Below are positions 1 to 64,000 of a DNA stretch of 64,000 bases, piece after piece; within the stretch, counting starts at the first letter, position 1; each line of letters starts with the position of its first letter. The translations under genes were made by a program, and so were the position numbers. The notes below the pieces were generated by a model, which saw only the letters and a list, made by a program, of their open reading frames with translations, made no database searches and was not told where the DNA came from. Where the stretch lies: positions 1 through 64,000 of the forward strand of contig NZ_BMCR01000006.1 in assembly GCF_014635285.1 (NCBI RefSeq). The letters run 5' to 3'. Origin of the DNA: Stappia taiwanensis (GTDB lineage Bacteria; Pseudomonadota; Alphaproteobacteria; Rhizobiales; Stappiaceae).

Positions 1-1
1 C

Positions 2-886
2 AAGGCGATGACGGCGGCCGCCGCGCTGGGCGGGGATGTGCATGTGCTGGTGGCGGGCAAGGACTGCCGGCCGGCGGCCGAACAGGCTGCGAAGCTTTCC
101 GGGGCGGCCAAGGTTCTGCTCGCCGATGGCGACGGGCTTGCCGAGCAGTTGGCCGAGCCGATGGCCGATCTGGTGCTGTCGCTTGCCGAGGGCTATGACG
201 CGATCGTGGCGCCGGCGACGGCGAACGGCAAGAACATCCTGCCGCGGGTCGCGGCGCTGCTCGACGTAATGCAGCTTTCCGACATCACCGCGGTGGTCGA
301 TGCGGACACGTTCGAGCGTCCGATCTACGCGGGCAACGCGATCCAGACGGTGAAGTCGTCGGATGCGAAGAAGGTGATCACGGTGCGCACGGCGAGCTTT
401 TCGGCGGCCGGGGAGACCGGCTCGGCGGCGATCGAGGAGATCGGCGCGGTCGCTTCGGAGCTGTCGAGCTTCGTCGGCCAGGAGCTGTCGAAGTCGGACC
501 GTCCGGAGCTTGCCTCGGCGAAGGTGATCATCTCCGGCGGGCGTGCGCTCGGCTCGAAGGAGAAGTTCGAGGAGGTGATGCTTCCGGTGGCCGATGCTCT
601 GGGGGCGGCTGTTGGCGCCTCGCGGGCGGCGGTGGATGCGGGCTATGCGCCGAACGACTGGCAGGTTGGCCAGACGGGCAAGGTGGTCGCGCCGGATCTT
701 TACATTGCCTGCGGGATCTCCGGGGCGATCCAGCATCTTGCGGGGATGAAGGATTCGAAGGTGATCGTGGCGATCAACAAGGACGAGGAGGCACCGATTT
801 TCCAGGTGGCCGACTACGGGCTTGTGGCCGATCTGTTCGACGTCCTGCCCGAGTTCAAGGCAGCCGTCGAGGCGGCCAAGGGCTGA
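2..886 (+). CDS. etfA: Electron transfer flavoprotein alpha subunit (5' truncated)
   Basis: FAD-carrying subunit of ETF, which moves electrons from acyl-CoA dehydrogenases to ETF-ubiquinone oxidoreductase. The frame is already open at base 2, reading [12 protein letters not shown], a normal internal stretch of the family, so the true start lies left of the window and roughly 20 residues are missing. The ATG at base 8 is internal. The N-terminal alpha/beta domain is followed by the C-terminal FAD-binding domain with the typical [15 protein letters not shown] and [16 protein letters not shown] segments, and the end [18 protein letters not shown] is canonical. An etfB gene would be expected just upstream. 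A strong terminator follows 55 bp after the stop, separating it from hbd. Confidence 0.96.
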
Positions 887-941
887 CGTCCTGAGCCGCT
901 CCCTTAGCGGCAAGACGCCGCAAGGCAGCCAGCAAGACACC

Positions 942-970
942 AAAGGGCCCGCACCACGCGGGCCCTTTTT
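942..970 (+). terminator. Rho-independent terminator after etfA
   Basis: Perfect 11-bp stem: AAAGGGCCCGC (942-952) pairs with GCGGGCCCTTT (958-968) around a 5-nt loop, and the T-run continues to 970. It sits 55 bp past the etfA stop. No minus-strand gene ends here, so it most likely serves etfA. Confidence 0.93.
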
Positions 971-1118
971 GTCTTTCGCGTTGCAAAGCCGGCACGGATC
1001 CATGCCGCATTGCGAAAAAGCGCCGCCGGGTTCTTGCGGAGGGGCCGGGAAGTTGCGATGAATAGCGCCTCTTATTTTTCAGGCGCACCTTGGCGCGACA
1101 ACGAAATCGGAACGAGTG

Positions 1119-2000
<882 letters not shown>

Positions 2001-2068
2001 GCGACGTGCCAGCGTCATGGCCGGCGGGCCTTGCCTCCGGCCATGACGCCCATCGAGATGACCAGCCG

Positions 2069-3562
2069 ATGAGCAATCTTGCCCGTTACTGCCTGACCAA
2101 TGCGGCGCCGGAGCGGGAGCGTGAAGCGCTTTTGGTGCTTGGCCCGGGTGGCCAGGTGCTGGAACGCTGGACCTATGGTGCGCTGACGGACGCGGTGCTT
2201 GCCGTCGCCGGCGGGCTGAATGCGCTTGGTCTTGCGCCGGGCGCGCGGGTGCTGTTGCGGCTCGGGCATTCCAGCGACTTTCCGCTGATGTTCTTCGGGG
2301 CGATTGCCGCCGGGCTGGTGCCGGTTCCGACCTCGGCGATGCTCACCGGCGATGAATGCGCGGTGATCCTGGCCGACAGCGGCGCGGCGCTGATCCTGCA
2401 TGACGGGGACACGGTGCTGCCGCCGGATGCCGGTACGGCGCGGGTGCTGGGGCCGCAGGATCTGGCGGCGCTGAAGCGCGCGCCGGCAGCCACCTTCGCT
2501 GAGCTGGATGACGATGCGCCGGCCTTCCTCGTTTATACCTCGGGTACCAGTGGCACGCCGAAAGGGGTGCTGCACGCGCAGCGGTCTGCCCGGGGACGGG
2601 CGCCGATGGTGGCGGGCTGGTCCGGGCTAGGCCCCGGCGACCGGCTGCTGCACGCCGGTGCCTTCAACTGGACCTATACGCTTGGCGTTGGCTTGATGGA
2701 CCCGTGGGCGAGCGGCGCCACCAGCCTCGTCTATGACGGTCCGCACGACCCGCAGCTCTGGCCGGAGCTGATCGAGCGGTCCGGTGCGACGCTGTTTGCC
2801 GCCGTTCCGAGCCTCTACCGGCGCATTCTGAAATACGGCAAGCCGACGCGGGCGTCGTTCCCGAAGCTGCGGCACGGGCTGACCGCCGGCGAGGCTCTGG
2901 CCCCGGTGCTGCATGCGGAGTGGATGGAAGCCACCGGGCGGCCGCTTTTTGAAGCGCTCGGGATGAGCGAGATTTCCACTTACATTTCCTCCGGGCCGCA
3001 GACGCCGACCCGTCCGGGCAGTCCGGGCCGGGCACAGGCCGGTCGGCGCATCGCCATTCTGCCACCGGAGAGCGCATCGACCGATCCGCTGCCGGCGGGC
3101 CAGACCGGCCTTCTCGCGGTGCACCGCGAGGATCCGGGGCTGATGCTCGGCTACTGGGGCAGGCCGGAGGACACCGCCGCGGCGTTTCGCGGCGACTGGT
3201 TCCTGACCGGGGACCAAGCGTCGATCGATGCGGACGGCTATGTCTGGTACGGTGGGCGCGACGACGATGTGATGAATGCCTTCGGCTACCGCGTGGCGCC
3301 GCAGGAGGTGGAAAAGGTGCTGCAGACCCATCCGGATGTGCTGGAAGTCGCGGTCACCGATCTTTCCTTGCGCGAGGGGGTGTCGCTGATCACCGCGTTC
3401 ATCGTGCCGCGCGAGGCCGGCGGCGTCGATGAGACGGCGCTGGCCGAACATGTGGCGGCGCATCTGGCCGAATACAAGCGGCCGAAGCTCTACAAGAGCA
3501 TTGCCGCTCTGCCACGCACGCCTTCGGGCAAGGTGCGGCGCAAGGCGTTGAAATCCGCGTAG
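2069..3562 (+). CDS. AMP-forming acyl-CoA synthetase (benzoate-CoA ligase-like)
   Basis: Member of the ANL superfamily, which activates a carboxylic acid with ATP and joins it to CoA. The P-loop-like motif LVYTSGTSGTPKGVLHA lies near residue 160. ALGMSEISTYIS is the mid-protein A5 region. TGDQASIDADGYVWYGGRDD is the A7/A8 hinge, and the C-terminal PSGKVRRKAL holds the catalytic Lys. The 497 residues fit short-chain or aromatic acid ligases. The frame stays open upstream to about 2006, but the residues before MSNLARYCL look non-conserved, so ATG 2069 is preferred. It follows hbd on the same strand after 68 bp, which suggests co-transcription and a role in acid activation. The exact substrate is not recognisable. 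Confidence 0.85.
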   Translation: MSNLARYCLTNAAPEREREALLVLGPGGQVLERWTYGALTDAVLAVAGGLNALGLAPGARVLLRLGHSSDFPLMFFGAIAAGLVPVPTSAMLTGDECAVILADSGAALILHDGDTVLPPDAGTARVLGPQDLAALKRAPAATFAELDDDAPAFLVYTSGTSGTPKGVLHAQRSARGRAPMVAGWSGLGPGDRLLHAGAFNWTYTLGVGLMDPWASGATSLVYDGPHDPQLWPELIERSGATLFAAVPSLYRRILKYGKPTRASFPKLRHGLTAGEALAPVLHAEWMEATGRPLFEALGMSEISTYISSGPQTPTRPGSPGRAQAGRRIAILPPESASTDPLPAGQTGLLAVHREDPGLMLGYWGRPEDTAAAFRGDWFLTGDQASIDADGYVWYGGRDDDVMNAFGYRVAPQEVEKVLQTHPDVLEVAVTDLSLREGVSLITAFIVPREAGGVDETALAEHVAAHLAEYKRPKLYKSIAALPRTPSGKVRRKALKSA

Positions 3563-3579
3563 CGCGAGTTTCCCCGATC

Positions 3580-3594
3580 TTAACGGCCGGTTAA
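3580..3594. promoter_or_regulatory. CtrA-type box TTAA-N7-TTAA
   Basis: TTAA (3580-3583), seven bases CGGCCGG, TTAA (3591-3594): an exact match to the full CtrA consensus of alphaproteobacteria. It lies 43 bp before the ATG of the YjfB-like gene, where an activator bound at or near a -35 region would sit. Binding itself is inferred. Confidence 0.6.
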
Positions 3595-3637
3595 GGCCGA
3601 GGGCGGATGCTCGGGCTCGGTTCAAGGAGCTTTTTCG

Positions 3638-3838
3638 ATGTCGAATGTCGCAGCCGCAATGGCCGGCGCACAGCAGGCGCAGATGCAGACGGTGCTCGCG
3701 GCCAAGTTCATGAAGATGAACGCCAGCGCCGAGGCCGGGATTGTCGCCCTTTTGGAGCAGAACGTCGAGGCGACGGCTGCCGCGGCCAAGGCCCCGGTCG
3801 CCAATGGTGTCGGCGGCAAGGTCGATATCAGCGTCTGA
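3638..3838 (+). CDS. Small YjfB-like putative motility protein
   Basis: A 66-residue alanine-rich helical protein. It begins MSNVAAAMAGAQQAQMQTVL and ends KVDISV. The layout of an amphipathic N-terminal helix with Gln/Ala repeats, a Lys-Met pair and a LLEQNVEA helix resembles the YjfB family (putative motility protein), whose biochemical role is unknown. A good ribosome site (AAGGAG at 3625-3630) precedes the ATG. It stands alone between an acyl-CoA synthetase gene and the convergent tlpA, with a perfect CtrA-type box upstream, which fits a cell-cycle or flagellar regulon. Family assignment is by eye on a short sequence and is moderate. Confidence 0.6.
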   Translation: MSNVAAAMAGAQQAQMQTVLAAKFMKMNASAEAGIVALLEQNVEATAAAAKAPVANGVGGKVDISV

Positions 3839-3867
3839 TCCTGCGCCGCGCTCCTGTTCGCTGACCG

Positions 3868-4530
3868 CTACGTTCCGGGCGCCTCCAGCGCCTTGCGAAT
3901 CAGCGCCTTGGCATCGTCCGACGCCCATTCCGCCGGCCCCATCAAGGTGCCGATCTCACAGCCATCATGGCCGATCAGCATGGTGGCCGGCAGGCCGGGG
4001 GCGCGTCCGCGCGAACGCATATCCTTGAAGATCTTCATTGAGGAGTCGGCGTAGAAGGCCAAGTCGGTGACGCCGATATCGGCAAGGAACGCCTTGGGCT
4101 TGTCGGCGCTGCCCAGATCCACATTAACCGCAACCACTTCGAATTCATCGCTGCCCATTTCCGCCTGAAGGGTGCCGAGCGCCGGCATTTCCTTGCGGCA
4201 AGGGGCACACCAGGTGGCCCAGAGGTTGAGCAGCACCGTCCGGCCGGCGAAATCGCCGAGGGTCCGCGTGGCGCCGCTGTCGTCGGTGAAGCTGAGGTCG
4301 GCCACCGACAGGGGCTTGCTGGCGGGCAGGAAGGCGGCGACCTCGCCGCTTGCCAGCGGCGCGATGGCGCTGGCCAGATCGAGCGCGGCGGGGCAACTTG
4401 CTGCCGCCTCCCGGTTGCCATCGGCCCCGCCCATCACGTATACCCCGGTCATTCCGGCCACCACCACTGCGGCGCCGAGTGCGGCAAAGACGGGAAGGCG
4501 GTTGCGTCGGGGCTGTGGTCCGTTTGTCAT
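3868..4530 (-). CDS. tlpA: TlpA-family thiol:disulfide oxidoreductase
   Basis: Membrane-anchored periplasmic thioredoxin-like protein that keeps cysteines reduced, classically for cytochrome oxidase or c-type cytochrome assembly. A positively charged N-terminus precedes one membrane segment (about residues 13-33). The thioredoxin fold follows, with [14 protein letters not shown] (active-site Cys108 and Cys111) and the cis-Pro loop LPATMLI. Cys46 is an extra cysteine found in TlpA relatives. Length 220 is normal. It is transcribed divergently from argH with only 41 bp between start codons, a pairing common in Hyphomicrobiales. It converges with the small motility-like gene over 29 bp, where no terminator is evident. 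Confidence 0.9.
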
Positions 4531-4571
4531 CTATCCGTTTTCCGTCCGAAGGGCACCAGAAGGGCACGTTC

Positions 4572-5969
4572 ATGAGCAATCGTATGTGGGGCGGCCGGTT
4601 CGCCGAGGGTCCCGACGCCATCATGGAGGAGATTAATGCCTCCATCGACTACGACCGCAAGCTTTACCAGCAGGATATAGCGGGCTCCAAGGCTCATGTC
4701 CGCATGTTGGCGGCGCGAAATATTGTCGCCGGTGAGGACGCGGAGACGATTGCCAAGGGTCTGGACACGATCCAGGCGGAAATCGAGGCCGGCGCCTTCG
4801 AGTTCTCCCGGGCGCTGGAAGACATCCACATGAACATTGAGGCGCGGTTGGCGGAGCTGATCGGCCCGACCGCTGGGCGGCTGCATACGGCGCGTTCGCG
4901 CAACGACCAGGTGGCGACGGATTTCCGCATCTGGGTGCGCGACACGCTGGACACGCTCGATGAGCAGGTGACGGCGCTGATCCAGGCACTGGCCGAGCGG
5001 GCGCTGGAACATGCCGGCGACGTGATGCCGGGCTTCACCCATCTGCAGTCGGCGCAGCCGGTGACCTTCGGGCATCACCTGATGGCCTATGTGGAGATGT
5101 TTGCCCGCGATCGCGGACGGATGCGCGATGCGCGCGCGCGGATGAACGAATGCCCCTTGGGCGCGGCGGCGCTGGCCGGCACCTCCTTCCCGATCGACCG
5201 GGAGATGACGGCGGAAAGCCTCGGCTTCGACAGGCCGACGGCCAATTCGCTCGATGCGGTGTCGGACCGCGATTTCGTGCTGGAAGCCCTGTCGGCGGCG
5301 GCGATCTCGTCGATGCATCTGTCGCGGCTCGCCGAGGAAATCGTCATCTGGTGCTCCGCCCAGTTCGGCTTCGTCACCCTGTCCGACCGGTTCTCCACCG
5401 GCTCGTCGATCATGCCGCAGAAGAAAAACCCGGATGCGGCGGAACTGGTGCGCGCCAAGACCGGCCGCATCTACGGTGGCCTGACCGCGCTGCTGGTGAT
5501 GATGAAGGGGCTGCCGCTGGCCTATTCCAAGGACATGCAGGAAGACAAGGAACAGGCGTTCGACGCGCTGCCCAGCCTGTCGCTGGCGCTGGCCGCGATG
5601 ACAGGCATGGTACGCGATCTGGTGCCCAATACCCGCGAGATGAAGAAGGCGGCCGGTTCCGGCTATTCCACCGCCACGGACCTGGCCGACTGGCTGGTGC
5701 GGGTGCTGGGCATTCCGTTCCGCGAGGCTCACCACGTGACCGGACGCATCGTCGCCCTGGCGGTGGAGCGCGGCGTTGCCCTGCACCGGATCCCGCTGGA
5801 GGACATGCAGGCGGTGGAACCGCGCATCACCGCCGACATCTTCACCGTGCTGACGGTGGACAAGTCCGTGCGCAGCCGTACCAGCTATGGCGGCACCGCC
5901 CCGGCCAATGTGCGCAAGCAGGCCCGGCGCTGGTTGCAACGGTTGGAACGCGAAGCCAAGAAGGGCTGA
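4572..5969 (+). CDS. argH: Argininosuccinate lyase
   Basis: Last step of arginine biosynthesis: cleaves argininosuccinate to arginine and fumarate in the cytoplasm. The 465 residues and [10 protein letters not shown] start are typical. Family motifs include [26 protein letters not shown] (catalytic His) and the fumarate-lyase signature [12 protein letters not shown] near residue 278. The frame is open further upstream across the tlpA promoter, but ATG 4572, preceded by AAGGG, gives the conserved N-terminus. It heads an argH-lptM-lysA run. Confidence 0.98.
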
Positions 5970-6059
5970 CCCACCCATGTGGAGGGCTTGCGAGGGATCG
6001 GGTCCTGTGCGAGGAACGAGAATGAGTTCAGCGGGAACCACAGCGGAGTTCTGCCACAG

Positions 6060-6281
6060 ATGACGTCCGGTCTTGCCTCGGTGCCAGCGCGCGCCGTCTT
6101 GTTGCTCGTCGCGCTGCTGGCCGCCGGCACCCTTGCCGGTTGCGGCCGGCGCGGGGCGCTCGACACGCCTTCCGCCGCCGGGTCGTCCGCCGTCAGTGAC
6201 CCGATGGGCGCCCCGGTGGTTCAGCAGCCGGCCAATGAGCCGGTCAACGACACGCCCTTCATCCTCGACGCCATCATCTGA
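6060..6281 (+). CDS. lptM: LptM-like small lipoprotein
   Basis: A 73-residue lipoprotein. It has a hydrophobic signal segment (residues 11-25), a lipobox LAGC with Cys28, then the hallmark CGRRGAL sequence resembling the CGxKGxL start of LptM proteins. Those assist oxidation and maturation of the LptDE LPS translocon at the outer membrane. The tail is short, Pro/Ala/Asn-rich and probably disordered. ATG 6060 places the signal peptide correctly; the frame is open further upstream without homology. Its position between argH and lysA is the standard location in proteobacteria and supports the call. Confidence 0.82.
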   Translation: MTSGLASVPARAVLLLVALLAAGTLAGCGRRGALDTPSAAGSSAVSDPMGAPVVQQPANEPVNDTPFILDAII

Positions 6282-6362
6282 CGTTTGCGATCCGGTGGTC
6301 GCCGCCTTCCCGTGCGGTGGCAAGCGGTTCTTCGCCAGGGTCTCATATCCAGGGTCTCCCTC

Positions 6363-7637
6363 ATGCATCACTTTTCCTACGTGAATGACCGGCTTCATGC
6401 CGAGGACGTGCCGGTTGCGGAGATCGCGGCGGCGGTGGGAACGCCATTTTACTGCTACTCGACGGCAACGCTGGAGCGGCACTACCAGGTGTTCAGCGAA
6501 GCCTTTGCCAATATCGATGCGCTGGTCTGCTACGCGGTGAAGGCGAATTCGAACCAGGCGGTTCTGACCACGCTGGCCCGCATGGGCGCGGGCATGGATG
6601 TGGTCTCGGGCGGCGAATTGCGGCGTGCTCGGGCTGCGGGCGTGCCCGGCGAGAAGATCCTGTTCTCCGGTGTCGCAAAGACGGCGGAGGAACAGGCCCT
6701 AGGCCTTGACGAGGGCATCCTGTGCTTCAACGTGGAAAGCGAGCCGGAGCTGCAGCAGCTTTCCCGGGTGGCCACGGAAAAGGGAAAGACCGCGCGGGTG
6801 TCGCTGCGCATCAATCCGGATGTGGATGCGCGCACCCACGCCAAGATTTCCACCGGCAAGTCGGAAAACAAGTTCGGCATCCCCTGGCGCAGGGCGCGGG
6901 AGGCCTATGCGGCCGCCGGCAAGCTGCCGGGGATCGAGGTGACCGGTATCGACATGCATATCGGCTCGCAGATCGTCGAGCTTGAGCCGTTCGATGCCGC
7001 CTTCTCCCGCCTTGGCACCCTGATCGGCGAGCTGCGCGCCGATGGCCACACCATCGATCATGTGGATCTTGGCGGCGGTCTTGGCATTCCCTATCGGGAC
7101 AACAACGAGCCGCCGCCCAATCCGGAGGCCTATGCGCGGATCGTGCGCCGGCATGTGGAAGATCTCGACTGCAAGGTGATCTTCGAGCCGGGGCGGATGA
7201 TCGCCGGCAACGCCGGCATCCTCGTCACCGAGGTGGTCTATGTGAAGGAAGGGGCGGACAAGGCCTTCGTCATCGTCGATGCGGCGATGAACGACCTGAT
7301 CCGGCCGACGCTTTACGATGCCTATCACGAGGTCCGGCCGGTTGTGACCAAGGGGCCGGATCATCCGCGCATTCGCGCCGATGTGGTCGGCCCGGTCTGC
7401 GAGACCGGCGATTACCTGGCGCATGACCGGGATCTGCCGGCCGTGGAAGCCGGGGAATTGCTGGCTGTTCATTCCGCCGGTGCCTATGGCGCGGTGCTTG
7501 CCAGCAGCTACAACAGCCGTCTCCTGGTGCCGGAAGTTCTGGTCAAGGGTGACAGCTACAGCGTGGTGCGGCCCCGGCCGAGCTACGAGGACCTCATCGG
7601 CCTCGACCGGTTGCCGGACTGGCTGACAGAGGACTGA
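6363..7637 (+). CDS. lysA: Diaminopimelate decarboxylase
   Basis: PLP enzyme converting meso-diaminopimelate to lysine, the last step of lysine synthesis. The 424 residues have the expected two-domain organisation. The N-terminal TIM barrel carries the PLP lysine in CYAVKANSNQ (Lys60) and the HIGSQ motif. The Gly-rich phosphate site is DLGGGLGIPY and the C-terminal active-site motif is CETGDYLA. ATG 6363 (MHHFSYVN) is the conserved start. It is downstream of argH and lptM on the same strand and probably co-transcribed. asd, which supplies the aspartate-semialdehyde precursor, is far away at 51.7 kb. Confidence 0.97.
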   Translation: MHHFSYVNDRLHAEDVPVAEIAAAVGTPFYCYSTATLERHYQVFSEAFANIDALVCYAVKANSNQAVLTTLARMGAGMDVVSGGELRRARAAGVPGEKILFSGVAKTAEEQALGLDEGILCFNVESEPELQQLSRVATEKGKTARVSLRINPDVDARTHAKISTGKSENKFGIPWRRAREAYAAAGKLPGIEVTGIDMHIGSQIVELEPFDAAFSRLGTLIGELRADGHTIDHVDLGGGLGIPYRDNNEPPPNPEAYARIVRRHVEDLDCKVIFEPGRMIAGNAGILVTEVVYVKEGADKAFVIVDAAMNDLIRPTLYDAYHEVRPVVTKGPDHPRIRADVVGPVCETGDYLAHDRDLPAVEAGELLAVHSAGAYGAVLASSYNSRLLVPEVLVKGDSYSVVRPRPSYEDLIGLDRLPDWLTED

Positions 7638-7782
7638 GCCGCGCGACGGACATCCGCGCCTGCCAGGTCGGCACGTTCCAAGGCGGCGCTTGCCAAAGCG
7701 GGGGAAACGCCCCACCCTACTCACATAGCCGGATCGCGGTATCCGTTCGTCCGGCCGGGCTGGCGGGCACGGAGGCATGACG

Positions 7783-10323
7783 GTGAGTGAACACGGCGCA
7801 CCGAAGAGCGCCCGCCCTGGTGCGGGTCCGGCCAAGGATACCGGGCGACTGGGGCGCGCCATCTGGATCGCACGGGCGGCGATCTGGTGGGAGGCCGCCT
7901 GGCCCCGCCTGCAGGGCGTCCTGATCCTGCTCGTCTTTTACGTTGGTCTGTCCTGGCTGGGGCTTTGGGCGCTGGTCCCGCGCTGGCTGGCGATCCTTTG
8001 TCTCCTTGTGTTTGGCGCACTGCTGCTGGGCAGCGTCTATCGCCTGCGCGTCCTCCGCTGGCCTTCACGTGCGGACGCGGTGCACCGGGTCGAACTGGAC
8101 ACCGGGCTGCGGCACCGGCCGTTGTCGGCGCTTGATGATCGTCTGTTCGGGCAAGGCGAGGGGGCCGAAACAGGCGTTTTATGGGCTGCGCATCAGGCCC
8201 GGATGGCCGAAGCCCTGAAAAGCGTGCGGGCGGCGGCCCCACATCCGGAGGCGTTTCGGGCCGATCCGCTCGCCTTGCGGGTTCTCGCAGTGCTGCTTTT
8301 GATCGTCGGCTTTCATGTGGCTGGCGATGAGCGCTGGCGGCGGCTGTCGCCCTTCGTGGCCGATGAGGCGGCCCAAGCCGCGCCGGCCCTCAGGATTGAT
8401 GCCTGGATCACCCCGCCGGTGCACACGCGGCGGGCGCCGGTGTTCCTGACCGGAGCAAGCGCGCGGCTGCGCGATCCGGGTCAGCCGGTTTCCGTGCCGG
8501 AGGGCAGCGAGGTCACGGTCCGGGCGCAAGGGATCGAGGGGCTGTCCGTGCTCCTGACCGGCAGGGCCGAACCGCAGGTGTTGGCGGCATCGGATGGCGC
8601 TCCGGGCGGCGGCACAGGGCCGGGCAACTATCGCGGCGTGCTGGATCGGTCCGGTGACTTGCAGATCCGCGATGGCGACCGGCTGATCGATGCCTGGCCG
8701 ATTTCTGTCGAGCCGGATGCGGCGCCGACCGTGCGGCTGCTGGATGACCCGGAAGAACAGTTCAGTGGCAGTGTGCGTTTCTCCTATCTTTTGGGCGATG
8801 ACTACGGGATCGTCGAGGCTTGGGCCGATATCGACCCGGTGCGCTCGAACCGGCGTGAGGGAAGCAGGCCGGCGCGGCCTTTGGTGGAGGCGCCGCATTT
8901 CCCGCTGTCGCTGCCCGGCGGTGAAAGCGGCCGCGGCGCGGGGGAGACGATCCGCGATCTGACGAGCCATCCCTGGGCCGGGTCGCCCGTCAGTCTGGTG
9001 CTGGGCGCGCGCGATCATGCCGGGCAGGAGGGGCGCTCTCTGCCGCATGACTTCACGCTGCCGCAGCGCCGCTTCGCCAAGCCGCTCGCCCGGGCGATAG
9101 TCGAACAGCGCCGGGAGTTGGCGCTCGATGCCAACGCGCAGGTGCGGGTGCTCGATGCCTTTGATGGTTTGTTGCTCGCGCCGGACCGGTTCATCGAGAG
9201 GCCGCGCACCTATCTGGGCATGCGTTTCGTGCGGCAGCGCATCGCCGAGGCGCAGACTGACGACGCCTTGCGCGAAACGGTCGAGCTGATGTGGGAGCTG
9301 GCGCTGTCGATTGAGGACGGCAATCTGTCGCTGGCCGAACAGGCCCTGCGCGATGCGCAGGAGGCGCTGCGCAAGGCGCTGGAGGAGGGGGCGTCCGATG
9401 AGGAGATCGCCCGGCTCACCGATGAGCTGCGCGAGGCGCTGGACACCTATCTACAAGCACTGGCGGAGCATATGCGCCAGAACCCGCAGGCGATGCAGCC
9501 GATGGATCCGAACATGCGCTCGATGCGGCCGCAGGATCTTGAGGACATGCTTGCCCGGATCGAGGAACTGGCGCGCACCGGCTCGCGCGATGCGGCCCGC
9601 GAGTTGCTGGCCGAGATGCAGCGGATGCTGGAGAACCTTCAGACCGGACGGCCGCAACAGATGCCTGGCGGCATGAGCCAGGAGATGATGGAAGCGCTCA
9701 ACGAGCTCGGCCAGATGATCCAGCGGCAACAGGAATTGATGGATCAGACCCACCGGTTCGACCAGGGCAAGCCGGATGGCGATCCGCAGCAGGGGCAACG
9801 GGGCCAGGATGGCGAACAGGGGCAGATGACGCCGGAGCAAATGGCCGAGGCGCTGCGCCAGTTGCAGCAGGGACAGGGGGATTTGAGCGACCGGTTGCAG
9901 CAGCTTCTCGATCAGATGGGTGAGAACGGCATTCCGCAAAACGGCGAGTTGGGCCGGGCCGGCGAGGAGATGGGCAAGGCGCGCGACAGCCTCGGCGAGG
10001 GGGATTCAGGCAGTGCGCTCGGGCAGCAGGGCAATGCGCTTGATGCGTTGCGGCGAGGGGCGCAAGGGCTCGCCGAGCAGATGTTCGGTCAGGGGCAGAG
10101 CGGACCAGGCATGGCCCGTCAGAGCGGCCCGCGCGATGAGGATCCGCTGGGCCGGCCTCGGCGGTCCGAGGGGCCGGATTTCGGTGGTCAGGTGCGGGTG
10201 CCGGATGAGATCGACGTGCAGCGGGCGCGCCGGATCCTGGAGGAGTTGCGCCGGCGGTTCTCCGATCCGGGGCGCCCGACGCTGGAGCTGGACTATCTGG
10301 AGCGGTTGCTGCGGCGCTACTGA
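7783..10323 (+). CDS. TIGR02302/DUF4175 family membrane protein
   Basis: Large alphaproteobacterial protein of unknown function. Two adjacent membrane segments (about residues 45-64 and 68-86) and a third hydrophobic stretch near 163-182 are followed by a long extracytoplasmic part. The C-terminal third (about residues 560-780) is strongly Gln/Met/Gly/Asp-rich, with coiled-coil-like stretches such as LQQGQGDLSDRLQQLLDQMG. The family ends with a conserved LRRRFSDPGRPTLELDYLERL. I chose GTG 7783 because GGAGG (7771-7775) has a 7-nt spacer to it but only 1 nt to the ATG at 7777; the difference is two residues. It is free-standing, with 139 bp upstream, and converges on cpdR. No enzymatic motif is visible. 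Confidence 0.85.
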   Translation: MSEHGAPKSARPGAGPAKDTGRLGRAIWIARAAIWWEAAWPRLQGVLILLVFYVGLSWLGLWALVPRWLAILCLLVFGALLLGSVYRLRVLRWPSRADAVHRVELDTGLRHRPLSALDDRLFGQGEGAETGVLWAAHQARMAEALKSVRAAAPHPEAFRADPLALRVLAVLLLIVGFHVAGDERWRRLSPFVADEAAQAAPALRIDAWITPPVHTRRAPVFLTGASARLRDPGQPVSVPEGSEVTVRAQGIEGLSVLLTGRAEPQVLAASDGAPGGGTGPGNYRGVLDRSGDLQIRDGDRLIDAWPISVEPDAAPTVRLLDDPEEQFSGSVRFSYLLGDDYGIVEAWADIDPVRSNRREGSRPARPLVEAPHFPLSLPGGESGRGAGETIRDLTSHPWAGSPVSLVLGARDHAGQEGRSLPHDFTLPQRRFAKPLARAIVEQRRELALDANAQVRVLDAFDGLLLAPDRFIERPRTYLGMRFVRQRIAEAQTDDALRETVELMWELALSIEDGNLSLAEQALRDAQEALRKALEEGASDEEIARLTDELREALDTYLQALAEHMRQNPQAMQPMDPNMRSMRPQDLEDMLARIEELARTGSRDAARELLAEMQRMLENLQTGRPQQMPGGMSQEMMEALNELGQMIQRQQELMDQTHRFDQGKPDGDPQQGQRGQDGEQGQMTPEQMAEALRQLQQGQGDLSDRLQQLLDQMGENGIPQNGELGRAGEEMGKARDSLGEGDSGSALGQQGNALDALRRGAQGLAEQMFGQGQSGPGMARQSGPRDEDPLGRPRRSEGPDFGGQVRVPDEIDVQRARRILEELRRRFSDPGRPTLELDYLERLLRRY

Positions 10324-10338
10324 GGGGGCGGCGCAGGC

Positions 10339-10367
10339 CGTCCCCGGTTGTCCGAGGGACGGGGACG
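10339..10367. terminator. Possible shared hairpin between convergent genes
   Basis: CGTCCCC (10339-10345) can pair with GGGGACG (10361-10367) around a 15-nt loop in the 58-bp gap between the convergent DUF4175 gene and cpdR. There is no T-run, so it is not a standard intrinsic terminator. Confidence 0.25.
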
Positions 10368-10381
10368 CGAGAGCGGCAGCG

Positions 10382-10780
10382 TCAGGCGTAGAGGCGCCGC
10401 TCTTCCTCGCGGACGATCCCATGCACCGCATCATGAACGGCGCGGCGGATCTCGGCGAGGGAGAAGGGCTTCACCACCACGTCGTGGACCAGGGCGTCAA
10501 GGCCGCTGGCCCGTTCGCGCTGATCGGCGAAGCCGGTCATCAGCAGGATCGGCACGTCGGGATAGTCGCGACCAGCCACCAGCGCGAAGGCGATGCCATC
10601 CATCACCGGCATCTTGATGTCCGACAGGATGAGGTCGAACGCCCCGTCCGCCCGGGCGAGGCTGGCGGCGGCGGCGGCGCCGTCCTCCTCGGCGATCACC
10701 GTATGGCCGTCCAGCTCAAGCGCGCGCTTGACGAAGCTGCGGACCGCTTCGTCGTCCTCGGCGAGTAGGATGTGGCTCAT
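10382..10780 (-). CDS. cpdR: CpdR-like single-domain response regulator
   Basis: Stand-alone receiver domain of 132 residues. LLAEDDEAVR holds the acidic pocket, Asp54 in LILSDIKMPVMDG is the phospho-acceptor, MTGF carries the switch Thr and VVKPFS has Lys104. The sequence pattern fits CpdR, the ClpXP adaptor that in Caulobacter and rhizobia promotes degradation of cell-cycle proteins and whose phosphorylation depends on CckA-ChpT. Start ATG 10780 has GGGAG upstream. Only 1 nt separates it from the hpt stop, so the two are translationally linked. This hpt-cpdR neighbourhood recurs in Hyphomicrobiales. Receiver-only proteins look alike, so the CpdR identity rests on sequence plus context. Confidence 0.78.
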   Translation of the reverse strand: MSHILLAEDDEAVRSFVKRALELDGHTVIAEEDGAAAAASLARADGAFDLILSDIKMPVMDGIAFALVAGRDYPDVPILLMTGFADQRERASGLDALVHDVVVKPFSLAEIRRAVHDAVHGIVREEERRLYA

Positions 10781-10781
10781 G

Positions 10782-11351
10782 TCACTCTCCCGTTTGCTCT
10801 TCCGCCTGCCCTTCGGTGTCCTGAACCACGTAGCCGATGAAGGGGAGCTGGCGCCATTTGTGGCCCATGTCCATTCCATAGCCGACGACGAATTTGTCGG
10901 GACAGGTAAAGCCGACGTAATCCGCGGAAATGGCGGTTTTGCGGCGCATCGGCTTGTCGAGCAGCGCGGCGATGCGGACCGATCCGGCGCCGCGCCCGCT
11001 GAGCCGTTCCTTGGCGAAGGCAAGTGTCCGCCCACTTTCCAGAATGTCGTCCACCAGAACGATGTCCCGTCCCGCCACGTCGCTTTCGACATCGCGCAGG
11101 ACCTTGATCTCGCCCGAGGATTCCGTGCCGGCGCCATAGCTTGAGAGATGGATGAACTCCATCTCCGGTTCAAGACCGATCCTGTGCAACGCCCGCACCA
11201 GATCGGCGGCGAACATGAAACTGCCCTTCAGAACGGCGATGACCAACAGCCCGGACGGGACGTCGGCGGCAATGTGCCGCGCCAGGTCCTCGACCCGGCT
11301 GGCGATTTCGGTCTCGTCGTAAAGGGTGTGAATGTCAGGCTTGCGCCCCAT
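10782..11351 (-). CDS. hpt: Hypoxanthine (guanine) phosphoribosyltransferase
   Basis: Purine salvage: converts hypoxanthine or guanine plus PRPP to IMP or GMP in the cytosol. At 189 residues it is a type I PRTase with the PRPP-binding loop IVLVDDILESGRT at residues 97-109, the flexible loop region SSYGAGTESSG and the base-contacting FVVGYGMDMGHKWR near the end. Its ATG overlaps the stop of the zinc-ribbon gene by one base (TAATG), and cpdR follows after one base, giving a tight three-gene operon. Confidence 0.93.
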   Translation of the reverse strand: MGRKPDIHTLYDETEIASRVEDLARHIAADVPSGLLVIAVLKGSFMFAADLVRALHRIGLEPEMEFIHLSSYGAGTESSGEIKVLRDVESDVAGRDIVLVDDILESGRTLAFAKERLSGRGAGSVRIAALLDKPMRRKTAISADYVGFTCPDKFVVGYGMDMGHKWRQLPFIGYVVQDTEGQAEEQTGE

Positions 11352-12319
11352 TATGATTTCGCCTGTTTCTGTTTGCGTTCGACAAAACGAACCTGAATGT
11401 CCGCAGCCAGTTCCGGGGGGGCTGACAAGCGGGTGCGGAAACGTGTGGTGGCCCCGGGGTCGAGGCGCTGAAGCCTGGGCTCGACCACCCAGGCATAGAT
11501 CTCCTGTGCGTCCTCGCTGCGCAAGGCAAACCGCAGCGCCGGTACCCGGGAGGGCTCCTGGGTAATGTTCTCGATGGTGCCCTCCACCACCAGCACAATG
11601 GTCCCTTTTTCCAGTTCGCGGAAGGTCCGGAGGTCGCGGAATTCCAATCCGCGCAGATTAACCTCGAAACCGGCAAGAGCGAACAACCCGGCAAGATCGG
11701 GCATGCGTGCGACAATCGGCGTGCGGAAGGCGATAAACAGAGCGCATAGCGCCAGCGCTCCGGCGAAGAGGCCGGCACCGAGCACCCGGCGGGGCTTGAT
11801 CTGGCGCAGCCGCCGGCCCAGGGCTCCGGCAAGGGCGGCAACGGGCGACCGGCGCTTCTTGGGCTTCACGTTGATCTTGGGCTTGCGGGCCAGGGTCTCG
11901 ATATCCACCGGCGCCGCCGGCGTCTCTTCATCCTTGCCGCTGTCTTGAGGGACGCTGTCGAACGTGTCCAGTGTGTCGAGGGCGGCGCTGTCCGCCGGCC
12001 GGCTGAACGCGTCCTCCATGTCGGCGGGAGGCGCCTGGTCGGATGCGGTGTTGGGCGCAGGGTCGAAAGAGCTGTCACTCTCCCCGGAGAGGCTGTTGTC
12101 CTGTGCGGCGGTGGCGGTCTGGTCCGGATCGATGGCTTCCTGCGCGGACATCTCCGACGGCCAGTCGGTTTCCTCATGTGCATCGGTTTCGGCCGCCGGC
12201 GTCGGATCGGCATGCCAACGGGAGCCGCAGCGGGTGCATTTCACGCTGCGTCCGGCCGGTCCCAATGCTTCGGCGGTCACCTCATAGGAGGTGCCACAGT
12301 CCGGGCATGTGATTTTCAT
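11351..12319 (-). CDS. MJ0042-type zinc-ribbon membrane protein
   Basis: A 322-residue protein of unknown function. The N-terminal MJ0042 zinc ribbon has Cys5, Cys8, Cys28 and Cys31 (CPDCG ... CTRCGSRW). A long acidic, low-complexity linker (residues 38-145) precedes a basic patch and one membrane helix (about 179-199). The C-terminal domain resembles the DUF3426 type, with VEGTIENITQEPSRVPALR, a fold often seen in adhesion- or TonB-like predicted regulators. Its start is divergent from ftsE, and the pairing of such a zinc-ribbon gene with ftsEX is common in Hyphomicrobiales. It is first in the operon with hpt and cpdR. Confidence 0.8.
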   Translation of the reverse strand: MKITCPDCGTSYEVTAEALGPAGRSVKCTRCGSRWHADPTPAAETDAHEETDWPSEMSAQEAIDPDQTATAAQDNSLSGESDSSFDPAPNTASDQAPPADMEDAFSRPADSAALDTLDTFDSVPQDSGKDEETPAAPVDIETLARKPKINVKPKKRRSPVAALAGALGRRLRQIKPRRVLGAGLFAGALALCALFIAFRTPIVARMPDLAGLFALAGFEVNLRGLEFRDLRTFRELEKGTIVLVVEGTIENITQEPSRVPALRFALRSEDAQEIYAWVVEPRLQRLDPGATTRFRTRLSAPPELAADIQVRFVERKQKQAKS

Positions 12320-12621
12320 TGTGGACGAAACCTCGTCATATCCACAAACCTGTCACGTTCTCGCACGGGGCGGTCCCATGCCGCCGGTCGCGCATTCCCC
12401 TGGCTATCCCACAGGCGGTTAATCTGCCTGTTTACAGGCGTTTCGGCCAGTCGTCGCCCCCGAACCAGCCTGAACCGCTGGCCGCATACGCCCGGCCTCC
12501 GACCTTGCGCTGGCGCGCGATGGTCGAAAGCTGCCGGTTGCCCATGACGCCCGCATATCGTTAATGAAGCGTTAAAGGCATGCGGGTAGCCTGCGGGCAC
12601 GCGTGCAGGAGAGGGTATTCC
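12320..12621. other. Divergent control region, zinc-ribbon operon / ftsEX
   Basis: 302 bp without a convincing gene. It must hold promoters for both directions. The ftsE side contains an exact CtrA-type box at 12561-12575. The half nearest the zinc-ribbon gene is less GC-rich than the surroundings. I could not assign -35/-10 elements with confidence. Confidence 0.6.
12561..12575. promoter_or_regulatory. CtrA-type box TTAA-N7-TTAA upstream of ftsE
   Basis: TTAA (12561-12564), seven bases TGAAGCG, TTAA (12572-12575). It lies 46 bp before the GTG start of ftsE, a distance at which CtrA could regulate the ftsEX promoter. It is an exact consensus match in AT-poor DNA; occupancy is inferred. Confidence 0.62.
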
Positions 12622-13281
12622 GTGATCCGTTTCGAAAATGTCGGGCTACGCTACGGTATGGGGCCGGAGGTGTTGCGCGATCTGTCCTTCGAGATCAAGC
12701 CGCAGTCGTTCCAGTTCCTGACCGGTCCGTCCGGCGCCGGCAAGACGAGCCTGATGCGGCTCTTGTTCCTGTCGCTGACGCCGACCCGCGGCTTGATCAA
12801 GGCGTTTGGCAAGGACACGTCGGCCCTGAAGACAAGCCAGATCCCGGCACTTCGCCGGCGGATCGGCATCGTCTTTCAGGATTTCCGTCTGCTCGATCAT
12901 CTGACGACCTATGAAAATGTCGCCCTGCCGCTGCGGGTGGTGGGGCAGGAGGAGAGCCAGTACCGTTCCGATGTGGTGGAGCTGCTCAAATGGGTCGGGT
13001 TGGGCGAGCGGATGCACGTGCTGCCGCCGGTGCTGTCAGGCGGAGAAAAGCAGCGTGCGGCCATCGCCCGGGCGCTGATCACCCGGCCGGAGCTGCTGCT
13101 GGCGGATGAGCCGACCGGCAACGTCGATCCGCCGCTCGCCCGCCGGCTCTTGCGCCTCTTCATCGAACTGAACCGGCTTGGCACCTCCGTGGTCATCGCC
13201 ACCCACGATCTGGCGTTGATGGAGCAGGTCGATGCGCGCAGGATGGAACTGGGCGAAGGACGGCTTGTGATCCATGACTGA
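12622..13281 (+). CDS. ftsE: Cell division ATP-binding protein FtsE
   Basis: Cytoplasmic ATPase of the FtsEX complex, which signals to periplasmic peptidoglycan hydrolases at the division site. The 219 residues include Walker A GPSGAGKT (35-42), the ABC signature LSGGEKQRAAIARAL (from about 139) and Walker B LLLADEPTGNVD (from about 157). GTG 12622 with AGGAGAGGG upstream gives the conserved MIRFENVGLRYG start; the frame extends 14 codons further up without homology. ftsX overlaps by 8 bp. A CtrA-type box precedes the gene. Confidence 0.95.
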   Translation: MIRFENVGLRYGMGPEVLRDLSFEIKPQSFQFLTGPSGAGKTSLMRLLFLSLTPTRGLIKAFGKDTSALKTSQIPALRRRIGIVFQDFRLLDHLTTYENVALPLRVVGQEESQYRSDVVELLKWVGLGERMHVLPPVLSGGEKQRAAIARALITRPELLLADEPTGNVDPPLARRLLRLFIELNRLGTSVVIATHDLALMEQVDARRMELGEGRLVIHD

Positions 13282-14341
13282 TACACCCGCGAAGAAAGCC
13301 CCTGGGGGAGCCGCGCCGCATCGGATGCCGCCCCGTCCGGGGAAGCCTGCAAGACCGGCGAAGCGATCCGGTCCGTCCGGGGTGGAGAAGCTGCGCTCCA
13401 GCCTGAAGCGACGCATGGCCCGGCCCGGTGCCCGGGGCGAGCTGCGCCCCTCCGCGCCGATCGTTCCCTCCCAGGCGGTCGCTGGTCGGGCGTTGACGCT
13501 GGTGGTGGCGATCATGAGCTTTCTCGCCTGCCTGACGGTGGGCGCGGTGACCATCATCCACGAGGCGGCCAATGCCTGGTCGAACGATCTGGTGCGCGAG
13601 GTGACGATCCAGATCCGCCCGGCGGATGGGGTCGACATGCTGCGCGAGATCGAAAAGGCGATTGCCGTCGCGCGTGAGTTTCCCGGGGTGGGGGCGGTGC
13701 GCGCCCTGTCCGATGAGGAAACCAAGGATCTGTTGCAGCCCTGGCTTGGGGCCGGTCTCGATCTGGAAAGCCTGCCGGTGCCGCGCCTGATCCAGGTGAA
13801 TATCGCCGATGCGTCAATCCTAGATCTTGCCGGCCTGCGCCAGGCCGTGGTCGAGCAGGTCAATGGCGCCAGCCTGGATGATCATTCCCTGTGGACCGAT
13901 CGGCTCGCGGCAATGGCCAATGCGGTGGTGTTCGGCGGGGTGGCAATCCTGGCGCTGGTGCTCGGATCGATGGTGCTCTCGGTGGTATTCGCGACCCGGG
14001 CGGCAATGGCCGGCAACCGGGATGTGGTCGAGGTGCTGCATTTCGTCGGCGCCGAGGATGGCTTCGTGGCGCGGGAGTTTCAGCGCCATTTCCTGCTGCT
14101 TGGGCTGAAGGGCGGTCTCGCCGGCGGTCTGGCCGCCTGCGCCGTGTTCCTTGTGCTCGGCGTCCTTGCCGACGGCAGCACCGGCCTTGCCGGCATGGAA
14201 CAGGCGGTGGTGCTGTTCGGCGGGGTCTCCGTCGGGCTCGCCGGCTATCTCGGCGTTCTGGCGGTGATCTTCCTGGTGACCGTGCTGACGGCGGCGACCT
14301 CACGGGTCGCGGTGCACGCGCATCTGCGCCGCATCGAGTGA
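13274..14341 (+). CDS. ftsX: Cell division protein FtsX
   Basis: Inner-membrane partner of FtsE. It has an unusually long Pro/Arg/Ala-rich cytoplasmic N-terminus (residues 1-75), then a first membrane helix (LVVAIMSFLACLTVGAVTII). A periplasmic loop of about 120 residues follows, then three C-terminal helices including VFGGVAILALVLGSMVLSVV. That is the standard FtsX four-helix topology. 355 residues is longer than E. coli-type FtsX mainly through the N-terminal tail. The ATG lies inside the end of ftsE (8-bp overlap), indicating translational coupling. The acyltransferase and YdcF genes that often follow ftsX in related genomes are absent; a bidirectional terminator comes next. Confidence 0.93.
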   Translation: MTDTPAKKAPGGAAPHRMPPRPGKPARPAKRSGPSGVEKLRSSLKRRMARPGARGELRPSAPIVPSQAVAGRALTLVVAIMSFLACLTVGAVTIIHEAANAWSNDLVREVTIQIRPADGVDMLREIEKAIAVAREFPGVGAVRALSDEETKDLLQPWLGAGLDLESLPVPRLIQVNIADASILDLAGLRQAVVEQVNGASLDDHSLWTDRLAAMANAVVFGGVAILALVLGSMVLSVVFATRAAMAGNRDVVEVLHFVGAEDGFVAREFQRHFLLLGLKGGLAGGLAACAVFLVLGVLADGSTGLAGMEQAVVLFGGVSVGLAGYLGVLAVIFLVTVLTAATSRVAVHAHLRRIE

Positions 14342-14433
14342 ACCTGCCCTTGCAGCGTTGATGCGGGCGGCGCCCCGGCCGTCCGCGTGGACGATCCTTC
14401 CGAGGCCCGAGCCCTTCTTCCGGAGGCAAGACA

Positions 14434-14462
14434 CAAAAAAAGCGACCCGAAGGTCGCTTTTT
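14434..14462. terminator. Bidirectional terminator between ftsX and rplS
   Basis: An A-run (14434-14440), then stem GCGACC (14441-14446), loop CGAA, GGTCGC (14451-14456) and a T-run to 14462. It can terminate both the plus-strand ftsX transcript and the minus-strand rplS transcript. Confidence 0.92.
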
Positions 14463-14504
14463 CCGTTTTTATGCCGCGGCAACAGCGCGGGCGCGCAGGC
14501 CGAT

Positions 14505-14969
14505 TTATTCGGCGGCAGCTTCCGCGGCAGCAGCCTTGCGCTCGGCTTCCTTGGCCGCCTTGGCGCTGGCCAGCTCGGCCTTGGCAGCGTCGTTGAGCTT
14601 GCGGGCGCGGGTGTTGGTCGCCTCGACGATACGGGCGGACTTACCGCGACGGCCGCGCAGGTAGTAGAGCTTGGCGCGACGCACCTTACCGCGACGAACC
14701 ACCTCGACGCCCTCGATCATCGGCGAGAAGATCGGGAACACACGCTCCACACCTTCGCCGTAGGAGATCTTGCGGACGGTGAAGCTCTCGTTGATGCCGC
14801 CGCCGGACCGGGCGATGCAAACGCCTTCATAGGCCTGGACACGGGTGCGGTTGCCTTCCGTGACCTTGACGTTGACGCGGATCGTGTCGCCTGCGGAAAA
14901 CTCCGGGAGCTTGCGGGCGGCTTCGATCTTCGCCATTTCCTCGGCGTTGAGCTGCTCGATGATGTTCAT
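14505..14969 (-). CDS. rplS: 50S ribosomal protein L19
   Basis: Large-subunit protein at the 30S/50S interface. The core is typical: [58 protein letters not shown]. The 154 residues include an Ala/Lys/Glu-rich C-terminal extension of about 35 residues common in Hyphomicrobiales. ATG 14969 with AAGGTAG upstream is the start; the open frame continues upstream without homology. It is last of the ffh-rpsP-rimM-trmD-rplS group, with 208 bp between trmD and itself, so it may have an extra promoter. Confidence 0.97.
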
Positions 14970-15177
14970 GGCACTACCTTTGGATGTTCGCTCGGTCAGA
15001 GCGTCCGCAAACGATCGAGCCGCCGGGACGAATTCACCGTAGTTTTGGCCAGACCGGGCGGTGCGCCCGGGAATTGAGATCAGGCTTCCGCGCGGCGTTG
15101 CGACCACCATGGATCGCACGCGGCACCGCATTGCGGAACCCGTGTGGCGCGGGTGATACCGCAGCCCGCAGCGTTTG

Positions 15178-15912
15178 TCATCTGTTTTCTGCCTTTCCGG
15201 GGCCGTCGGCCGGCGGCTGCGTGCGGGTATGGGCCTGCCACAGGTCCGGGCGCCGTTCCCGGGTCAGCCGTTCGGCCTCTTCGCGCCGCCAGGCGTCGAT
15301 CCGGGCGTGATCGCCAGAGGCGAGGATCGGGGGAATGTCCTGCCCCTCGAAGCTGCGCGGGCGGGTGTAGTGGGGATGCTCCAGCAGGCCGGTCTCGAAG
15401 CTCTCCAGCGCGCCGCTCTCGGCATTGCCCATGACCCCGGGGATCAGCCGCACCACCGCATCCAGCAGCACCATGGCGGCGATTTCGCCGCCGGAGAGAA
15501 TGTAGTCGCCAATCGAGACCTCGGTAAGGCCTCGGCCGGTGATGACGCGCTCATCGACGCCCTCGAAGCGGCCGCAGACGATGACCACACCCGGGCCGGC
15601 GCCGATGTCGCGCACCAGCGACTGGGTCAAGGGGCGGCCGCGCGGGCTCATCAAGAGGCGCGGGCGGGGATCCTCCGGTGGGCTTGTCGCGTCGATCGCC
15701 CGGGCCAGCACGTCCGCGCGCAGCACCATGCCGGCGCCGCCGCCGGCCGGGGTGTCATCGACCGAGCGGTGGCGGTCGGTGGCGTGGTCGCGGATCTGTC
15801 GGGCCTCCAGTTCCCAGTCGCCCCGTTCCAGCGCCCGGCCGGCGAGGCTGGCGCCGAGCGGACCGGGAAACATGTCCGGGTAAAGGGTGAGGATCGAAGC
15901 CTTGAAGGTCAT
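15178..15912 (-). CDS. trmD: tRNA (guanine-37-N1)-methyltransferase
   Basis: SPOUT-class enzyme making m1G37 in tRNAs with SAM, which prevents +1 frameshifting. The 244 residues fit the family. The start [20 protein letters not shown] is canonical. The SAM-binding deep trefoil knot is [15 protein letters not shown] and [22 protein letters not shown]-terminal helical domain ends in [15 protein letters not shown]. Gene order rimM then trmD is conserved, but here an oppositely oriented VanZ-like gene lies between them. Confidence 0.97.
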
Positions 15913-16036
15913 GTCTGTCTTTCGCGAAACCCTGCCGGGGAGCGGTCCCCCGGCGATGCTGCCGGCCACTGGCCGGTGACACGTTTGATTAACAGGTGTC
16001 GGCGCAAGATGGGAGCCCGCCGCTGGAGCCCTGCCC

Positions 16037-16540
16037 ATGTCCTTGCCCCATATCAGCATAGCCTATCCCCGCTGGATCCGGCGGTATGTCGATCGGGACT
16101 ATCTCGATCTGTCGCCGAGCCGGGTTTTGCCGATGGCGGTCCTGCTTGTCTATGGGGTGGCGGTGGGGCTGGTGTTCAACACTGGTATCGACCACCCTTA
16201 TGACAAGCTCCAGCATCTGGTGTTCTTCGGTCTGCTGACGCTGGCGATCCACGCGCTCTTCTGTTGTCGGTTGCGGATCTCGGCAGGGGAGGCGATGCTC
16301 GCCGGTCTCGCCGGCGAAGGGGTGCAGGCGCTGACGCCGCATCACCAGGCCTCCTTGCTCGATGTCGCCGCCAATTCGGTTGGCGTCGCGATCGTGGTCG
16401 CGGCGATCATGCTGGTCCGCGCCGAGACGCGGATCGCCGAAGAGGAAGCTGTCGCTTCGGAAGGTGGCCCGGCGCCGGGTCAGTCCGCCGCCGGGGTGCT
16501 TGTCTCATCCTCGTCCGTCTCGCCATCCTCGTCCTCGTAG
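16037..16540 (+). CDS. VanZ-like membrane protein
   Basis: A 167-residue predicted inner-membrane protein with three to four hydrophobic helices: [18 protein letters not shown], a [18 protein letters not shown] helix, and [20 protein letters not shown]. The motifs [10 protein letters not shown] and [24 protein letters not shown] are those of the VanZ family, whose function outside glycopeptide resistance is unknown. It lies on the plus strand between rimM and trmD. Its last 61 bp overlap the 3' end of rimM tail-to-tail, so its low-complexity Ser/Val tail is the antisense of RimM's acidic tail. The start has only a weak ribosome site. Confidence 0.8.
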
Positions 16541-17043
16541 GCCGGCGGCGGAACGATGGTGATCCGCCCGGCGCCGAGATCGATGTCGGGAACGCAAGCC
16601 TGGGTGAAGGGGACGAAGTAGGACGCCGCCGTCTCCGGCTTGATTTCCACCAGCGTGCCGGCACCGAAATCGGGCAGGGCGATTACCGTGCCCAGCACGG
16701 TGCCGTCCACATCGACCGCAGTCAGCCCGAGCAGGTCGGCGTGGTAGAAGGTGTCGTCCTCGTCCAGATCCGGCAGCGCGTCACGGGCAACGAACAGATC
16801 CTCGCCATTGAGCGCTTCGGCCGCGTTGCGGTCGTCGACCCCCTTGAAGCGGGTGACCACCACGGATTTCTGCACCCGGGCACTTATCACCTCAAGTCGG
16901 CGTGACCCGTCCCGCGTCTCCAGCAGGCCGTAGTCGGCAAAGGAAAGCGGGTCGTCGCCATAGGGCTTGACCCGCACCTCCCCGCGAACGCCATGCGGCG
17001 CGCCGATACGGGCGATCATGATGCGGTCGGCGGGGGCGCTCAT
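16480..17043 (-). CDS. rimM: 16S rRNA processing protein RimM
   Basis: 30S assembly factor that binds S19 and helps 16S maturation. MIARIGAPHGVRGEVRVKPY is the N-terminal RimM domain. The linker and C-terminal PRC-barrel follow (FYHADLLGLTAVDVDGTVLG, VPFTQACVPDIDLGAGRITI). The 187 residues end in an acidic tail ([12 protein letters not shown]) encoded opposite the VanZ-like gene's 3' end. It is 67 bp downstream of rpsP and in the same transcription unit by order. Confidence 0.96.
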   Translation of the reverse strand: MSAPADRIMIARIGAPHGVRGEVRVKPYGDDPLSFADYGLLETRDGSRRLEVISARVQKSVVVTRFKGVDDRNAAEALNGEDLFVARDALPDLDEDDTFYHADLLGLTAVDVDGTVLGTVIALPDFGAGTLVEIKPETAASYFVPFTQACVPDIDLGAGRITIVPPPAYEDEDGETDEDETSTPAAD

Positions 17044-17110
17044 TGCAAGGCTCCCGCCAGACCGTTCACGATCGCAGCGTCATGCGCGGCGTTTCGCATG
17101 TTTTTCTGGC

Positions 17111-17488
17111 TCACTCGGCCGCCGTTTCCTCGGCGGCGGCAGCGGCTGCGTCTTCAGCGGCCTGCTGCTTTGCCTCGGCGCGCTCCTTGGCCTTCTGGCC
17201 CGGCTCGGCCTTCTTCGGGTTGTTGCGCGCTTCGCGCTTCAGCATGCCGGCGGCATCGAGGAAGCGCAGGACGCGGTCGGTCGGCTTGGCGCCATGGCCG
17301 ATCCAGTACTGGATCCGCTCCTGGTTGAGGACGATGCGCTCGGCGTGGTCCTTCGGCAGCATCGGGTTGTAGCTGCCGACCTTCTCGATGAAGCGACCGT
17401 CGCGCGGCGAGCGCACATCGGCGATGACGATACGGTAGTAGGGACGCTTCTTGGCGCCACCACGGGCGAGACGGATTTTCAGAGCCAT
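17111..17488 (-). CDS. rpsP: 30S ribosomal protein S16
   Basis: Small-subunit assembly protein. [20 protein letters not shown] and the following ~80 residues are textbook S16. The C-terminal extension, rich in Ala/Glu/Lys, brings the length to 125, which is common in alphaproteobacteria. It lies 33 bp after the chorismate mutase stop. Confidence 0.98.
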
Positions 17489-17521
17489 TGAGGTTTCTCC
17501 TGTAGGGGTCGTTGTCGCCGC

Positions 17522-17839
17522 TCAGCGGCGAATGGCTTCGTGGTGCCGGATCACTTCCCGAACGATGAAGTTCAGGAATTTCTCGGCGAAATCGGGATCG
17601 AGATTCGCATCCCTGGCGAGGGCGCGCAGGCGCGCGATCTGCCGTTCCTCGCGCGCCGGATCGGCGGGCGGAAGATCATGTGTGGCTTTCAGCACGCCGA
17701 CTTTCTGCGTGCATTTGAAACGTTCGGCGAGAAGATGCACGAGCGCTGCGTCGATGTTGTCGATCGATCCGCGCAGGCGCTGCAGCTCTTCCAGCGGCGC
17801 GGCTTCGGCGCCGAGCAGGTGTTCCGCGCTGTCGCTCAT
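17522..17839 (-). CDS. Chorismate mutase (AroQ class)
   Basis: Small all-helical chorismate mutase converting chorismate to prephenate for Phe/Tyr. LEELQRLRGSIDNIDAALVHLLAERFKCTQKVG is split here as the first helix with the active-site Arg and Lys pattern. PADPAREERQIARLRALA and FAEKFLNFIVREVIRHHE follow. The 105 residues fit a monofunctional AroQ domain. The start overlaps the ffh stop by 4 bp (ATGA), so translation is coupled to ffh. The ffh-chorismate mutase-rpsP order is typical for Hyphomicrobiales. Confidence 0.93.
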   Translation of the reverse strand: MSDSAEHLLGAEAAPLEELQRLRGSIDNIDAALVHLLAERFKCTQKVGVLKATHDLPPADPAREERQIARLRALARDANLDPDFAEKFLNFIVREVIRHHEAIRR

Positions 17840-19380
17840 TTCTTCTTCCCCCGTCCCAGGCCCGGAAGGCCGCCAAGGCCGGGCATCTTCGCCCCGCCAA
17901 GTCCGGGAAGGCCGCCAGGCCCGCCCATGCCTCCGGGCAATCCGCCCGGAAGACCGCCAGGCAAGCCGCCGCCGGGGAGCTTGCCGGACTTGGCCAGCTT
18001 CTCCAGCTCCTTCGGGTCCATCTCCGGCATGTCGCCGGCCGGCATGCCCATGCCGCCCATCATCTTGCCGAGCAGACCCTTGCCCTTGCCCATCTTCTTC
18101 ATCATGTCGGCCATCTGCCGATGCATCTTCAGAAGCTTGTTGACGTCGGCGACAGCGACGCCGGAGCCGGCGGCGATCCGCTTCTTGCGGCTTGCCTTGA
18201 GAAGGTCGGGCTTGCGCCGCTCCTGCGGGGTCATCGACTGGATGATCGCCACCTGGCGCTTGATCATCCGGTCATCGATGTTGGCGCCTTCCATCTGCTT
18301 CTTGATCTTGCCGACTCCGGGCATCATTCCCATGATGCCCGACATGCCGCCCAGCTTTTCCATCTGCTTGAGTTGCTCGGCGAGGTCTTCCAGGTCGAAG
18401 ACGCCCTTTTGCATCCGGGCGGCCATCTTGGCCGACTTTTCCTGGTCGATCTCGCGCGCGGCCTTTTCCACCAGCGAGACGATATCGCCCATGCCAAGGA
18501 TGCGGTCGGCGATCCGCGAGGGGTGGAAATCCTCCAGTGCGTCGGACTTCTCGCCGGTGCCGATCAGCTTGACCGGCTTGCCGGTGACCGCGCGCATGGA
18601 CAGGGCGGCGCCGCCGCGCCCGTCGCCATCCATCCGGGTCAGCACGATGCCGGTGATGCCCACGCGCTCATCGAAGGAGGTGGCGAGATTGACCGCATCC
18701 TGACCGGTGAGCGAATCGGCCACCAGCAGGATTTCATGCGGCTCGGCGGAGGATTTGATCTCCGCCATCTCGGCCATCAGCGCTTCGTCGATATGGGTGC
18801 GGCCGGCGGTGTCGAGCATCACCACGTCGTAGCCGCCGAGCCGGGCGGCGGTCATCGCCCGTCCTGCGATCTGCACCGGGGTCTGGCCGGCGACGATCGG
18901 CAGGGTGTCGATGCCGGTCTGTTCGCCAAGAACCTTGAGCTGCTCCTGCGCCGCCGGGCGGCGGGTGTCGAGCGAAGCCATCAGCACCTTGCGCTTTTCC
19001 TGGCTGGTCAGCCGCAGCGCGATCTTGGCGGTGGAGGTGGTCTTGCCCGAGCCTTGCAGGCCGACCATCATGATGGCGAGCGGTGCCGGGGCGTTGAGGT
19101 CGATCGGCTCGGCGTCCGAGCCGAGCATCTCCACGAGTTGGTCATGGACGATCTTGACGACCTGCTGACCCGGCGTGACCGACTTGACCACCTCATGGCC
19201 GATGGCGCGCTGGCGCACCTTGTCGGTGAAGGACTTGACCACCGGCAGGGCGACGTCGGCCTCGATCAGGGCCCGCCGCACTTCCCGCAAGGCTTCCGAC
19301 ACGTCGGCGTCGGTCAGCGCGCCGCGTCGGGTCAGCTTGTCGAGAATGCCGCCGAGGCGATCGGACAGACTTTCGAACAT
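17836..19380 (-). CDS. ffh: Signal recognition particle protein Ffh
   Basis: SRP54 GTPase that targets ribosomes making inner-membrane proteins to FtsY. N domain (MFESLSDRLGGILDKLTRRG), G domain with P-loop GLQGSGKTTSTAKIA, DTAGRTHID and TRMDGDGRGGAAL, then the Met-rich M domain (MGMMPGVGKIKKQM, RIAAGSGVAVADVNKLLKMH). The 514 residues include an unusual tail of tandem GGLP/GLGG units ending GRGKKK. ATG 19380 preceded by AAAGGA is the correct start. It is first gene of the minus-strand unit that continues through rpsP-rimM. Confidence 0.97.
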   Translation of the reverse strand: MFESLSDRLGGILDKLTRRGALTDADVSEALREVRRALIEADVALPVVKSFTDKVRQRAIGHEVVKSVTPGQQVVKIVHDQLVEMLGSDAEPIDLNAPAPLAIMMVGLQGSGKTTSTAKIALRLTSQEKRKVLMASLDTRRPAAQEQLKVLGEQTGIDTLPIVAGQTPVQIAGRAMTAARLGGYDVVMLDTAGRTHIDEALMAEMAEIKSSAEPHEILLVADSLTGQDAVNLATSFDERVGITGIVLTRMDGDGRGGAALSMRAVTGKPVKLIGTGEKSDALEDFHPSRIADRILGMGDIVSLVEKAAREIDQEKSAKMAARMQKGVFDLEDLAEQLKQMEKLGGMSGIMGMMPGVGKIKKQMEGANIDDRMIKRQVAIIQSMTPQERRKPDLLKASRKKRIAAGSGVAVADVNKLLKMHRQMADMMKKMGKGKGLLGKMMGGMGMPAGDMPEMDPKELEKLAKSGKLPGGGLPGGLPGGLPGGMGGPGGLPGLGGAKMPGLGGLPGLGRGKKK

Positions 19381-19850
19381 GCCTGCGTGTCCTTTCGGGT
19401 TGGCCGCCGGGTGCCCAAGCGGACCGCCCTTCAGCGTTTGCGGGATCGGACGGTGCAATTCGCAAAGCGGAACGACACCCGAGGGCGCATCGCGCTGTCG
19501 GGTGGGAACCTCCGGGATCTCTTTAGACCTTTTCGGGTCCCGGTCGGCGGATCGAACTGTCGTCACTCGTATGAGTGTCGCGGAGATAGGCGAAAACCGC
19601 CATCGGAGTCAAGGAAAACCGCGCCTCTTCCTCCCGGTGGCCGAGGACGTGGCCGCGCGTTCGACGCTTGACGGTTGAACCCGACCGAAAAAAGGCGCAG
19701 ATGTGCGACCCGTCACCGGTTGCCTGCTCCCGGCAGGAGTATCGCCGGTGGTCGTCGGGCCGCCGCCAGCGACCCGGATCCACATTGTTTCCGGCAGGTC
19801 CGCCCTCCCTCCCGCGCGGCCGCTCCGCCGGATATCTGGGTGCCGGAGTT
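19381..19850. other. Divergent region ffh / trkH without a recognised gene
   Basis: 470 bp. I found no credible small gene or RNA. A short inverted repeat CACTC-GTAT-GAGTG lies at 19564-19577 and could be an operator or a hairpin in the ffh leader. The rest should contain the promoters of ffh and trkH. The frame of trkH is open back to 19668, but that stretch has no family-like sequence. Confidence 0.5.
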
Positions 19851-21293
19851 ATGGACTACAGAGCCGTCGCGCTGCCAATCGGCCGCCTGATGATCCTGAT
19901 CGCTGCCTTCATGCTCATTCCGGCAGGGGCAGATCTGATGGTCGGCAATCCGGACTGGGTTGTCTTCACCGTGTCCGCGCTGGTGGTCGGCTGTACCGGC
20001 GGCGTGGCCACCGCGGCCTTCCTGCGCCGGGGCGGCGGCTTCAACATTCGCGAGACGCTGATTTTCGTCAACGCCGCCTGGCTGACCTTCAGTCTTGCCG
20101 GGGCCATGCCGCTCTATCTCAGCGGTCTCGATATTTCCGCCACCGATGCGCTGTTCGAGGCGGCCTCCGGCCTGACGACCACCGGGGCGACGGTGCTGAC
20201 CGGGCTCGACCACCTGCCCCCGGGCATTTTGCTGTGGCGCTCGCTGATGCAATGGATCGGTGGCATCGGCATTGTCGTTCTCGGCATCTGGCTGTTGCCG
20301 GGGCTGCGGGTCGGTGGCTCCCAGCTCTTCGCCATCGAATCCTCGGAGATGTCCGCCAAGCCCTATGGCCGGTTCGAGCCTTTCATGGTTCGTCTGTTGC
20401 TGCTCTACTTCGGCCTGACCCTCTCCTGCCTGTTGCTCTACCATTTTGCCGGGATGACCTGGTTCCAGGCGGTCAATCACGCGCTCACCACCGTGTCCTC
20501 AGGCGGCTTTTCCACCTCCGACCAGTCGATGGGACAGTTCGACAGCGTCGCGATCCAGTGGATCGCCATTGTCTTCATGGTGTTTTCCGGTCTGCCGTTC
20601 CTGTTCGTGATCCGGGCGGTGGAGCATCGCGATTTTCGCGAGAACCAGCAGGTGCTGTTCTTTCTGGGGCTGGCCGCGGTGGCCAGCGTCGCTGCCTTTA
20701 CCGTGCTGCACCTGGGCGCAACGGCAACCCCGTTCCGCGAGTTGACCTTGTCGGTCTTTCATGTGGTCTCGGTGATGACCACCACCGGCTATGCGGCGGC
20801 GGACTACCTGCAATGGGGCAGTTTCGCCACGGCGCTGTTCTTCCTGCTGACATTCGTCGGCGGCTGTTCGGGCTCGACCTCGGGCGGGTTCAAGTCCTTC
20901 CGCATCCTGGTGCTGATTCATCTGATCCGCGCCATGGTCAAGGGCATGCTGCGTCCGCACCGGATCGCCGAGCCGCAGTTCGCCGGCAAGCCGCTGAGCG
21001 TCGGCGTGCGCGAGGGTGTGCTGATCTTCGGCCTGCTTTATGCGGGCACCTTCGCCATCTTCGCGCTGATCTACGCCGGCTTCGGGCTCGATCTGGAAAC
21101 CGCGCTCAGTGCCTCGATCACGGCGCTGGCCAATGTCGGCCCGGGGGTGGGGGCGATCATCGGACCGTCGGGCACGTTTCAGAGCCTGCCCGATCCGGTC
21201 AAATGGATGCTGACGTTGCAGATGATCCTCGGCCGGCTGGAAATCATCTCCGGCATCGTCATCCTGACGCCGGATTTCTGGACCGAACGCTGA
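19851..21293 (+). CDS. trkH: TrkH family potassium uptake protein
   Basis: K+-translocating subunit of the Trk system, an SKT-superfamily protein with four pore modules. The selectivity-filter loops are visible in order: SGLTTTGATVLTG, TTVSSGGFSTSDQS, VSVMTTTGYAAADY and ALANVGPGVGAIIG. The 480 residues from ATG 19851 match E. coli TrkH in length, and GGAG lies just upstream. The regulatory TrkA partner is not in the window. It converges with yggS after 17 bp. Confidence 0.94.
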   Translation: MDYRAVALPIGRLMILIAAFMLIPAGADLMVGNPDWVVFTVSALVVGCTGGVATAAFLRRGGGFNIRETLIFVNAAWLTFSLAGAMPLYLSGLDISATDALFEAASGLTTTGATVLTGLDHLPPGILLWRSLMQWIGGIGIVVLGIWLLPGLRVGGSQLFAIESSEMSAKPYGRFEPFMVRLLLLYFGLTLSCLLLYHFAGMTWFQAVNHALTTVSSGGFSTSDQSMGQFDSVAIQWIAIVFMVFSGLPFLFVIRAVEHRDFRENQQVLFFLGLAAVASVAAFTVLHLGATATPFRELTLSVFHVVSVMTTTGYAAADYLQWGSFATALFFLLTFVGGCSGSTSGGFKSFRILVLIHLIRAMVKGMLRPHRIAEPQFAGKPLSVGVREGVLIFGLLYAGTFAIFALIYAGFGLDLETALSASITALANVGPGVGAIIGPSGTFQSLPDPVKWMLTLQMILGRLEIISGIVILTPDFWTER

Positions 21294-21310
21294 TCTGCCG
21301 CGTCGTCCGC

Positions 21311-21976
21311 TCAGCGGGCGCCGAAGATCGCCGAGCCGACCCGCACATGGGTCGCGCCGAAGCCGACGGCAATCGGATAGTCGCCGGACATGCCCATGGA
21401 CAGCCGCTCAAGGCCGTTGCGCGCGGCGATCTTCTGCAGCAATGCGAAATGTGGCCCGGGCGCCTCGTCGGCCGGCGGGATGCACATCAGGCCGACGACA
21501 TTGAGCCCGATTTCGTCGCGGCACAGGGCGATGAAGGCATCGGCCTTCCCGGGAGCGACGCCGGCCTTTTGCGCTTCCTCCCCGGTGTTGACCTGGATGA
21601 AGCAGGGTAGGGGGCGGTCCTGCCGATCCATTTCCGTCTTCAGCGCGCGGGCGATCTTTTCCCGGTCGACCGTATGGATGACATCGAACAGGGCGACCGC
21701 CTCGCGCGCCTTGTTGGACTGCAGCGGCCCGATCAGGTGCAGCTCGAGATCGGAATACTCCTCGCGCAGGCCGGGCCATTTCTGCTGGCTCTCCTGCACC
21801 CGGTTTTCGCCGAACACCCGCTGGCCGGCCTCGATCACCGGGCGGATCTCCTCGGCGCCGAAGGTCTTGGAGACGGCGATCAACTGAACCGATCCCTCCG
21901 CACGGCCGGTTTCACGTTCGGCGCTGGCGATGTCCTCGCGGACGGCAAGGAGGCGGGTGGCGGCGCTTTCTGACAT
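21311..21976 (-). CDS. yggS: YggS family PLP homeostasis protein
   Basis: PLP-binding protein without known catalysis that balances vitamin B6 and keto/amino acid pools. The 221 residues form a single alanine-racemase-like barrel. The PLP lysine is in QLIAVSKTF, and FGENRVQE, LHLIGPLQSNK and the C-terminal LSMGMSGDYPIAVGFGATHVR are family hallmarks. ATG 21976 with AGGGA upstream is chosen. It is divergent from leuS. Confidence 0.95.
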   Translation of the reverse strand: MSESAATRLLAVREDIASAERETGRAEGSVQLIAVSKTFGAEEIRPVIEAGQRVFGENRVQESQQKWPGLREEYSDLELHLIGPLQSNKAREAVALFDVIHTVDREKIARALKTEMDRQDRPLPCFIQVNTGEEAQKAGVAPGKADAFIALCRDEIGLNVVGLMCIPPADEAPGPHFALLQKIAARNGLERLSMGMSGDYPIAVGFGATHVRVGSAIFGAR

Positions 21977-22227
21977 GGAAGGGTCCCTGTGCTTTGCGGC
22001 GGTGCTTGATCCGATTGATGGCCTGGCCGATGGTGGCGCGCGGCTGGCCTTCGGGTAAACGATTGACTGTCTGGCGGTGATGCGGCGATTGGCGGCGGAT
22101 TGCAACCCCGGCGGTTTCGAACGATCGCGGGCGCGGAAGCTGTTGCCGGTTGACCACGGGCGCGATATCTGGTGACAGTCGCGCCACGCGACCCCATTCA
22201 CGGAAAACGAGCGAAGCAATCAATATC

Positions 22228-24837
22228 ATGGCGACGGAGCGCTACAACGCCCGCGAAGCGGAAAGCCGCTGGCAACGGGTCTGGGACGAAAACAACGTGT
22301 TCACCACGGTGAATGACGATCCCCGGCCGAAATACTACGTGCTGGAGATGTTCCCCTACCCCTCGGGACGCATCCACATGGGGCATGTGCGCAACTACGC
22401 CATGGGCGATGTGGTGGCGCGCTACAAGCGGGCGCGCGGGTTCAACGTGCTGCATCCGATGGGCTGGGACGCCTTCGGCATGCCGGCGGAAAACGCGGCG
22501 ATGCAGAACAAGGTGCATCCGCGCGACTGGACCTACGAAAACATCGCGGCGATGCGTAGTCAGCTCAAGATCATGGGTCTGTCGCTCGACTGGGCGCGGG
22601 AATTCGCGACCTGCGATGTGGACTATTACGCGCAGCAGCAGCGCCTGTTCCTCGATTTCCTGAAGGCGGGGCTCGCCTATCGTAAGAATTCGAAGGTCAA
22701 CTGGGACCCGGTCGACATGACCGTGCTGGCCAACGAACAGGTGATCGACGGGCGCGGCTGGCGCTCCGGCGCGCTGGTGGAGCAGCGCGAGCTGACTCAG
22801 TGGTTCTTCAAGATCTCCGACTGGTCGGAGGAGCTGCTGTCGGCGCTCGATACGCTCGACCGCTGGCCGGAAAAGGTCCGGCTGATGCAGAAGAACTGGA
22901 TCGGCCGGTCCGAGGGCCTGCGCGTGCGCTTCGCCTTCACCACGCCGGCGCCGACCGGCGATACCGCGCTGGAGATCTTCACCACCCGTCCCGATACCCT
23001 GTTCGGCGCCTCCTTCATGGGGCTGTCGCCCGACCATCCGATTTCGGCCAAGCTGGCGGAGAACGATCCGAAGATCGCCGACTTCATCGCCGAATGCCGC
23101 AAGACCGGCACCTCGGCCGAGGCGATCGAGACGGCGGAGAAGGTCGGCATCGACACGGGTCTGACGGTGGAGCACCCGCTCGATCCGTCGCTGACGCTGC
23201 CGGTCTACATCGCCAATTTCATCCTGATGGATTACGGCACCGGGGCGATCTTCGCCTGTCCGGCCCATGACCAGCGTGACCTTGATTTCGCGCGCAAGTA
23301 CGGCCTGCCGGTGAAGCCGGTGGTGCTGCCGGAGGGGGCCGATCCGGCCACTTTCGAGATTGGCACCGAGGCCTTCACCGATGAGGGGAAGATCTTCAAT
23401 TCCGGCTTCATGGACGGGATGACGATCGCCGAGGCGAAGGAAGCGGCCGCCCGCACGCTCGAAGCGCGCGAGATCGACGGGGCGCCGCAGGGCGCGCGTC
23501 AGGTCAACTATCGCCTGCGCGACTGGGGTATTTCGCGTCAGCGCTACTGGGGCTGCCCGATCCCGGTGATCCATTGCGAGGCTTGTGGCGTGGTGCCGGT
23601 TCCGGTCGAGGATCTGCCGGTCAAGCTGCCGGACGACATCGATTTCGACAAGCCGGGCAACCCGCTCGACCGGCATCCGACCTGGCGGAACGTCGCCTGC
23701 CCGTGCTGCGGCAAGGATGCGCGGCGCGAAACCGACACGATGGACACCTTCGTCGATTCTTCCTGGTATTTCGCCCGCTTCACCGATTCCAAGGCGGCGA
23801 CGCCGACGGACAAGGCGGTGGCTGACGCCTGGCTGCCGGTGGACCAGTATATCGGCGGCATCGAGCACGCGATCCTGCATCTCCTCTATTCGCGGTTCTT
23901 CGCCCGGGCCATGTGCGCGACCGGCCATCTCGGCGTAAAGGAGCCCTTCAAGGGCCTGTTCACGCAAGGCATGGTCACCCACGAGACCTACCGCAAGCCC
24001 GATGGCGCCTGGGCGTCGCCGGCCGAGGTGCGGATCGACGGCGACGGCGAGGCGCGCAAGGCGGTGCTGATCGACGGCGGCGCGGATGTGACCATCGGCT
24101 CGATCGAGAAGATGTCCAAGTCGAAGAAGAACACCGTCGACCCTTCGGACATCATCGAGACCTACGGGGCGGACACCGCGCGCTGGTTCATGCTGTCCGA
24201 CAGCCCTCCGGAGCGGGACGTGCAGTGGACCGAGGATGGCGTCCAGGGCGCCTGGCGGTTCATGCAGCGGGTCTGGCGGCTGATCGGCGATATCGCCGAG
24301 ACGGTGCCGGCGGGGCCGCGTCCCGAGGCGTTCGGCGAGGCGGCCACAACCTTGCGCCGGGCAACGCACAAGATCTGCGTCGCCGTCTCCGGCGATTTCG
24401 AGGGGTTGGCGTTCAACCGGGCCGTCGCCCGGGTCTATGAGCTGGTCAACACGCTGTCCAAGGCCCATCAGGGTGGGGTATCCGGTGCGGACATGGCCTT
24501 CGCCTTGCGGGAGGCGGCGGACTTCCTGGTGCAGCTGATGGCGCCGATGGCGCCGCATCTTGCCGAGGAGTGCTGGCGCGCGCTTGGCCATGACGGCATC
24601 CTGGCCATGGCAAGCTGGCCCGAGGTGGAGCAGGACCTCCTGGTGGAAAACACCATCACCCTGCCGGTTCAGGTCAATGGCAAGAAGCGTGCGGACCTGA
24701 CGATTGCGCGCGAGGCTTCCAAGGAGGAGGTCGAAGCGGCTACTCTGGAGCTGGACGCGGTCGTGCGCGCCCTTGCGGGCAAAACGGCGCGCAAGATCAT
24801 CGTGGTGCCGCAAAGGATCGTCAATGTCGTCGTCTGA
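22228..24837 (+). CDS. leuS: Leucyl-tRNA synthetase
   Basis: Class Ia synthetase charging tRNA-Leu, with editing. The 869 residues include the HIGH-type motif GRIHMGH around residues 48-54. An editing (CP1) domain follows, with [12 protein letters not shown] and the dinucleotide-like [15 protein letters not shown]. The KMSKS loop is at 628-632 (EKMSKSKKN), followed by the anticodon-binding domain. ATG 22228 gives the typical [16 protein letters not shown]. The lptE start lies inside its 3' end. Confidence 0.98.
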
Positions 24838-25402
24838 TCGCAACCGCCCGGCGGCGCCGGGCCGCCGCGTCTTTCTCGGTCTCGGGCTTGGCGCCGTCGG
24901 CGCCCTGGCGCTCGGCGGCTGTCAGGTGCGCCCGCTTTATGGCAGCCTCGACAGCGCCCCCGGCGTGCCGGGCGTTGCCGACGATCTGGCGGCGATCGAC
25001 ATCGCCGAGGTCACCAGCGGTTCCACGCTGGACCTTGCCCGGGTCGGGCAGGTGCTGCGCAATGAACTGGTCTTCGGCTTCCGCCGGGGGCGGGAGGCCG
25101 CCCCGGCGCAGTACCGGTTGAAGATCATCATTAACCGCCCCTTGAGCGAGGTCGGTGTGGAGCGGCTGGCGGACGTGCCCTCCGCCTACACGGTCACCGT
25201 CAACGCCAGCTATGTGCTGAGCGAGATCGAAGGGGACCGCACTCTGACCACCGGGCGCGCCTTCGGCTCGGCGTCCTTCGACTTCTCCAGCCAGCGTTTC
25301 GCCAACCTTCGGGCCGAGCGGGACGCGGAGAACCGGGCGGCCAAGGCCGTGGCGGCCGATATCCAGACGCGGATCGCGGGCTTCTTCGCCACGCGCGGCT
25401 GA
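24824..25402 (+). CDS. lptE: LPS assembly lipoprotein LptE
   Basis: Outer-membrane lipoprotein that plugs LptD and delivers LPS to the surface. A twin-Arg-flanked hydrophobic signal and lipobox LGGC (Cys33) are followed by QVRPLYG, the typical start of alphaproteobacterial LptE. Mixed alpha/beta domain [18 protein letters not shown] and a C-terminal helix [18 protein letters not shown] follow. The 192 residues fit. ATG 24824 overlaps leuS by 14 bp, and the leuS-lptE-holA order is conserved across proteobacteria. Confidence 0.93.
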
Positions 25403-25413
25403 GGAGGCGGGAA

Positions 25414-26454
25414 ATGGTCGCGCTCAAGGCCGGCGATGTCGACCGGTTTCTGGCCCGTCCGCCGGCGGATGTTCCGCTCATCCTGGTCTATGGGCCGGAT
25501 GTGGGGCTGGTGTCGGAGCGGGCCTCCGCCCTGGTACAGGCCGCCTCGGGCGGAACCGACGATCCGTTTTCCCTGGTGAAGCTCGATGCGGGCGAGGTGG
25601 TGTCCGACCCCTCGCGCCTGATCGACGAGGCGCTGACCATTCCGCTGTTCGGCGGGCGCCGGGTGGTCTGGGTGCGCGACGGCGCGGGCAAGAACCTGGT
25701 GCCGGCGGTGGAGCCACTGCTCGGCCAGCTCGACCCGGCCAATGCGCTGGTGGTGATCGAGGCAGGCGATCTGAAAAAGGGCGTCGGCCTGCGCAAGAAG
25801 GTCGAGGCGGATCGCGGCGCGGTGGCGATCCCTTGCTATGTGGATGCCGAGCGCGATCTGGAAAAGCTGATCGATGGTGAATTGCGCGCCGCCGAACTGT
25901 CGATCTCCCGCGAGGCGCGCATGGCGCTGATGAGTCTTCTGGGCGCGGACCGGCTGGCCAGCCGGGGCGAGGTGCAGAAGCTCTGCCTTTATGCCCATGG
26001 CCGCGAGCGCATCGAGGTGGCGGATGTGGAGGCGATCATCGGCGATGCCTCGGCCTTTGCCGTCGATGAGCTGATCGACGCGGCGGCGCTGGGCGATCTG
26101 AAGACCCTCGATCACGGGCTGGAACGGCTGGAGGCGGCGGGCATGCGACCGGACGTCTTGGCCAACATGGCCTTGCGCCATTTCCAGTTCCTGGCCCGCG
26201 CCCGCGCCGAGGTCGATCGGGGCGTTCCCGCCAACCAGGTGATTTCCCAATCGCGTCCGCCGGTGTTCTTCAAGCGGCAGCCGGCTGTGTCGCGGCAGGT
26301 GATGCTGTGGCGCGCGAGCGATCTGTCCCGCGCCGGCGAACGCCTGGCGGCGGTGGTGGCCGAGGCGCGAAAGGTGCCGACCCTTGGCGCGGCGCTGGTC
26401 AGCGATGTGCTGCTGATCCTCGCCCGGGTGGCGCGTCAGCGCGCCCGGCGCTAG
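25414..26454 (+). CDS. holA: DNA polymerase III delta subunit
   Basis: Clamp-loader subunit that opens the beta sliding clamp. MVALKAGDVDRFLARP and LILVYGPDVGLVSERA form the degenerate AAA+ N-terminus. FAVDELIDAAALGDLKTLDHGLERL and the C-terminal collar domain LANMALRHFQFLARAR follow. The 346 residues are normal. GAGGAGG lies upstream, and the 11-bp gap to lptE indicates one operon leuS-lptE-holA. Confidence 0.95.
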   Translation: MVALKAGDVDRFLARPPADVPLILVYGPDVGLVSERASALVQAASGGTDDPFSLVKLDAGEVVSDPSRLIDEALTIPLFGGRRVVWVRDGAGKNLVPAVEPLLGQLDPANALVVIEAGDLKKGVGLRKKVEADRGAVAIPCYVDAERDLEKLIDGELRAAELSISREARMALMSLLGADRLASRGEVQKLCLYAHGRERIEVADVEAIIGDASAFAVDELIDAAALGDLKTLDHGLERLEAAGMRPDVLANMALRHFQFLARARAEVDRGVPANQVISQSRPPVFFKRQPAVSRQVMLWRASDLSRAGERLAAVVAEARKVPTLGAALVSDVLLILARVARQRARR

Positions 26455-26493
26455 GGACCGCTCTTCCAAATTGAGCGATATGGCGATACGGCG

Positions 26494-27036
26494 TCAGCCG
26501 GGGATCTTGCGCCCTGTGCGCATGATCGGGCCGCCGTGCTTGTGCGCGGCGCGCGGTGTCTTCGGACCGCCAGCGGTCAGCGGCCGGTCGGCATACTGGC
26601 CATGCACCCGGTGCCGGTCGTAAAGGACGATCGCGCCGGCCACGGCGATGTTGATGCAGAACTTGGTCGGGATCTTGATGATGTGGGCGCAGCGCGCCTG
26701 CATCTCTGGCGACAGCGATCCCCGTTCCGGCCCAAGCACATAGGCCGCCTGCAGCGGATGCATGAAGCTGGGCAGGTCGACCGCGTCGTCGGTCAGTTCC
26801 ACCCCGACGAGCTGGCAGCCGCTCGGCAGGTCCATGTCGTCGATCGCCGGCCAGTGAAACAGCGGCAGATGGCCGGTACTCTTGGAGGTGTCGGAGGGCG
26901 GCGCCTTGCGGATCCGCGTGTCGGCATCGACGGTGAAGAAGAAGCTGGCGCCGAAGGCATGGGCCGAGCGCATCAGGTTGCCGAGATTCATTGGTTTGGA
27001 AATGCCTTCCGCGCCAACGGCGAAATAACCGCGCAT
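26494..27036 (-). CDS. TrmH-family (SpoU) RNA methyltransferase
   Basis: SPOUT methyltransferase acting on 2'-O-ribose of rRNA or tRNA; the target is not recognisable. GISKPMNLGNLMRSAHAFGA is motif 1 (with Asn/Arg), AYVLGPERGSLSPEM is motif 2 and IKIPTKFCINIAVAGAIVLYDR is motif 3 of the knot. The 180 residues from ATG 27036, preceded by AGGCAGG, match the short alphaproteobacterial form. An in-frame ATG at 27075 would add 13 residues. The C-terminal tail is Lys/Arg/Pro-rich. Confidence 0.88.
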   Translation of the reverse strand: MRGYFAVGAEGISKPMNLGNLMRSAHAFGASFFFTVDADTRIRKAPPSDTSKSTGHLPLFHWPAIDDMDLPSGCQLVGVELTDDAVDLPSFMHPLQAAYVLGPERGSLSPEMQARCAHIIKIPTKFCINIAVAGAIVLYDRHRVHGQYADRPLTAGGPKTPRAAHKHGGPIMRTGRKIPG

Positions 27037-27179
27037 GGGACCTGCCTGGATCGTTGTTTTGGGGTGTCCGGACATAGCGGCCGGGCGCGCGCAAGGCAAG
27101 CCATGCCTTGCGCCGGCTTTTCCCCTGCCCGTGTCCATGCTAGGCGGGAAGGGCAAAAGGTTAACGGAGGGGGTGTTCC

Positions 27180-28154
27180 GTGAAAGCGGTGTTGTGCGAG
27201 CGCCTTGGCGCGCCTGAGGATCTTGTTGTTCGCGATCTGGCAACCGCCGCGCCCGGTCCGGGCGAGGTGGTCGTCCGGGTGCGGGCGGCGGCGCTGAATT
27301 TCTTCGACACGCTGTTGATCCGGGGCAAATACCAGTTTCGCCCCGAGCCGCCGTTTTCTCCCGGGGCGGAGTTCGCCGGCACGGTGAGCGCCGTCGGCGA
27401 GGGGGTGGAGCTGTTCGAGCCGGGCGACCGGGTGATGGGCTATGTCCGCTGGGGCGCGGTGCGCGAGGAGGTCGTCGCGACCGAGGAAGAGTTGGTGGCC
27501 CTGCCCGACGGGGTGGGCTTTGAACAGGCGGCCGGGTTGACCGTCACCTACGGCACCACGTTGCACGCCTTCAAGGACCGCGCCGGGCTCCGGTCGGGCG
27601 AGACGGTCGCCGTGCTGGGTGCCTCCGGCGGGGTTGGCCTTGCGGCGGTGGAGCTTGCAAAGACCATGGGCGCCCGGGTGATCGCCTGTGCCTCAAGCGC
27701 GGAAAAGCTGGCGCTGGCCCGGGCGCATGGGGCGGATGATCTCGTCAATTATGGCGAGGAGGATCTGAAGATCCGTCTGAAGGAGCTGACCGACGGCTGC
27801 GGTGTCGATGTGGTCTATGACCCGGTTGGCGGGACTTACGCGGAACCGGCGCTCAGGGCGACCGGCTGGCGCGGCCGCTATCTGGTGATCGGCTTCGCCG
27901 CTGGCGAGATTCCGAAGCTGCCGCTCAATCTGGTGATGCTGAAGGGCTGCGACGTGCTCGGGGTGTTCTGGGGCGAGGCGCTGGTGCGCGAGCCACAGGC
28001 GCATCGGCAGAACATGGAACAACTTCTCGGCTGGGTTCTCGATGGCCAGATCACCCCGCATGTGCACGGGGTTTTCCCGCTGGAGGAAACGCCCCGTGCC
28101 TTGCGCGAACTGGCCGACCGCAAGGCGCAGGGCAAGGTGATCATCCGCATGTAG
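27180..28154 (+). CDS. NADPH:quinone oxidoreductase family protein
   Basis: Zinc-free MDR-superfamily reductase. FSPGAEFAGTVSAVGEGVE is the N-terminal GroES-like domain; AVLGASGGVGLAAVELAKTMGA is the NADPH Rossmann motif (about residues 143-160). VDVVYDPVGGTY and the C-terminal GKVIIRM are typical of the family. GTG 27180 has a strong GGAGGGG upstream. The 324 residues are normal. It converges with xth after 31 bp. The physiological acceptor is unknown. Confidence 0.88.
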   Translation: MKAVLCERLGAPEDLVVRDLATAAPGPGEVVVRVRAAALNFFDTLLIRGKYQFRPEPPFSPGAEFAGTVSAVGEGVELFEPGDRVMGYVRWGAVREEVVATEEELVALPDGVGFEQAAGLTVTYGTTLHAFKDRAGLRSGETVAVLGASGGVGLAAVELAKTMGARVIACASSAEKLALARAHGADDLVNYGEEDLKIRLKELTDGCGVDVVYDPVGGTYAEPALRATGWRGRYLVIGFAAGEIPKLPLNLVMLKGCDVLGVFWGEALVREPQAHRQNMEQLLGWVLDGQITPHVHGVFPLEETPRALRELADRKAQGKVIIRM

Positions 28155-28185
28155 CGCAGGCGCAACCTGCCCAGGCGTGGGGGGC

Positions 28186-28989
28186 TCAGGCTTTGAGGTG
28201 CATCAGCACGGGCGCGTGGTCGGAGGGCTTTTCCCAGCCCCGGGCCTCGCGCAGCACCTCCATCCCGGTTGCGGTGGCGGCAAGATCGGGTGTGGCCCAG
28301 ATGTGGTCGAGGCGGCGTCCCTTGTCGGCTGCCGACCAGTCGCGCGCCCGGTAGCTCCACCAGGTGTAGAGTTTTTCCTCCACGGGCACGAAACGGCGCA
28401 TGATGTCCTGGAAGTTGCCGGCCTCGCGCACCGCCTCCAGCTTGTCGCATTCGCCCGGGGTATGGCTGACCACCTTCAAAAGCGCCTTGTGCGACCAGAC
28501 GTCCTGTTCGTAAGGCGCGATGTTGAGATCGCCGACCACCACGGACGGGGATGAAAAGCTGGCAAACCAGTCGCCCATCTCATCGAGGAACGCCAGCTTG
28601 TGGGCGAACTTGTCGTTGACCTCCGGGTTCGGCTCGTCGCCGCCGGCCGGAACATAAAAATTGTGCAGGCTAAGTTTGTCACCGGCAAAGGGAATGTCGG
28701 TGGCCACGTGGCGGCTGTCGCCCTTGTCGCAGAAGCCGCGGCGTTCTTCGGCGAGGAATGGCCGGCGCGAGAGGGTGGCGACGCCGTTGTAGCCCTTCTG
28801 GCCATTGATGGCGATGTGTTCAAAACCAAGCTTGCGCAGGGCGGCGAGCGGGAAGTTGCCATCCGGGCATTTGGTTTCCTGCAGGCAGAGAACGTCCGGG
28901 GCGTACTCCAGCAGGAACTTTTCGACGATCGGCAGGCGCAGGCGCACCGAATTGATGTTCCAGGTGGCGATCGTCAGGCTGTCGGTCAT
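28186..28989 (-). CDS. xthA: Exodeoxyribonuclease III
   Basis: AP endonuclease/3'-5' exonuclease for base-excision repair. ATWNINSVRLR (Asn11), CLQETKC with metal-binding Glu38, VVVGDLNIAPYEQDVW, RLDHIWATPDL and the catalytic His in KPSDHAPVL are the EEP-family motifs in order. The 267 residues fit. It is divergent from kbp across 246 bp with no other gene. Confidence 0.95.
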   Translation of the reverse strand: MTDSLTIATWNINSVRLRLPIVEKFLLEYAPDVLCLQETKCPDGNFPLAALRKLGFEHIAINGQKGYNGVATLSRRPFLAEERRGFCDKGDSRHVATDIPFAGDKLSLHNFYVPAGGDEPNPEVNDKFAHKLAFLDEMGDWFASFSSPSVVVGDLNIAPYEQDVWSHKALLKVVSHTPGECDKLEAVREAGNFQDIMRRFVPVEEKLYTWWSYRARDWSAADKGRRLDHIWATPDLAATATGMEVLREARGWEKPSDHAPVLMHLKA

Positions 28990-29235
28990 GCGGTGTCGTC
29001 ACTTTCGCGCGGGGATCAAGGGCGAGGGCGCTCCGGAACCGCTCGGGGCGAGCCGGATCGCTCCCGATGACATGCCAGTCCCGTGCGGCGGTTTCAAGGG
29101 GCGGCGCCTGCCGGCGTCCGGCTTCCGGGCTTGCACCCTCTGTTCTTCTCCGGGTTAAATTACCAGGTCGGGACCCAAAGGGTCTGGTGCTTCGAGAATT
29201 GCCGGTCGGTGCACCGGCGGAAACGGGAGGCTGAC

Positions 29236-29673
29236 ATGGGCTTTTTCGATTTCGTGAAGGATGCCGGCAAATCCTTGTTCGGTGGCGACAAGCCGGACGC
29301 GGAGGCGGCGGCGGCCATCGAGAAGGAGGTCGCCGATCTGGGACTTGATGGTGTCGTCAAGGTCGAGGTCGCCGGCGATACGGTGAAGATCGCCGGGGCA
29401 GCGCCGACGCAGGAGGCGCGGGAGAAGCTGATCCTGGCCGCAGGCAATGTGCTCGGCATCGCCAAGGTGGAGGAGGAGATTGCCGTGGCCGAGGTGGCGC
29501 CGGAGGCGCGGTTCCATACGGTTGCCAAGGGCGATACCCTGTGGGCGGTGGCTGCGGCGGTCTATGGGGACGGCTCCAAATATATGGTGATCTTCGAGGC
29601 CAACACACCGATGCTGTCCAATCCGGACAAGATTTACCCCGGTCAGGTGCTGCGAATTCCCACGCTCGGCTAA
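29236..29673 (+). CDS. kbp: Kbp/YgaU-like BON-LysM protein
   Basis: A 145-residue protein that matches E. coli Kbp (YgaU), a potassium-binding protein, over its full length. MGFFDFVKDAGKSLFGG is followed by a BON domain (about 25-85, KVEVAGDTVKIAGAAPTQEA) and a LysM domain (about 93-142, FHTVAKGDTLWAVAAAVYG). The end NPDKIYPGQVLRIP is nearly identical to the family. There is no signal peptide, so it is probably cytoplasmic. GGGAGG precedes the ATG. K+ binding is inferred from homology. Confidence 0.9.
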   Translation: MGFFDFVKDAGKSLFGGDKPDAEAAAAIEKEVADLGLDGVVKVEVAGDTVKIAGAAPTQEAREKLILAAGNVLGIAKVEEEIAVAEVAPEARFHTVAKGDTLWAVAAAVYGDGSKYMVIFEANTPMLSNPDKIYPGQVLRIPTLG

Positions 29674-29694
29674 GCGCTGGTGGGAGAAAGCCGA

Positions 29695-29729
29695 ATGCGC
29701 CCGAAGCGCATCCGATCACATTTTTGTGA
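29695..29729. repeat. Tandem short palindromes after kbp
   Basis: ATGCGC-CCGAA-GCGCAT (29695-29711) is followed at once by an AT-rich palindrome TCACA-TTTT-TGTGA (29716-29729). Neither is a classic terminator. They could be a dispersed intergenic repeat, a weak kbp terminator, or an operator for the GH25 gene 136 bp downstream. Confidence 0.4.
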
Positions 29730-29864
29730 GATCTCATTTGCGTTCCAGCGCATCGCATTTCCGCGCCGTTCGCTTGGTAAGCCAATCCTTAACGGTTTTG
29801 CCAATACGGTCCTCTCCGGTTGGAGGGGTGAGGCTTTTAGGCCTGAGAGGACCGAGAGAGAGTG

Positions 29865-30587
29865 ATGCTGGCGCGCGTGTTGTCCTTGATCTGTGCAGTC
29901 TCGCTGGCCGCCTGTGCGGCCTTTGATTTTCCGGACCCGACACCGGAGGATTTCGCCATCCATGGCATCGACGTGTCGCGCTATCAGGGCGATATCGATT
30001 GGCACCGGGTCAAGCGCGCGGGCACCGAGTTCGCCTGGATCAAGGCGACCGAGGGTGGGGACTATGTCGACCCGAAATTCATGGAGAACTGGGTCAAGGC
30101 CAAGGCCGCCGGGGTGCCGCGTGGCGCCTATCATTTCTACTACTTCTGCCGTCCGGTCGAGGAGCAGATTTCCTGGTTTATCGCCAATGTGCCGGTCGAC
30201 CCGGATGCACTGCCGCCGGTGCTGGACATGGAGTGGAATGCCCATTCCAAGACCTGCCGCAAGCGGCCGCCGCGGGCGCAGCTCTTGCGCGACATGCGGG
30301 TCTTCCTGGAGGCGATGGAAGACCACTACGGCAAGAGCCCGGTGATCTATTCCTCCGTCGATTTCCATCGCGACCGGCTGGTCGGCGCCAAGCATGAATA
30401 TGATTTCTGGCTGCGCTCGGTGGCGAGCCATCCCAACCGCAAGTACGAGAAGCGCGGCAACTGGGTGTTCTGGCAATATACCGCCGAAGGCCGGGTCGAT
30501 GGCGTCGACGGCAATGTCGACCGCAACGTCTTCTTCGGCACCCGTTCGCAGTGGCGCGACTGGCTGAAGGGCGAGTTGGAGCGATAG
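29865..30587 (+). CDS. GH25 family lysozyme lipoprotein
   Basis: Muramidase-type glycoside hydrolase family 25. The signal peptide has lipobox LAAC (Cys17), so it is probably an outer- or inner-membrane lipoprotein. The barrel starts HGIDVSRYQGDIDW with Asp36 and continues AWIKATEGGDYVDP. It contains PVLDMEW with the predicted catalytic pair Asp121/Glu123, and WVFWQYTAEGRVDGVDGNVD near the end. The 240 residues fit a single domain. ATG 29865 is preferred to the GTG three bases upstream. GH25 genes are often phage-derived, but here composition and neighbours look chromosomal. Confidence 0.9.
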   Translation: MLARVLSLICAVSLAACAAFDFPDPTPEDFAIHGIDVSRYQGDIDWHRVKRAGTEFAWIKATEGGDYVDPKFMENWVKAKAAGVPRGAYHFYYFCRPVEEQISWFIANVPVDPDALPPVLDMEWNAHSKTCRKRPPRAQLLRDMRVFLEAMEDHYGKSPVIYSSVDFHRDRLVGAKHEYDFWLRSVASHPNRKYEKRGNWVFWQYTAEGRVDGVDGNVDRNVFFGTRSQWRDWLKGELER

Positions 30588-30670
30588 CGGCGGCTGCCGG
30601 TTCGTACCTGATGCCTGCCCGCCGCCGGCGCCTGTTCGGGCGCTGGCGGGGGCGTTCTGAATGCCTGGCC

Positions 30671-32668
30671 TCAGGCGGCCAGCTCGGCGCGGGCGCCGAC
30701 GATCTCCACCACTTCCCGCATGATATCGGTGAGCTGGAAGTTCTTGGGCGTGTAGACCGCCGCAACCCCCATGGCCCGCAGCGCTTCCGCGTCCTCATCG
30801 GGGATGATGCCGCCGACGATAAGCGGAATGTCATCAATGCCGCTGGCCCGCAGCCGTTCCATCACGTCGCGCACCAGCGCCAGGTGGGAGCCGGAGAGGA
30901 TCGACAGGCCGATGATGTGGACATCTTCTTCCAGCGCGGCGTTGACGATCTGCGCCGGGGTCAGGCGGATGCCCTCATAGACCACCTCCATGCCGCAGTC
31001 GCGGGCGCGCACGGCAATCTGTTCCGCACCGTTGGAATGGCCGTCAAGGCCAGGCTTGCCAACCAGGAACTTGAGCCGGCGGCCGAGCTTGGCCGAGACC
31101 GTGTCGACGGCACTGCGCACCTCGTCCAGATCGCCGCCGTCGCTGCGCGCCGCCTTGCCGACCCCGGTGGGGGCCCGGTATTCGCCGAACACCTCGCGCA
31201 GCGCCGCGCCCCATTCGCCGGTGGTGACGCCGGCCTTGGCCGCGGCAATCGACGGCTCCATGATATTGCGCCCCTCCTGGGCCGCTTCCTTCAGCGCGGC
31301 CAGGGCTCTTGCTGCGCCATCGTCGTTCCGTTCCGCCCGCCAGGCCTGCAGGGTCTCGATGGCTTCCGCCTCCACATGTTCGGGCACGGTGAGGATGCCG
31401 CCATCCTCGCCGGTGGCCAGCGGCGAGGGCTCGCTTTCGGTGAACTTGTTCACACCGACGACGATCTGCTCGCCCGCCTCGATGGCAGCGAGGCGCTGGG
31501 CGTTGGAGGCAACCAGCGCCTGTTTCATGTAGCTCGATTCCACGGCGGCAATGGCCCCGCCCATCTCCTCGATGCGGGCGAGTTCGGCGCGCGCTTCCTC
31601 TTTCAGCGCATCGACCTTGGCGGTAATCACCGTCGACCCGTCGAAGATGTCGGCGTATTCGAGGAGGTCGGTCTCGTAGGCGAGGATCTGTTGCACCCGC
31701 AGCGACCATTGCTGGTCGAACGGCCGGGGCAGGCCGAGGGCCTCGTTCCAGGCGGGAAGCTGCACCGCGCGGGCGCGGGCGTTCTTCGACAGTACGACGG
31801 CCAGCGCCTCGATCAGGATGCGGTAGACGTTGTTTTCCGGCTGCTGCTCGGTCAGGCCGAGCGAGTTGACCTGCACGCCATAGCGGAAGCGCCGGTGCCG
31901 CTCGTCGGCGACGTCATAGCGCTCGCGGCAGATCTCGTCCCACAGCTCGGCGAAGGCGCGCATCTTGCACACCTCGGTGATGAAGCGCATGCCGGCGTTG
32001 ACGAAGAAGGAGATGCGGCCGACCGCCTTGGAGAAATCCGCCGGCGGGATGGCGCCGCTGCCGCGCACCTCATCGAGGATGGCGATCGCGGTGGCCAGGG
32101 CGAAGGACAGCTCCTGCACCGGCGTCGCACCCGCCTCCTGAAGGTGATAGGAACACACGTTCATCGGGTTCCACTTGGGCATCTCGGTGTAGGTCCATGC
32201 GATCACGTCGCGGGTCAGGCGCAGCGACGGGGCCGGCGGGAACACATAGGTGCCGCGCGACAGATATTCCTTGATGAGATCGTTTTGGGTGGTGCCGGCG
32301 AGAAGCTTGCGATCCGCGCCCTGCTCGTCGGCTGCGGCCACGTAAAGCGCCAGCAGCCACGGCGCGGTGGCGTTGATCGTCATGGAGGTGTTCATCTTCT
32401 CCAGCGGAATCTCGGAGAAGAGCGCGCGCATGTCGCCAAGATGGGCAATCGGCACGCCGACCTTGCCCACCTCGCCGCGCGACAGCGCATGATCGGGATC
32501 GTAGCCGGTCTGGGTCGGCAGATCGAAGGCGACGGACAGGCCGGTCTGGCCCTTGGCAAGGTTCGTCCGGTAAAGCCGGTTGGAATCCCGCGCGGTCGAG
32601 TGTCCGGCATAGGTGCGGAAAATCCACGGGCGGTCCCGATGCGGCGTGTCCGAAGGGGTCTTGCTCAT
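30671..32668 (-). CDS. ecm: Ethylmalonyl-CoA mutase
   Basis: B12-dependent mutase (MeaA family) converting ethylmalonyl-CoA to methylsuccinyl-CoA in the ethylmalonyl-CoA pathway. The N-terminal substrate barrel has GLSVAFDLPTQTGYDPDH and SMTINATAPWLLALYV. The C-terminal cobalamin domain (about 535-660) carries KPGLDGHSNGAEQIA with the lower-axial His near residue 544 and LSILSGSHLALV. The 665 residues match Ecm rather than the longer methylmalonyl-CoA mutase large subunit. Divergence from ccr, as here, supports Ecm over MCM. GAGGAG precedes the ATG. Confidence 0.93.
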   Translation of the reverse strand: MSKTPSDTPHRDRPWIFRTYAGHSTARDSNRLYRTNLAKGQTGLSVAFDLPTQTGYDPDHALSRGEVGKVGVPIAHLGDMRALFSEIPLEKMNTSMTINATAPWLLALYVAAADEQGADRKLLAGTTQNDLIKEYLSRGTYVFPPAPSLRLTRDVIAWTYTEMPKWNPMNVCSYHLQEAGATPVQELSFALATAIAILDEVRGSGAIPPADFSKAVGRISFFVNAGMRFITEVCKMRAFAELWDEICRERYDVADERHRRFRYGVQVNSLGLTEQQPENNVYRILIEALAVVLSKNARARAVQLPAWNEALGLPRPFDQQWSLRVQQILAYETDLLEYADIFDGSTVITAKVDALKEEARAELARIEEMGGAIAAVESSYMKQALVASNAQRLAAIEAGEQIVVGVNKFTESEPSPLATGEDGGILTVPEHVEAEAIETLQAWRAERNDDGAARALAALKEAAQEGRNIMEPSIAAAKAGVTTGEWGAALREVFGEYRAPTGVGKAARSDGGDLDEVRSAVDTVSAKLGRRLKFLVGKPGLDGHSNGAEQIAVRARDCGMEVVYEGIRLTPAQIVNAALEEDVHIIGLSILSGSHLALVRDVMERLRASGIDDIPLIVGGIIPDEDAEALRAMGVAAVYTPKNFQLTDIMREVVEIVGARAELAA

Positions 32669-33123
32669 GGGGTCTCCTCACTCCCGCGCCCGCGCTCCAG
32701 CCGAACGGGCATTTTGCTGATTTTCGCCCGATCCGCCAAGGTTTGGCGGGCATCCGGACGGTCCGATTGATGGTGCCAAGGCCGGGGCCCAGGCTGGTGC
32801 ATGTGCACAATTTCTATGTGCGATGCAAAAACAGTCTTGGGCAAATGCGTAAATTAAGCAATAGTCCAATAGCGTACCCCCTGTTTTTAGCACGATAGTT
32901 TCGTGGTGAAAGCGGGAAACCGCGTCAGGACGGCTTTGTCGAAAGGCTGATGTGGCGGCGCAACATTGGGTTTCGGCGAAGCGGATCCGATGTGTTGAGC
33001 GCCGTCCGCCGGTCGATTTTCGACAGTTGACGCGCTGGGAACGGACGGATGTGTGGTGCTGTCATGCGGACGGCGCCGGAAACGGGTTGACGGGAAACCG
33101 GGAACAGGGAGGATGTGATTGGC
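32669..33123. promoter_or_regulatory. Divergent ecm/ccr control region
   Basis: 455 bp, with a notably AT-richer core around 32800-32900. It includes the 8-bp palindrome TGTGCACA (32802-32809) and two GCAAA half-sites in direct orientation (GATGCAAA 32822-32829, GGGCAAAT 32839-32846). These faintly resemble the TTTGCAAA elements reported for short-chain acyl-CoA regulators of alphaproteobacteria. No small gene is convincing. It should hold promoters for both key ethylmalonyl-CoA genes. Confidence 0.45.
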
Positions 33124-34419
33124 ATGAGTTCCGGGGCACTAGCGAATGACAACCGGGCAGCGGAGGAGAAGCCGTTGAAGGATCTGTACGAAATTGGCGA
33201 GATCCCGCCGCTCGGCCACGTGCCGAAGAACATGTACGCCTGGGCGATCCGCCCGGACCGGCATGGTCCGCCGGAAACCTCGATGAAGCTGGAAGTGGTC
33301 CCGACCTGGGAGCTGGACAGCAACGAGGTGCTGGTTCTGGTGATGGCCGCGGGTGTCAACTACAACGGCATCTGGGCGGGGCTTGGCGAACCGATCTCGG
33401 TGTTCAAGGTGCATGACCTGCCGTATCACATTGCCGGCTCCGATGCCTCGGGCATCGTCTGGGCGGTCGGCTCCAAGGTGAAGCGCTGGAAGGTCGGCGA
33501 CGAGGTCATCATCCATTGCAATCAGGACGATGGTGATGACGAGGAGTGCAACGGCGGCGATCCGATGTTCTCCGCTTCCCAACGGATCTGGGGCTATGAG
33601 ACGCCGGATGGGTCGTTCTCCCAGTTCTGCCGGGTGCAGTCGCAGCAGTTGATGCCGCGGCCGAAGCATCTGACCTGGGAGGAAAGCGCCTGTTACACGC
33701 TGACCCTCGCCACCGCCTACCGGATGCTGTTCGGTCATGCGCCGCACCAGCTTCGTCCGGGGCAGAACGTCCTGATCTGGGGGGCCTCGGGCGGTCTTGG
33801 CGTGTTCGGGGTGCAGCTTGCGGCCGCGGCCGGCGCCAATGCCATCGGTGTCATCTCGGACGAGGACAAGCGGGATTACGTCCTGTCACTGGGTGCGCGC
33901 GGCGTGATCAACCGCAAGGACTTCGACTGCTGGGGGCAGATGCCGAAGGTCAACTCGCCCGAATACAACACCTGGCTCAAGGAAGCGCGGCGGTTCGGCA
34001 AGGCGATCTGGGACATCACCGGCAAGGGCAATGACGTCGACATGGTGTTCGAGCACCCGGGCGAGGCGACCTTCCCGGTGTCCTGCCTGGTGGCCAAGCG
34101 TGGCGGCATGGTGGTGTTCTGCGCCGGCACGTCCGGTTTCAACCTGACCTTCGACGCGCGCTATGTCTGGATGCGGCAGAAGCGGGTGCAGGGCTCCCAT
34201 TTCGCCCATCTGAAGCAGGCGTCCGAGGCGAACCAGTTCGTCATCGACCGGCGCATCGACCCGTGCATGAGCGAGGTGTTCCCCTGGGAGGAAATCCCGC
34301 AGGCGCACACCAAGATGTGGAAGAACCAGCATGCGCCGGGCAACATGGCGGTGCTGGTCAACGCGCCGACCACGGGGCTGCGTACCCTGGAAGACGCGCT
34401 GGCGGTCGGTCGCGGCTGA
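33124..34419 (+). CDS. ccr: Crotonyl-CoA carboxylase/reductase
   Basis: Signature enzyme of the ethylmalonyl-CoA pathway: NADPH-dependent reductive carboxylation of crotonyl-CoA with CO2 to ethylmalonyl-CoA. The 431 residues match the family. GHVPKNMYAWAIRPDRHGPP is the typical N-terminus. GVNYNGIWAGLGEP carries Asn81, the position I recall as a CO2 anchor in characterised Ccr. LIWGASGGLGVFGVQLA is the NADPH fold, VFEHPGEATFPVS follows, and VQGSHFAHLKQASEAN carries the conserved His. ATG 33124 has GGGAGG with an 11-nt spacer. A GTG at 33115 is the alternative. Confidence 0.97.
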   Translation: MSSGALANDNRAAEEKPLKDLYEIGEIPPLGHVPKNMYAWAIRPDRHGPPETSMKLEVVPTWELDSNEVLVLVMAAGVNYNGIWAGLGEPISVFKVHDLPYHIAGSDASGIVWAVGSKVKRWKVGDEVIIHCNQDDGDDEECNGGDPMFSASQRIWGYETPDGSFSQFCRVQSQQLMPRPKHLTWEESACYTLTLATAYRMLFGHAPHQLRPGQNVLIWGASGGLGVFGVQLAAAAGANAIGVISDEDKRDYVLSLGARGVINRKDFDCWGQMPKVNSPEYNTWLKEARRFGKAIWDITGKGNDVDMVFEHPGEATFPVSCLVAKRGGMVVFCAGTSGFNLTFDARYVWMRQKRVQGSHFAHLKQASEANQFVIDRRIDPCMSEVFPWEEIPQAHTKMWKNQHAPGNMAVLVNAPTTGLRTLEDALAVGRG

Positions 34420-34445
34420 GCCGCAACGGGCCGAGCCACTCCCCC

Positions 34446-34483
34446 CTGCCGCCGGAGCGCCATATGGCCTGCCCCGGCGGCAG
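34446..34483 (+). terminator. Strong hairpin downstream of ccr
   Basis: CTGCCGCCGG (34446-34455) pairs perfectly with CCGGCGGCAG (34474-34483) across an 18-nt loop that contains the palindrome GCCATATGGC (34459-34468). It begins 27 bp after the ccr stop. The following bases are A-rich rather than T-rich, so it may stabilise the ccr 3' end rather than terminate. Confidence 0.4.
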
Positions 34484-34525
34484 AAAATTCTCGCACCGGC
34501 CGCGCCGGCGCTGTATGAGGGCGGA

Positions 34526-35041
34526 ATGACCTTCACACGCTTGATGCCGGTTCTGGCCCTTCTCGCAGGGACACTGACCGCCGGCTGTCTGCCCGATCGG
34601 GACACGGTCCCTCCCTATTACAAGAGCATGGCCCGGGTCGATGCGACGGTCGACGCCGCGTCGGCGGCGCAAATGATCGGCAGCTATCGGCAAACCCGGG
34701 GGCTGGCGCCGCTGACGATCGATCCGGCCCTGATGCGGGCCGCGCGCCAGCAGGCCCAGGCGATGGCCGCTGCCGGCACCGTTCGCGCTTCGCTGGAGGG
34801 CGACAACCGGCTGGCCGCGCGCATGGCCGCCGCTGGCGAACCGCAGACCTATGCGGTGGAAAATGTCAGCGCCGGCTACCGCACTCTGGCCGAGGCGTTC
34901 TCCGGCTGGCGCGACTCCCCGGCGCATGACGCGGTGATGCGCGATGCCAAGGCGACCCGCATGGGGATCGCCACTGCCTATTCCTCCGGTTCGAAGCACA
35001 AGGTGTTCTGGTCGCTGGTGCTGGCGGCGCCGGCGCCGTGA
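34526..35041 (+). CDS. CAP-domain lipoprotein
   Basis: A 171-residue lipoprotein with lipobox TAGC (Cys21) and a CAP/SCP domain: IGSYRQTRGLAPLTIDPALM, ARQQAQAMAAAG, AAAGEPQTYAVENVSAGY, WRDSPAHDAVMRDAKATRMG and a final KVFWSLVLA strand. Bacterial CAP proteins are extracytoplasmic and mostly uncharacterised. ATG 34526 follows the ccr hairpin. Only 10 bp separate it from the acyl-CoA synthetase gene, so they are probably one unit. It is unlikely to have a metabolic role in the pathway. Confidence 0.85.
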   Translation: MTFTRLMPVLALLAGTLTAGCLPDRDTVPPYYKSMARVDATVDAASAAQMIGSYRQTRGLAPLTIDPALMRAARQQAQAMAAAGTVRASLEGDNRLAARMAAAGEPQTYAVENVSAGYRTLAEAFSGWRDSPAHDAVMRDAKATRMGIATAYSSGSKHKVFWSLVLAAPAP

Positions 35042-35051
35042 GGGCCTGACG

Positions 35052-36698
35052 ATGCTGCAACGGACCGAGACCTACCGGGACTTGCGCGGTCGCTTCCGCT
35101 GGCAGATCCCGGCGCGCTACAACATTGCCGTTGCCGCCTGCGATCGCTGGGCGGCGCGGGAGCCAGACCGGGTGGCGCTGCTCTATCATCGGGAGCTTGG
35201 CGGCGCGGTCGAGCCGTGGAGCTACGGCGCGTTGGCGCGTCAGTCCAACCGTCTGGCCAACGCCTTGCGCGCGCAAGGGATCGGTCGGGGCATGCGGGTG
35301 GCGCTGCTTCTGCCGCAATCGCCTCAGACGCTCTTGTCTCATCTGGCGGTCTACAAGCTCGGGGCGATCGCGGTGCCGCTGGCCAATCTGTTTGGCGTCG
35401 AGGCGCTGCGCTATCGGCTGGCCAATTCCGGCACTCGGGCGGTGATCACCGATGCGGCGGGGGTGGCGAAGATCGATGAGATCCGTGCCGATCTGCCGAA
35501 CCTGTCCTTGCTGGTCTCGGTCGATGGTGCCGCCGACGGTGCGGCCTGTTTCGAGACGCTGGTGGCCGCCGGACGCGATGCCTTCGATCCGGTTTCGACC
35601 ACGCCGGATGACCCGGCGATGATGATCTACACCTCCGGGACCACCGGGCCGCCGAAGGGGGCGCTGCATGGTCACAAGGTGCTGCCGGGGCATCTGCCGG
35701 GCATCCAGATGGCCCATGAGTTCATGCCCTGTGCAGGGGATTTGTTCTGGACGCCGGCGGACTGGGCCTGGGCCGGCGGGCTGTTGAATGCGCTCTTGCC
35801 GGCGCTCTCGCTCGGTGTCCCGGTGGTCGCTCATCGGTTCGAGAAGTTCGATCCGGAGCAGGCGTTTGCGTTGATGGCCGGGGCCGGGGTGCGCAACGCC
35901 TTTATCCCGCCCACCGCCCTGAAGATGCTGCGCACGGTGGCGCGACCACGGGAAAGGTTCGATTTGCGTTTGCGCAGCATCGGATCGGCCGGGGAGGCGC
36001 TGGGCCGGGAAACCTACGACTGGGTTCGCGAGGGGCTCGGCCTTGCCGTCAATGAATTCTACGGCCAGACCGAATGCAACGCGGTGCTGGCCTCCTGCGC
36101 GGCCATTGGCGTCAGCCGGGCCGGGGCGATCGGCAAGCCGGTGCCGGGACATGAGGTGGCGATCATCGATCCGTCGGGCGAGGTCTGCGCGCCGGAGGTG
36201 CAGGGACAGATCGCGGTACGCCGGCCCGATCCGGTGATGTTCCTGGAATACTGGGGCGATCCGGGAGGGACTCGGGCGAAATTCATCGGCGACTGGATGG
36301 TCACCGGCGACCAGGGCGTCGTCGATGGCGATGGCTATGTGCATTTCGTCGGGCGGGACGATGACATCATCACCTCGGCGGGGTACCGGATTGGCCCGGG
36401 CGAGATCGAGGATTGCCTGCTCTCCCATCCTGACGTGGCGCTCGCCGCCGTCGTCGGCAAGCCCGATGCGCTGCGCACGGAGATCGTCAAGGCGTTCATC
36501 GTGCCAAGGGATGGGGCGGCGGCAGGTCAGACTCTGGAAGAGAGCATTCGCGGCTATGTGCGCACGCGCCTTTCCGCCCATGAGTACCCGCGCGAGGTGG
36601 CGTTCGTGGATGCGTTGCCGCTGACGACGACCGGCAAGGTGATCCGCCGGCTGTTGCGGGACGAAATTTCTGCCGCTGGCGGGATCTCGCAAGAATAG
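35052..36698 (+). CDS. AMP-forming acyl-CoA synthetase (medium-chain/ACSM-like)
   Basis: ANL-superfamily acid:CoA ligase of 548 residues. MIYTSGTTGPPKGALHGHKV is the AMP-binding motif, FYGQTECNAVLASC the A5 motif, TGDQGVVDGDGYVHFVGRDD the hinge and LTTTGKVIRRLLRDE the catalytic-Lys motif. Overall organisation resembles acetyl/medium-chain acyl-CoA synthetases. It lies 10 bp behind the CAP-protein gene and about 630 bp from ccr on the same strand. That suggests, but does not show, that it feeds acids into the acetyl-CoA/crotonyl-CoA route. Start ATG 35052 has GAGGG upstream. Confidence 0.88.
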   Translation: MLQRTETYRDLRGRFRWQIPARYNIAVAACDRWAAREPDRVALLYHRELGGAVEPWSYGALARQSNRLANALRAQGIGRGMRVALLLPQSPQTLLSHLAVYKLGAIAVPLANLFGVEALRYRLANSGTRAVITDAAGVAKIDEIRADLPNLSLLVSVDGAADGAACFETLVAAGRDAFDPVSTTPDDPAMMIYTSGTTGPPKGALHGHKVLPGHLPGIQMAHEFMPCAGDLFWTPADWAWAGGLLNALLPALSLGVPVVAHRFEKFDPEQAFALMAGAGVRNAFIPPTALKMLRTVARPRERFDLRLRSIGSAGEALGRETYDWVREGLGLAVNEFYGQTECNAVLASCAAIGVSRAGAIGKPVPGHEVAIIDPSGEVCAPEVQGQIAVRRPDPVMFLEYWGDPGGTRAKFIGDWMVTGDQGVVDGDGYVHFVGRDDDIITSAGYRIGPGEIEDCLLSHPDVALAAVVGKPDALRTEIVKAFIVPRDGAAAGQTLEESIRGYVRTRLSAHEYPREVAFVDALPLTTTGKVIRRLLRDEISAAGGISQE

Positions 36699-36737
36699 GC
36701 GTAGAGGCGGGACGCCGGGGCTCAGGTCGCTCTGTCG

Positions 36738-37931
36738 TCACGCTTTTCCGCGCCGGGCGCGCAGACGGCGAAGGCCGGCCTTCGCCAGGTGGCGCAAGGA
36801 GCGGGTCATCGCAAGATCGAAGCGAAGCAGGCGGCAGCGCGTGGAGGCAAGGGCGCCGCGTGCCAGTAGCACAGTGGCGTAGGGCACGGTGCCGCGCCAA
36901 AGCGGCGTGATCATCGGATGATGCGGCACCGCCAGGGAATCCGCTTCCGCCAGCCCCGGTTCGGCCAGATCCTGCCGCATGGAATAGCGCGTGATCTGCG
37001 CGCCGGGAGAGTAGCGCGCATAGCGCTCGTCATAGGCGATCTTCCACGACCAGATGCGGTGGCCGTCGCGCAGCATCACCATGGTGGCGATTGGTGTTCC
37101 GTCGAGGGTGAGACGATCGATCCGCACCCGGCCGGCCTTCGCCTGGGCGTTGATGAAGTCGCGGGCGAAGGCGAGGCTGTCGGGCTGGCTGGCAAGGGCG
37201 GTGCCGTTCTTCCCCTTCCAGCCGCTCGCTTCAAGCTGAAGGAAGTCCTCAAAGGCAACCAGCACCTCCTGCCGCGCATCGACGCTGGTCAGTTGGACGG
37301 CACCCAGATCCTTCAGCCGCCGCAACTGCCGTCTGATTTCCCGCCGGCGGCTGGTGCCGACCAGGTCGTACTGTTCCTGGCCGGTGGGGCCGGTCGCATG
37401 TCCTGCGCGCACCTGCTCATTGTCGATCTCCAGATGTCCGCCATCCTGGGCGGCGAGGTCCTGAAGCAGGTCGAACACCGGACCGTCGGTGCGTTGATAG
37501 GGCAGGACCACCGGACCGGAGCCGAAGGTCTCGCTCACGGCGGCGAAGAGTGTCTTCAGCGTCGCCGTATCTGCCTCGGGCGCGACCAGCGGCGTGCCGA
37601 GCGGTCCGTATTCCTCGACAAGGGCGCTGCTGGCCGGCAGGAAAAGGCCCGGGCGGCGACGGCAAAAGGGCATCAAGGCCAGAAAGGCGCCGTCGCCGGG
37701 GCGGCGAACGACGCAGATCCCGCCGCGCCCGGGGGCCATCCGGTCCAGATACGGCAACAGGAATTCCGGCCGGAAGAACGGGTTGGGCTCGATGGCCCGG
37801 TCCGCCAGCCGGGTCCAGTCGGCGGTATGCGTTTCGGCCTCCTCCGGGGCGAAGCACAGGCCGGTCATGCCGTCCGCCCCCGGTCCGGGGCGCGATGTCG
37901 ACGGGGCTTGCGTGTGCTCGGCAACTGCCAT
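36738..37931 (-). CDS. GNAT acetyltransferase of the CelD/BcsL-FemAB type
   Basis: A 397-residue protein with two GNAT-like halves. The C-terminal half has RREIRRQLRRLKDLGAVQLT, VAFEDFLQLEASGWKGKNGT, then GRVRIDRLTLDGTPIATMVM and WSWKIAYDERYARYSPGAQI. These are the hallmarks of the Acetyltransf_6 family linked to cellulose or exopolysaccharide acylation. ATG 37931 with GGAAGG upstream is chosen over an earlier in-frame ATG. The C-terminus is strongly Arg-rich. It is downstream of a flippase gene on the same strand, which supports an envelope-polysaccharide role. The acceptor is unknown. Confidence 0.78.
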   Translation of the reverse strand: MAVAEHTQAPSTSRPGPGADGMTGLCFAPEEAETHTADWTRLADRAIEPNPFFRPEFLLPYLDRMAPGRGGICVVRRPGDGAFLALMPFCRRRPGLFLPASSALVEEYGPLGTPLVAPEADTATLKTLFAAVSETFGSGPVVLPYQRTDGPVFDLLQDLAAQDGGHLEIDNEQVRAGHATGPTGQEQYDLVGTSRRREIRRQLRRLKDLGAVQLTSVDARQEVLVAFEDFLQLEASGWKGKNGTALASQPDSLAFARDFINAQAKAGRVRIDRLTLDGTPIATMVMLRDGHRIWSWKIAYDERYARYSPGAQITRYSMRQDLAEPGLAEADSLAVPHHPMITPLWRGTVPYATVLLARGALASTRCRLLRFDLAMTRSLRHLAKAGLRRLRARRGKA

Positions 37932-38043
37932 TGGACCGATCCTTCCGGCCGCCCCGGGGAAAGGGACAAACAACGCGGGGTGATTGCAGAGGCGATCATG
38001 CCACACTCTTCATCGGTTTCTGGCGGTTTTTGGTTGGCGGTGG

Positions 38044-39492
38044 TTAATCCTGCTCGCGAGGCTCGTACGGTGTGGTCCTGCGGGAAACGGTCCAGACGAA
38101 GGTGCGCAGACCGAGTCGGGTACGGGCCTGATGGCACAGTGCGGCCGCTTCGAAACACATGGCGATGCTGGTGGCGATGGCCGCACCCAGAATGCCGAAC
38201 CGGGGGATGAGCAGGATATTCAGGGTAATGTTGAGGGCGAAGGTCAGCGCATAGACGATGGCGCAGCGGTTCTGTTGATCGGCCATGGTCAGCAGCGCGT
38301 CGACCGGCCCGACGGAGGCACGCGCGAGCACGCCGCCCAGCAGGATCAGCATCACCGGATAGCCGCTTTCAAAGCCCGGGCCGAACAGGGCAAGCAGGAA
38401 CGGGCCGACGGCCGCCAGCAGCAGGCAAAGCCCGAGGGTCGGCCAGAAGGTCCAGCGGGCGGTCTTGCCGACAAGGCCCGCGAGCGCTGCGTGGTCGCCC
38501 TTGTGAAACAGGTCGGAAAAGCGGTGCGCGGTCGCGGAGCGGACTGCGAAATAGACGAAATGGGCAATGGCCGGGGTTTTCGAGGCGGCAAAATAGATCG
38601 CCACCTCGTCAGGCGGGCGCCACAGGCTGACCAGCACCACATCGGCGCTGGTGATCAACTGGAAGAAGCCTTCGACCAACAGGATCGGCAGGGAAATCTT
38701 CAGCCAGAGGCGAATGGTCCAGTTGTCGCGGGCGGGCAGGCGCGGCGGCTGCGGCTTCAAGGCCCGCTGGAGAACAAGCATTTGCAGAAGGGCGACCGAC
38801 CATGTGACGAGAATGGCGAGCAGGCAGGCGGTTTCGGCGCTGGCCGGCGCCCCGGCCCAGATCGCCAGGGAAAGCCCGCCGAGGAGCAGAAGGGGCCGCC
38901 AGATGAAGGTCGGCAACATGGCCAGAAGCGGCCAGTCATAGGCGCGAGCAATGCCATCCTGAATGCTGCCGATGGTGAACAGCGGCAGGCAGATCGCGCC
39001 CAGGAACAGCGGCAGGACGTAGTAGGAGGTGACCAGATCGCCGAGAAGCCAGACGGCCAGCATGCCGGTGGCGGCGATCGCTGTCGCGGCAAGCCCGCCG
39101 ACCATGCGGCTGCCGAGCAGCAGGGCGTTGAGCCGGGCCGGGGTGCTGTGGGTCCGGTATTCGGGGATGAGGCGCAGGACGGAGGAGGAAAAGCCGAGCG
39201 GCGCGAAGATGCCGAGCACCACCACAAGGGTCCAGACGACGACATAGATGCCGTATTCGTGACCGCCCATCAGCCGTGCCAGAATGACTTGAGAGGCGTA
39301 GGCGACAATGGCGCCGAATACGCGCACGGCAAAGATGATCAGTGCCATGCGCTGGGCGCGGAAGGTGTCCGGCTCGCCGGTCAGGATCGCATCGGCATGC
39401 GCAAGCAGGGGCCGAAGGCGTCGTAAGAGGGCCGCGGGGAGGACACGTTCGGACCATGTCAGCAGGGACAGGCGCAACAGCAGCGGCTCCAT
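38044..39492 (-). CDS. Wzx-type polysaccharide flippase (MOP superfamily)
   Basis: A 482-residue integral membrane protein with about 12-14 hydrophobic helices. IIFAVRVFGAIVAYASQVILA begins the typical Wzx/oligosaccharide-flippase core, followed by LARLMGGHEYGIYVVVWTLV. SADVVLVSLWRPPDEVAIYF and the C-terminal LNILLIPRFGILGAAIATSI are characteristic. It is predicted to flip undecaprenyl-linked glycans across the inner membrane. It is upstream of the CelD-like acetyltransferase on the same strand with 112 bp between them. No glycosyltransferases are nearby. Confidence 0.85.
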   Translation of the reverse strand: MEPLLLRLSLLTWSERVLPAALLRRLRPLLAHADAILTGEPDTFRAQRMALIIFAVRVFGAIVAYASQVILARLMGGHEYGIYVVVWTLVVVLGIFAPLGFSSSVLRLIPEYRTHSTPARLNALLLGSRMVGGLAATAIAATGMLAVWLLGDLVTSYYVLPLFLGAICLPLFTIGSIQDGIARAYDWPLLAMLPTFIWRPLLLLGGLSLAIWAGAPASAETACLLAILVTWSVALLQMLVLQRALKPQPPRLPARDNWTIRLWLKISLPILLVEGFFQLITSADVVLVSLWRPPDEVAIYFAASKTPAIAHFVYFAVRSATAHRFSDLFHKGDHAALAGLVGKTARWTFWPTLGLCLLLAAVGPFLLALFGPGFESGYPVMLILLGGVLARASVGPVDALLTMADQQNRCAIVYALTFALNITLNILLIPRFGILGAAIATSIAMCFEAAALCHQARTRLGLRTFVWTVSRRTTPYEPREQD

Positions 39493-39582
39493 TCCAGGGT
39501 GGCGTCGACAAAATCTAGGCCGAGAGCCTTAATTTTCCGTGCGCTACCTCGGTCCGGACGGTGGAGATGCCGCCCCTAGGCG

Positions 39583-40287
39583 TCAGGGGGCGACCGGCGA
39601 GCCGAAGGCGGGTTCGAAGCGACCGGTGGCCGGATCGAGCAGGCGCAATTCGCCCGACCCGATGTCGAACCAGGAGCCATGCAGGGCAAGCTTGCCTTTT
39701 TCCTCAAGGATCCGGACGCACGGGAAGGAGCGCAGGTTCTCCAAAGACTGGCGCACGCCTGCGTATTCCAGGGCGAGCTGCGGATCCTCTTCCCGCTCCA
39801 GCGGAATGCATTGGAACTTGGCTGCCGGCTCCAGCAGGGTCATCCACTTGCCGATGAAATCGCCCGGCGAAAGCGGAACGGAGTTCTGGTTGAGGAAGGC
39901 TTTCACGCCACCGCACTGGCCATGGCCCATCACGACGATATGTTTGACCCGCAGCGCTTGGACGGCGAATTCGAGAGCCGCACTGGTGGAATGGTAGTCA
40001 TCGTCGGGCGCGTAGGGCGGTACCAGATTGGCGACATTGCGGACCACGAACAATTCGCCGGGGCCGGCGCCGAAGATGCCCTCCGGGGTGACCCGGCTGT
40101 CACAGCAGGACACCACCATCACCTCAGGCTGCTGGCCGTAAAGGGCGAGCTTTTCGTAGTTGTGGCGGTGCGGGGCGTGCGCCTGGTTCAGATAGTTGCG
40201 GTATCCGTCCAGAAGGAGATCGGGAAAACCGGAAGGATCGACGCCGTCCGAAGGTGTTTCGGTGTCGGTGGAGTGTTCGTTGGCCAT
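39583..40287 (-). CDS. Beta-class carbonic anhydrase
   Basis: Zinc enzyme interconverting CO2 and bicarbonate. The ligands are Cys62, His122 and Cys125 (SCCDSR and GHGQCGG), with the Asp63-Arg65 dyad intact. FVVRNVANLVPPY is also conserved. The 234 residues are normal, with no signal peptide, so it is cytoplasmic. Start ATG 40287 has GGGGAT upstream. Divergent from mch across 203 bp and 5 kb from ccr, which consumes CO2, so a supply role is plausible but inferred. Confidence 0.95.
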   Translation of the reverse strand: MANEHSTDTETPSDGVDPSGFPDLLLDGYRNYLNQAHAPHRHNYEKLALYGQQPEVMVVSCCDSRVTPEGIFGAGPGELFVVRNVANLVPPYAPDDDYHSTSAALEFAVQALRVKHIVVMGHGQCGGVKAFLNQNSVPLSPGDFIGKWMTLLEPAAKFQCIPLEREEDPQLALEYAGVRQSLENLRSFPCVRILEEKGKLALHGSWFDIGSGELRLLDPATGRFEPAFGSPVAP

Positions 40288-40490
40288 GCGAAATCCCCAT
40301 TCTGGGCCCGGCTCCTGGGCCCCGTGGCTGATGGCCGGAACGTAAGGTCAAGGTAGGCCAACGTCCAGATGGGGGCCACGGAATTGTTCCAAGTTCGTAT
40401 TGCGCTGCGGTGAAACAGACGGTCAAATGCGGCACGGCGAAAGCAAGGCCGGCCCCAACAGGCGGGCGTTGGCGAGGGAAGGAACAGGCG

Positions 40491-41543
40491 TTGAGCAAGA
40501 CCAATCCGGGCAATTTCTTTGAGGATTTCTACGTTGGGCAGGTGATCCGGCATGCGACGCCGCGCACGATCACGGAGGGAGACTGCGCGCTCTACACCGC
40601 GCTTTATGGATCGCGTTTCGCCGTTCAGTCCTCCGCGGCGTTCGCGCGCGCGCTGAACTATCCGGCGGCGCCAGTGGACGACCTTCTGGTGTTCCACATC
40701 GTTTTCGGCAAGACGGTGCCGGATATCTCGCTGAACGCGGTGGCCAATCTGGGCTATGCCGGCGGACGCTTTCTGGCCCCTGTCTATCCCGGCGACAGCC
40801 TGTCGGCTGTTTCGGAGGTCATTGGCCTGAAGGAAAACTCCAACGGCAAGACCGGTGTCGTCTATGTGCGCTCCACCGGCTACAAGGACGATGGCACGGA
40901 GGTGCTCGACTATGTGCGCTGGGTGATGGTGCGCAAGCGCGACCCGTCGGCGCCGGCGCCGATGCCGGTGGTGCCGGACCTGCCGGATGCGATCTCACCC
41001 GATGCCCTGGGCGATGCCTGCCCGTTGATCGACCATGCGGCCTGGGACACGGATCTGTCGGGCGCGCCGCACCGGTTCGGCGACTATGTGGCCGGCGAGC
41101 GGATCGACCATGTGGACGGCATGACCGTGGAGGAGGCGGAACACCAGATCGCCACCCGGCTCTACCAGAACACGGCGAAGGTGCATTTCAACCAGCATTC
41201 GGAAGGCCAGGGACGGTTCGGCCGCCGGCTGATCTATGGCGGCCATGTGATTTCGCTGGCCCGGGCGCTATCCTTCAACGGTTTGGCCAATGCCTTCCAT
41301 GTCGCGGGCATCAACGCAGGCCGCCATGTGGCGCCGCTGTTCGCCGGCGATACGGTCTTTGCCTGGTCGGAGGTGCTGGAAACCTCCAATATTTCCGGGC
41401 GCGACGATGTGGGGGCAGTGCGCCTGCGCACTCTGGCCACCAAGGATCGCCCCTGCGCCGATTTCCCCGGCAACGGCGCGGATGGCGCCTATGACCCGGC
41501 GGTGATCCTCGACTTCGATTACTGGGCGCTGATGCCGAAATGA
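40491..41543 (+). CDS. mch: Mesaconyl-CoA hydratase
   Basis: Hydrates mesaconyl-C1-CoA to beta-methylmalyl-CoA in the ethylmalonyl-CoA pathway. It is a MaoC-type double hot-dog protein of 350 residues. NPGNFFEDFYVGQ, ATPRTITEGDCALYTALYGS, DDLLVFHIVFGKTVPDISLN and NLGYAGGRFLAPVYPGDSLS closely match known Mch. The second half carries KVHFNQHSEGQGRFGRRLIY and GGHVISLARALSFNG. Start is TTG 40491: AAGGAA (40479-40484) is six bases upstream, and homology begins exactly there. An in-frame GTG at 40410 would add 27 unlikely residues. Confidence 0.94.
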   Translation: MSKTNPGNFFEDFYVGQVIRHATPRTITEGDCALYTALYGSRFAVQSSAAFARALNYPAAPVDDLLVFHIVFGKTVPDISLNAVANLGYAGGRFLAPVYPGDSLSAVSEVIGLKENSNGKTGVVYVRSTGYKDDGTEVLDYVRWVMVRKRDPSAPAPMPVVPDLPDAISPDALGDACPLIDHAAWDTDLSGAPHRFGDYVAGERIDHVDGMTVEEAEHQIATRLYQNTAKVHFNQHSEGQGRFGRRLIYGGHVISLARALSFNGLANAFHVAGINAGRHVAPLFAGDTVFAWSEVLETSNISGRDDVGAVRLRTLATKDRPCADFPGNGADGAYDPAVILDFDYWALMPK

Positions 41544-41568
41544 TCAGCTTGAGGGCGGGCGGCGCCGG

Positions 41569-42519
41569 TCAGGTGCCGCCGGCCAGCGGGTGATGCGCCT
41601 CGACCAGCGCGCGCAGGCGTTCATCGAGCACATGGGTGTAGATCTGGGTGGTGGAAATATCCGCATGGCCCAGCAATTGTTGCACCACCCTGAGATCGGC
41701 GCCGTTCTGCAAGAGGTGCGAGGCGAAGGCGTGCCGCAGCACATGCGGGCTGAGAAGGCTCGGGTCGAGGCCGGCGCGCGCCGCCAGCGCCTTCAGGTCG
41801 CGGGCGAAGGCCTGACGGGTGAAATGGCCGCTCTCGCCATGGGAGGGAAACAGCCAGCGGCTGCCCATCTGGCCCTTCGACTTCGCCCCCTCGAGAGCCT
41901 GGCGTTCGGCCACATAGGCGCGCATCGCCGTGCGGGCGGCCGGGCTCAGCGGCACCGCACGTTCCTTGCCGCCCTTGCCGCTGACGGTGATCAGGCGCTC
42001 GTCGCGCAGGGCAGCCGACAGGGGCAGGGAAACGAGTTCCGATACGCGCAGGCCGGTGGCATAAAGCACTTCGAGCAGCGTGTGCAGGCGTCGCGTCCGC
42101 AGCGCCGCCGCCGGGGTTTCTCCGCCAGTTTGCGCCTCTGCCTCGGCGGTCTTGAGCAACAGGTCCACGTCCTCAACGCTGAGCACCTTGGGCAGGGTGG
42201 CGCGCTTTTTCGGCGCCAGCACGGCGCGGGTCGGATCGTCCCCGCGCAGGCCATCGGCGTAAAGGTGCTTGTAGAACTGGCGCAGCGCCGACAGGCGCCG
42301 GGCCTGCGAGCTGGCGGCAAAGCCGCGCGCGGTCAGATCGCCGAGATAGGCGGTGATCGTCTCCGTGTTCGCGCCAAGGAGGGTCGTGCCATTGGCGCCG
42401 GCGAACTCGGCGAAATCCTCAAGATCGCGCCGGTAGCTTTCCAGCGTGTTCACCGCCGCGCCCCGTTCGGCGGAGAGCATTTCCAGAAAGGTTTCCAGAT
42501 GGCGGCTGTTATCGGCCAC
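41569..42519 (-). CDS. xerD: Tyrosine recombinase XerD
   Basis: Site-specific recombinase that, with XerC, resolves chromosome dimers at dif. The 316 residues contain an N-terminal SAM-like domain ([20 protein letters not shown]). The complete catalytic set is Arg158 (TGLRVSEL), Lys182, His259, Arg262 ([12 protein letters not shown]), His285 (LLGHADIST) and Tyr294. Start is GTG 42519 with CAGGAGA upstream. Its place beside aroK-aroB and a microprotein gene is standard in Hyphomicrobiales, so this is the housekeeping XerD and not a mobile integrase. Confidence 0.95.
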
Positions 42520-42568
42520 GTCGGGTCTCCTGTTCCCGTTCGCTCACCGGTTTTCCCCTCAAGCGATG

Positions 42569-42712
42569 TTAGCGGCCGAACCCATCCATCTGCACGCGAA
42601 CGGTGATATCGCGCTGGGACGGCTCAACAAAGGTCGCCAGGCCATAGACGGCGGCAACGGCAAGGCCGCCAAGCAGCACAAGAACGAACAGCAATCGGGA
42701 CAGTGTGGGCAT
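42569..42712 (-). CDS. 47-residue single-span membrane microprotein
   Basis: Small gene starting MPTLSRLLFVLVLLGG, continuing through one hydrophobic helix (about residues 6-26) to FVEPSQRDITVRVQMDGFGR and a TAA. GGAT lies eight bases before the ATG. It is 49 bp upstream of xerD on the same strand and divergent from aroK. Small proteins of this shape (membrane helix, then VEP-x-x-R-x-x-TV) sit at the same place in other Hyphomicrobiales, from memory. Function is unknown. Codon pattern and coding potential are good. Confidence 0.75.
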   Translation of the reverse strand: MPTLSRLLFVLVLLGGLAVAAVYGLATFVEPSQRDITVRVQMDGFGR

Positions 42713-42921
42713 TCAGGATCCATGGTGGTCCGGTATCGCCGCCTGACAGAGGGGCGCACGGTCGCTGCCCAAGTATGTGGCGAAACCGGGCGGGCGATGC
42801 AAGAAAAACAGGGCGATCCGCCCTGGCAAGCACCATGTCCACGGGGGATGGCCGGGGGCTGACCTTGACAGCACCGGCGCGACACGGTCAAAGCGGGGCA
42901 GATGTTTCAGGGAGAGGCGCG

Positions 42922-43521
42922 GTGCAAACGTCCGCAGTGAGGAAAGTCCTGGACCGGGATCGGGTTGCGCGTCTGACGGCGGCGCTGGGCACGCGCTCCA
43001 TCGTGCTGGTCGGTATCATGGGGTGTGGCAAGTCGAGTGTCGGCCGCCGGCTGGCGCAGGCGATCGACCTGCCGTTCGTCGATGCCGATACCGAAATCGA
43101 GGCGGCCGCCAACCAGACCATCTCGGAGATTTTCGCCCAGCATGGCGAGGCTTACTTCCGGGCGGGCGAGCAGCGGGTGATCGCCCGGCTGTTGAAGAGC
43201 GGGCCGCAGGTGCTGGCCACCGGGGGCGGCGCCTTCATGAACGCGGAGACCCGCGAGGAGGTGCGCAAGGCGGGAATTTCCGTCTGGCTGCGTGCCGAGT
43301 TGCAGGTGGTGATGCAGCGGGTGCGCCGCAGGGGCACCCGTCCCTTGCTGCAGGATCCGGACCCGGAAGGGGTGCTGCGCCGGCTTTTGGAGGAGCGCGA
43401 ACCGGTTTATGCGCTCGCCGATCTTGCGGTCTGGTCCCGCGATGTGCCGCATGAGACGGTGATGAATGATATTGTCGCCGCGCTGGAGGGGCATCTGGGC
43501 CTTCCGCCGGCACAGGATTGA
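42922..43521 (+). CDS. aroK: Shikimate kinase
   Basis: Phosphorylates shikimate to shikimate-3-phosphate in the aromatic amino-acid pathway. The 199 residues include the P-loop GIMGCGKS (31-38), the shikimate-binding DADTEIE (from 54) and TGGGAF. RGTRPLLQ lies in the lid region. GTG 42922 has GGGAG eight bases upstream and gives a family-length protein. The frame is open back to 42703, but that part shows no homology. aroB follows within 26 bp. Confidence 0.94.
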   Translation: MQTSAVRKVLDRDRVARLTAALGTRSIVLVGIMGCGKSSVGRRLAQAIDLPFVDADTEIEAAANQTISEIFAQHGEAYFRAGEQRVIARLLKSGPQVLATGGGAFMNAETREEVRKAGISVWLRAELQVVMQRVRRRGTRPLLQDPDPEGVLRRLLEEREPVYALADLAVWSRDVPHETVMNDIVAALEGHLGLPPAQD

Positions 43522-43547
43522 AACTCTTGAAAGGATCGGTAGTTCCA

Positions 43548-44717
43548 ATGGTCGCCAATGTTCCCCTCGACGCCGCCGATGCTGAAGCCTGCGGCCTGAC
43601 GCGGGTGCCGGTCGATCTCGGCGCGCGCAGCTATGAGATCGTCATTGGCCGGGGCGCGCTTGCCGAGGCGGGAGCCAGGATTGCCGAGGTTCTGCCGGGT
43701 AGCCGGGCGGCGATCGTCACCGACGAGACCGTGGCGGGGCTGCATCTGGAGGCCCTGCGCGCGTCCCTCGATGCGGCGGAGGTCGGCCATGAGGTGATCA
43801 CCATTCCCGCCGGTGAGGCCAGCAAGTGCTTTTCCATGTTCCAGACCGTGTGCGAGCGGGTGCTCGACGCCAAGCTGGAACGCGGCGATGCGGTGATCGC
43901 GCTCGGCGGCGGTGTCGTCGGCGACCTTGCCGGTTTCGTTGCCGCCAGCGTGCGGCGGGGCATGCCCTTCGTTCAACTGCCCACCAGCCTGCTGGCCCAG
44001 GTGGATTCCTCCGTCGGCGGCAAGACCGGCATCAACGTGCGCCACGGCAAGAACCTGATCGGCGCGTTTCATCAGCCCAGCCTGGTCATTGCCGATACCG
44101 CGGTGCTCGACACCCTGTCGCCGCGGGAATTCCGTGCCGGCTATGCGGAGGTGGCGAAATACGGCCTGCTTGGCGATGCCGGGTTCTTCTCCTGGCTGGA
44201 GGCCAACCACGCGGCGGTGTTCGCCGGCGGTCCGGAGCGGGAAGAGGCGGTGGCCGCCTCCTGCTGGGCAAAGGCGGCGGTGGTCGCCGATGACGAGCGC
44301 GAGGCGGGACGGCGGGCGCTGCTCAATCTCGGGCATACCTTTGGCCATGCGATGGAGGCGGTGGTCGCCTATGACGGCGCGCGGCTGGTGCATGGCGAGG
44401 GCGTGGCCATCGGCATGCGCATGGCCTTTGATTTCTCGGTGGAGCTGGGGTTGTGTTCGCCGGAGGACGGGGCGCGGGTGGAGACCCATCTGACGGCGGT
44501 CGGCTTGCCGACCACCCTTGCCGACATTCCCGGGCAGATGCCGCCGGCGGAGACGTTTCTCGACATAATGGCCCAGGACAAGAAAGTGTCCCGTGGGGCG
44601 CTGACCTTCGTTCTCGTGCGCGGCATCGGCGAGGCCTTCGTGGAGCGCGGTGTCGATCCGGCGCGGGTGCGGGAGTTCCTGGCGCGGGAGCTGGAACGTG
44701 AGAGTGCTGCCCGATGA
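43548..44717 (+). CDS. aroB: 3-dehydroquinate synthase
   Basis: Second step of the shikimate pathway, converting DAHP to 3-dehydroquinate with NAD and a divalent metal. The 389 residues show IPAGEASKCFSMFQTVCE, ALGGGVVGDLAGFVAASVRR, PTSLLAQVDSSVGGKTGINV, EVAKYGLLGD, LNLGHTFGHAME (metal His) and VHGEGVAIGM. ATG 43548 is chosen. TTG codons at 43518 and 43527 are in frame, and the first would overlap the aroK stop, but the ATG start gives the more usual N-terminus. The stop overlaps the corC-like gene by 4 bp. Confidence 0.96.
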   Translation: MVANVPLDAADAEACGLTRVPVDLGARSYEIVIGRGALAEAGARIAEVLPGSRAAIVTDETVAGLHLEALRASLDAAEVGHEVITIPAGEASKCFSMFQTVCERVLDAKLERGDAVIALGGGVVGDLAGFVAASVRRGMPFVQLPTSLLAQVDSSVGGKTGINVRHGKNLIGAFHQPSLVIADTAVLDTLSPREFRAGYAEVAKYGLLGDAGFFSWLEANHAAVFAGGPEREEAVAASCWAKAAVVADDEREAGRRALLNLGHTFGHAMEAVVAYDGARLVHGEGVAIGMRMAFDFSVELGLCSPEDGARVETHLTAVGLPTTLADIPGQMPPAETFLDIMAQDKKVSRGALTFVLVRGIGEAFVERGVDPARVREFLARELERESAAR

Positions 44718-46039
44718 GTGATGCAAACCTCTGGCTCTATATACTGGCAATCCTCGTGCTCTTGGCCTTGTCCGGGTTCTTTTCCGGCTCGGAGACAGCG
44801 CTGACGGCGGCGTCGCGGGCGCGGATGCTGCACTACGAGAAGAACGGCGACAGGCGCGCCGGCGTTGTGTCGTCGCTGATCCAGGCGCGTGAGCGGCTGA
44901 TTGGTGCGCTGCTGCTGGGCAACAATCTGGTCAATATTCTTGCCTCGGCCCTGGCGACCAATGTGCTGCTCAATCTGTTTGGCGATGCCGGCGTGGTCTA
45001 TGCCACCCTGGTGATGACCATGCTGGTCCTGATCTTTTCCGAAGTGCTGCCGAAGACCTGGGCGATCGCCGATCCCGACCGTTTCGCCATCGCCGTCTCA
45101 CCGCTGGTGCGGCCGGTGGTGGTGCTGTTCGGACCGGTGGTGATGGGCGTCGAGGTGATCGTGCGGTCGCTGCTGCGTCTGTTCGGCGTCAATGCCAGCG
45201 ACGGGGCTAATGCGCTCTCGGCGCATGAGGAGTTGCGCGGCACGGTCGATCTCCAGCACATGGAGGGTGGGCTGGTAAAGGCGGAACGCGACCGCATCGG
45301 CGGCCTCTTGGATCTGGCCGATCTTGAGGTCTCGGATGTGATGGTGCACCGCACCGACATGAACGCGCTCAATGCGGACGATCCGCCGGCGAAGATCGTC
45401 AGCGAGGCGCTGCAGAGCCCGCATACCCGGTTGCCGCTGTGGCGCCGGGAGACCGACAATTACATCGGCGTTCTGCATGCCAAGGACCTGCTGCGGGCGC
45501 TGGCCAGTGCCGGCGGCGATGCGGACAGTCTGGATATCGACGAGATCGTGTCGCCGCCCTGGTTCGTGCCCGACACCACCAGCCTGCAGGACCAGCTCAA
45601 CGCCTTCCTCAAGCGTAAGGCCCATTTCGCGCTGGTCGTCGACGAGTATGGCGAGGTGATGGGGCTGGTGACGCTGGAGGATATTCTGGAGGAAATCGTC
45701 GGCGAGATTTCCGACGAGCACGATCTGGAACTGGCTGGCGTCAAGCCGCAGCCCGATGGCTCGATCATCGTCGACGGGTCGGTGCCGATCCGCGATCTCA
45801 ACCGGGCGGTCGACTGGCGCCTGCCGGATGACGAGGCAACGACCATCGCCGGCCTGGTGATTCACGAGGCGCGGATGATCCCGGAAGAGCGGCAGGCCTT
45901 CACCTTCCATGGCTTCCGCTTCACCGTGCTCGGACGGCAGAAGAACCGCATCACCCGGCTGCGCATCATGCCTCTAGCGCAGCAGGGCGCGGGTGCGGCG
46001 AAAGGTCCGGTAGCGGCGAGTGCCGCTGCGACCGGCTAG
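44714..46039 (+). CDS. HlyC/CorC family (CNNM-like) transporter
   Basis: A 441-residue inner-membrane protein. A DUF21/CNNM transmembrane domain comes first (LALSGFFSGSETALTAASRAR, LLLGNNLVNILASALATNVL, LIFSEVLPKTWAI). Two CBS domains (about 210-330; VMVHRTDMNAL, FALVVDEYGEVMGLVTLEDI) and a CorC_HlyC C-terminal domain (about 345-430) follow. Relatives handle Mg2+/Co2+ efflux. Start overlaps the aroB stop (ATGA), so it belongs to the aroK-aroB unit. Substrate is inferred only. Confidence 0.9.
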   Translation: MSDANLWLYILAILVLLALSGFFSGSETALTAASRARMLHYEKNGDRRAGVVSSLIQARERLIGALLLGNNLVNILASALATNVLLNLFGDAGVVYATLVMTMLVLIFSEVLPKTWAIADPDRFAIAVSPLVRPVVVLFGPVVMGVEVIVRSLLRLFGVNASDGANALSAHEELRGTVDLQHMEGGLVKAERDRIGGLLDLADLEVSDVMVHRTDMNALNADDPPAKIVSEALQSPHTRLPLWRRETDNYIGVLHAKDLLRALASAGGDADSLDIDEIVSPPWFVPDTTSLQDQLNAFLKRKAHFALVVDEYGEVMGLVTLEDILEEIVGEISDEHDLELAGVKPQPDGSIIVDGSVPIRDLNRAVDWRLPDDEATTIAGLVIHEARMIPEERQAFTFHGFRFTVLGRQKNRITRLRIMPLAQQGAGAAKGPVAASAAATG

Positions 46040-46065
46040 GAGCCAGGCTTCGGAGGAGTTTTGCC

Positions 46066-46374
46066 TCAGGTGGGGCCGTTGACCCTGCGCGCGGCATCGC
46101 GCGGGTCGGCTTCGCCCGGGGCGCGGGCCTCGATCGCCAGGGCGTGCACGCCCGCGTCAAGCGGGCCTTTCAGGCAGGCGTTGACCGCGCGATGACGGGC
46201 AAGGCGGTTTTTTCCGGCGAAGGCATCGGCAACGATGCGGACCCGGAAATGGGTTTCCCCACCCTCGCGCCAGCCGGCGTGGCCGTGGTGCTTTTCCGAT
46301 TCGTCGATCACCTCAAGGTGTTCGGGCGAAAAGCTCTGGGCGAGCAGGGTCTCGATCTGTGCGCGCATGGTCAT
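46066..46374 (-). CDS. bolA: BolA family protein
   Basis: Stress- and iron-sulfur-related class II KH-fold protein, typically a partner of monothiol glutaredoxins. The 102 residues contain HLEVIDESEKHHGHAGW with conserved His residues, ETHFRVRIVADAFAGKNRLA, RHRAVNACL and GVHALAIEARAPGE. ATG 46374 has AAGGA upstream; another ATG two codons later is possible. It is divergent from the J-domain gene, the usual Hyphomicrobiales arrangement. Confidence 0.93.
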   Translation of the reverse strand: MTMRAQIETLLAQSFSPEHLEVIDESEKHHGHAGWREGGETHFRVRIVADAFAGKNRLARHRAVNACLKGPLDAGVHALAIEARAPGEADPRDAARRVNGPT

Positions 46375-46509
46375 GCGTCCTTCATGCGCCAGGCAATTGG
46401 CGCGCGTCAAGACCTTGCCGAAACGGGCGCGGACCCCCTATTTATGCAGACCGCCTCGACGGAGGGCCCTCCTGGCCTCCGGCGGTTTGGTGCCTTTGCA
46501 ATGGACTGA

Positions 46510-47112
46510 ATGACCGTGACATCCGACATTTTCGACCGGATCCGCATCAAAAAGAAGCGTGGTCGCGCCGAGGAGGAGGCGGTGACCGATCGCGTGTGCG
46601 AGTGGGAGGGGTGCGTGGAGGCCGGCACCCATCGCGCACCCAAGGGGCGGCACCGCGATGGCGATTACCACTATTTCTGCCTTGAGCATGTGCGCGCCTA
46701 CAACAAGTCCTATAATTACTTCTCAGGGATGGACGACAACGAGACGCGCGCCTACCAGCGCGATGCGCTGACCGGCCACCGGCCGACCTGGAAGATGGGG
46801 GTGAACGCCAAGGCCGCCGGCCAGCAGGCGGCGTGGTCGGATATCGACCCGCGCGCGGCAGCCCGTGCCCGGGCCGAGGCCCGGCGCGGCAAGCCGGCCG
46901 CTCGCCGGCCCAAGCTGAAGGCGCTGGAGGCGCGGGCGTTCGATACGCTGGGGCTGGCGCATGAGGTGCGCGGCGCGGAAATCAAGGCCCGCTACAAGCT
47001 GCTGGTCAAGCGGCATCACCCGGATGCCAATGGCGGCGATCGGTCTTCGGAGGAGCGGCTGCGGGAGATTATCCAGGCCTACACCCTGCTGAAGAAGGCC
47101 GATTTCTGCTGA
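46510..47112 (+). CDS. C-terminal J-domain protein with putative metal-binding N-terminus
   Basis: A 200-residue DnaJ-like co-chaperone. The J domain is at the C-terminus (about 140-200) with HPD at 170-172 (KRHHPDANGG) and final LREIIQAYTLLKKADF. The N-terminal part has a Cys/His set (Cys30, Cys35, Cys57, His60) in VCEWEGC and YFCLEH, suggesting a zinc site. A conserved middle segment YNYFSGMDDNETRAYQRDAL follows. It is a known alphaproteobacterial family placed before cobS. The client is unknown. Confidence 0.88.
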   Translation: MTVTSDIFDRIRIKKKRGRAEEEAVTDRVCEWEGCVEAGTHRAPKGRHRDGDYHYFCLEHVRAYNKSYNYFSGMDDNETRAYQRDALTGHRPTWKMGVNAKAAGQQAAWSDIDPRAAARARAEARRGKPAARRPKLKALEARAFDTLGLAHEVRGAEIKARYKLLVKRHHPDANGGDRSSEERLREIIQAYTLLKKADFC

Positions 47113-47393
47113 TCGGTCGAAAAGGGTCGCGGGGGGCGCGGCGAAACGCCGATTTGCACGGCTGTGCGAATGCGCTATGACACCGCATGCGCGTGGTGGC
47201 CTTGCCGCTTCTGCCTGGGAGGGTGGCGGCGCTAAGGATCGGGCGCGCTGGCTGTTTCGCCAAGGCGACAAACCATTTTCACTTGGCTGGATCTTGCTCT
47301 AGGGTCTCTTGCCGATCCACACCCCGCGCGCCCGCGCGCCCTGCTGTCAACGCAAAGCCCGAAGCCCGGACTGCACGGGCCGTCGGAGGACAA

Positions 47394-48380
47394 ATGACTG
47401 ACATGATGCTGCCTGCCGAATCCCTGCCTGATACCAGCGTTTCCGTCCGGGATGTGTTTGGCATCGATACCGACCTGACCGTTCCGGCCTATTCGGCGCC
47501 GACCGAGCAGACCCCGGATCTCGACCCGGACTATCTGTTCGACCGGCCGACGACCCTGGCGATCCTCGCTGGCTTCGCCCATAACCGCCGCGTGATGGTG
47601 ACGGGCTACCACGGCACCGGCAAGTCGACCCATATCGAGCAGGTGGCCGCGCGCCTCAACTGGCCGTGCGTGCGCATCAACTTGGACAGCCACATCTCGC
47701 GGATCGATCTGGTCGGCAAGGACGCGATCGTCATTCGCGACGGCCATCAGGTGACCGAATTCCGCGATGGCATCCTGCCCTGGGCGCTGCAGAACAACGT
47801 GGCGCTGGTGTTCGACGAGTATGATGCCGGCCGTCCGGACGTGATGTTCGTGATCCAGCGCGTGCTTGAAGTGTCCGGCCGGCTGACGCTGCTCGACCAG
47901 AACCGGGTGATCCGTCCGCATCCCGCCTTCCGCCTGTTCGCCACGGCCAATACCGTCGGTCTCGGCGATACCTCCGGCCTCTATCACGGCACCCAGCAGA
48001 TCAACCAGGGCCAGATGGACCGCTGGTCGATCGTCACCACGCTGAACTATCTGCCCCATGACAATGAGGTGGAAATCGTTCTGGCCAAGGCCAAGCACTA
48101 CCAGAACGAGGAAGGCCGGCAGACGGTCTCGCGCATGGTGCGCCTTGCCGACATGACCCGCAATGCCTTCATCAACGGCGATTTGTCGACGGTGATGAGC
48201 CCGCGCACGGTGATCACCTGGGCGGAGAATGCCGAGATCTTCGACGATCTGGGCTTCGCCTTCCGCGTGACCTTCCTCAACAAGTGCGACGAGATGGAGC
48301 GGACCCTGGTGGCCGAGTTCTATCAGCGCTGCTTCGGGGTGGATCTTCCTGAATCGGCCGCCAACGTGGTGATGAGCTGA
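47394..48380 (+). CDS. cobS: Aerobic cobaltochelatase subunit CobS
   Basis: AAA+ ATPase subunit of the ATP-dependent CobNST complex that inserts cobalt into hydrogenobyrinic acid a,c-diamide for B12. The 328 residues include Walker [10 protein letters not shown] (near 70-78), [20 protein letters not shown], Walker [14 protein letters not shown] and the sensor region [17 protein letters not shown] 47394 with GGAGGA is chosen. The 281-bp gap upstream shows no riboswitch-like box. cobT follows after 14 bp. Confidence 0.96.
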
Positions 48381-48394
48381 CGGGGCATCTTTCC

Positions 48395-50287
48395 ATGCGC
48401 AATCCGCCTTCGGAAAAGACCAAACCGACCGTGGAACCCCTGAAGCGGGCGGTCGGCGACACCATGCGGGCCATTGCAGGCGACCCGGAGCTTGAGGTTC
48501 TGTTCTCCTCCGACCGGCCGTCGCTGTCCGGGCACACTGCCAGGATGCCGGAACCGGCCCGGCGGTTGAGCGAGGGAGACGTGGCGGTGACGCGCGGGCT
48601 TGGCGACGCCATGGCGCTCAAGCTCGCCTGTCACGATCCGGCCGTGCATCGCAAGCTGGCGCCCCAGGGCGAGATGGCGCGGTCGATCTTCGAGGCGGTG
48701 GAGCAGGCGCGCTGCGAGGCGGTCGGCGCCAACCGGATGCCCGGTGTGGCGGACAACCTCACGGCGATGCTGGAGGACCGGTGTCACAAGGCGGCCTATG
48801 CGGATGTGGCCAGCCGCGAGGATGCCCCGCTGGAAGAGGCGGTCGCGCATATGGTGCGCGAGCGTCTGACCGGCCTTGCGCCGCCCAAGAGCGCCGAGCC
48901 GATGATCGCCCAGTGGCGTGACTGGATCGAGGAGAAGGCCGGCGAGGATCTCGATCTTCTGTCCGGGCAGATGGAGAACCAGGGCGGTTTCGCGCGCCAG
49001 ATCCGTCACCTGCTGTCCTCGCTGGAAATGGACGAGGATTTCGGCCAGGAAGGCGAGGATACCGAGGGCGAGGAAAACGAGCAGGACGGCAACGGCGAGC
49101 GCGGCGAAACCGCTTCGGAAGGTGAGGAAAACACCGGCGAGGAGGAAGGCGCGCCGCAGGACGTGGAGCTGTCCGGCGAGGAAACCGAGGCCGGCGAGAC
49201 CGAAGCGCTCGATGGCGATCTGCAGGAGATGGCCGAGGAAGATGACGCGGCGGATGCGCAGGAGCCGGGCGAGAGCCAGCGCCGCGAGTTGCCGTTCTCC
49301 AATCAGCCGCCGGTGTCCGACTACAAGGTCTTCACCACCCAGTTCGACGAGATGATTCCGGCCGAGGAGCTGTGCGACACGGCGGAGCTGGACCGGTTGC
49401 GCGGACATCTCGACAAGCAGTTGGTGAACCTGCAAGGGGCGGTGGCGCGGCTCGCCAACCGGCTGCAGCGCAAGCTTCTGGCTCAGCAGAACCGCTCCTG
49501 GAGCTTTGATCTGGAAGAGGGGATGCTCGACACCGCCCGGCTGACCCGGGTGGTGACCGACCCGATGCAGCCGCTGGCCTTCAAGCAGGAAAGCGACACC
49601 AATTTCCGCGACACCGTGGTTACCTTGCTGCTCGACAATTCCGGCTCGATGCGCGGCCGGCCGATCACCGTCGCCGCCACCTGTGCCGATATTCTGGCAC
49701 GCACGCTGGAACGGTGCGGCGTCAAGGTGGAGATCCTCGGCTTCACCACCCGGGCGTGGAAGGGCGGTCAGTCGCGTGAGGCATGGCTTGCCGCCGGCAA
49801 ACCAGCCCAGCCGGGCCGGCTCAACGATCTGCGCCATATTATCTACAAGTCGGCGGATGCGCCCTGGCGCCGGGCACGGCGCAATCTCGGCTTGATGATG
49901 CGCGAGGGGCTGCTGAAGGAAAACATCGACGGCGAGGCGCTCGACTGGGCGCACAAGCGTCTGCTCGGCCGGCCCGAACAGCGCAAGATCCTGATGATGA
50001 TCTCCGATGGCGCGCCGGTGGATGACTGCACCCTGTCGGTCAATCCGGGCAATTATCTGGAGCGGCATCTGCGCTATGTGATCGAGGAGATCGAGACCCG
50101 GTCGCCGGTCGAACTGATCGCCATCGGCATCGGCCATGACGTGACACGCTACTACCAGCGGGCGGTGACAATCATCGACGCGGAGGAACTGGCCGGCGCG
50201 ATGACCGATCAGCTTGCCAATCTGTTCGACGATCAGACCCTGATGCCGCGGGCCACCGGTCGCGGCCGGATGCGGTCCCGGGGCTAG
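48395..50287 (+). CDS. cobT: Aerobic cobaltochelatase subunit CobT
   Basis: Second AAA-type/VWA component of the CobNST cobalt chelatase. The 630 residues have an N-terminal domain, a very acidic Glu/Asp-rich region (about 210-300) and a C-terminal von Willebrand A domain. The MIDAS motif [11 protein letters not shown] starts near residue 412, with [11 protein letters not shown] and [14 protein letters not shown] after it. ATG 48395 lies 14 bp after cobS. The large subunit CobN is not in the window. Confidence 0.96.
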
Positions 50288-50302
50288 CGGACGGTGGCGA
50301 AG

Positions 50303-51331
50303 ATGCCCTTCGCGCGCCGGCTTGCCGCTGTTCTTGCCTGCCTTGCGGTGCTTGCGACGGCGGGGTGCGCGGCGGCGGCCGGCATCGGGCCGGAGGGCGA
50401 GGCGGTGCCGGTCACCGCACGTCCCATCGAGCATTTCCGCATTGGCCGACCGGAGGCGACACGGTTCGGGCGACTCACCTTCCTCGGCGGGCTGGAACTG
50501 CTTTCTCCGAACCGGCACATGGGCGGGCTGTCCGGTCTGCTCGTCACCGACGAAGGGCGCGACCTGATCGCGGTGGCCGATAACGGGCTTTGGCTGTCGG
50601 CGCGCGTGAAGCAGGACGACACGGGTCGGCTGCTGGCGCTGGAAGGTGCGCGGGTCGCCCCGCTGCTGGGGCCGGATGGCGAGACCCTGATGGAGCTGGG
50701 GCGCGGCGACAGCGAGGCGCTGACCCTGCGCCGCACCAATGCCGGGGCGGAGCTTCTGGTGTCGACCGAGCGTCGGCATGGGATCTTCGCCTTTCCCTAT
50801 CCGCTCGATTTTGCGGACCACGGGCGGGAGATCCCGCTGCCGGCCGCCATCAAGTCCCTGCGCCACAACAAGGGGATGGAAGCGGTCGCCGCGGCCAATT
50901 CCGGCCCGTTGACGGGCACGCTGGTGGTGATTGCCGAGCGTGGTCCGACCTTCGCCGACGACATGCCCGGGTTCCTTATCGGCGGTCCCCGGCCCGGCAC
51001 CTTCACCCTGACGCGGCAGGACGATTACGACGCCACTGACGCGGCCTTCCTGCCCGATGGCGATCTCTTGCTGCTGGAGCGTCGGTTCACCCTGCGCCAT
51101 GGCATCGGCATGCGGTTCAGACTGTTGCCGGCCGCCGAGCTGGTGCCCGGGGCGCAAGTGGTGGGAACCGTGCTGCTGGAGGCGGGGTTCAACGAGCAGA
51201 TCGACAACATGGAAGGGCTTTCGGTGCACCGCTCGCCATCCGGCGATACGGTTGTGACACTTGTCTCGGATGACAATCGGTCGATCCTGCAGCGAACCCT
51301 TTTGTTGCGGTTTCGTTTGGAGGACGATTGA
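50303..51331 (+). CDS. Phytase-like esterase domain lipoprotein
   Basis: A 342-residue protein of the esterase-like activity of phytase family (beta-propeller-like). The signal peptide MPFARRLAAVLACLAVLATAG leads into a lipobox TAGC. GGLSGLLVTDEGRDLIAVADNG, NKGMEAVAAANSG and NEQIDNMEGLSVHR are the conserved blocks. It is probably periplasmic. ATG 50303 is chosen for the signal peptide; GTG 50294 is in frame three codons earlier. It starts 15 bp after cobT and is likely read through with it, though no B12 role is evident. Confidence 0.82.
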   Translation: MPFARRLAAVLACLAVLATAGCAAAAGIGPEGEAVPVTARPIEHFRIGRPEATRFGRLTFLGGLELLSPNRHMGGLSGLLVTDEGRDLIAVADNGLWLSARVKQDDTGRLLALEGARVAPLLGPDGETLMELGRGDSEALTLRRTNAGAELLVSTERRHGIFAFPYPLDFADHGREIPLPAAIKSLRHNKGMEAVAAANSGPLTGTLVVIAERGPTFADDMPGFLIGGPRPGTFTLTRQDDYDATDAAFLPDGDLLLLERRFTLRHGIGMRFRLLPAAELVPGAQVVGTVLLEAGFNEQIDNMEGLSVHRSPSGDTVVTLVSDDNRSILQRTLLLRFRLEDD

Positions 51332-51433
51332 CGCGGGGCGCCTGCCGGCTGTTTTTGTGATCGAATTTGTTGACTTTGATCGTCGCTGCCCGCATGAAAG
51401 GCGCCTAGTGTCCCTTCAATCGCGGAAAGAGCG

Positions 51434-51574
51434 ATGATTGATCGCCGTACCCTTGGTTCCAGTGCCTGCATGACTGCGCCGCGCGCGGCCCTGTTCGCAT
51501 GCGCCTGGGCCGGGACCACCGCGGGCGAAGACACGACGACCACCAAAACCACGACGACCACCAAAACCGTCTGA
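51434..51574 (+). CDS. Possible 46-residue Thr/Lys-tailed small protein
   Basis: ATG 51434 with GGAAAGA upstream opens MIDRRTLGSSACMTAPRAAL and ends in a tail alternating Thr runs and Lys (DTTTTKTTTTTKTV). A weakly hydrophobic segment in the middle (ALFACAWAGTTAG) could be a signal or lipoprotein-like sequence. The tail comes from two perfect 18-bp repeats. It sits 112 bp before asd on the same strand. Coding status is uncertain. Confidence 0.35.
   Translation: MIDRRTLGSSACMTAPRAALFACAWAGTTAGEDTTTTKTTTTTKTV
51533..51568 (+). repeat. Two perfect 18-bp tandem repeats
   Basis: ACGACGACCACCAAAACC occurs twice back-to-back (51533-51550 and 51551-51568). It encodes TTTTKT-type units if the small frame is real. 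Confidence 0.9.
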
Positions 51575-51685
51575 CGGCCTCTCTCGTACCGCGCTCCCCC
51601 GGTTCGACGGGGGTCCGGAAGAGCCGATGGACCGCGACAGGCGCTCCTCACGGCTCGCGGGGAGCGGAACGAGAGGAAGAACTCT

Positions 51686-52720
51686 ATGGCTTACAAGGTC
51701 GCTGTTGTCGGCGCCACGGGCAACGTGGGTCGCGAAATGCTCGATATTCTTGCCGAGCGCGGATTTCCCGCTTCGGAAGTGGTTGCGGTTGCCTCGCGCC
51801 GATCCCAGGGTGTCGATGTGTCCTTCGGCGACAAGACGCTGGCCTGTCAGGCGATCGACCACTACGACTTTTCCGATGTCGATATCTGCCTGATGTCGGC
51901 GGGCGGCGAAGTGTCGAAGGAGTGGTCGCCGAAGATCGCCGCGCAGGGCTGCGTTGTCATCGACAACTCCTCCGCCTGGCGCTACGACGCGGATGTGCCG
52001 CTGATCGTGCCGGAAGTGAATGCGGATGCGATTGCCGGCTTCACCAAGAAGAACATCATCGCCAATCCGAACTGCTCGACCGCGCAGCTCGTCGTGGCGC
52101 TGAAGCCGCTGCATGATGCGGCGAAGATCAAGCGCATCGTCGTTTCGACCTATCAGTCGGTCTCCGGCGGCGGCAAGGATGCGATGGACGAGCTGTTCAA
52201 CCAGACGCGCTCGGTGTTCGTCAACGATCCGATTGTGCCGGAGAAGTTCACCAAGCGGATCGCCTTCAACGTCATTCCGCATATCGATGTCTTCATGGAA
52301 GACGGCTACACCAAGGAAGAATGGAAGGTGCTTGCCGAGACCAAGAAGATGCTGGATCCGGCGATCAAGGTCACCTGCACCGCCGTGCGCGTGCCGGTGT
52401 TCATCGGTCATGCGGAAGCGGTCAACATCGAGTTCGACCAGCCGCTGTCCGCCGATGAGGCCCGCGACATCCTGCGCGAGGCGCCGGGCATTCTCGTCGT
52501 CGACAAGACCGAGGATGGCGGTTACGTCACCCCGTATGAATGCGCTGGTGAGGATGCGACCTATGTCAGCCGTATCCGTGAGGATGCCACGGTGGAAAAC
52601 GGCCTGAACCTTTGGGTCGTGGCCGACAACCTGCGCAAGGGGGCGGCGCTGAACACGGTGCAGATCGCCGAGGTGCTGGTCAATCGCCAGCTGATCGCGC
52701 CGAAGAAGGCGGCTGCCTGA
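51686..52720 (+). CDS. asd: Aspartate-semialdehyde dehydrogenase
   Basis: NADPH-dependent reduction of aspartyl phosphate, the branch point to lysine/DAP, threonine and methionine. The 344 residues include the Rossmann motif VAVVGATGNVGREML, the catalytic Cys in IANPNCSTAQLV and the STYQSVSGGGKDAMDEL segment. PVFIGHAEAVNIEF carries the active-site His. ATG 51686 with GAGAGGAAG upstream. It is followed by a good terminator. Confidence 0.97.
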   Translation: MAYKVAVVGATGNVGREMLDILAERGFPASEVVAVASRRSQGVDVSFGDKTLACQAIDHYDFSDVDICLMSAGGEVSKEWSPKIAAQGCVVIDNSSAWRYDADVPLIVPEVNADAIAGFTKKNIIANPNCSTAQLVVALKPLHDAAKIKRIVVSTYQSVSGGGKDAMDELFNQTRSVFVNDPIVPEKFTKRIAFNVIPHIDVFMEDGYTKEEWKVLAETKKMLDPAIKVTCTAVRVPVFIGHAEAVNIEFDQPLSADEARDILREAPGILVVDKTEDGGYVTPYECAGEDATYVSRIREDATVENGLNLWVVADNLRKGAALNTVQIAEVLVNRQLIAPKKAAA

Positions 52721-52759
52721 TCGGGGCCGATCACCGGTTCGCAAACCGTAACGTTGTGG

Positions 52760-52793
52760 AAGGGGATCATGGCACGGCCATGGTCCCCTTTTT
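52760..52793 (+). terminator. Rho-independent terminator after asd
   Basis: A 13-bp stem with one G-T wobble (52760-52772 with 52778-52790), loop CACGG and a T-run through 52793. It lies 39 bp after the asd stop, before the convergent cytochrome gene. Confidence 0.9.
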
Positions 52794-52827
52794 CGTGCGC
52801 GTCCTCTCGCTGCGGGAGGGAAGGCAC

Positions 52828-53157
52828 TTAGCGGGCGAGGGAGGCGATATAGGCGGACAAATCAGCGATCTCCTGCCGCGACAGGGTCATGTCGGGCATG
52901 ATCGGATGCTGGCCGGAGAGGGTGGCGGCCAGCCCGTCGCGGTCGAAATTCGGCCGGTTGGCGATCTCGGCGAAGGGCGGCACCGCCTCGCTGCCGGAAG
53001 CCTGGTCATCGGCGACCACGTGGCAGGCGGCGCACCAGAGGCGGGCAAGGCGCGCGCCGTCTTTGGCATCGGCCAGGGCCGTGCCCGTTTGCGCCGCAAG
53101 ACCTGCCAGAGCGAGAAGTGCCGTGATCGTTGCAACCTGCTTTCGCATGCGCTTCAT
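52828..53157 (-). CDS. Small periplasmic cytochrome c
   Basis: A 109-residue monoheme class I cytochrome c. The signal peptide (about 1-29) ends near ALADA. The heme site CAACH is at residues 42-46 and the C-terminal MPDM motif (87-90) provides the axial Met. LSRQEIADLSAYIASL is the last helix. It is probably an electron carrier in the periplasm with unknown partner. Divergent from the gamma-glutamyltransferase gene across 115 bp. An in-frame ATG three codons later is possible. Confidence 0.9.
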   Translation of the reverse strand: MKRMRKQVATITALLALAGLAAQTGTALADAKDGARLARLWCAACHVVADDQASGSEAVPPFAEIANRPNFDRDGLAATLSGQHPIMPDMTLSRQEIADLSAYIASLAR

Positions 53158-53272
53158 GATGCTATGCTCCCAGCGTTCCGTGTCTGCGCGTGGGTCAGAT
53201 GGTAGCGTTTCAACCCGCGTGGCAACAGGGCCTTCTCGTTCGGGAAGAGGTTTTCATTCAGGAGGTTGTTCG

Positions 53273-55030
53273 ATGGCGTTTCGGCGAATATCCCGCATCA
53301 TGCTCGCGGCGGGGCTTGTCTGCGGACTGGCGATGGGGCCGGTCGCGGCCCAGAGCGCGAGCGTTCAGACAGGGCCGATCCTGTCCGGCGACGACCGGTT
53401 CCATCCGGTGGTGGCGCGCGGTGGCATGGTGTCGAGCCAGGAAGCGCTGGCCAGCGGGGTCGGTCGCGACATTCTCGCCCGGGGCGGCAATGCGGTCGAT
53501 GCGGCGGTTGCGGTCGGTTTCGCCCTGGCGGTGACGCTGCCCCGGGCAGGCAATCTCGGCGGCGGTGGCTTCATGATGGTGCATCTGGCCGAAAGCGGCG
53601 AAACCCATGCGCTCGACTACCGCGAGTTGGCACCCGCAGGCGCGTTCCGCGACATGTTCCTTGATGCCGATGGCAATGCGGACAGCAACAAGTCGCGCTA
53701 TTCCGGCTTTGCCGTTGGTGTGCCGGGCACCGTCGCCGGCATGTTCGCTGCCCATGAGAAATACGGCAGCGGTACCTTCACCTTCGCCGAGCTGATCGCC
53801 CCGGCGATCGCGCTGGCCCGCGACGGGTTCATCGTTTCCGACGACCTGGCCGGCTCGCTCAAGCAGGTGCATCCGCGCCTGTCGAAGGATCCGGCGAGCC
53901 TTGCCGCCTATTACAAGCCGGACGGAAGCTTCTATGAAGCCGGGGACACGTTGAAGCTGCCACATCTGGCGGCGACCCTGGAGAAGATCGCCAGCGAGGG
54001 GCCTTCGGGGTTCTACAGCGGGCCGGTGGCCGAGGCGATCGTCGCGCGGGTTGAGGAGGCCGGCGGTCCGATGACCCTAGCCGATCTGGCCGAGTACAAG
54101 GCAGTTTGGCGCGCGCCGGTCACCGGCACCTATCGCGGCTACACCATCGCCTCGATGCCGCCGCCGTCCTCCGGTGGGGTGCATATCGTGGAGATCCTCA
54201 ACATGCTGGAGGATCATGACCTTGCCGGCTCCGGCGCCGGTTCGGCGGCGACCCTGCACGTGATGGCCGAGGCGATGAAGCGGGCTTATGCGGATCGGTC
54301 CGAGTATCTCGGCGATCCGGATTTCGTCGATGTACCGGTCAAGGGCCTGACCTCGAAGGCCTATGCCCGCGAGCGGATGGCCGATTTCTCGCCCGACCGG
54401 GCGGCGCTGGCGACGGAGATCAAGCCGGGTGCCCCGGTGCCCTATGAGAGCGACCAGACGACCCATTATTCCATCGTCGATGACGACGGCAACGCGGTCG
54501 CCAACACCTACACGCTGAACTTTTCCTATGGCGCGGGCCTGATGGCCGGGGACACGGGTGTTCTCCTCAACAATGAGCTGGACGATTTTTCCGCCAAGCC
54601 GGGGGTGCCGAATGCCTATGGGTTGATCGGCGGCGACGCCAATGCGGTGGCGCCGCGCAAGCGTCCGCTGTCGTCCATGAGCCCGACCCTGGTGTTCAAG
54701 GATGGGGAATTGTTGATGGCGACCGGATCGCCGGGCGGCAGCCGGATCATCACCACCGTGCTGCAGGTGATCCTCAATGTGGTCGATCATGGCATGAATG
54801 TCGCCGAGGCGAGCGCGGCACCGCGGGTGCATCACCAGTGGCTGCCCGATGAGCTGCGGGTGGAGGAGGGGTTTTCCCCCGATACACTGGCGTTGCTGCG
54901 GGCCAAGGGGCACACCATCGCGCTGAAGCCGACCATGGGTTCGACCCAATCGGTGATGAGCGTGGAGGGTGGACTGGCCGGTGCCGCCGATCCGCGCCGA
55001 CAGGGCGCGCTGGCCGCCGGTCACAACTAG
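53273..55030 (+). CDS. ggt: Gamma-glutamyltransferase
   Basis: Periplasmic Ntn hydrolase that hydrolyses or transfers the gamma-glutamyl group of glutathione. The signal peptide ends near VAAQS. The 585-residue proenzyme shows GNAVDAAVAVGFALAVTLPRAG, the predicted self-cleavage site QTTHYS with nucleophile Thr396, TYTLNFSYGAGLM, LLNNELDDF and KRPLSSMSPTLVF with GSPGGSRIITTVLQ. ATG 53273 has AGGAGG upstream. It converges with the MFS gene. Confidence 0.95.
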   Translation: MAFRRISRIMLAAGLVCGLAMGPVAAQSASVQTGPILSGDDRFHPVVARGGMVSSQEALASGVGRDILARGGNAVDAAVAVGFALAVTLPRAGNLGGGGFMMVHLAESGETHALDYRELAPAGAFRDMFLDADGNADSNKSRYSGFAVGVPGTVAGMFAAHEKYGSGTFTFAELIAPAIALARDGFIVSDDLAGSLKQVHPRLSKDPASLAAYYKPDGSFYEAGDTLKLPHLAATLEKIASEGPSGFYSGPVAEAIVARVEEAGGPMTLADLAEYKAVWRAPVTGTYRGYTIASMPPPSSGGVHIVEILNMLEDHDLAGSGAGSAATLHVMAEAMKRAYADRSEYLGDPDFVDVPVKGLTSKAYARERMADFSPDRAALATEIKPGAPVPYESDQTTHYSIVDDDGNAVANTYTLNFSYGAGLMAGDTGVLLNNELDDFSAKPGVPNAYGLIGGDANAVAPRKRPLSSMSPTLVFKDGELLMATGSPGGSRIITTVLQVILNVVDHGMNVAEASAAPRVHHQWLPDELRVEEGFSPDTLALLRAKGHTIALKPTMGSTQSVMSVEGGLAGAADPRRQGALAAGHN

Positions 55031-55052
55031 GACCCTGGCGAACAAGGCGCGG

Positions 55053-56246
55053 TCAGTCGCTTGTGGCTGATCGCGCTGCTTGCCGCTCTGGCACGAGTTG
55101 CCGGTAAAGGGCAATGATCAGCAGCAGCGTATAGACGCCGCCGAGCAGAAGCGGCAGGCCGTTCAGGCCGAAGAGATCCATGGCGCTGCCGGCAAGCGCC
55201 GGACCGAGCGCGCCGCCCACACCCCACATCACCGCGAAACCGGCGTTGCCGGCGATCAGCATGGCGCCGGAAAACCGGCGGCCAAGCTCCATCAGGGCGA
55301 TGGTGTAGATCCCATAGGCCGCCGATCCCCAGACGAACAGCATGGCCCACAGGGGCAGCGGTGCGGCGATCACCAGCGGCAGCAACACGGCGCCGAGGAT
55401 GGTCAGGGCACAGAGCAGCGTCATCATGCGTTCCGGCCCCCAGCGGTCGGCAATGATGCCGATCGGCACTTGAAACAGGATGTTGCCAACGATCAGGATC
55501 GCGAGGGCCGAGGCAACCGCGCTGGCGGTCAACCCGTGGCCGAGCCCGTAGACCGGGAACAGGGTCAGGATCGCCTGATCGAAGGCTGCGGCGGTGCCGG
55601 TGATGACGAGCAGGAAGGGAATGAGCGGCGCGACTTGGCGGATCGATCCGGTGTCGCCGGCGGAGAATTGCGGTAACCGATGGCGGATCGACAGGATCAA
55701 CCCGCCGCAGACCAGACAGACGGCAATGCAGATCAGGAAGGGGGCGAGCGTGTCCGTGCCGGTGAGCACGAGGCTCGCCGGGCCGAGAGCGAACCCGCCG
55801 GCAAGGGCGGTGGAGTAGAGGCCGAGGAGGCGCCCACGCATCCGATCGGGCGCAAGCTGGTTCACCCAGGTTTCGCTGGCGATGTAGAGCCCGTTGATGG
55901 CGAAGCCGAGCAAGAGGCGCGCGGGGAACCAGACAATGAGCGACTGGAACAGGCCGATCAGGGCGAAGAGGGCGGCGAGCAGCAGCGCGCTGGCGACGGC
56001 CATTCGCGCGGCACCGAAGCGCAGGGCGAGTTGCGGGATCAGCGGGGCGGAGACAATCAGGCCAATCGCCATCATCGCCGCATTGGCGCCGATCAGCCAG
56101 GCCGGTACGCTCTGCCGTTCCAGGATGAAGGCAAGCAGCGGATAGGTCAGTCCCTGGGCGAGACCGAACACCGCGACCATGCCCAGCACCACCGAGATCG
56201 CCAGCCGGTCGAGGGTTTGCGGGGAGGTTGTGGCAGTGCCGGTCAT
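55053..56246 (-). CDS. MFS transporter
   Basis: A 397-residue 12-helix major facilitator. The motif-A-like RFGAARMAVASALLLA follows helix 2, NGLYIASETWVNQLAPDRMRGR is a conserved cytoplasmic segment, and IADRWGPERMMTLLCALTIL repeats the motif in the second half. It resembles the YcaD-type subfamily. Substrate unknown. Its ATG overlaps the stop of the upstream GNAT gene (ATGA). Confidence 0.85.
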   Translation of the reverse strand: MTGTATTSPQTLDRLAISVVLGMVAVFGLAQGLTYPLLAFILERQSVPAWLIGANAAMMAIGLIVSAPLIPQLALRFGAARMAVASALLLAALFALIGLFQSLIVWFPARLLLGFAINGLYIASETWVNQLAPDRMRGRLLGLYSTALAGGFALGPASLVLTGTDTLAPFLICIAVCLVCGGLILSIRHRLPQFSAGDTGSIRQVAPLIPFLLVITGTAAAFDQAILTLFPVYGLGHGLTASAVASALAILIVGNILFQVPIGIIADRWGPERMMTLLCALTILGAVLLPLVIAAPLPLWAMLFVWGSAAYGIYTIALMELGRRFSGAMLIAGNAGFAVMWGVGGALGPALAGSAMDLFGLNGLPLLLGGVYTLLLIIALYRQLVPERQAARSATSD

Positions 56247-56869
56247 GACCCGGTAGTCGGTGTGCGCGGCCTGTGCCCTGCGGCAGGGCCGACTGTCCGG
56301 CGCATCGCCGTGGCGCAAGAGAAGCCGAACAGCAGTTTGAAGAGGCCGAGGTGTCTGGTCTCGCCGGCAACGAAGCCATTGCGCTCATAAAGCGCGCGGG
56401 CGCGCGGATTGCTGTCGATGACATCGAGCCGCACGCTGTGCCGCCCGGCTTGCCGGGCGATGCTGCAGATGGCGTCGAGCAGCGCGGTGCCGATGCCCCG
56501 GCCCCGGGCCTCAGGGCTCACCGCGATGCCGTCCATGGACAGAACGCCTGCCTCCTTGTCCTTTTCCAGTAAGGACAACCCGGCGGCCCGCCAGCTCGCA
56601 CCTAACAACCCGTAGTGCCGTTGGAGGTCGGACCATTGTGGATTGAACAGCTCCCGCCCATCCAGTCTGAACCCGGCGATGCCGGCAATCCGGCCATCAA
56701 CAAGGGCGGTGACGGCGCGCTCTCGGCATAAATGTGGGGTGAGAAACGCCACGGCACTGTCCTCCCGGCCGAAGAACGGGCGCAGCTTTTGAAACAGCGC
56801 CTCGGTAAAGAGCCGGGTGGCGGCAGTTTCGTCGCCGGCGCGTACGAAGGGGAGGATGTCGAGTGTCAT
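56243..56869 (-). CDS. GNAT family N-acetyltransferase
   Basis: A 208-residue acetyltransferase. The acetyl-CoA signature is VSPEARGRGIGTALLDAICS, followed by VRLDVIDSNPRARALYERNGF. ATG 56869 is chosen as the first start giving a compact GNAT fold (MTLDILPFVRAGDE). It is translationally coupled to the MFS gene by a 4-bp overlap, so the pair may modify and export one compound. Substrate unknown. Confidence 0.87.
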   Translation of the reverse strand: MTLDILPFVRAGDETAATRLFTEALFQKLRPFFGREDSAVAFLTPHLCRERAVTALVDGRIAGIAGFRLDGRELFNPQWSDLQRHYGLLGASWRAAGLSLLEKDKEAGVLSMDGIAVSPEARGRGIGTALLDAICSIARQAGRHSVRLDVIDSNPRARALYERNGFVAGETRHLGLFKLLFGFSCATAMRRTVGPAAGHRPRTPTTGS

Positions 56870-57049
56870 GATCGGTCGCTCCGGGTTCGCCTTATTCTTG
56901 TGGCGGTCTACGAATGCAATGACAAGTCCTTGGCGCGGCGGTCGGGCGCGAAAAGCGACGCCGGGGGGCATCCGTCGCTGGACGCAGGTCGTGAAATGGG
57001 AGAATCACGCTATCAAGGATCAACAAAAGGCGAGCGGACAAGCCAGACC

Positions 57050-57565
57050 ATGATCACGGAACTCGGGGCGTTTTTCGATTTTCTGCAAGGCTCGCCGGTG
57101 GCGGCCTTCCTGGCCGGATCCGCGCTCGCGCGCGATCTGACCGCCTTTGCCCATGTCATTGGCGCGGCGATGCTGTTTGGCGCCATTCTGCCGTTCGACC
57201 TCAGGATGCTCGGGCTGTGGCCGTCGGTGCCGCTGTCCGAGCTTGCCCGAGTTCTGGTCCCGGTCTCCGCTGTCGGGTTTCTGCTGGCGCTTGCCACGGG
57301 TTTGGCGATGATGTCGCTACGCCCGCATGCGCTGGCGGCGCTGCCCGGGTTCCAGCTCAAGATGGGGCTGATCGCTCTGGCCGGGCTGAATGCGCTGATG
57401 CTGCGGGTCGTCCCGGCCTGGCGCCTGCTGGCGCAGGTGGATTCGCGCGGGACGATCTCCCGGTTCCGCACCGCGGGCCTGCTTTCTCTGGTCCTGTGGC
57501 TTGGCGTGCTGGCGGCGGGGCGCTGGCAGGCGGGCTGGCCCTCGTCCTGGCCGGCGCCGTGGTAA
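57050..57565 (+). CDS. Uncharacterised four-helix membrane protein (DUF6644-like)
   Basis: A 171-residue membrane protein with about four helices: AHVIGAAMLFGAILPFDLRM, VSAVGFLLALATGLAMM, MGLIALAGLNALML and LLSLVLWLGVLAAGRW. A His in the first helix (FAHVIGA) could be functional. ATG 57050 is the most likely start; the frame is open well upstream with weaker starts. Divergent from the GNAT gene, convergent with the next hypothetical. I do not recognise a function. Confidence 0.7.
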   Translation: MITELGAFFDFLQGSPVAAFLAGSALARDLTAFAHVIGAAMLFGAILPFDLRMLGLWPSVPLSELARVLVPVSAVGFLLALATGLAMMSLRPHALAALPGFQLKMGLIALAGLNALMLRVVPAWRLLAQVDSRGTISRFRTAGLLSLVLWLGVLAAGRWQAGWPSSWPAPW

Positions 57566-57582
57566 GGTGACCGGGACCCTGG

Positions 57583-57999
57583 CTATTGCGCCCGGCGGTA
57601 GATGGCCGTGTTGACCACCTCGCCCTGACCCGGGACATTCACCGACTGTTCGATTTCCAGAGTGCGGCCATCCTCCGACAGGCGCCGGCGCGCGGTCATC
57701 AGCACCTCGTTGCCGCGCTTGGCCTCCGAGGTCAGGGTGCGGTCGCCTTCGAAGAAGAGCAGCAGACGGTCGGCAAGGCCGCTCTGTGACAGGCGCTGGC
57801 CGGGACCGCCGGGGATCGCCGCCATCTCGCCTTCCACGGTTTCTCCCTCGGCGGTGACCAGCATCATGCGGATGGTGACCAGGCCAAATTCTTCCTCGAT
57901 CCGGCACTGGCCGGAGCGGGGAAGATCGCTCTGGTCGAACTCGCTTTCGTCAAGGTCGAGCAGCCAGGTGCCCAGAAACGGTGCGATCTGATCGGTCAT
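57583..57999 (-). CDS. Hypothetical lipocalin-like protein
   Basis: A 138-residue soluble protein beginning MTDQIAPFLGTWLLDLDESE, a GTW start typical of small lipocalin-like or THAP4/FABP-type beta barrels. Beta-rich pattern continues with CRIEEEFGLVTIRMMLVTAE and EIEQSVNVPGQGEVVNTAIY. No signal peptide. GAAGG precedes ATG 57999 (another ATG directly before at 58002). Divergent from the receiver-exonuclease pair. Function unknown; the barrel assignment is by eye only. Confidence 0.65.
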   Translation of the reverse strand: MTDQIAPFLGTWLLDLDESEFDQSDLPRSGQCRIEEEFGLVTIRMMLVTAEGETVEGEMAAIPGGPGQRLSQSGLADRLLLFFEGDRTLTSEAKRGNEVLMTARRRLSEDGRTLEIEQSVNVPGQGEVVNTAIYRRAQ

Positions 58000-58177
58000 C
58001 ATGCGCCTTCGTTCATGCGTGCGGCCGCGCGGTCGTGAGGCCGCGCGGCGATGGGGTCCTGCTTTAGCGTGCTTCGCCGGCGATGTCATGGCCTTGGGGA
58101 ACCGGGACCCTAGACGAATGGCGTTCTAGTGCTGGCCCGGCCCGGCGGGCATAGTAATGCGTGGAGGAGGAAAGCGC

Positions 58178-58576
58178 ATGACGGCACGGGTTCTGATTGT
58201 CGATGATGCGATAACCCTGACCGGGTTTCTCAAGGATCTGATCGAGCAAGACGGCTATCTGGTGGACACTGCCGATACCGCCGGGACGGCGCGTGCGGCG
58301 CTGAGTGCGCATCCGCCGGATATTGTCCTGCTGGATGCGGAACTGCCGGACGGCACCGGCTATGCCCTGTGCCAGTCGATGCGCGGCGATCCGCTGTCCC
58401 GGGAAATTCCGGTGGTGATGATGAGCGCCTGTTCGCGCGCCGTCGACATCGAGAAGGGGCAAGCCCTTGGTGCGGATGCTCATCTGGCCAAGCCTTTCAC
58501 CGCCTCGGAGCTGATGTCCGTGGTGGCGCGGCTGCTGACGGAGACGCCAGGGCTGGCGGGACGCGCGAATGCCTGA
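58178..58576 (+). CDS. Single-domain response regulator
   Basis: A 132-residue stand-alone receiver. RVLIVDDAITLTGFLKDLI holds the acidic pocket, Asp53 in IVLLDAELPDGTGYAL is the phospho-acceptor, MMSACSRAVDIEKGQALGAD carries the switch Ser and Lys105 is in HLAKPFTASEL. No output domain is present. Very strong ribosome site GGAGGAGG. Its last 8 bp overlap the exonuclease fusion gene, so the two are translationally coupled. No intact histidine kinase is adjacent. Confidence 0.92.
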   Translation: MTARVLIVDDAITLTGFLKDLIEQDGYLVDTADTAGTARAALSAHPPDIVLLDAELPDGTGYALCQSMRGDPLSREIPVVMMSACSRAVDIEKGQALGADAHLAKPFTASELMSVVARLLTETPGLAGRANA

Positions 58577-60719
58577 TGGCTGGGCCGAGCGCTGGAACCT
58601 GCGGCTGCGGTTTTTTCTGTTCTTCGCCTTGATCCTGCTCGGTACCTCGGCCAGCATTGCCGGTGCCATGATCTATCTTGCGGCAGCGGCGCCGCAGGTG
58701 CCGGTCAATGCCCTGGTGCTGGGTGGCGGTGTGGCGCTGTTCGCCAGCGCCGGGCTGACCTTGTGGGTCTGGCTGAAGTTCGACGACCATGTCGCCCAGC
58801 CCCTGATGAAACTGGGCGCGGAATTGCGCGCCAGTGTTCATGCCGGCACCCCGCGCGAAATCCCTCAGGACACCGGACGCTATCTCGGGCTGCTCGCGCC
58901 GGCCGTGCGGGAGGCGGCGGTGGCGCTGCTTGAGGCGCGGGCCGACGTGGAAGAGATGGTCGCCGTTGCCACCGCCGAAGCGGATCGGCAGAAGGGGCAA
59001 CTGGAAGCGGTGCTGCGCGATCTGCAGCAGGGGGTGGTGATCTGCACCCTCGATCACAAGGTTCTTCTGTACAATCGGTTTGCCCATCACCTGCTCGACC
59101 AGGGACGCAGTGGTCCGCTTGGGCTGGAGCGGCGATTGACAGGTCTGGTCGCCGGTCAGCCGCTGCGGCACAGTCTGGAGCGGCTGACGCGGCGCTTTTC
59201 CTCCGGCCGGTACCGCAGCCACAAGGACGGGCTGGCGGCCCAGTTCATCGGCACCACGGCTTGCGGCCACGAAAGCCTGCGCGGGCGCATGTCGCTGATC
59301 CTCGGCGAGGAAGAGCGCGAGGCGATCGGCTATGTGGTGACCTTCGACAAGGTGACCGACGAACTGGCCGCCGGGATCTGGCGCGACCGTCTGCTTCAGG
59401 ATGTGACCCGCGACATGCGTCAGCGGGTGGCGACGCTGTCCCTGTCGGGCGAGGTGCTGTTGCGCAAGGCGCCGATGGACGATGCGGCGCGGGAGCGGCT
59501 GCGCGAGACGGTCGACGTGGAAACCCGGGCTCTGGGGGAGCGGCTCGATCGGCTCGACCAGGTGGCGGGAGATCTTCTGGCCGGCGCCTGGCCGATGACG
59601 GAGGTTTATTCGTCCACGCTGATGGACTGTATCGCCGCGCGCCGCTCCGAGGGGCGGGAGCTGTCCGCCGTCGTGATGGGCGACCCGCTGTGGCTGTCTT
59701 GCGACAGTGCGACCGTGGTCGATCTGGTCGACAGGATGATGAATCGCATCAGCGTCTGGGCCCAGGTGCGTGACTTCCGCCTGTCGACCAGCCGGCGGGA
59801 GGGTACCGCCTATCTCGATCTGCTCTGGGCGGGAGAGCCGGTGCCCGAACCGGTGCTGGAAGGCTGGCTCGATGAGCCGCTGGAAGAGGCGCTGGGGGCA
59901 ATGACCGGTCGGGATGTGCTTAGCCGGCACAAGACCGATATGTGGAGCGACATCCTTGGCGGCGGGCAGGCTCGGCTTCGGCTGCCGCTGGCCGTGGCGG
60001 TGGAGCATCAGGACCGGCCGATGAAGTCCACCGCGCCGCTGGCGCCGCGACCGGAGTTCTACGATTTCGACCTGTTTGCCCGGCCGACACCGAGCACCAT
60101 CGGCGAGACGCTTTTGCGCAATCTGTCCTATGTGGTGTTCGACACGGAAACCACCGGGCTGGAACCGTCGCGCGGCGACGACCTCGTGTCGGTGGCCGGG
60201 GTGCGGATTGTCAATGACCGGGTGCTGCGCGGCGAGATCTTCGACGGTCTGGTCAACCCGGGCCGCCCGATCCCGCCGGCCTCGAGCCGGATTCACGGCA
60301 TCACCGATGACATGGTGGCGGAGGCGGATCCGGTGGAGCAGGTGTTGCCGCGCTTTTATGCCTTCATCGGCGACAGTGTGCTGGTGGCGCATAACGCGGC
60401 CTTTGACATGACCTTCCTGTCGAAATACCAGGAGCGCACCGGTCTGCGCTTCGAACAGCCGGTGCTGGATACGGTGCTGCTGGCCGGTCACATTTTCGGC
60501 GCCAGCGAAAGCCTCACCCTCGATGCGCTGGCCGAGCGGTTTGGCATCGTCATCCCCGTCGAGGATCGGCATACGGCGTTGGGGGACGCGCTGGCGACAG
60601 CGGAGGTCCTGCGCAAGCTGATCGCCCTGTTGACACCGCTTGGTGTCGTGACCTTGAGCGATGCGATCGAGGTCTCCAACCGGCAGGTCGCCTTGCGCCG
60701 GCGCCAGCGGCGCTATTGA
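58569..60719 (+). CDS. Membrane PAS-pseudokinase-DEDDh exonuclease fusion
   Basis: A 716-residue fusion. Two membrane helices (about 12-39 and 46-70) are followed by a HAMP-like/coiled segment and a PAS-like domain (about 145-265, VLRDLQQGVVICTLDHKVLL). A histidine-kinase-like dimerisation region (about 268-330) reads DVTRDMRQRVATL, with Arg281 where the phospho-His would be. A degenerate ATPase-like region (about 340-480) has no clear N-box. The C-terminal DnaQ/PolC-type exonuclease (about 520-690) keeps Asp525, Glu527 (FDTETTG), Asp613 (HNAAFD), His668 and Asp673 (RHTALGD). The nuclease should therefore be active while the kinase part should not. Annotated relatives are usually named DNA polymerase III epsilon, but this is not the replicative proofreader. 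Confidence 0.85.
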   Translation: MPDGWAERWNLRLRFFLFFALILLGTSASIAGAMIYLAAAAPQVPVNALVLGGGVALFASAGLTLWVWLKFDDHVAQPLMKLGAELRASVHAGTPREIPQDTGRYLGLLAPAVREAAVALLEARADVEEMVAVATAEADRQKGQLEAVLRDLQQGVVICTLDHKVLLYNRFAHHLLDQGRSGPLGLERRLTGLVAGQPLRHSLERLTRRFSSGRYRSHKDGLAAQFIGTTACGHESLRGRMSLILGEEEREAIGYVVTFDKVTDELAAGIWRDRLLQDVTRDMRQRVATLSLSGEVLLRKAPMDDAARERLRETVDVETRALGERLDRLDQVAGDLLAGAWPMTEVYSSTLMDCIAARRSEGRELSAVVMGDPLWLSCDSATVVDLVDRMMNRISVWAQVRDFRLSTSRREGTAYLDLLWAGEPVPEPVLEGWLDEPLEEALGAMTGRDVLSRHKTDMWSDILGGGQARLRLPLAVAVEHQDRPMKSTAPLAPRPEFYDFDLFARPTPSTIGETLLRNLSYVVFDTETTGLEPSRGDDLVSVAGVRIVNDRVLRGEIFDGLVNPGRPIPPASSRIHGITDDMVAEADPVEQVLPRFYAFIGDSVLVAHNAAFDMTFLSKYQERTGLRFEQPVLDTVLLAGHIFGASESLTLDALAERFGIVIPVEDRHTALGDALATAEVLRKLIALLTPLGVVTLSDAIEVSNRQVALRRRQRRY

Positions 60720-60758
60720 GGCGGACGTCCGGACCAGATCAAGCCAGAGTGGATCGGA

Positions 60759-61847
60759 TCAGGGCAGGGCGGGCGCTTCCGCCGTGCCGCCTGCGCCTGC
60801 GCCACGGCGGTCGATCAGCAGATCGGTCAGCCCGGCGGCGGCCCACATGGCGCTGAGGGTCAGCCAGGCGGTGAGGGCGAAGATCGAACCGCCGGTGACG
60901 CCGGCACCGACGGCGCAGCCGCCGGCCAGCATTCCGCCGAAGCCCATCAGCACCGCGCCGGCGATGTAGCGGCGCATACTGTGCCCGTCCCGGAAGCCTT
61001 CCAGCGTCCACTCGCGGGCGGCAAGCGCGGCGATGGCCGCGCCGATGAAGACGCCGGGGACAAGACCGATGTCGAAATCGATGTTGGTGCCCGGCGGGGT
61101 GAGGACGGTCATCAGGGTGTCGGCGGAAGGGCCGGTGAAGGTCATGCTCTTCACCGTCATGGGCTCGAACGCCTGGAACGACAGCTGATAGGTGAACCAC
61201 CAGCCGGCGGCAACGGTGGCGCCGACGCCGGCGGCGCCAAGCCAGCCCCAGGGACCGAGACGGGCACGGACGGCGAAGAACACCGCGCCGGACAGGAACA
61301 GGAGGCCGATCACCAGCCCGGCTTCAGGCCCCGGTCCCAGCAGTTGCAAAAGGTCGAGGCGGTCGCGCCCGCCCACGGTCCACAAGCCGGCGAGCCAGTC
61401 GCGCAAGGGCGACAGAAGGCCATGGATGGAGGCTTCGGCGGCGACGGCGAAGATCAGACCGGAGAGCAGCGCGCGCAGATTGCCGGTGGCGGACAGGACG
61501 AGCAGCCGGCTGGCGCAGCCCCGAGCCAGCACCATGCCGCAGCCGAAGAGCGCCCCGCCGATCAGCGCGCCGGAGATGGAGCCGCGCGCGGCGAATTGCC
61601 GAGCCTCGGACACGTCCAGCATGTCCAGGCTGATCAGCGCCTGGGTGAGGAAAACGGCGGAGGCGAAGGCAATCAGCCAGACGGCGACCTTCAACTGAAT
61701 GGCGCCGCGCGCGAATTCCACCACGGCGGCACGCAGGCAGAAGCGGCTGCGCTGGGCAAAGGCGCCAAAGGCGATGCCGATCAACAGGCCGCCGATGGCC
61801 GAGGTTCCCTCTTCGCCGAATATCTCGAACCAGCCGGTCAGATCCAT
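60759..61847 (-). CDS. YeeE/YedE family sulfur transporter
   Basis: A 362-residue protein of the YeeE/YedE family, whose characterised members import thiosulfate through conserved cysteines. About nine hydrophobic helices. The Cys residues sit in QRSRFCLRA (Cys37), FGCGMVLARGCASR (Cys103, Cys111) and MLAGGCAVGAG (Cys311), the internally repeated family motif. ATG 61847 has GGGAGG upstream. An ATTC-N8-GAAT element lies 41 bp before the start, fitting sulfide or persulfide control. Confidence 0.88.
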   Translation of the reverse strand: MDLTGWFEIFGEEGTSAIGGLLIGIAFGAFAQRSRFCLRAAVVEFARGAIQLKVAVWLIAFASAVFLTQALISLDMLDVSEARQFAARGSISGALIGGALFGCGMVLARGCASRLLVLSATGNLRALLSGLIFAVAAEASIHGLLSPLRDWLAGLWTVGGRDRLDLLQLLGPGPEAGLVIGLLFLSGAVFFAVRARLGPWGWLGAAGVGATVAAGWWFTYQLSFQAFEPMTVKSMTFTGPSADTLMTVLTPPGTNIDFDIGLVPGVFIGAAIAALAAREWTLEGFRDGHSMRRYIAGAVLMGFGGMLAGGCAVGAGVTGGSIFALTAWLTLSAMWAAAGLTDLLIDRRGAGAGGTAEAPALP

Positions 61848-61888
61848 TTCCTGCCTCCCGCCATCCCGCCCAGGCGCGTGAACGTCAC

Positions 61889-61904
61889 ATTCCAATATAT
61901 GAAT
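61889..61904. promoter_or_regulatory. SqrR/BigR-type operator ATTC-N8-GAAT
   Basis: ATTC (61889-61892), eight bases CAATATAT, GAAT (61901-61904) within a conspicuous AT-rich island. It is an exact match to the motif reported for the persulfide-sensing repressor SqrR. It lies 41 bp upstream of the YeeE/YedE start, where it could cover the promoter. No ArsR-family repressor gene is in the window. Confidence 0.6.
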
Positions 61905-61957
61905 ATCGGAAGGAAGGTGCGCGCGCCTTGATTTTCCTCAAGCGGGCGGAAGGGGTG

Positions 61958-63433
61958 TCAGTCGACGACCAGCTTCAGGGCGGTGCCGGCGGGGATCGGC
62001 TTGCCGGCGGGTGTTTGATTGAGGATCGTGAACAGCTCAAGCCGGCGTGCCGGCTCGATACCGCTCATGCCGACCGCCAGCTTTTCCGGGGTGTCGCCGG
62101 CATCGGCGCGGATCACCTTGATCCGCAAGGGACGCAGCCGTGCCCGTTCCGTCGGCGTGAGCTGACGGAAGCTTTCCAGGGTCTTCTGGTAGTCCGCAGC
62201 GAAGGCATTGCCGCCCTTGCGCGAGGCGAAGATGAAGCGGTAACCGGTACGGCCGATGCGCACCACGGCGATGCGGAAGGTCCAGCCATCGGTGATGGCC
62301 GAGGCGGTGACCGCCGGCAGGCCGTTGACCGTGGTTTCGCGCACGCTGTCGCGGATCAGGCCATTGATCCAGCCACTGGTCATATAGGCGGTGAGCGATT
62401 CGAAATCCGTCAGGTCGGCGCCATCGAAGCGCAGGGCCGTGCCGGCGGAGTTGCTGGCCAGCACTGCTTCGGGCGAATTTTCCAGCACATAGCCACGCGG
62501 GACGGTGAAGCTGATGCCGAGCGCCTTGTGCAGGAAGGAGCGGCCGCGCACAAAGCCTTCAAGCGGATCGTCGCCATAGAGCATGCCGTCGATCTTGGTC
62601 AGATAGGCGTCGCGGTCGCGCTCGCCGACACCGGGCGCGCCGATCTGCCGGGCCGCGCGCACGGCGGTCTGCACCCGCTCCGGCGTGGTCGGGTGGGATG
62701 ACAGGAAGTCGGGTGCGCTGGAGGTGGTGCCTTGAGCGCTCTGATAGGCGGCGTAAAGGCCCATGGCGTTGAGGAAACGGGCGGCGGCGAAGGGATCGTA
62801 GCGGGCACGCGACAGGGTGCGCACGCCAACCCCGTCCGCCTCCAGCTCCTGGATCTGGGAGAAACGGGCGAAGGAGAGCTGGGAGGAAATGATCGCCGCG
62901 CGGGCCTGATCCGGATCGCGGACGACATTGCCGAGCACCTTGCCGGCCAGTTCGGTCGCCTCCGCCCGCTGCTGACGCTTGATCGCGTGGCTGGCGGTGA
63001 CATGGGCCATTTCGTGGGCGAGAACGGCGGCCACTTCCGAGGTGTCGGTGGCCAGTGCCAGAAGGCCCCGGGTGACATAGAGATAGCCCCCCGGCAGGGC
63101 GAAGGCATTGACCGCCGGCGAGTTCAGGATGGTGATGCGGTAGCTCTGCGAGGGATCGTCCGAGGCCTCGACCAGCCGTCCGACCACCTGGGCGACCGCC
63201 CGTTCCGCGCCCCGGTCCTCGTAGACGCCGCCGTAGGTCGCGACCACCTTCGGATGTTCGCGGGCGCCAAGATCGGAGGAGAGGCCCGGGCGCAACTTGC
63301 CCGGCGCCGGCGTGCCGATGTCGATCGGCGAGGAGCCGGAGAACTGGCAGGCGGAAAGCAGGGCCGCGGCCACGCTCACGAGCGCGAGGCGGGTCCCCGT
63401 TGCAACGAACCGTTTGAAGAGCGAGGGCGTCAT
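61958..63433 (-). CDS. M48 family metalloprotease lipoprotein
   Basis: A 491-residue periplasmic zinc protease of the BepA/YfgC-like group. The lipobox LSAC (Cys29) is followed by the peptidase domain with HEMAH (140-144) and the third ligand in ELEAD (Glu196). SHPTTPERVQTAVRAARQIG is the typical end of that domain. The C-terminal part is longer, with a LysM-like last segment (DTPEKLAVGMSGIE, GTALKLVVD). Relatives clear misassembled outer-membrane proteins. ATG 63433 overlaps the upstream gene stop by one base (TGATG). Confidence 0.9.
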   Translation of the reverse strand: MTPSLFKRFVATGTRLALVSVAAALLSACQFSGSSPIDIGTPAPGKLRPGLSSDLGAREHPKVVATYGGVYEDRGAERAVAQVVGRLVEASDDPSQSYRITILNSPAVNAFALPGGYLYVTRGLLALATDTSEVAAVLAHEMAHVTASHAIKRQQRAEATELAGKVLGNVVRDPDQARAAIISSQLSFARFSQIQELEADGVGVRTLSRARYDPFAAARFLNAMGLYAAYQSAQGTTSSAPDFLSSHPTTPERVQTAVRAARQIGAPGVGERDRDAYLTKIDGMLYGDDPLEGFVRGRSFLHKALGISFTVPRGYVLENSPEAVLASNSAGTALRFDGADLTDFESLTAYMTSGWINGLIRDSVRETTVNGLPAVTASAITDGWTFRIAVVRIGRTGYRFIFASRKGGNAFAADYQKTLESFRQLTPTERARLRPLRIKVIRADAGDTPEKLAVGMSGIEPARRLELFTILNQTPAGKPIPAGTALKLVVD

Positions 63434-64000
63434 CACTGCCGCATGTTGTCCTTGTCGAGCCGCTCGATCTGCGCGGGATGGAATACTCTTATACCCGGAC
63501 CGCCGGAAAATTGAATGACCCCACGGACACGCACCCTGGTGCCTTTCAGGGAACGAAGGTCGAGACCGGCCTGGGCGAAAGCCGGAGCGTCGGCCGCCGG
63601 GACGGTAACCGTGAAATCCCGGCTCCAGCGGTGACCGAAATTAAGATAGAGCGTCGAGCGGGTTTCGCCCACCGACAACACCTGGCCGCTGACCAGCGTG
63701 TAGCGGCCGGTACGGGGGCCAAGGTCCTCCGGCCGATGCGCCGACCAGACCCGTTCTGTCGCCCAGAGGCCGCGCCGTTCCTTACGCGCCTGCCGTTCGG
63801 CGCTGAGGAGCGGAGCCAGGCAGTCGGCGGGGCTCAGCGCGGGGGCAACCATCGCCTGACCGGAGGAAACAAGTGCATGGGCAAGCCAGCCGCCGGTCCG
63901 GTCGCCGGAAAAATGCCCCAGGTGCCGGTTCCAGCGATCCGGTTTTTCGGCTGCATCGGCAAACTTCAGGGAAAGCGGCAAGCGGTTGCCCGGCAGGACG
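63433..64000 (-). CDS. Thermonuclease-like (SNase) protein, 5' truncated
   Basis: The frame is open to the window edge, so the N-terminus is missing; the TTG at 63981 is probably internal. The visible 188 residues contain GGWLAHALVSSGQAMVAPAL and LLSAERQARKERRGLWA, the C-terminal signature of staphylococcal-nuclease-like proteins. A beta-rich extension follows (LVSGQVLSVGETRSTLYLNF, GTRVRVRGVIQF). The catalytic Arg/Glu of true nucleases would be largely off the edge, so activity cannot be judged. It is translationally coupled to the M48 protease gene. Confidence 0.7.
   Translation of the reverse strand, partial: VLPGNRLPLSLKFADAAEKPDRWNRHLGHFSGDRTGGWLAHALVSSGQAMVAPALSPADCLAPLLSAERQARKERRGLWATERVWSAHRPEDLGPRTGRYTLVSGQVLSVGETRSTLYLNFGHRWSRDFTVTVPAADAPAFAQAGLDLRSLKGTRVRVRGVIQFSGGPGIRVFHPAQIERLDKDNMRQ

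Follow-up and report, generated by a model that had tools for sequence, protein, structure and literature searches.

What does a membrane protein built like a sensor histidine kinase do with an exonuclease at its C-terminus? This question is raised by a gene at 58569-60719 on the plus strand of the window, the whole 64,000-nucleotide stretch of Stappia taiwanensis DNA that was analyzed. The open reading frame has the coordinates given in the initial annotation: it begins with the ATG at 58569, its stop codon ends at 60719, and it encodes 716 aa, with a coding-like GC content of 0.72/0.46/0.83 by codon position. On balance, we lean toward the view that the exonuclease is gated by a receiver, which is phosphorylated by an SLC5 kinase and binds to the dead kinase half of the protein.

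Layout of the gene pair

The gene for the putative membrane pseudo-histidine kinase/DEDDh exonuclease is preceded on the same strand by a gene for a single-domain response regulator (58157-58576), whose end overlaps the start of the exonuclease gene by 8 bases, across the start codon of the latter. PF00072 (E of 2.2e-22) is the sole domain of this adjacent gene, which makes its product a dedicated single-domain receiver partner. In its 139-aa reading, the receiver has the acid pair D16/D17, the phospho-acceptor D60, S90, and K112; a start at residue 8, as near relatives have, would give 132 aa instead.

The exonuclease protein begins with two predicted membrane helices, residues 11-40 and 46-68 (58599-58772), and the N-terminal helices of the full-length model (mean pLDDT of 85) span residues 11-40 and 46-92. 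The extension of the second helix to residue 92 is HAMP-like by eye, without a Pfam match. Since there are only about five residues between the two membrane spans, the protein has no periplasmic sensor domain. An SLC5 transporter domain (SSF) was also looked for in the protein and gave no match; there are just the two helices. A PAS domain follows at residues 152-261 (59022-59351), as indicated by the alignment, AlphaFold, and Pfam matches of homologues, and its N169 is present in 87/87 aligned sequences. Next come a DHp-like hairpin at residues 263-336 (59355-59576), supported by the profile, AlphaFold, the full-length model, and Foldseek, and a degenerate CA (HATPase-like) domain at residues 344-476 (59598-59996), supported by the alignment, the profile, and AlphaFold. 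A conserved linker motif, RPEFYDFDL (residues 494-502; 60048-60074), lies where the confidence of the model is low and leads to the DEDDh exonuclease domain at residues 520-691 (60126-60641). At its own cut-offs, Pfam recognizes RNase_T (PF00929) alone in the whole protein, at residues 522-681 with an E of 1.1e-33. The profile, AlphaFold, and Foldseek nevertheless agree on a sensor-kinase fold for the middle part, and the layout proposed in the initial annotation, with two membrane helices, PAS, DHp, and an ATPase-like domain, is upheld.

The kinase half and the exonuclease half

The predicted PAS-DHp-CA fold is present in the middle part of the protein. A profile of residues 122-506 matched the VicK-like kinase 4i5s with an E of 1.1e-19, spanning PAS, DHp, and CA, and also the pseudokinase DivL (4q20) with an E of 1.7e-7. 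The AlphaFold model of the same residues (mean pLDDT of 86) contains a PAS domain, two long helices forming a hairpin, and a CA-like domain. When the kinase-half model was searched with Foldseek, sensor kinases led the results, with WalK, VicK, ThkA-TrrA, NifL-NifA, and DivL within the first 50; as the domains are oriented differently, the global TM-scores are low, at 0.25-0.39 by query, and the E-values and profile alignments were relied on instead. A chance likeness to a kinase is thus ruled out by the profile, the model, and the structure search. In Pfam, 79 homologous kinase-half segments matched 10 families at an E of 0.01, with PAS models reaching up to 46/79 and HisKA 14/79 and with HATPase_c absent from the 10, and the window's own kinase segment stayed below thresholds with no match at all.

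The residues expected of a working kinase were followed in an alignment of 87 long forms, which includes the window protein and leaves out L001, L002, L003, L012, L020, and all forms of 600 aa or less. Position 281 (codon at 59409-59411), which corresponds by alignment to the phospho-His site, is occupied by E in 53 sequences, D in 14, R in 6, Q in 4, V, N, and M in 2 each, and S, I, G, and T in one each, with H in 0/87, counts that hold for the long forms only. The initial annotation had reported the phospho-acceptor to be missing, with Arg in its place, and had asked whether Arg281 was fixed among homologues. The constant feature is the lack of His and not the presence of Arg, for which a special role is unsupported, as Glu is commoner at the position. 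Loss of His in one strain only is likewise ruled out. The N-, G1-, and G2-box residues are unrecognizable in the same alignment, in agreement with the earlier description of an ATP-binding region that lacks its N- and G-boxes, so neither of the outcomes that the initial annotation had named as refuting it was seen: the middle part matches kinase folds, and the aligned long homologues have neither a phospho-His nor a recognizable N-box. We infer from these substitutions that the kinase half has probably lost its kinase activity. Other residues are strongly retained: R284 in 84/87 sequences, E318 in 83/87, W433 in 86/87, and H454 in 87/87, and, within the CA-like domain, W420, G422, W433, H454, and R471 in 80 to 87 of the 87. 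The retention of these CA-like residues while the ATP boxes are gone suggests that the domain is constrained by a role other than ATPase activity.

The C-terminal half presents the opposite picture. D525, E527, D613, H668, and D673 are each invariant in the 87 long forms, and the complete DEDDh site that had been recognized from the sequence alone is therefore upheld. The domain superimposes on the epsilon subunit of DNA polymerase III (2gui) with a TMt of 0.84 and an rmsd of 2.2. However, the two epsilon equivalog models stayed well below their cut-offs (TIGR01406, 113.8 bits versus 222.7; PRK05711, 107.9 bits versus 196), although the broad domain model TIGR00573 was passed (95.4 bits versus 71.5). 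A replicative proofreader (DnaQ) is rejected on this basis, as the initial annotation had preferred. The protein has the complete DEDDh site and the fold in common with polymerase III epsilon, RNase T, and oligoribonuclease, all of PF00929, but adds to them a membrane anchor, a PAS domain, and a pseudo-kinase. Judging from its residues, the domain is probably an active exonuclease, and any substrate proposed for it is equally putative, the hints coming from association and fusion with DUF294 proteins and from Pseudomonas putida phenotypes.

A membrane-tethered function in RNA decay has to be considered here, with the exonuclease trimming particular mRNAs or short RNAs of carbon metabolism close to the membrane, the PAS domain as the sole sensor, and the receiver modulating expression or localization. 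The domain is indeed nearest to exonucleases of the DnaQ/PolC/RNase T type, and mRNA decay has been speculated by the authors for the RNase_T protein pp_0353, according to the available part of their account (PMC9927547). This explanation would, however, leave unaccounted for both the tendency of the receiver gene to follow the DHp hairpin and the recurrence of DUF294 nucleotidyltransferases as paired or fused partners, which are described below, and we regard it as unlikely, although it is the best placed of the alternatives.

The receiver gene, the hairpin, and neighboring genes in relatives

Relatives were first gathered as the best 80 of 559 confirmed. The final set of 167 loci was obtained from 173 by removing the copies or near-copies L005, L012, L013, L016, L017, and L020, the last being a Stappia indica protein 98% identical to that of the window; L018 and L019 were unused as weak matches, and L149, which had wrong bounds, was replaced by L163. 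With a model of the linker plus exonuclease at an E of 1e-60, short forms included, matches were found in 25/386 alphaproteobacterial genomes, 52/397 genomes of the phylum, and 32/249 of the order. Nineteen genomes with such matches (13 from the phylum and 6 from the order) lie outside the locus set, all with open frames of at least 645 aa. When 14 Stappia genomes were compared with the N-terminal 516 residues, 7/14 matched closely (E below 1e-180), one matched only weakly (8e-4), and 6/14 gave no match. The 79 named loci among the 167 belong to the beta- (27), gamma- (25), and alphaproteobacteria (19), Magnetococcia (2), unplaced Pseudomonadota (3), and bins labelled Nitrospirota (2) and Desulfobulbia (1). 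Membrane exonucleases in other alphaproteobacteria, to which the initial annotation had pointed, are thus present, but that description was too narrow, since beta- and gammaproteobacteria have them too.

Three forms occur among the relatives: one has both DHp and CA, one retains CA but has a hairpin that is degenerate or shortened, and one lacks both domains. The last form, found at 34/167 loci, is TM-PAS-exonuclease in several cases, or shorter. An adjacent receiver gene, defined as lying on the same strand and within 300 bases or overlapping, is distributed very unevenly among these forms. It was found at 104/124 loci with DHp and CA, at 1/9 with CA but no hairpin match, and at 0/34 with neither, and it is upstream in 96 of the loci having one and only downstream in 2. 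Classified instead by PAS-CA distance, with at least 68 residues counted as a full hairpin (a threshold set once the data had been seen), the numbers are 104/123 versus 1/44. Exceptions exist on both sides: 19/123 full-hairpin loci are without an adjacent receiver, some of them at contig ends or short-flanked, and at the locus L200 a receiver accompanies a shortened hairpin. The six receiver-less shortened forms that were aligned each lack a portion of the hairpin.

On a quick tree with long branches, built from the exonuclease part, a Pagel-type likelihood test favored dependent over independent evolution of hairpin and receiver (LR of 47.6, p of 1e-9). The result was retained with a threshold of 76 (98/117 versus 7/50; LR of 40.8, p of 3e-8) and in a reduced set of 125 rows, from which eight long-branch rows and rows with at least 85% identity to another had been dropped (75/92 versus 1/33; LR of 31.3, p of 2.6e-6). 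On well-supported branches there were 5 independent changes of the hairpin, in which the receiver changed the same way in 4.5 on average and the opposite way in 0; a sign test on 5 such pairs gives a p of 0.0625, with 0.05 out of reach, and the reduced set has 3 pairs (p of 0.25). The data support a correlation of the receiver with the hairpin, in which supported independent pairs are few. The hairpins of the exonuclease proteins also score a median of 48.4 bits on a model of 60 SLC5-kinase hairpins, compared with 19.1 bits on a model of 22 other kinases, a small set whose best-scoring members may be truncated SLC5 kinases, and 75/79 prefer the SLC5 model. This resemblance is expected if one receiver docks on both kinds of hairpin.

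The same distribution might be read differently, with DHp and CA as a vestigial dimerization scaffold and the receiver correlation as a product of shared operon history and joint loss. The small number of supported independent changes would suit this explanation, as would the loci that do without DHp and CA. Yet at 9 loci the hairpin has been lost or cut while the CA-like domain is kept, and 8 of these are receiver-less, which indicates that receiver loss tracks the docking element and is not one block deletion; the conservation of R284, E318, W433, and H454 is also difficult to reconcile with a vestige. We consider this explanation improbable, a little more so than RNA decay. A role chiefly as a sink or phosphatase for the receiver, with the exonuclease as an independent passenger, can be given very little credence: HisKA hairpins can act as phosphatases, and the Arg three residues past the missing His is kept in 84/87 sequences, but the exonuclease site is invariant in 87/87, and the aligned short forms, in which the hairpin is absent, keep the membrane part and the exonuclease.

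In the wider gene neighborhood, counts are lower bounds, as flank lengths vary; gene calls came from a simple script and contain errors. The long forms recurrently have as neighbors the receiver, which in most cases lies immediately upstream, SSS symporters, DUF4212, acetyl-CoA synthetase, a DUF294 protein that carries CBS and cyclic-nucleotide domains, and an SLC5 sensor kinase (about 910 aa) accompanied by a small membrane protein. In the fetched stretches, the SLC5 kinase was found at no fewer than 71/133 long-form and 1/34 short-form loci, and DUF294 at no fewer than 76/133 and 33/34, respectively. One neighboring SLC5 kinase that was scanned has intact HisKA and HATPase_c, and among proteins of 850-960 aa from the cluster of neighboring SLC5 kinases, 42/42 retain the His of the H-box, the Asn of the N-box, and the Gly residues of G1 and G2. 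The upstream receivers of relatives have the phospho-acceptor Asp and the Lys in 49/49 each. The nucleotidyltransferase residues G215, S216, D227, D229, and D310 of the DUF294 proteins are present in 36/36 by column counts; a regular expression for the active site, matched by 12/36, was too strict. A receiver fused to the N-terminus of the longest open reading frames, such as L026 (966 aa), was also considered and rejected, as no internal receiver match was found at an E of 1e-3; in 7 loci, the receiver frame overlaps an over-extended exonuclease start. The initial annotation had missed the receiver gene, the two partners present beside relatives (SLC5 kinase and DUF294), and the way in which receiver and hairpin go together.

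In the window's genome, the receiver-exonuclease pair stands apart, with neither an SLC5 kinase nor DUF294 beside it. An SLC5-kinase match (44%) lies on contig 3 at 698761-700788 in a 1342-aa frame, close to a single protein that fuses DEDDh exonuclease, CBS, and DUF294. A DUF294 gene is present on contig 11. By eye, its surroundings include symporter-like and DUF4212-like frames, as well as one like an unnamed protein that adjoins exonucleases in other alphaproteobacteria. Matches spanning the exonuclease and DUF294 parts were found in 14/289 alphaproteobacterial genomes, with three candidates scored per genome, and three of the 14 carry one stop within the matched span and may be adjacent genes. 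In Pseudomonas sagittaria, whose genome also carries the long membrane form (L070), an exonuclease match on the minus strand of contig 26 (68973-69569; at most 239 aa from its first ATG) lies downstream of a same-strand DUF294 match (70220-70636), with a second, opposed DUF294 match beyond.

A proposed mechanism and its possible meaning

A signal-gated nuclease at the membrane, as the initial annotation had proposed, remains in our judgment the best reading of the protein, as the kinase-like layout, the lost catalytic residues, and the intact DEDDh site all hold. The pair at 58157-60719 would consist of a receiver and a membrane-anchored pseudo-histidine kinase with the exonuclease as its output. 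The kinase half would phosphorylate nothing and be retained as a sensor, with the PAS domain and the DHp hairpin reading a cytoplasmic signal and the docked receiver. Their state would then be relayed by the CA-like domain and the linker motif to the exonuclease, whose activity would change. The receiver would be phosphorylated by a separate intact kinase, which in many relatives may be the neighboring SLC5 (CrbS/CbrA-type) sensor kinase and for which, in the window's genome, the SLC5-kinase gene elsewhere in the chromosome is a candidate. The docking and the direction of gating are presumed. As relatives travel with the receiver and often with genes for acetate/pyruvate uptake, this suggests a nuclease under the control of nutrient signaling, and the module may serve the uptake and activation of acids of the acetate/pyruvate type.

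Analogies for a kinase fold used in this way are available. NifL is a histidine kinase-like protein that controls NifA without phosphotransfer and is not known to have a nuclease or a receiver partner; its structure (9qq6) matches the PAS and kinase-like core of the window protein. DivK, in Caulobacter, is a single-domain receiver. It is sensed in its phosphorylated form by DivL, whose catalytic domains serve as a phosphospecific input sensor for the response regulator and whose function does not need kinase activity, according to the available part of the DivL report (PMC4211667). Like the window protein, DivL has a histidine kinase fold with PAS domains and a phospho-site other than His, and reads a response regulator. 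However, as far as this report is available, DivL keeps its H- (apart from the His), N-, G1-, and G2-box motifs, whereas the CA boxes of the window family are gone; its phospho-site is a mostly fixed Tyr, whereas the substitute in the window family varies (E, D, R, and others); and its output is to other signaling proteins, whereas that of the window protein is an exonuclease in the same chain (PMC4211667).

As for the substrate, it is conceivable, although rather doubtful, that DUF294 nucleotidylates another protein, with the SSS symporter and its kinase as possible targets, that the DEDDh exonuclease removes the nucleotide, and that the receiver-bound pseudo-kinase sets the rate. Epsilon is said, from work by Hamdan in 2002, to hydrolyze the p-nitrophenyl ester of TMP, which resembles tyrosyl-NMP, so the chemistry of such a removal may be close. 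Pflu5625, with cAMP-binding, CBS, and nucleotidyltransferase domains, has been predicted to nucleotidylate, according to the available text (PMC5715377). In P. putida, pp_0353 (RNase_T) forms an operon with the CBS protein pp_0354 and is a target of MxtR/ErdR. Growth on pyruvate was harmed by loss of pp_0353 or actP-I but not of pp_0354, and on 20 mM acetate the loss of either pp_0353 or pp_0354 made no difference, as given in the accessible part of the study (PMC9927547). Harm from loss of pp_0353 but not of pp_0354 is expected if only a stuck modified state is harmful.

The regulons of the SLC5/STAC kinases CrbS/MxtR, CbrA, and RpuS share with the neighborhoods of the window family an SLC5 kinase, SSS symporters, acs, and the cAMP-binding/CBS/nucleotidyltransferase protein (PMC5715377, PMC9100948, PMC9927547). 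The available portions of these accounts describe neither a membrane pseudo-kinase form nor a dedicated one-domain receiver, and pp_0353 is described as an RNase_T protein without a secretion signal, unlike the membrane form, a comparison made by description (PMC9927547). No description of a membrane pseudo-kinase exonuclease was found in the literature searched, which was covered in part and mostly at the level of titles and abstracts. We know of no two-component output in which a receiver controls a nuclease by way of a dead kinase within one polypeptide.

If our reading is right, phosphorylation of the receiver would control a nuclease directly and post-translationally, with a dead kinase of the same polypeptide as the link. 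The recurring, unexplained pair of a DnaQ-like exonuclease and a DUF294 nucleotidyltransferase would then also have a role that can be tested and, should the nucleotide-removal proposal be true, the DEDDh exonuclease would be a de-nucleotidylating signaling enzyme. The pair is frequently part of acetate/pyruvate uptake modules and could lie behind the unexplained pyruvate growth phenotype of P. putida.

Arrangement and fusion of the DUF294 and exonuclease genes

The exonuclease gene and that of DUF294, a nucleotidyltransferase protein with CBS and cyclic-nucleotide domains, stand tail to tail in five of the fetched loci (L143, L155, L157, L162, and L163), with 2 to 68 bases between the stops. 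On contig 3 of the window's own genome (L002), a DEDDh exonuclease, a CBS pair, and a DUF294 nucleotidyltransferase are naturally fused in a single 720-aa protein, near which an SLC5-kinase match is found.

Additional small proteins at the loci

In many alphaproteobacterial loci, a family of about 165 to 190 aa with a hydrophobic start is located between the DUF294 and exonuclease genes; the Pfam scan of this family (L050, 4279-4791; L116, 7248-7760) gave no match. In the window's genome, contig 11 carries an ORF that resembles the family, as judged by eye. Five loci (neighbor-gene cluster 15) carry, close to DUF294, an additional exonuclease-like protein of about 221 aa. The one member examined (L071, 12833-13498) matched RNase_T with an E value of only 0.042 and has DIA at the site of the DxE of active enzymes, and the protein may therefore be a dead exonuclease.

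The SLC5 kinase, a CrbS/CbrA-type sensor kinase, is accompanied by a small hydrophobic protein (L045, 9939-10253) with cluster members in 40 loci, for which the Pfam scan at L045 returned nothing above the cut-off. CbrX has been reported upstream of CbrA, and the small protein may be its counterpart.

The linker ahead of the exonuclease domain

The motif RPEFYDFDL (60048-60074, plus strand), directly N-terminal to the exonuclease domain, is near-invariant in the alignment of 87 long forms: R494, D499, and F500 are present in all 87 sequences and Y498 in 86. Its R..YDF residues are retained by the short forms in alignment A3. Despite this near-invariance, the pLDDT across the linker is only about 40 to 46 in the structure model. 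The linker may serve for docking or be a site of modification.
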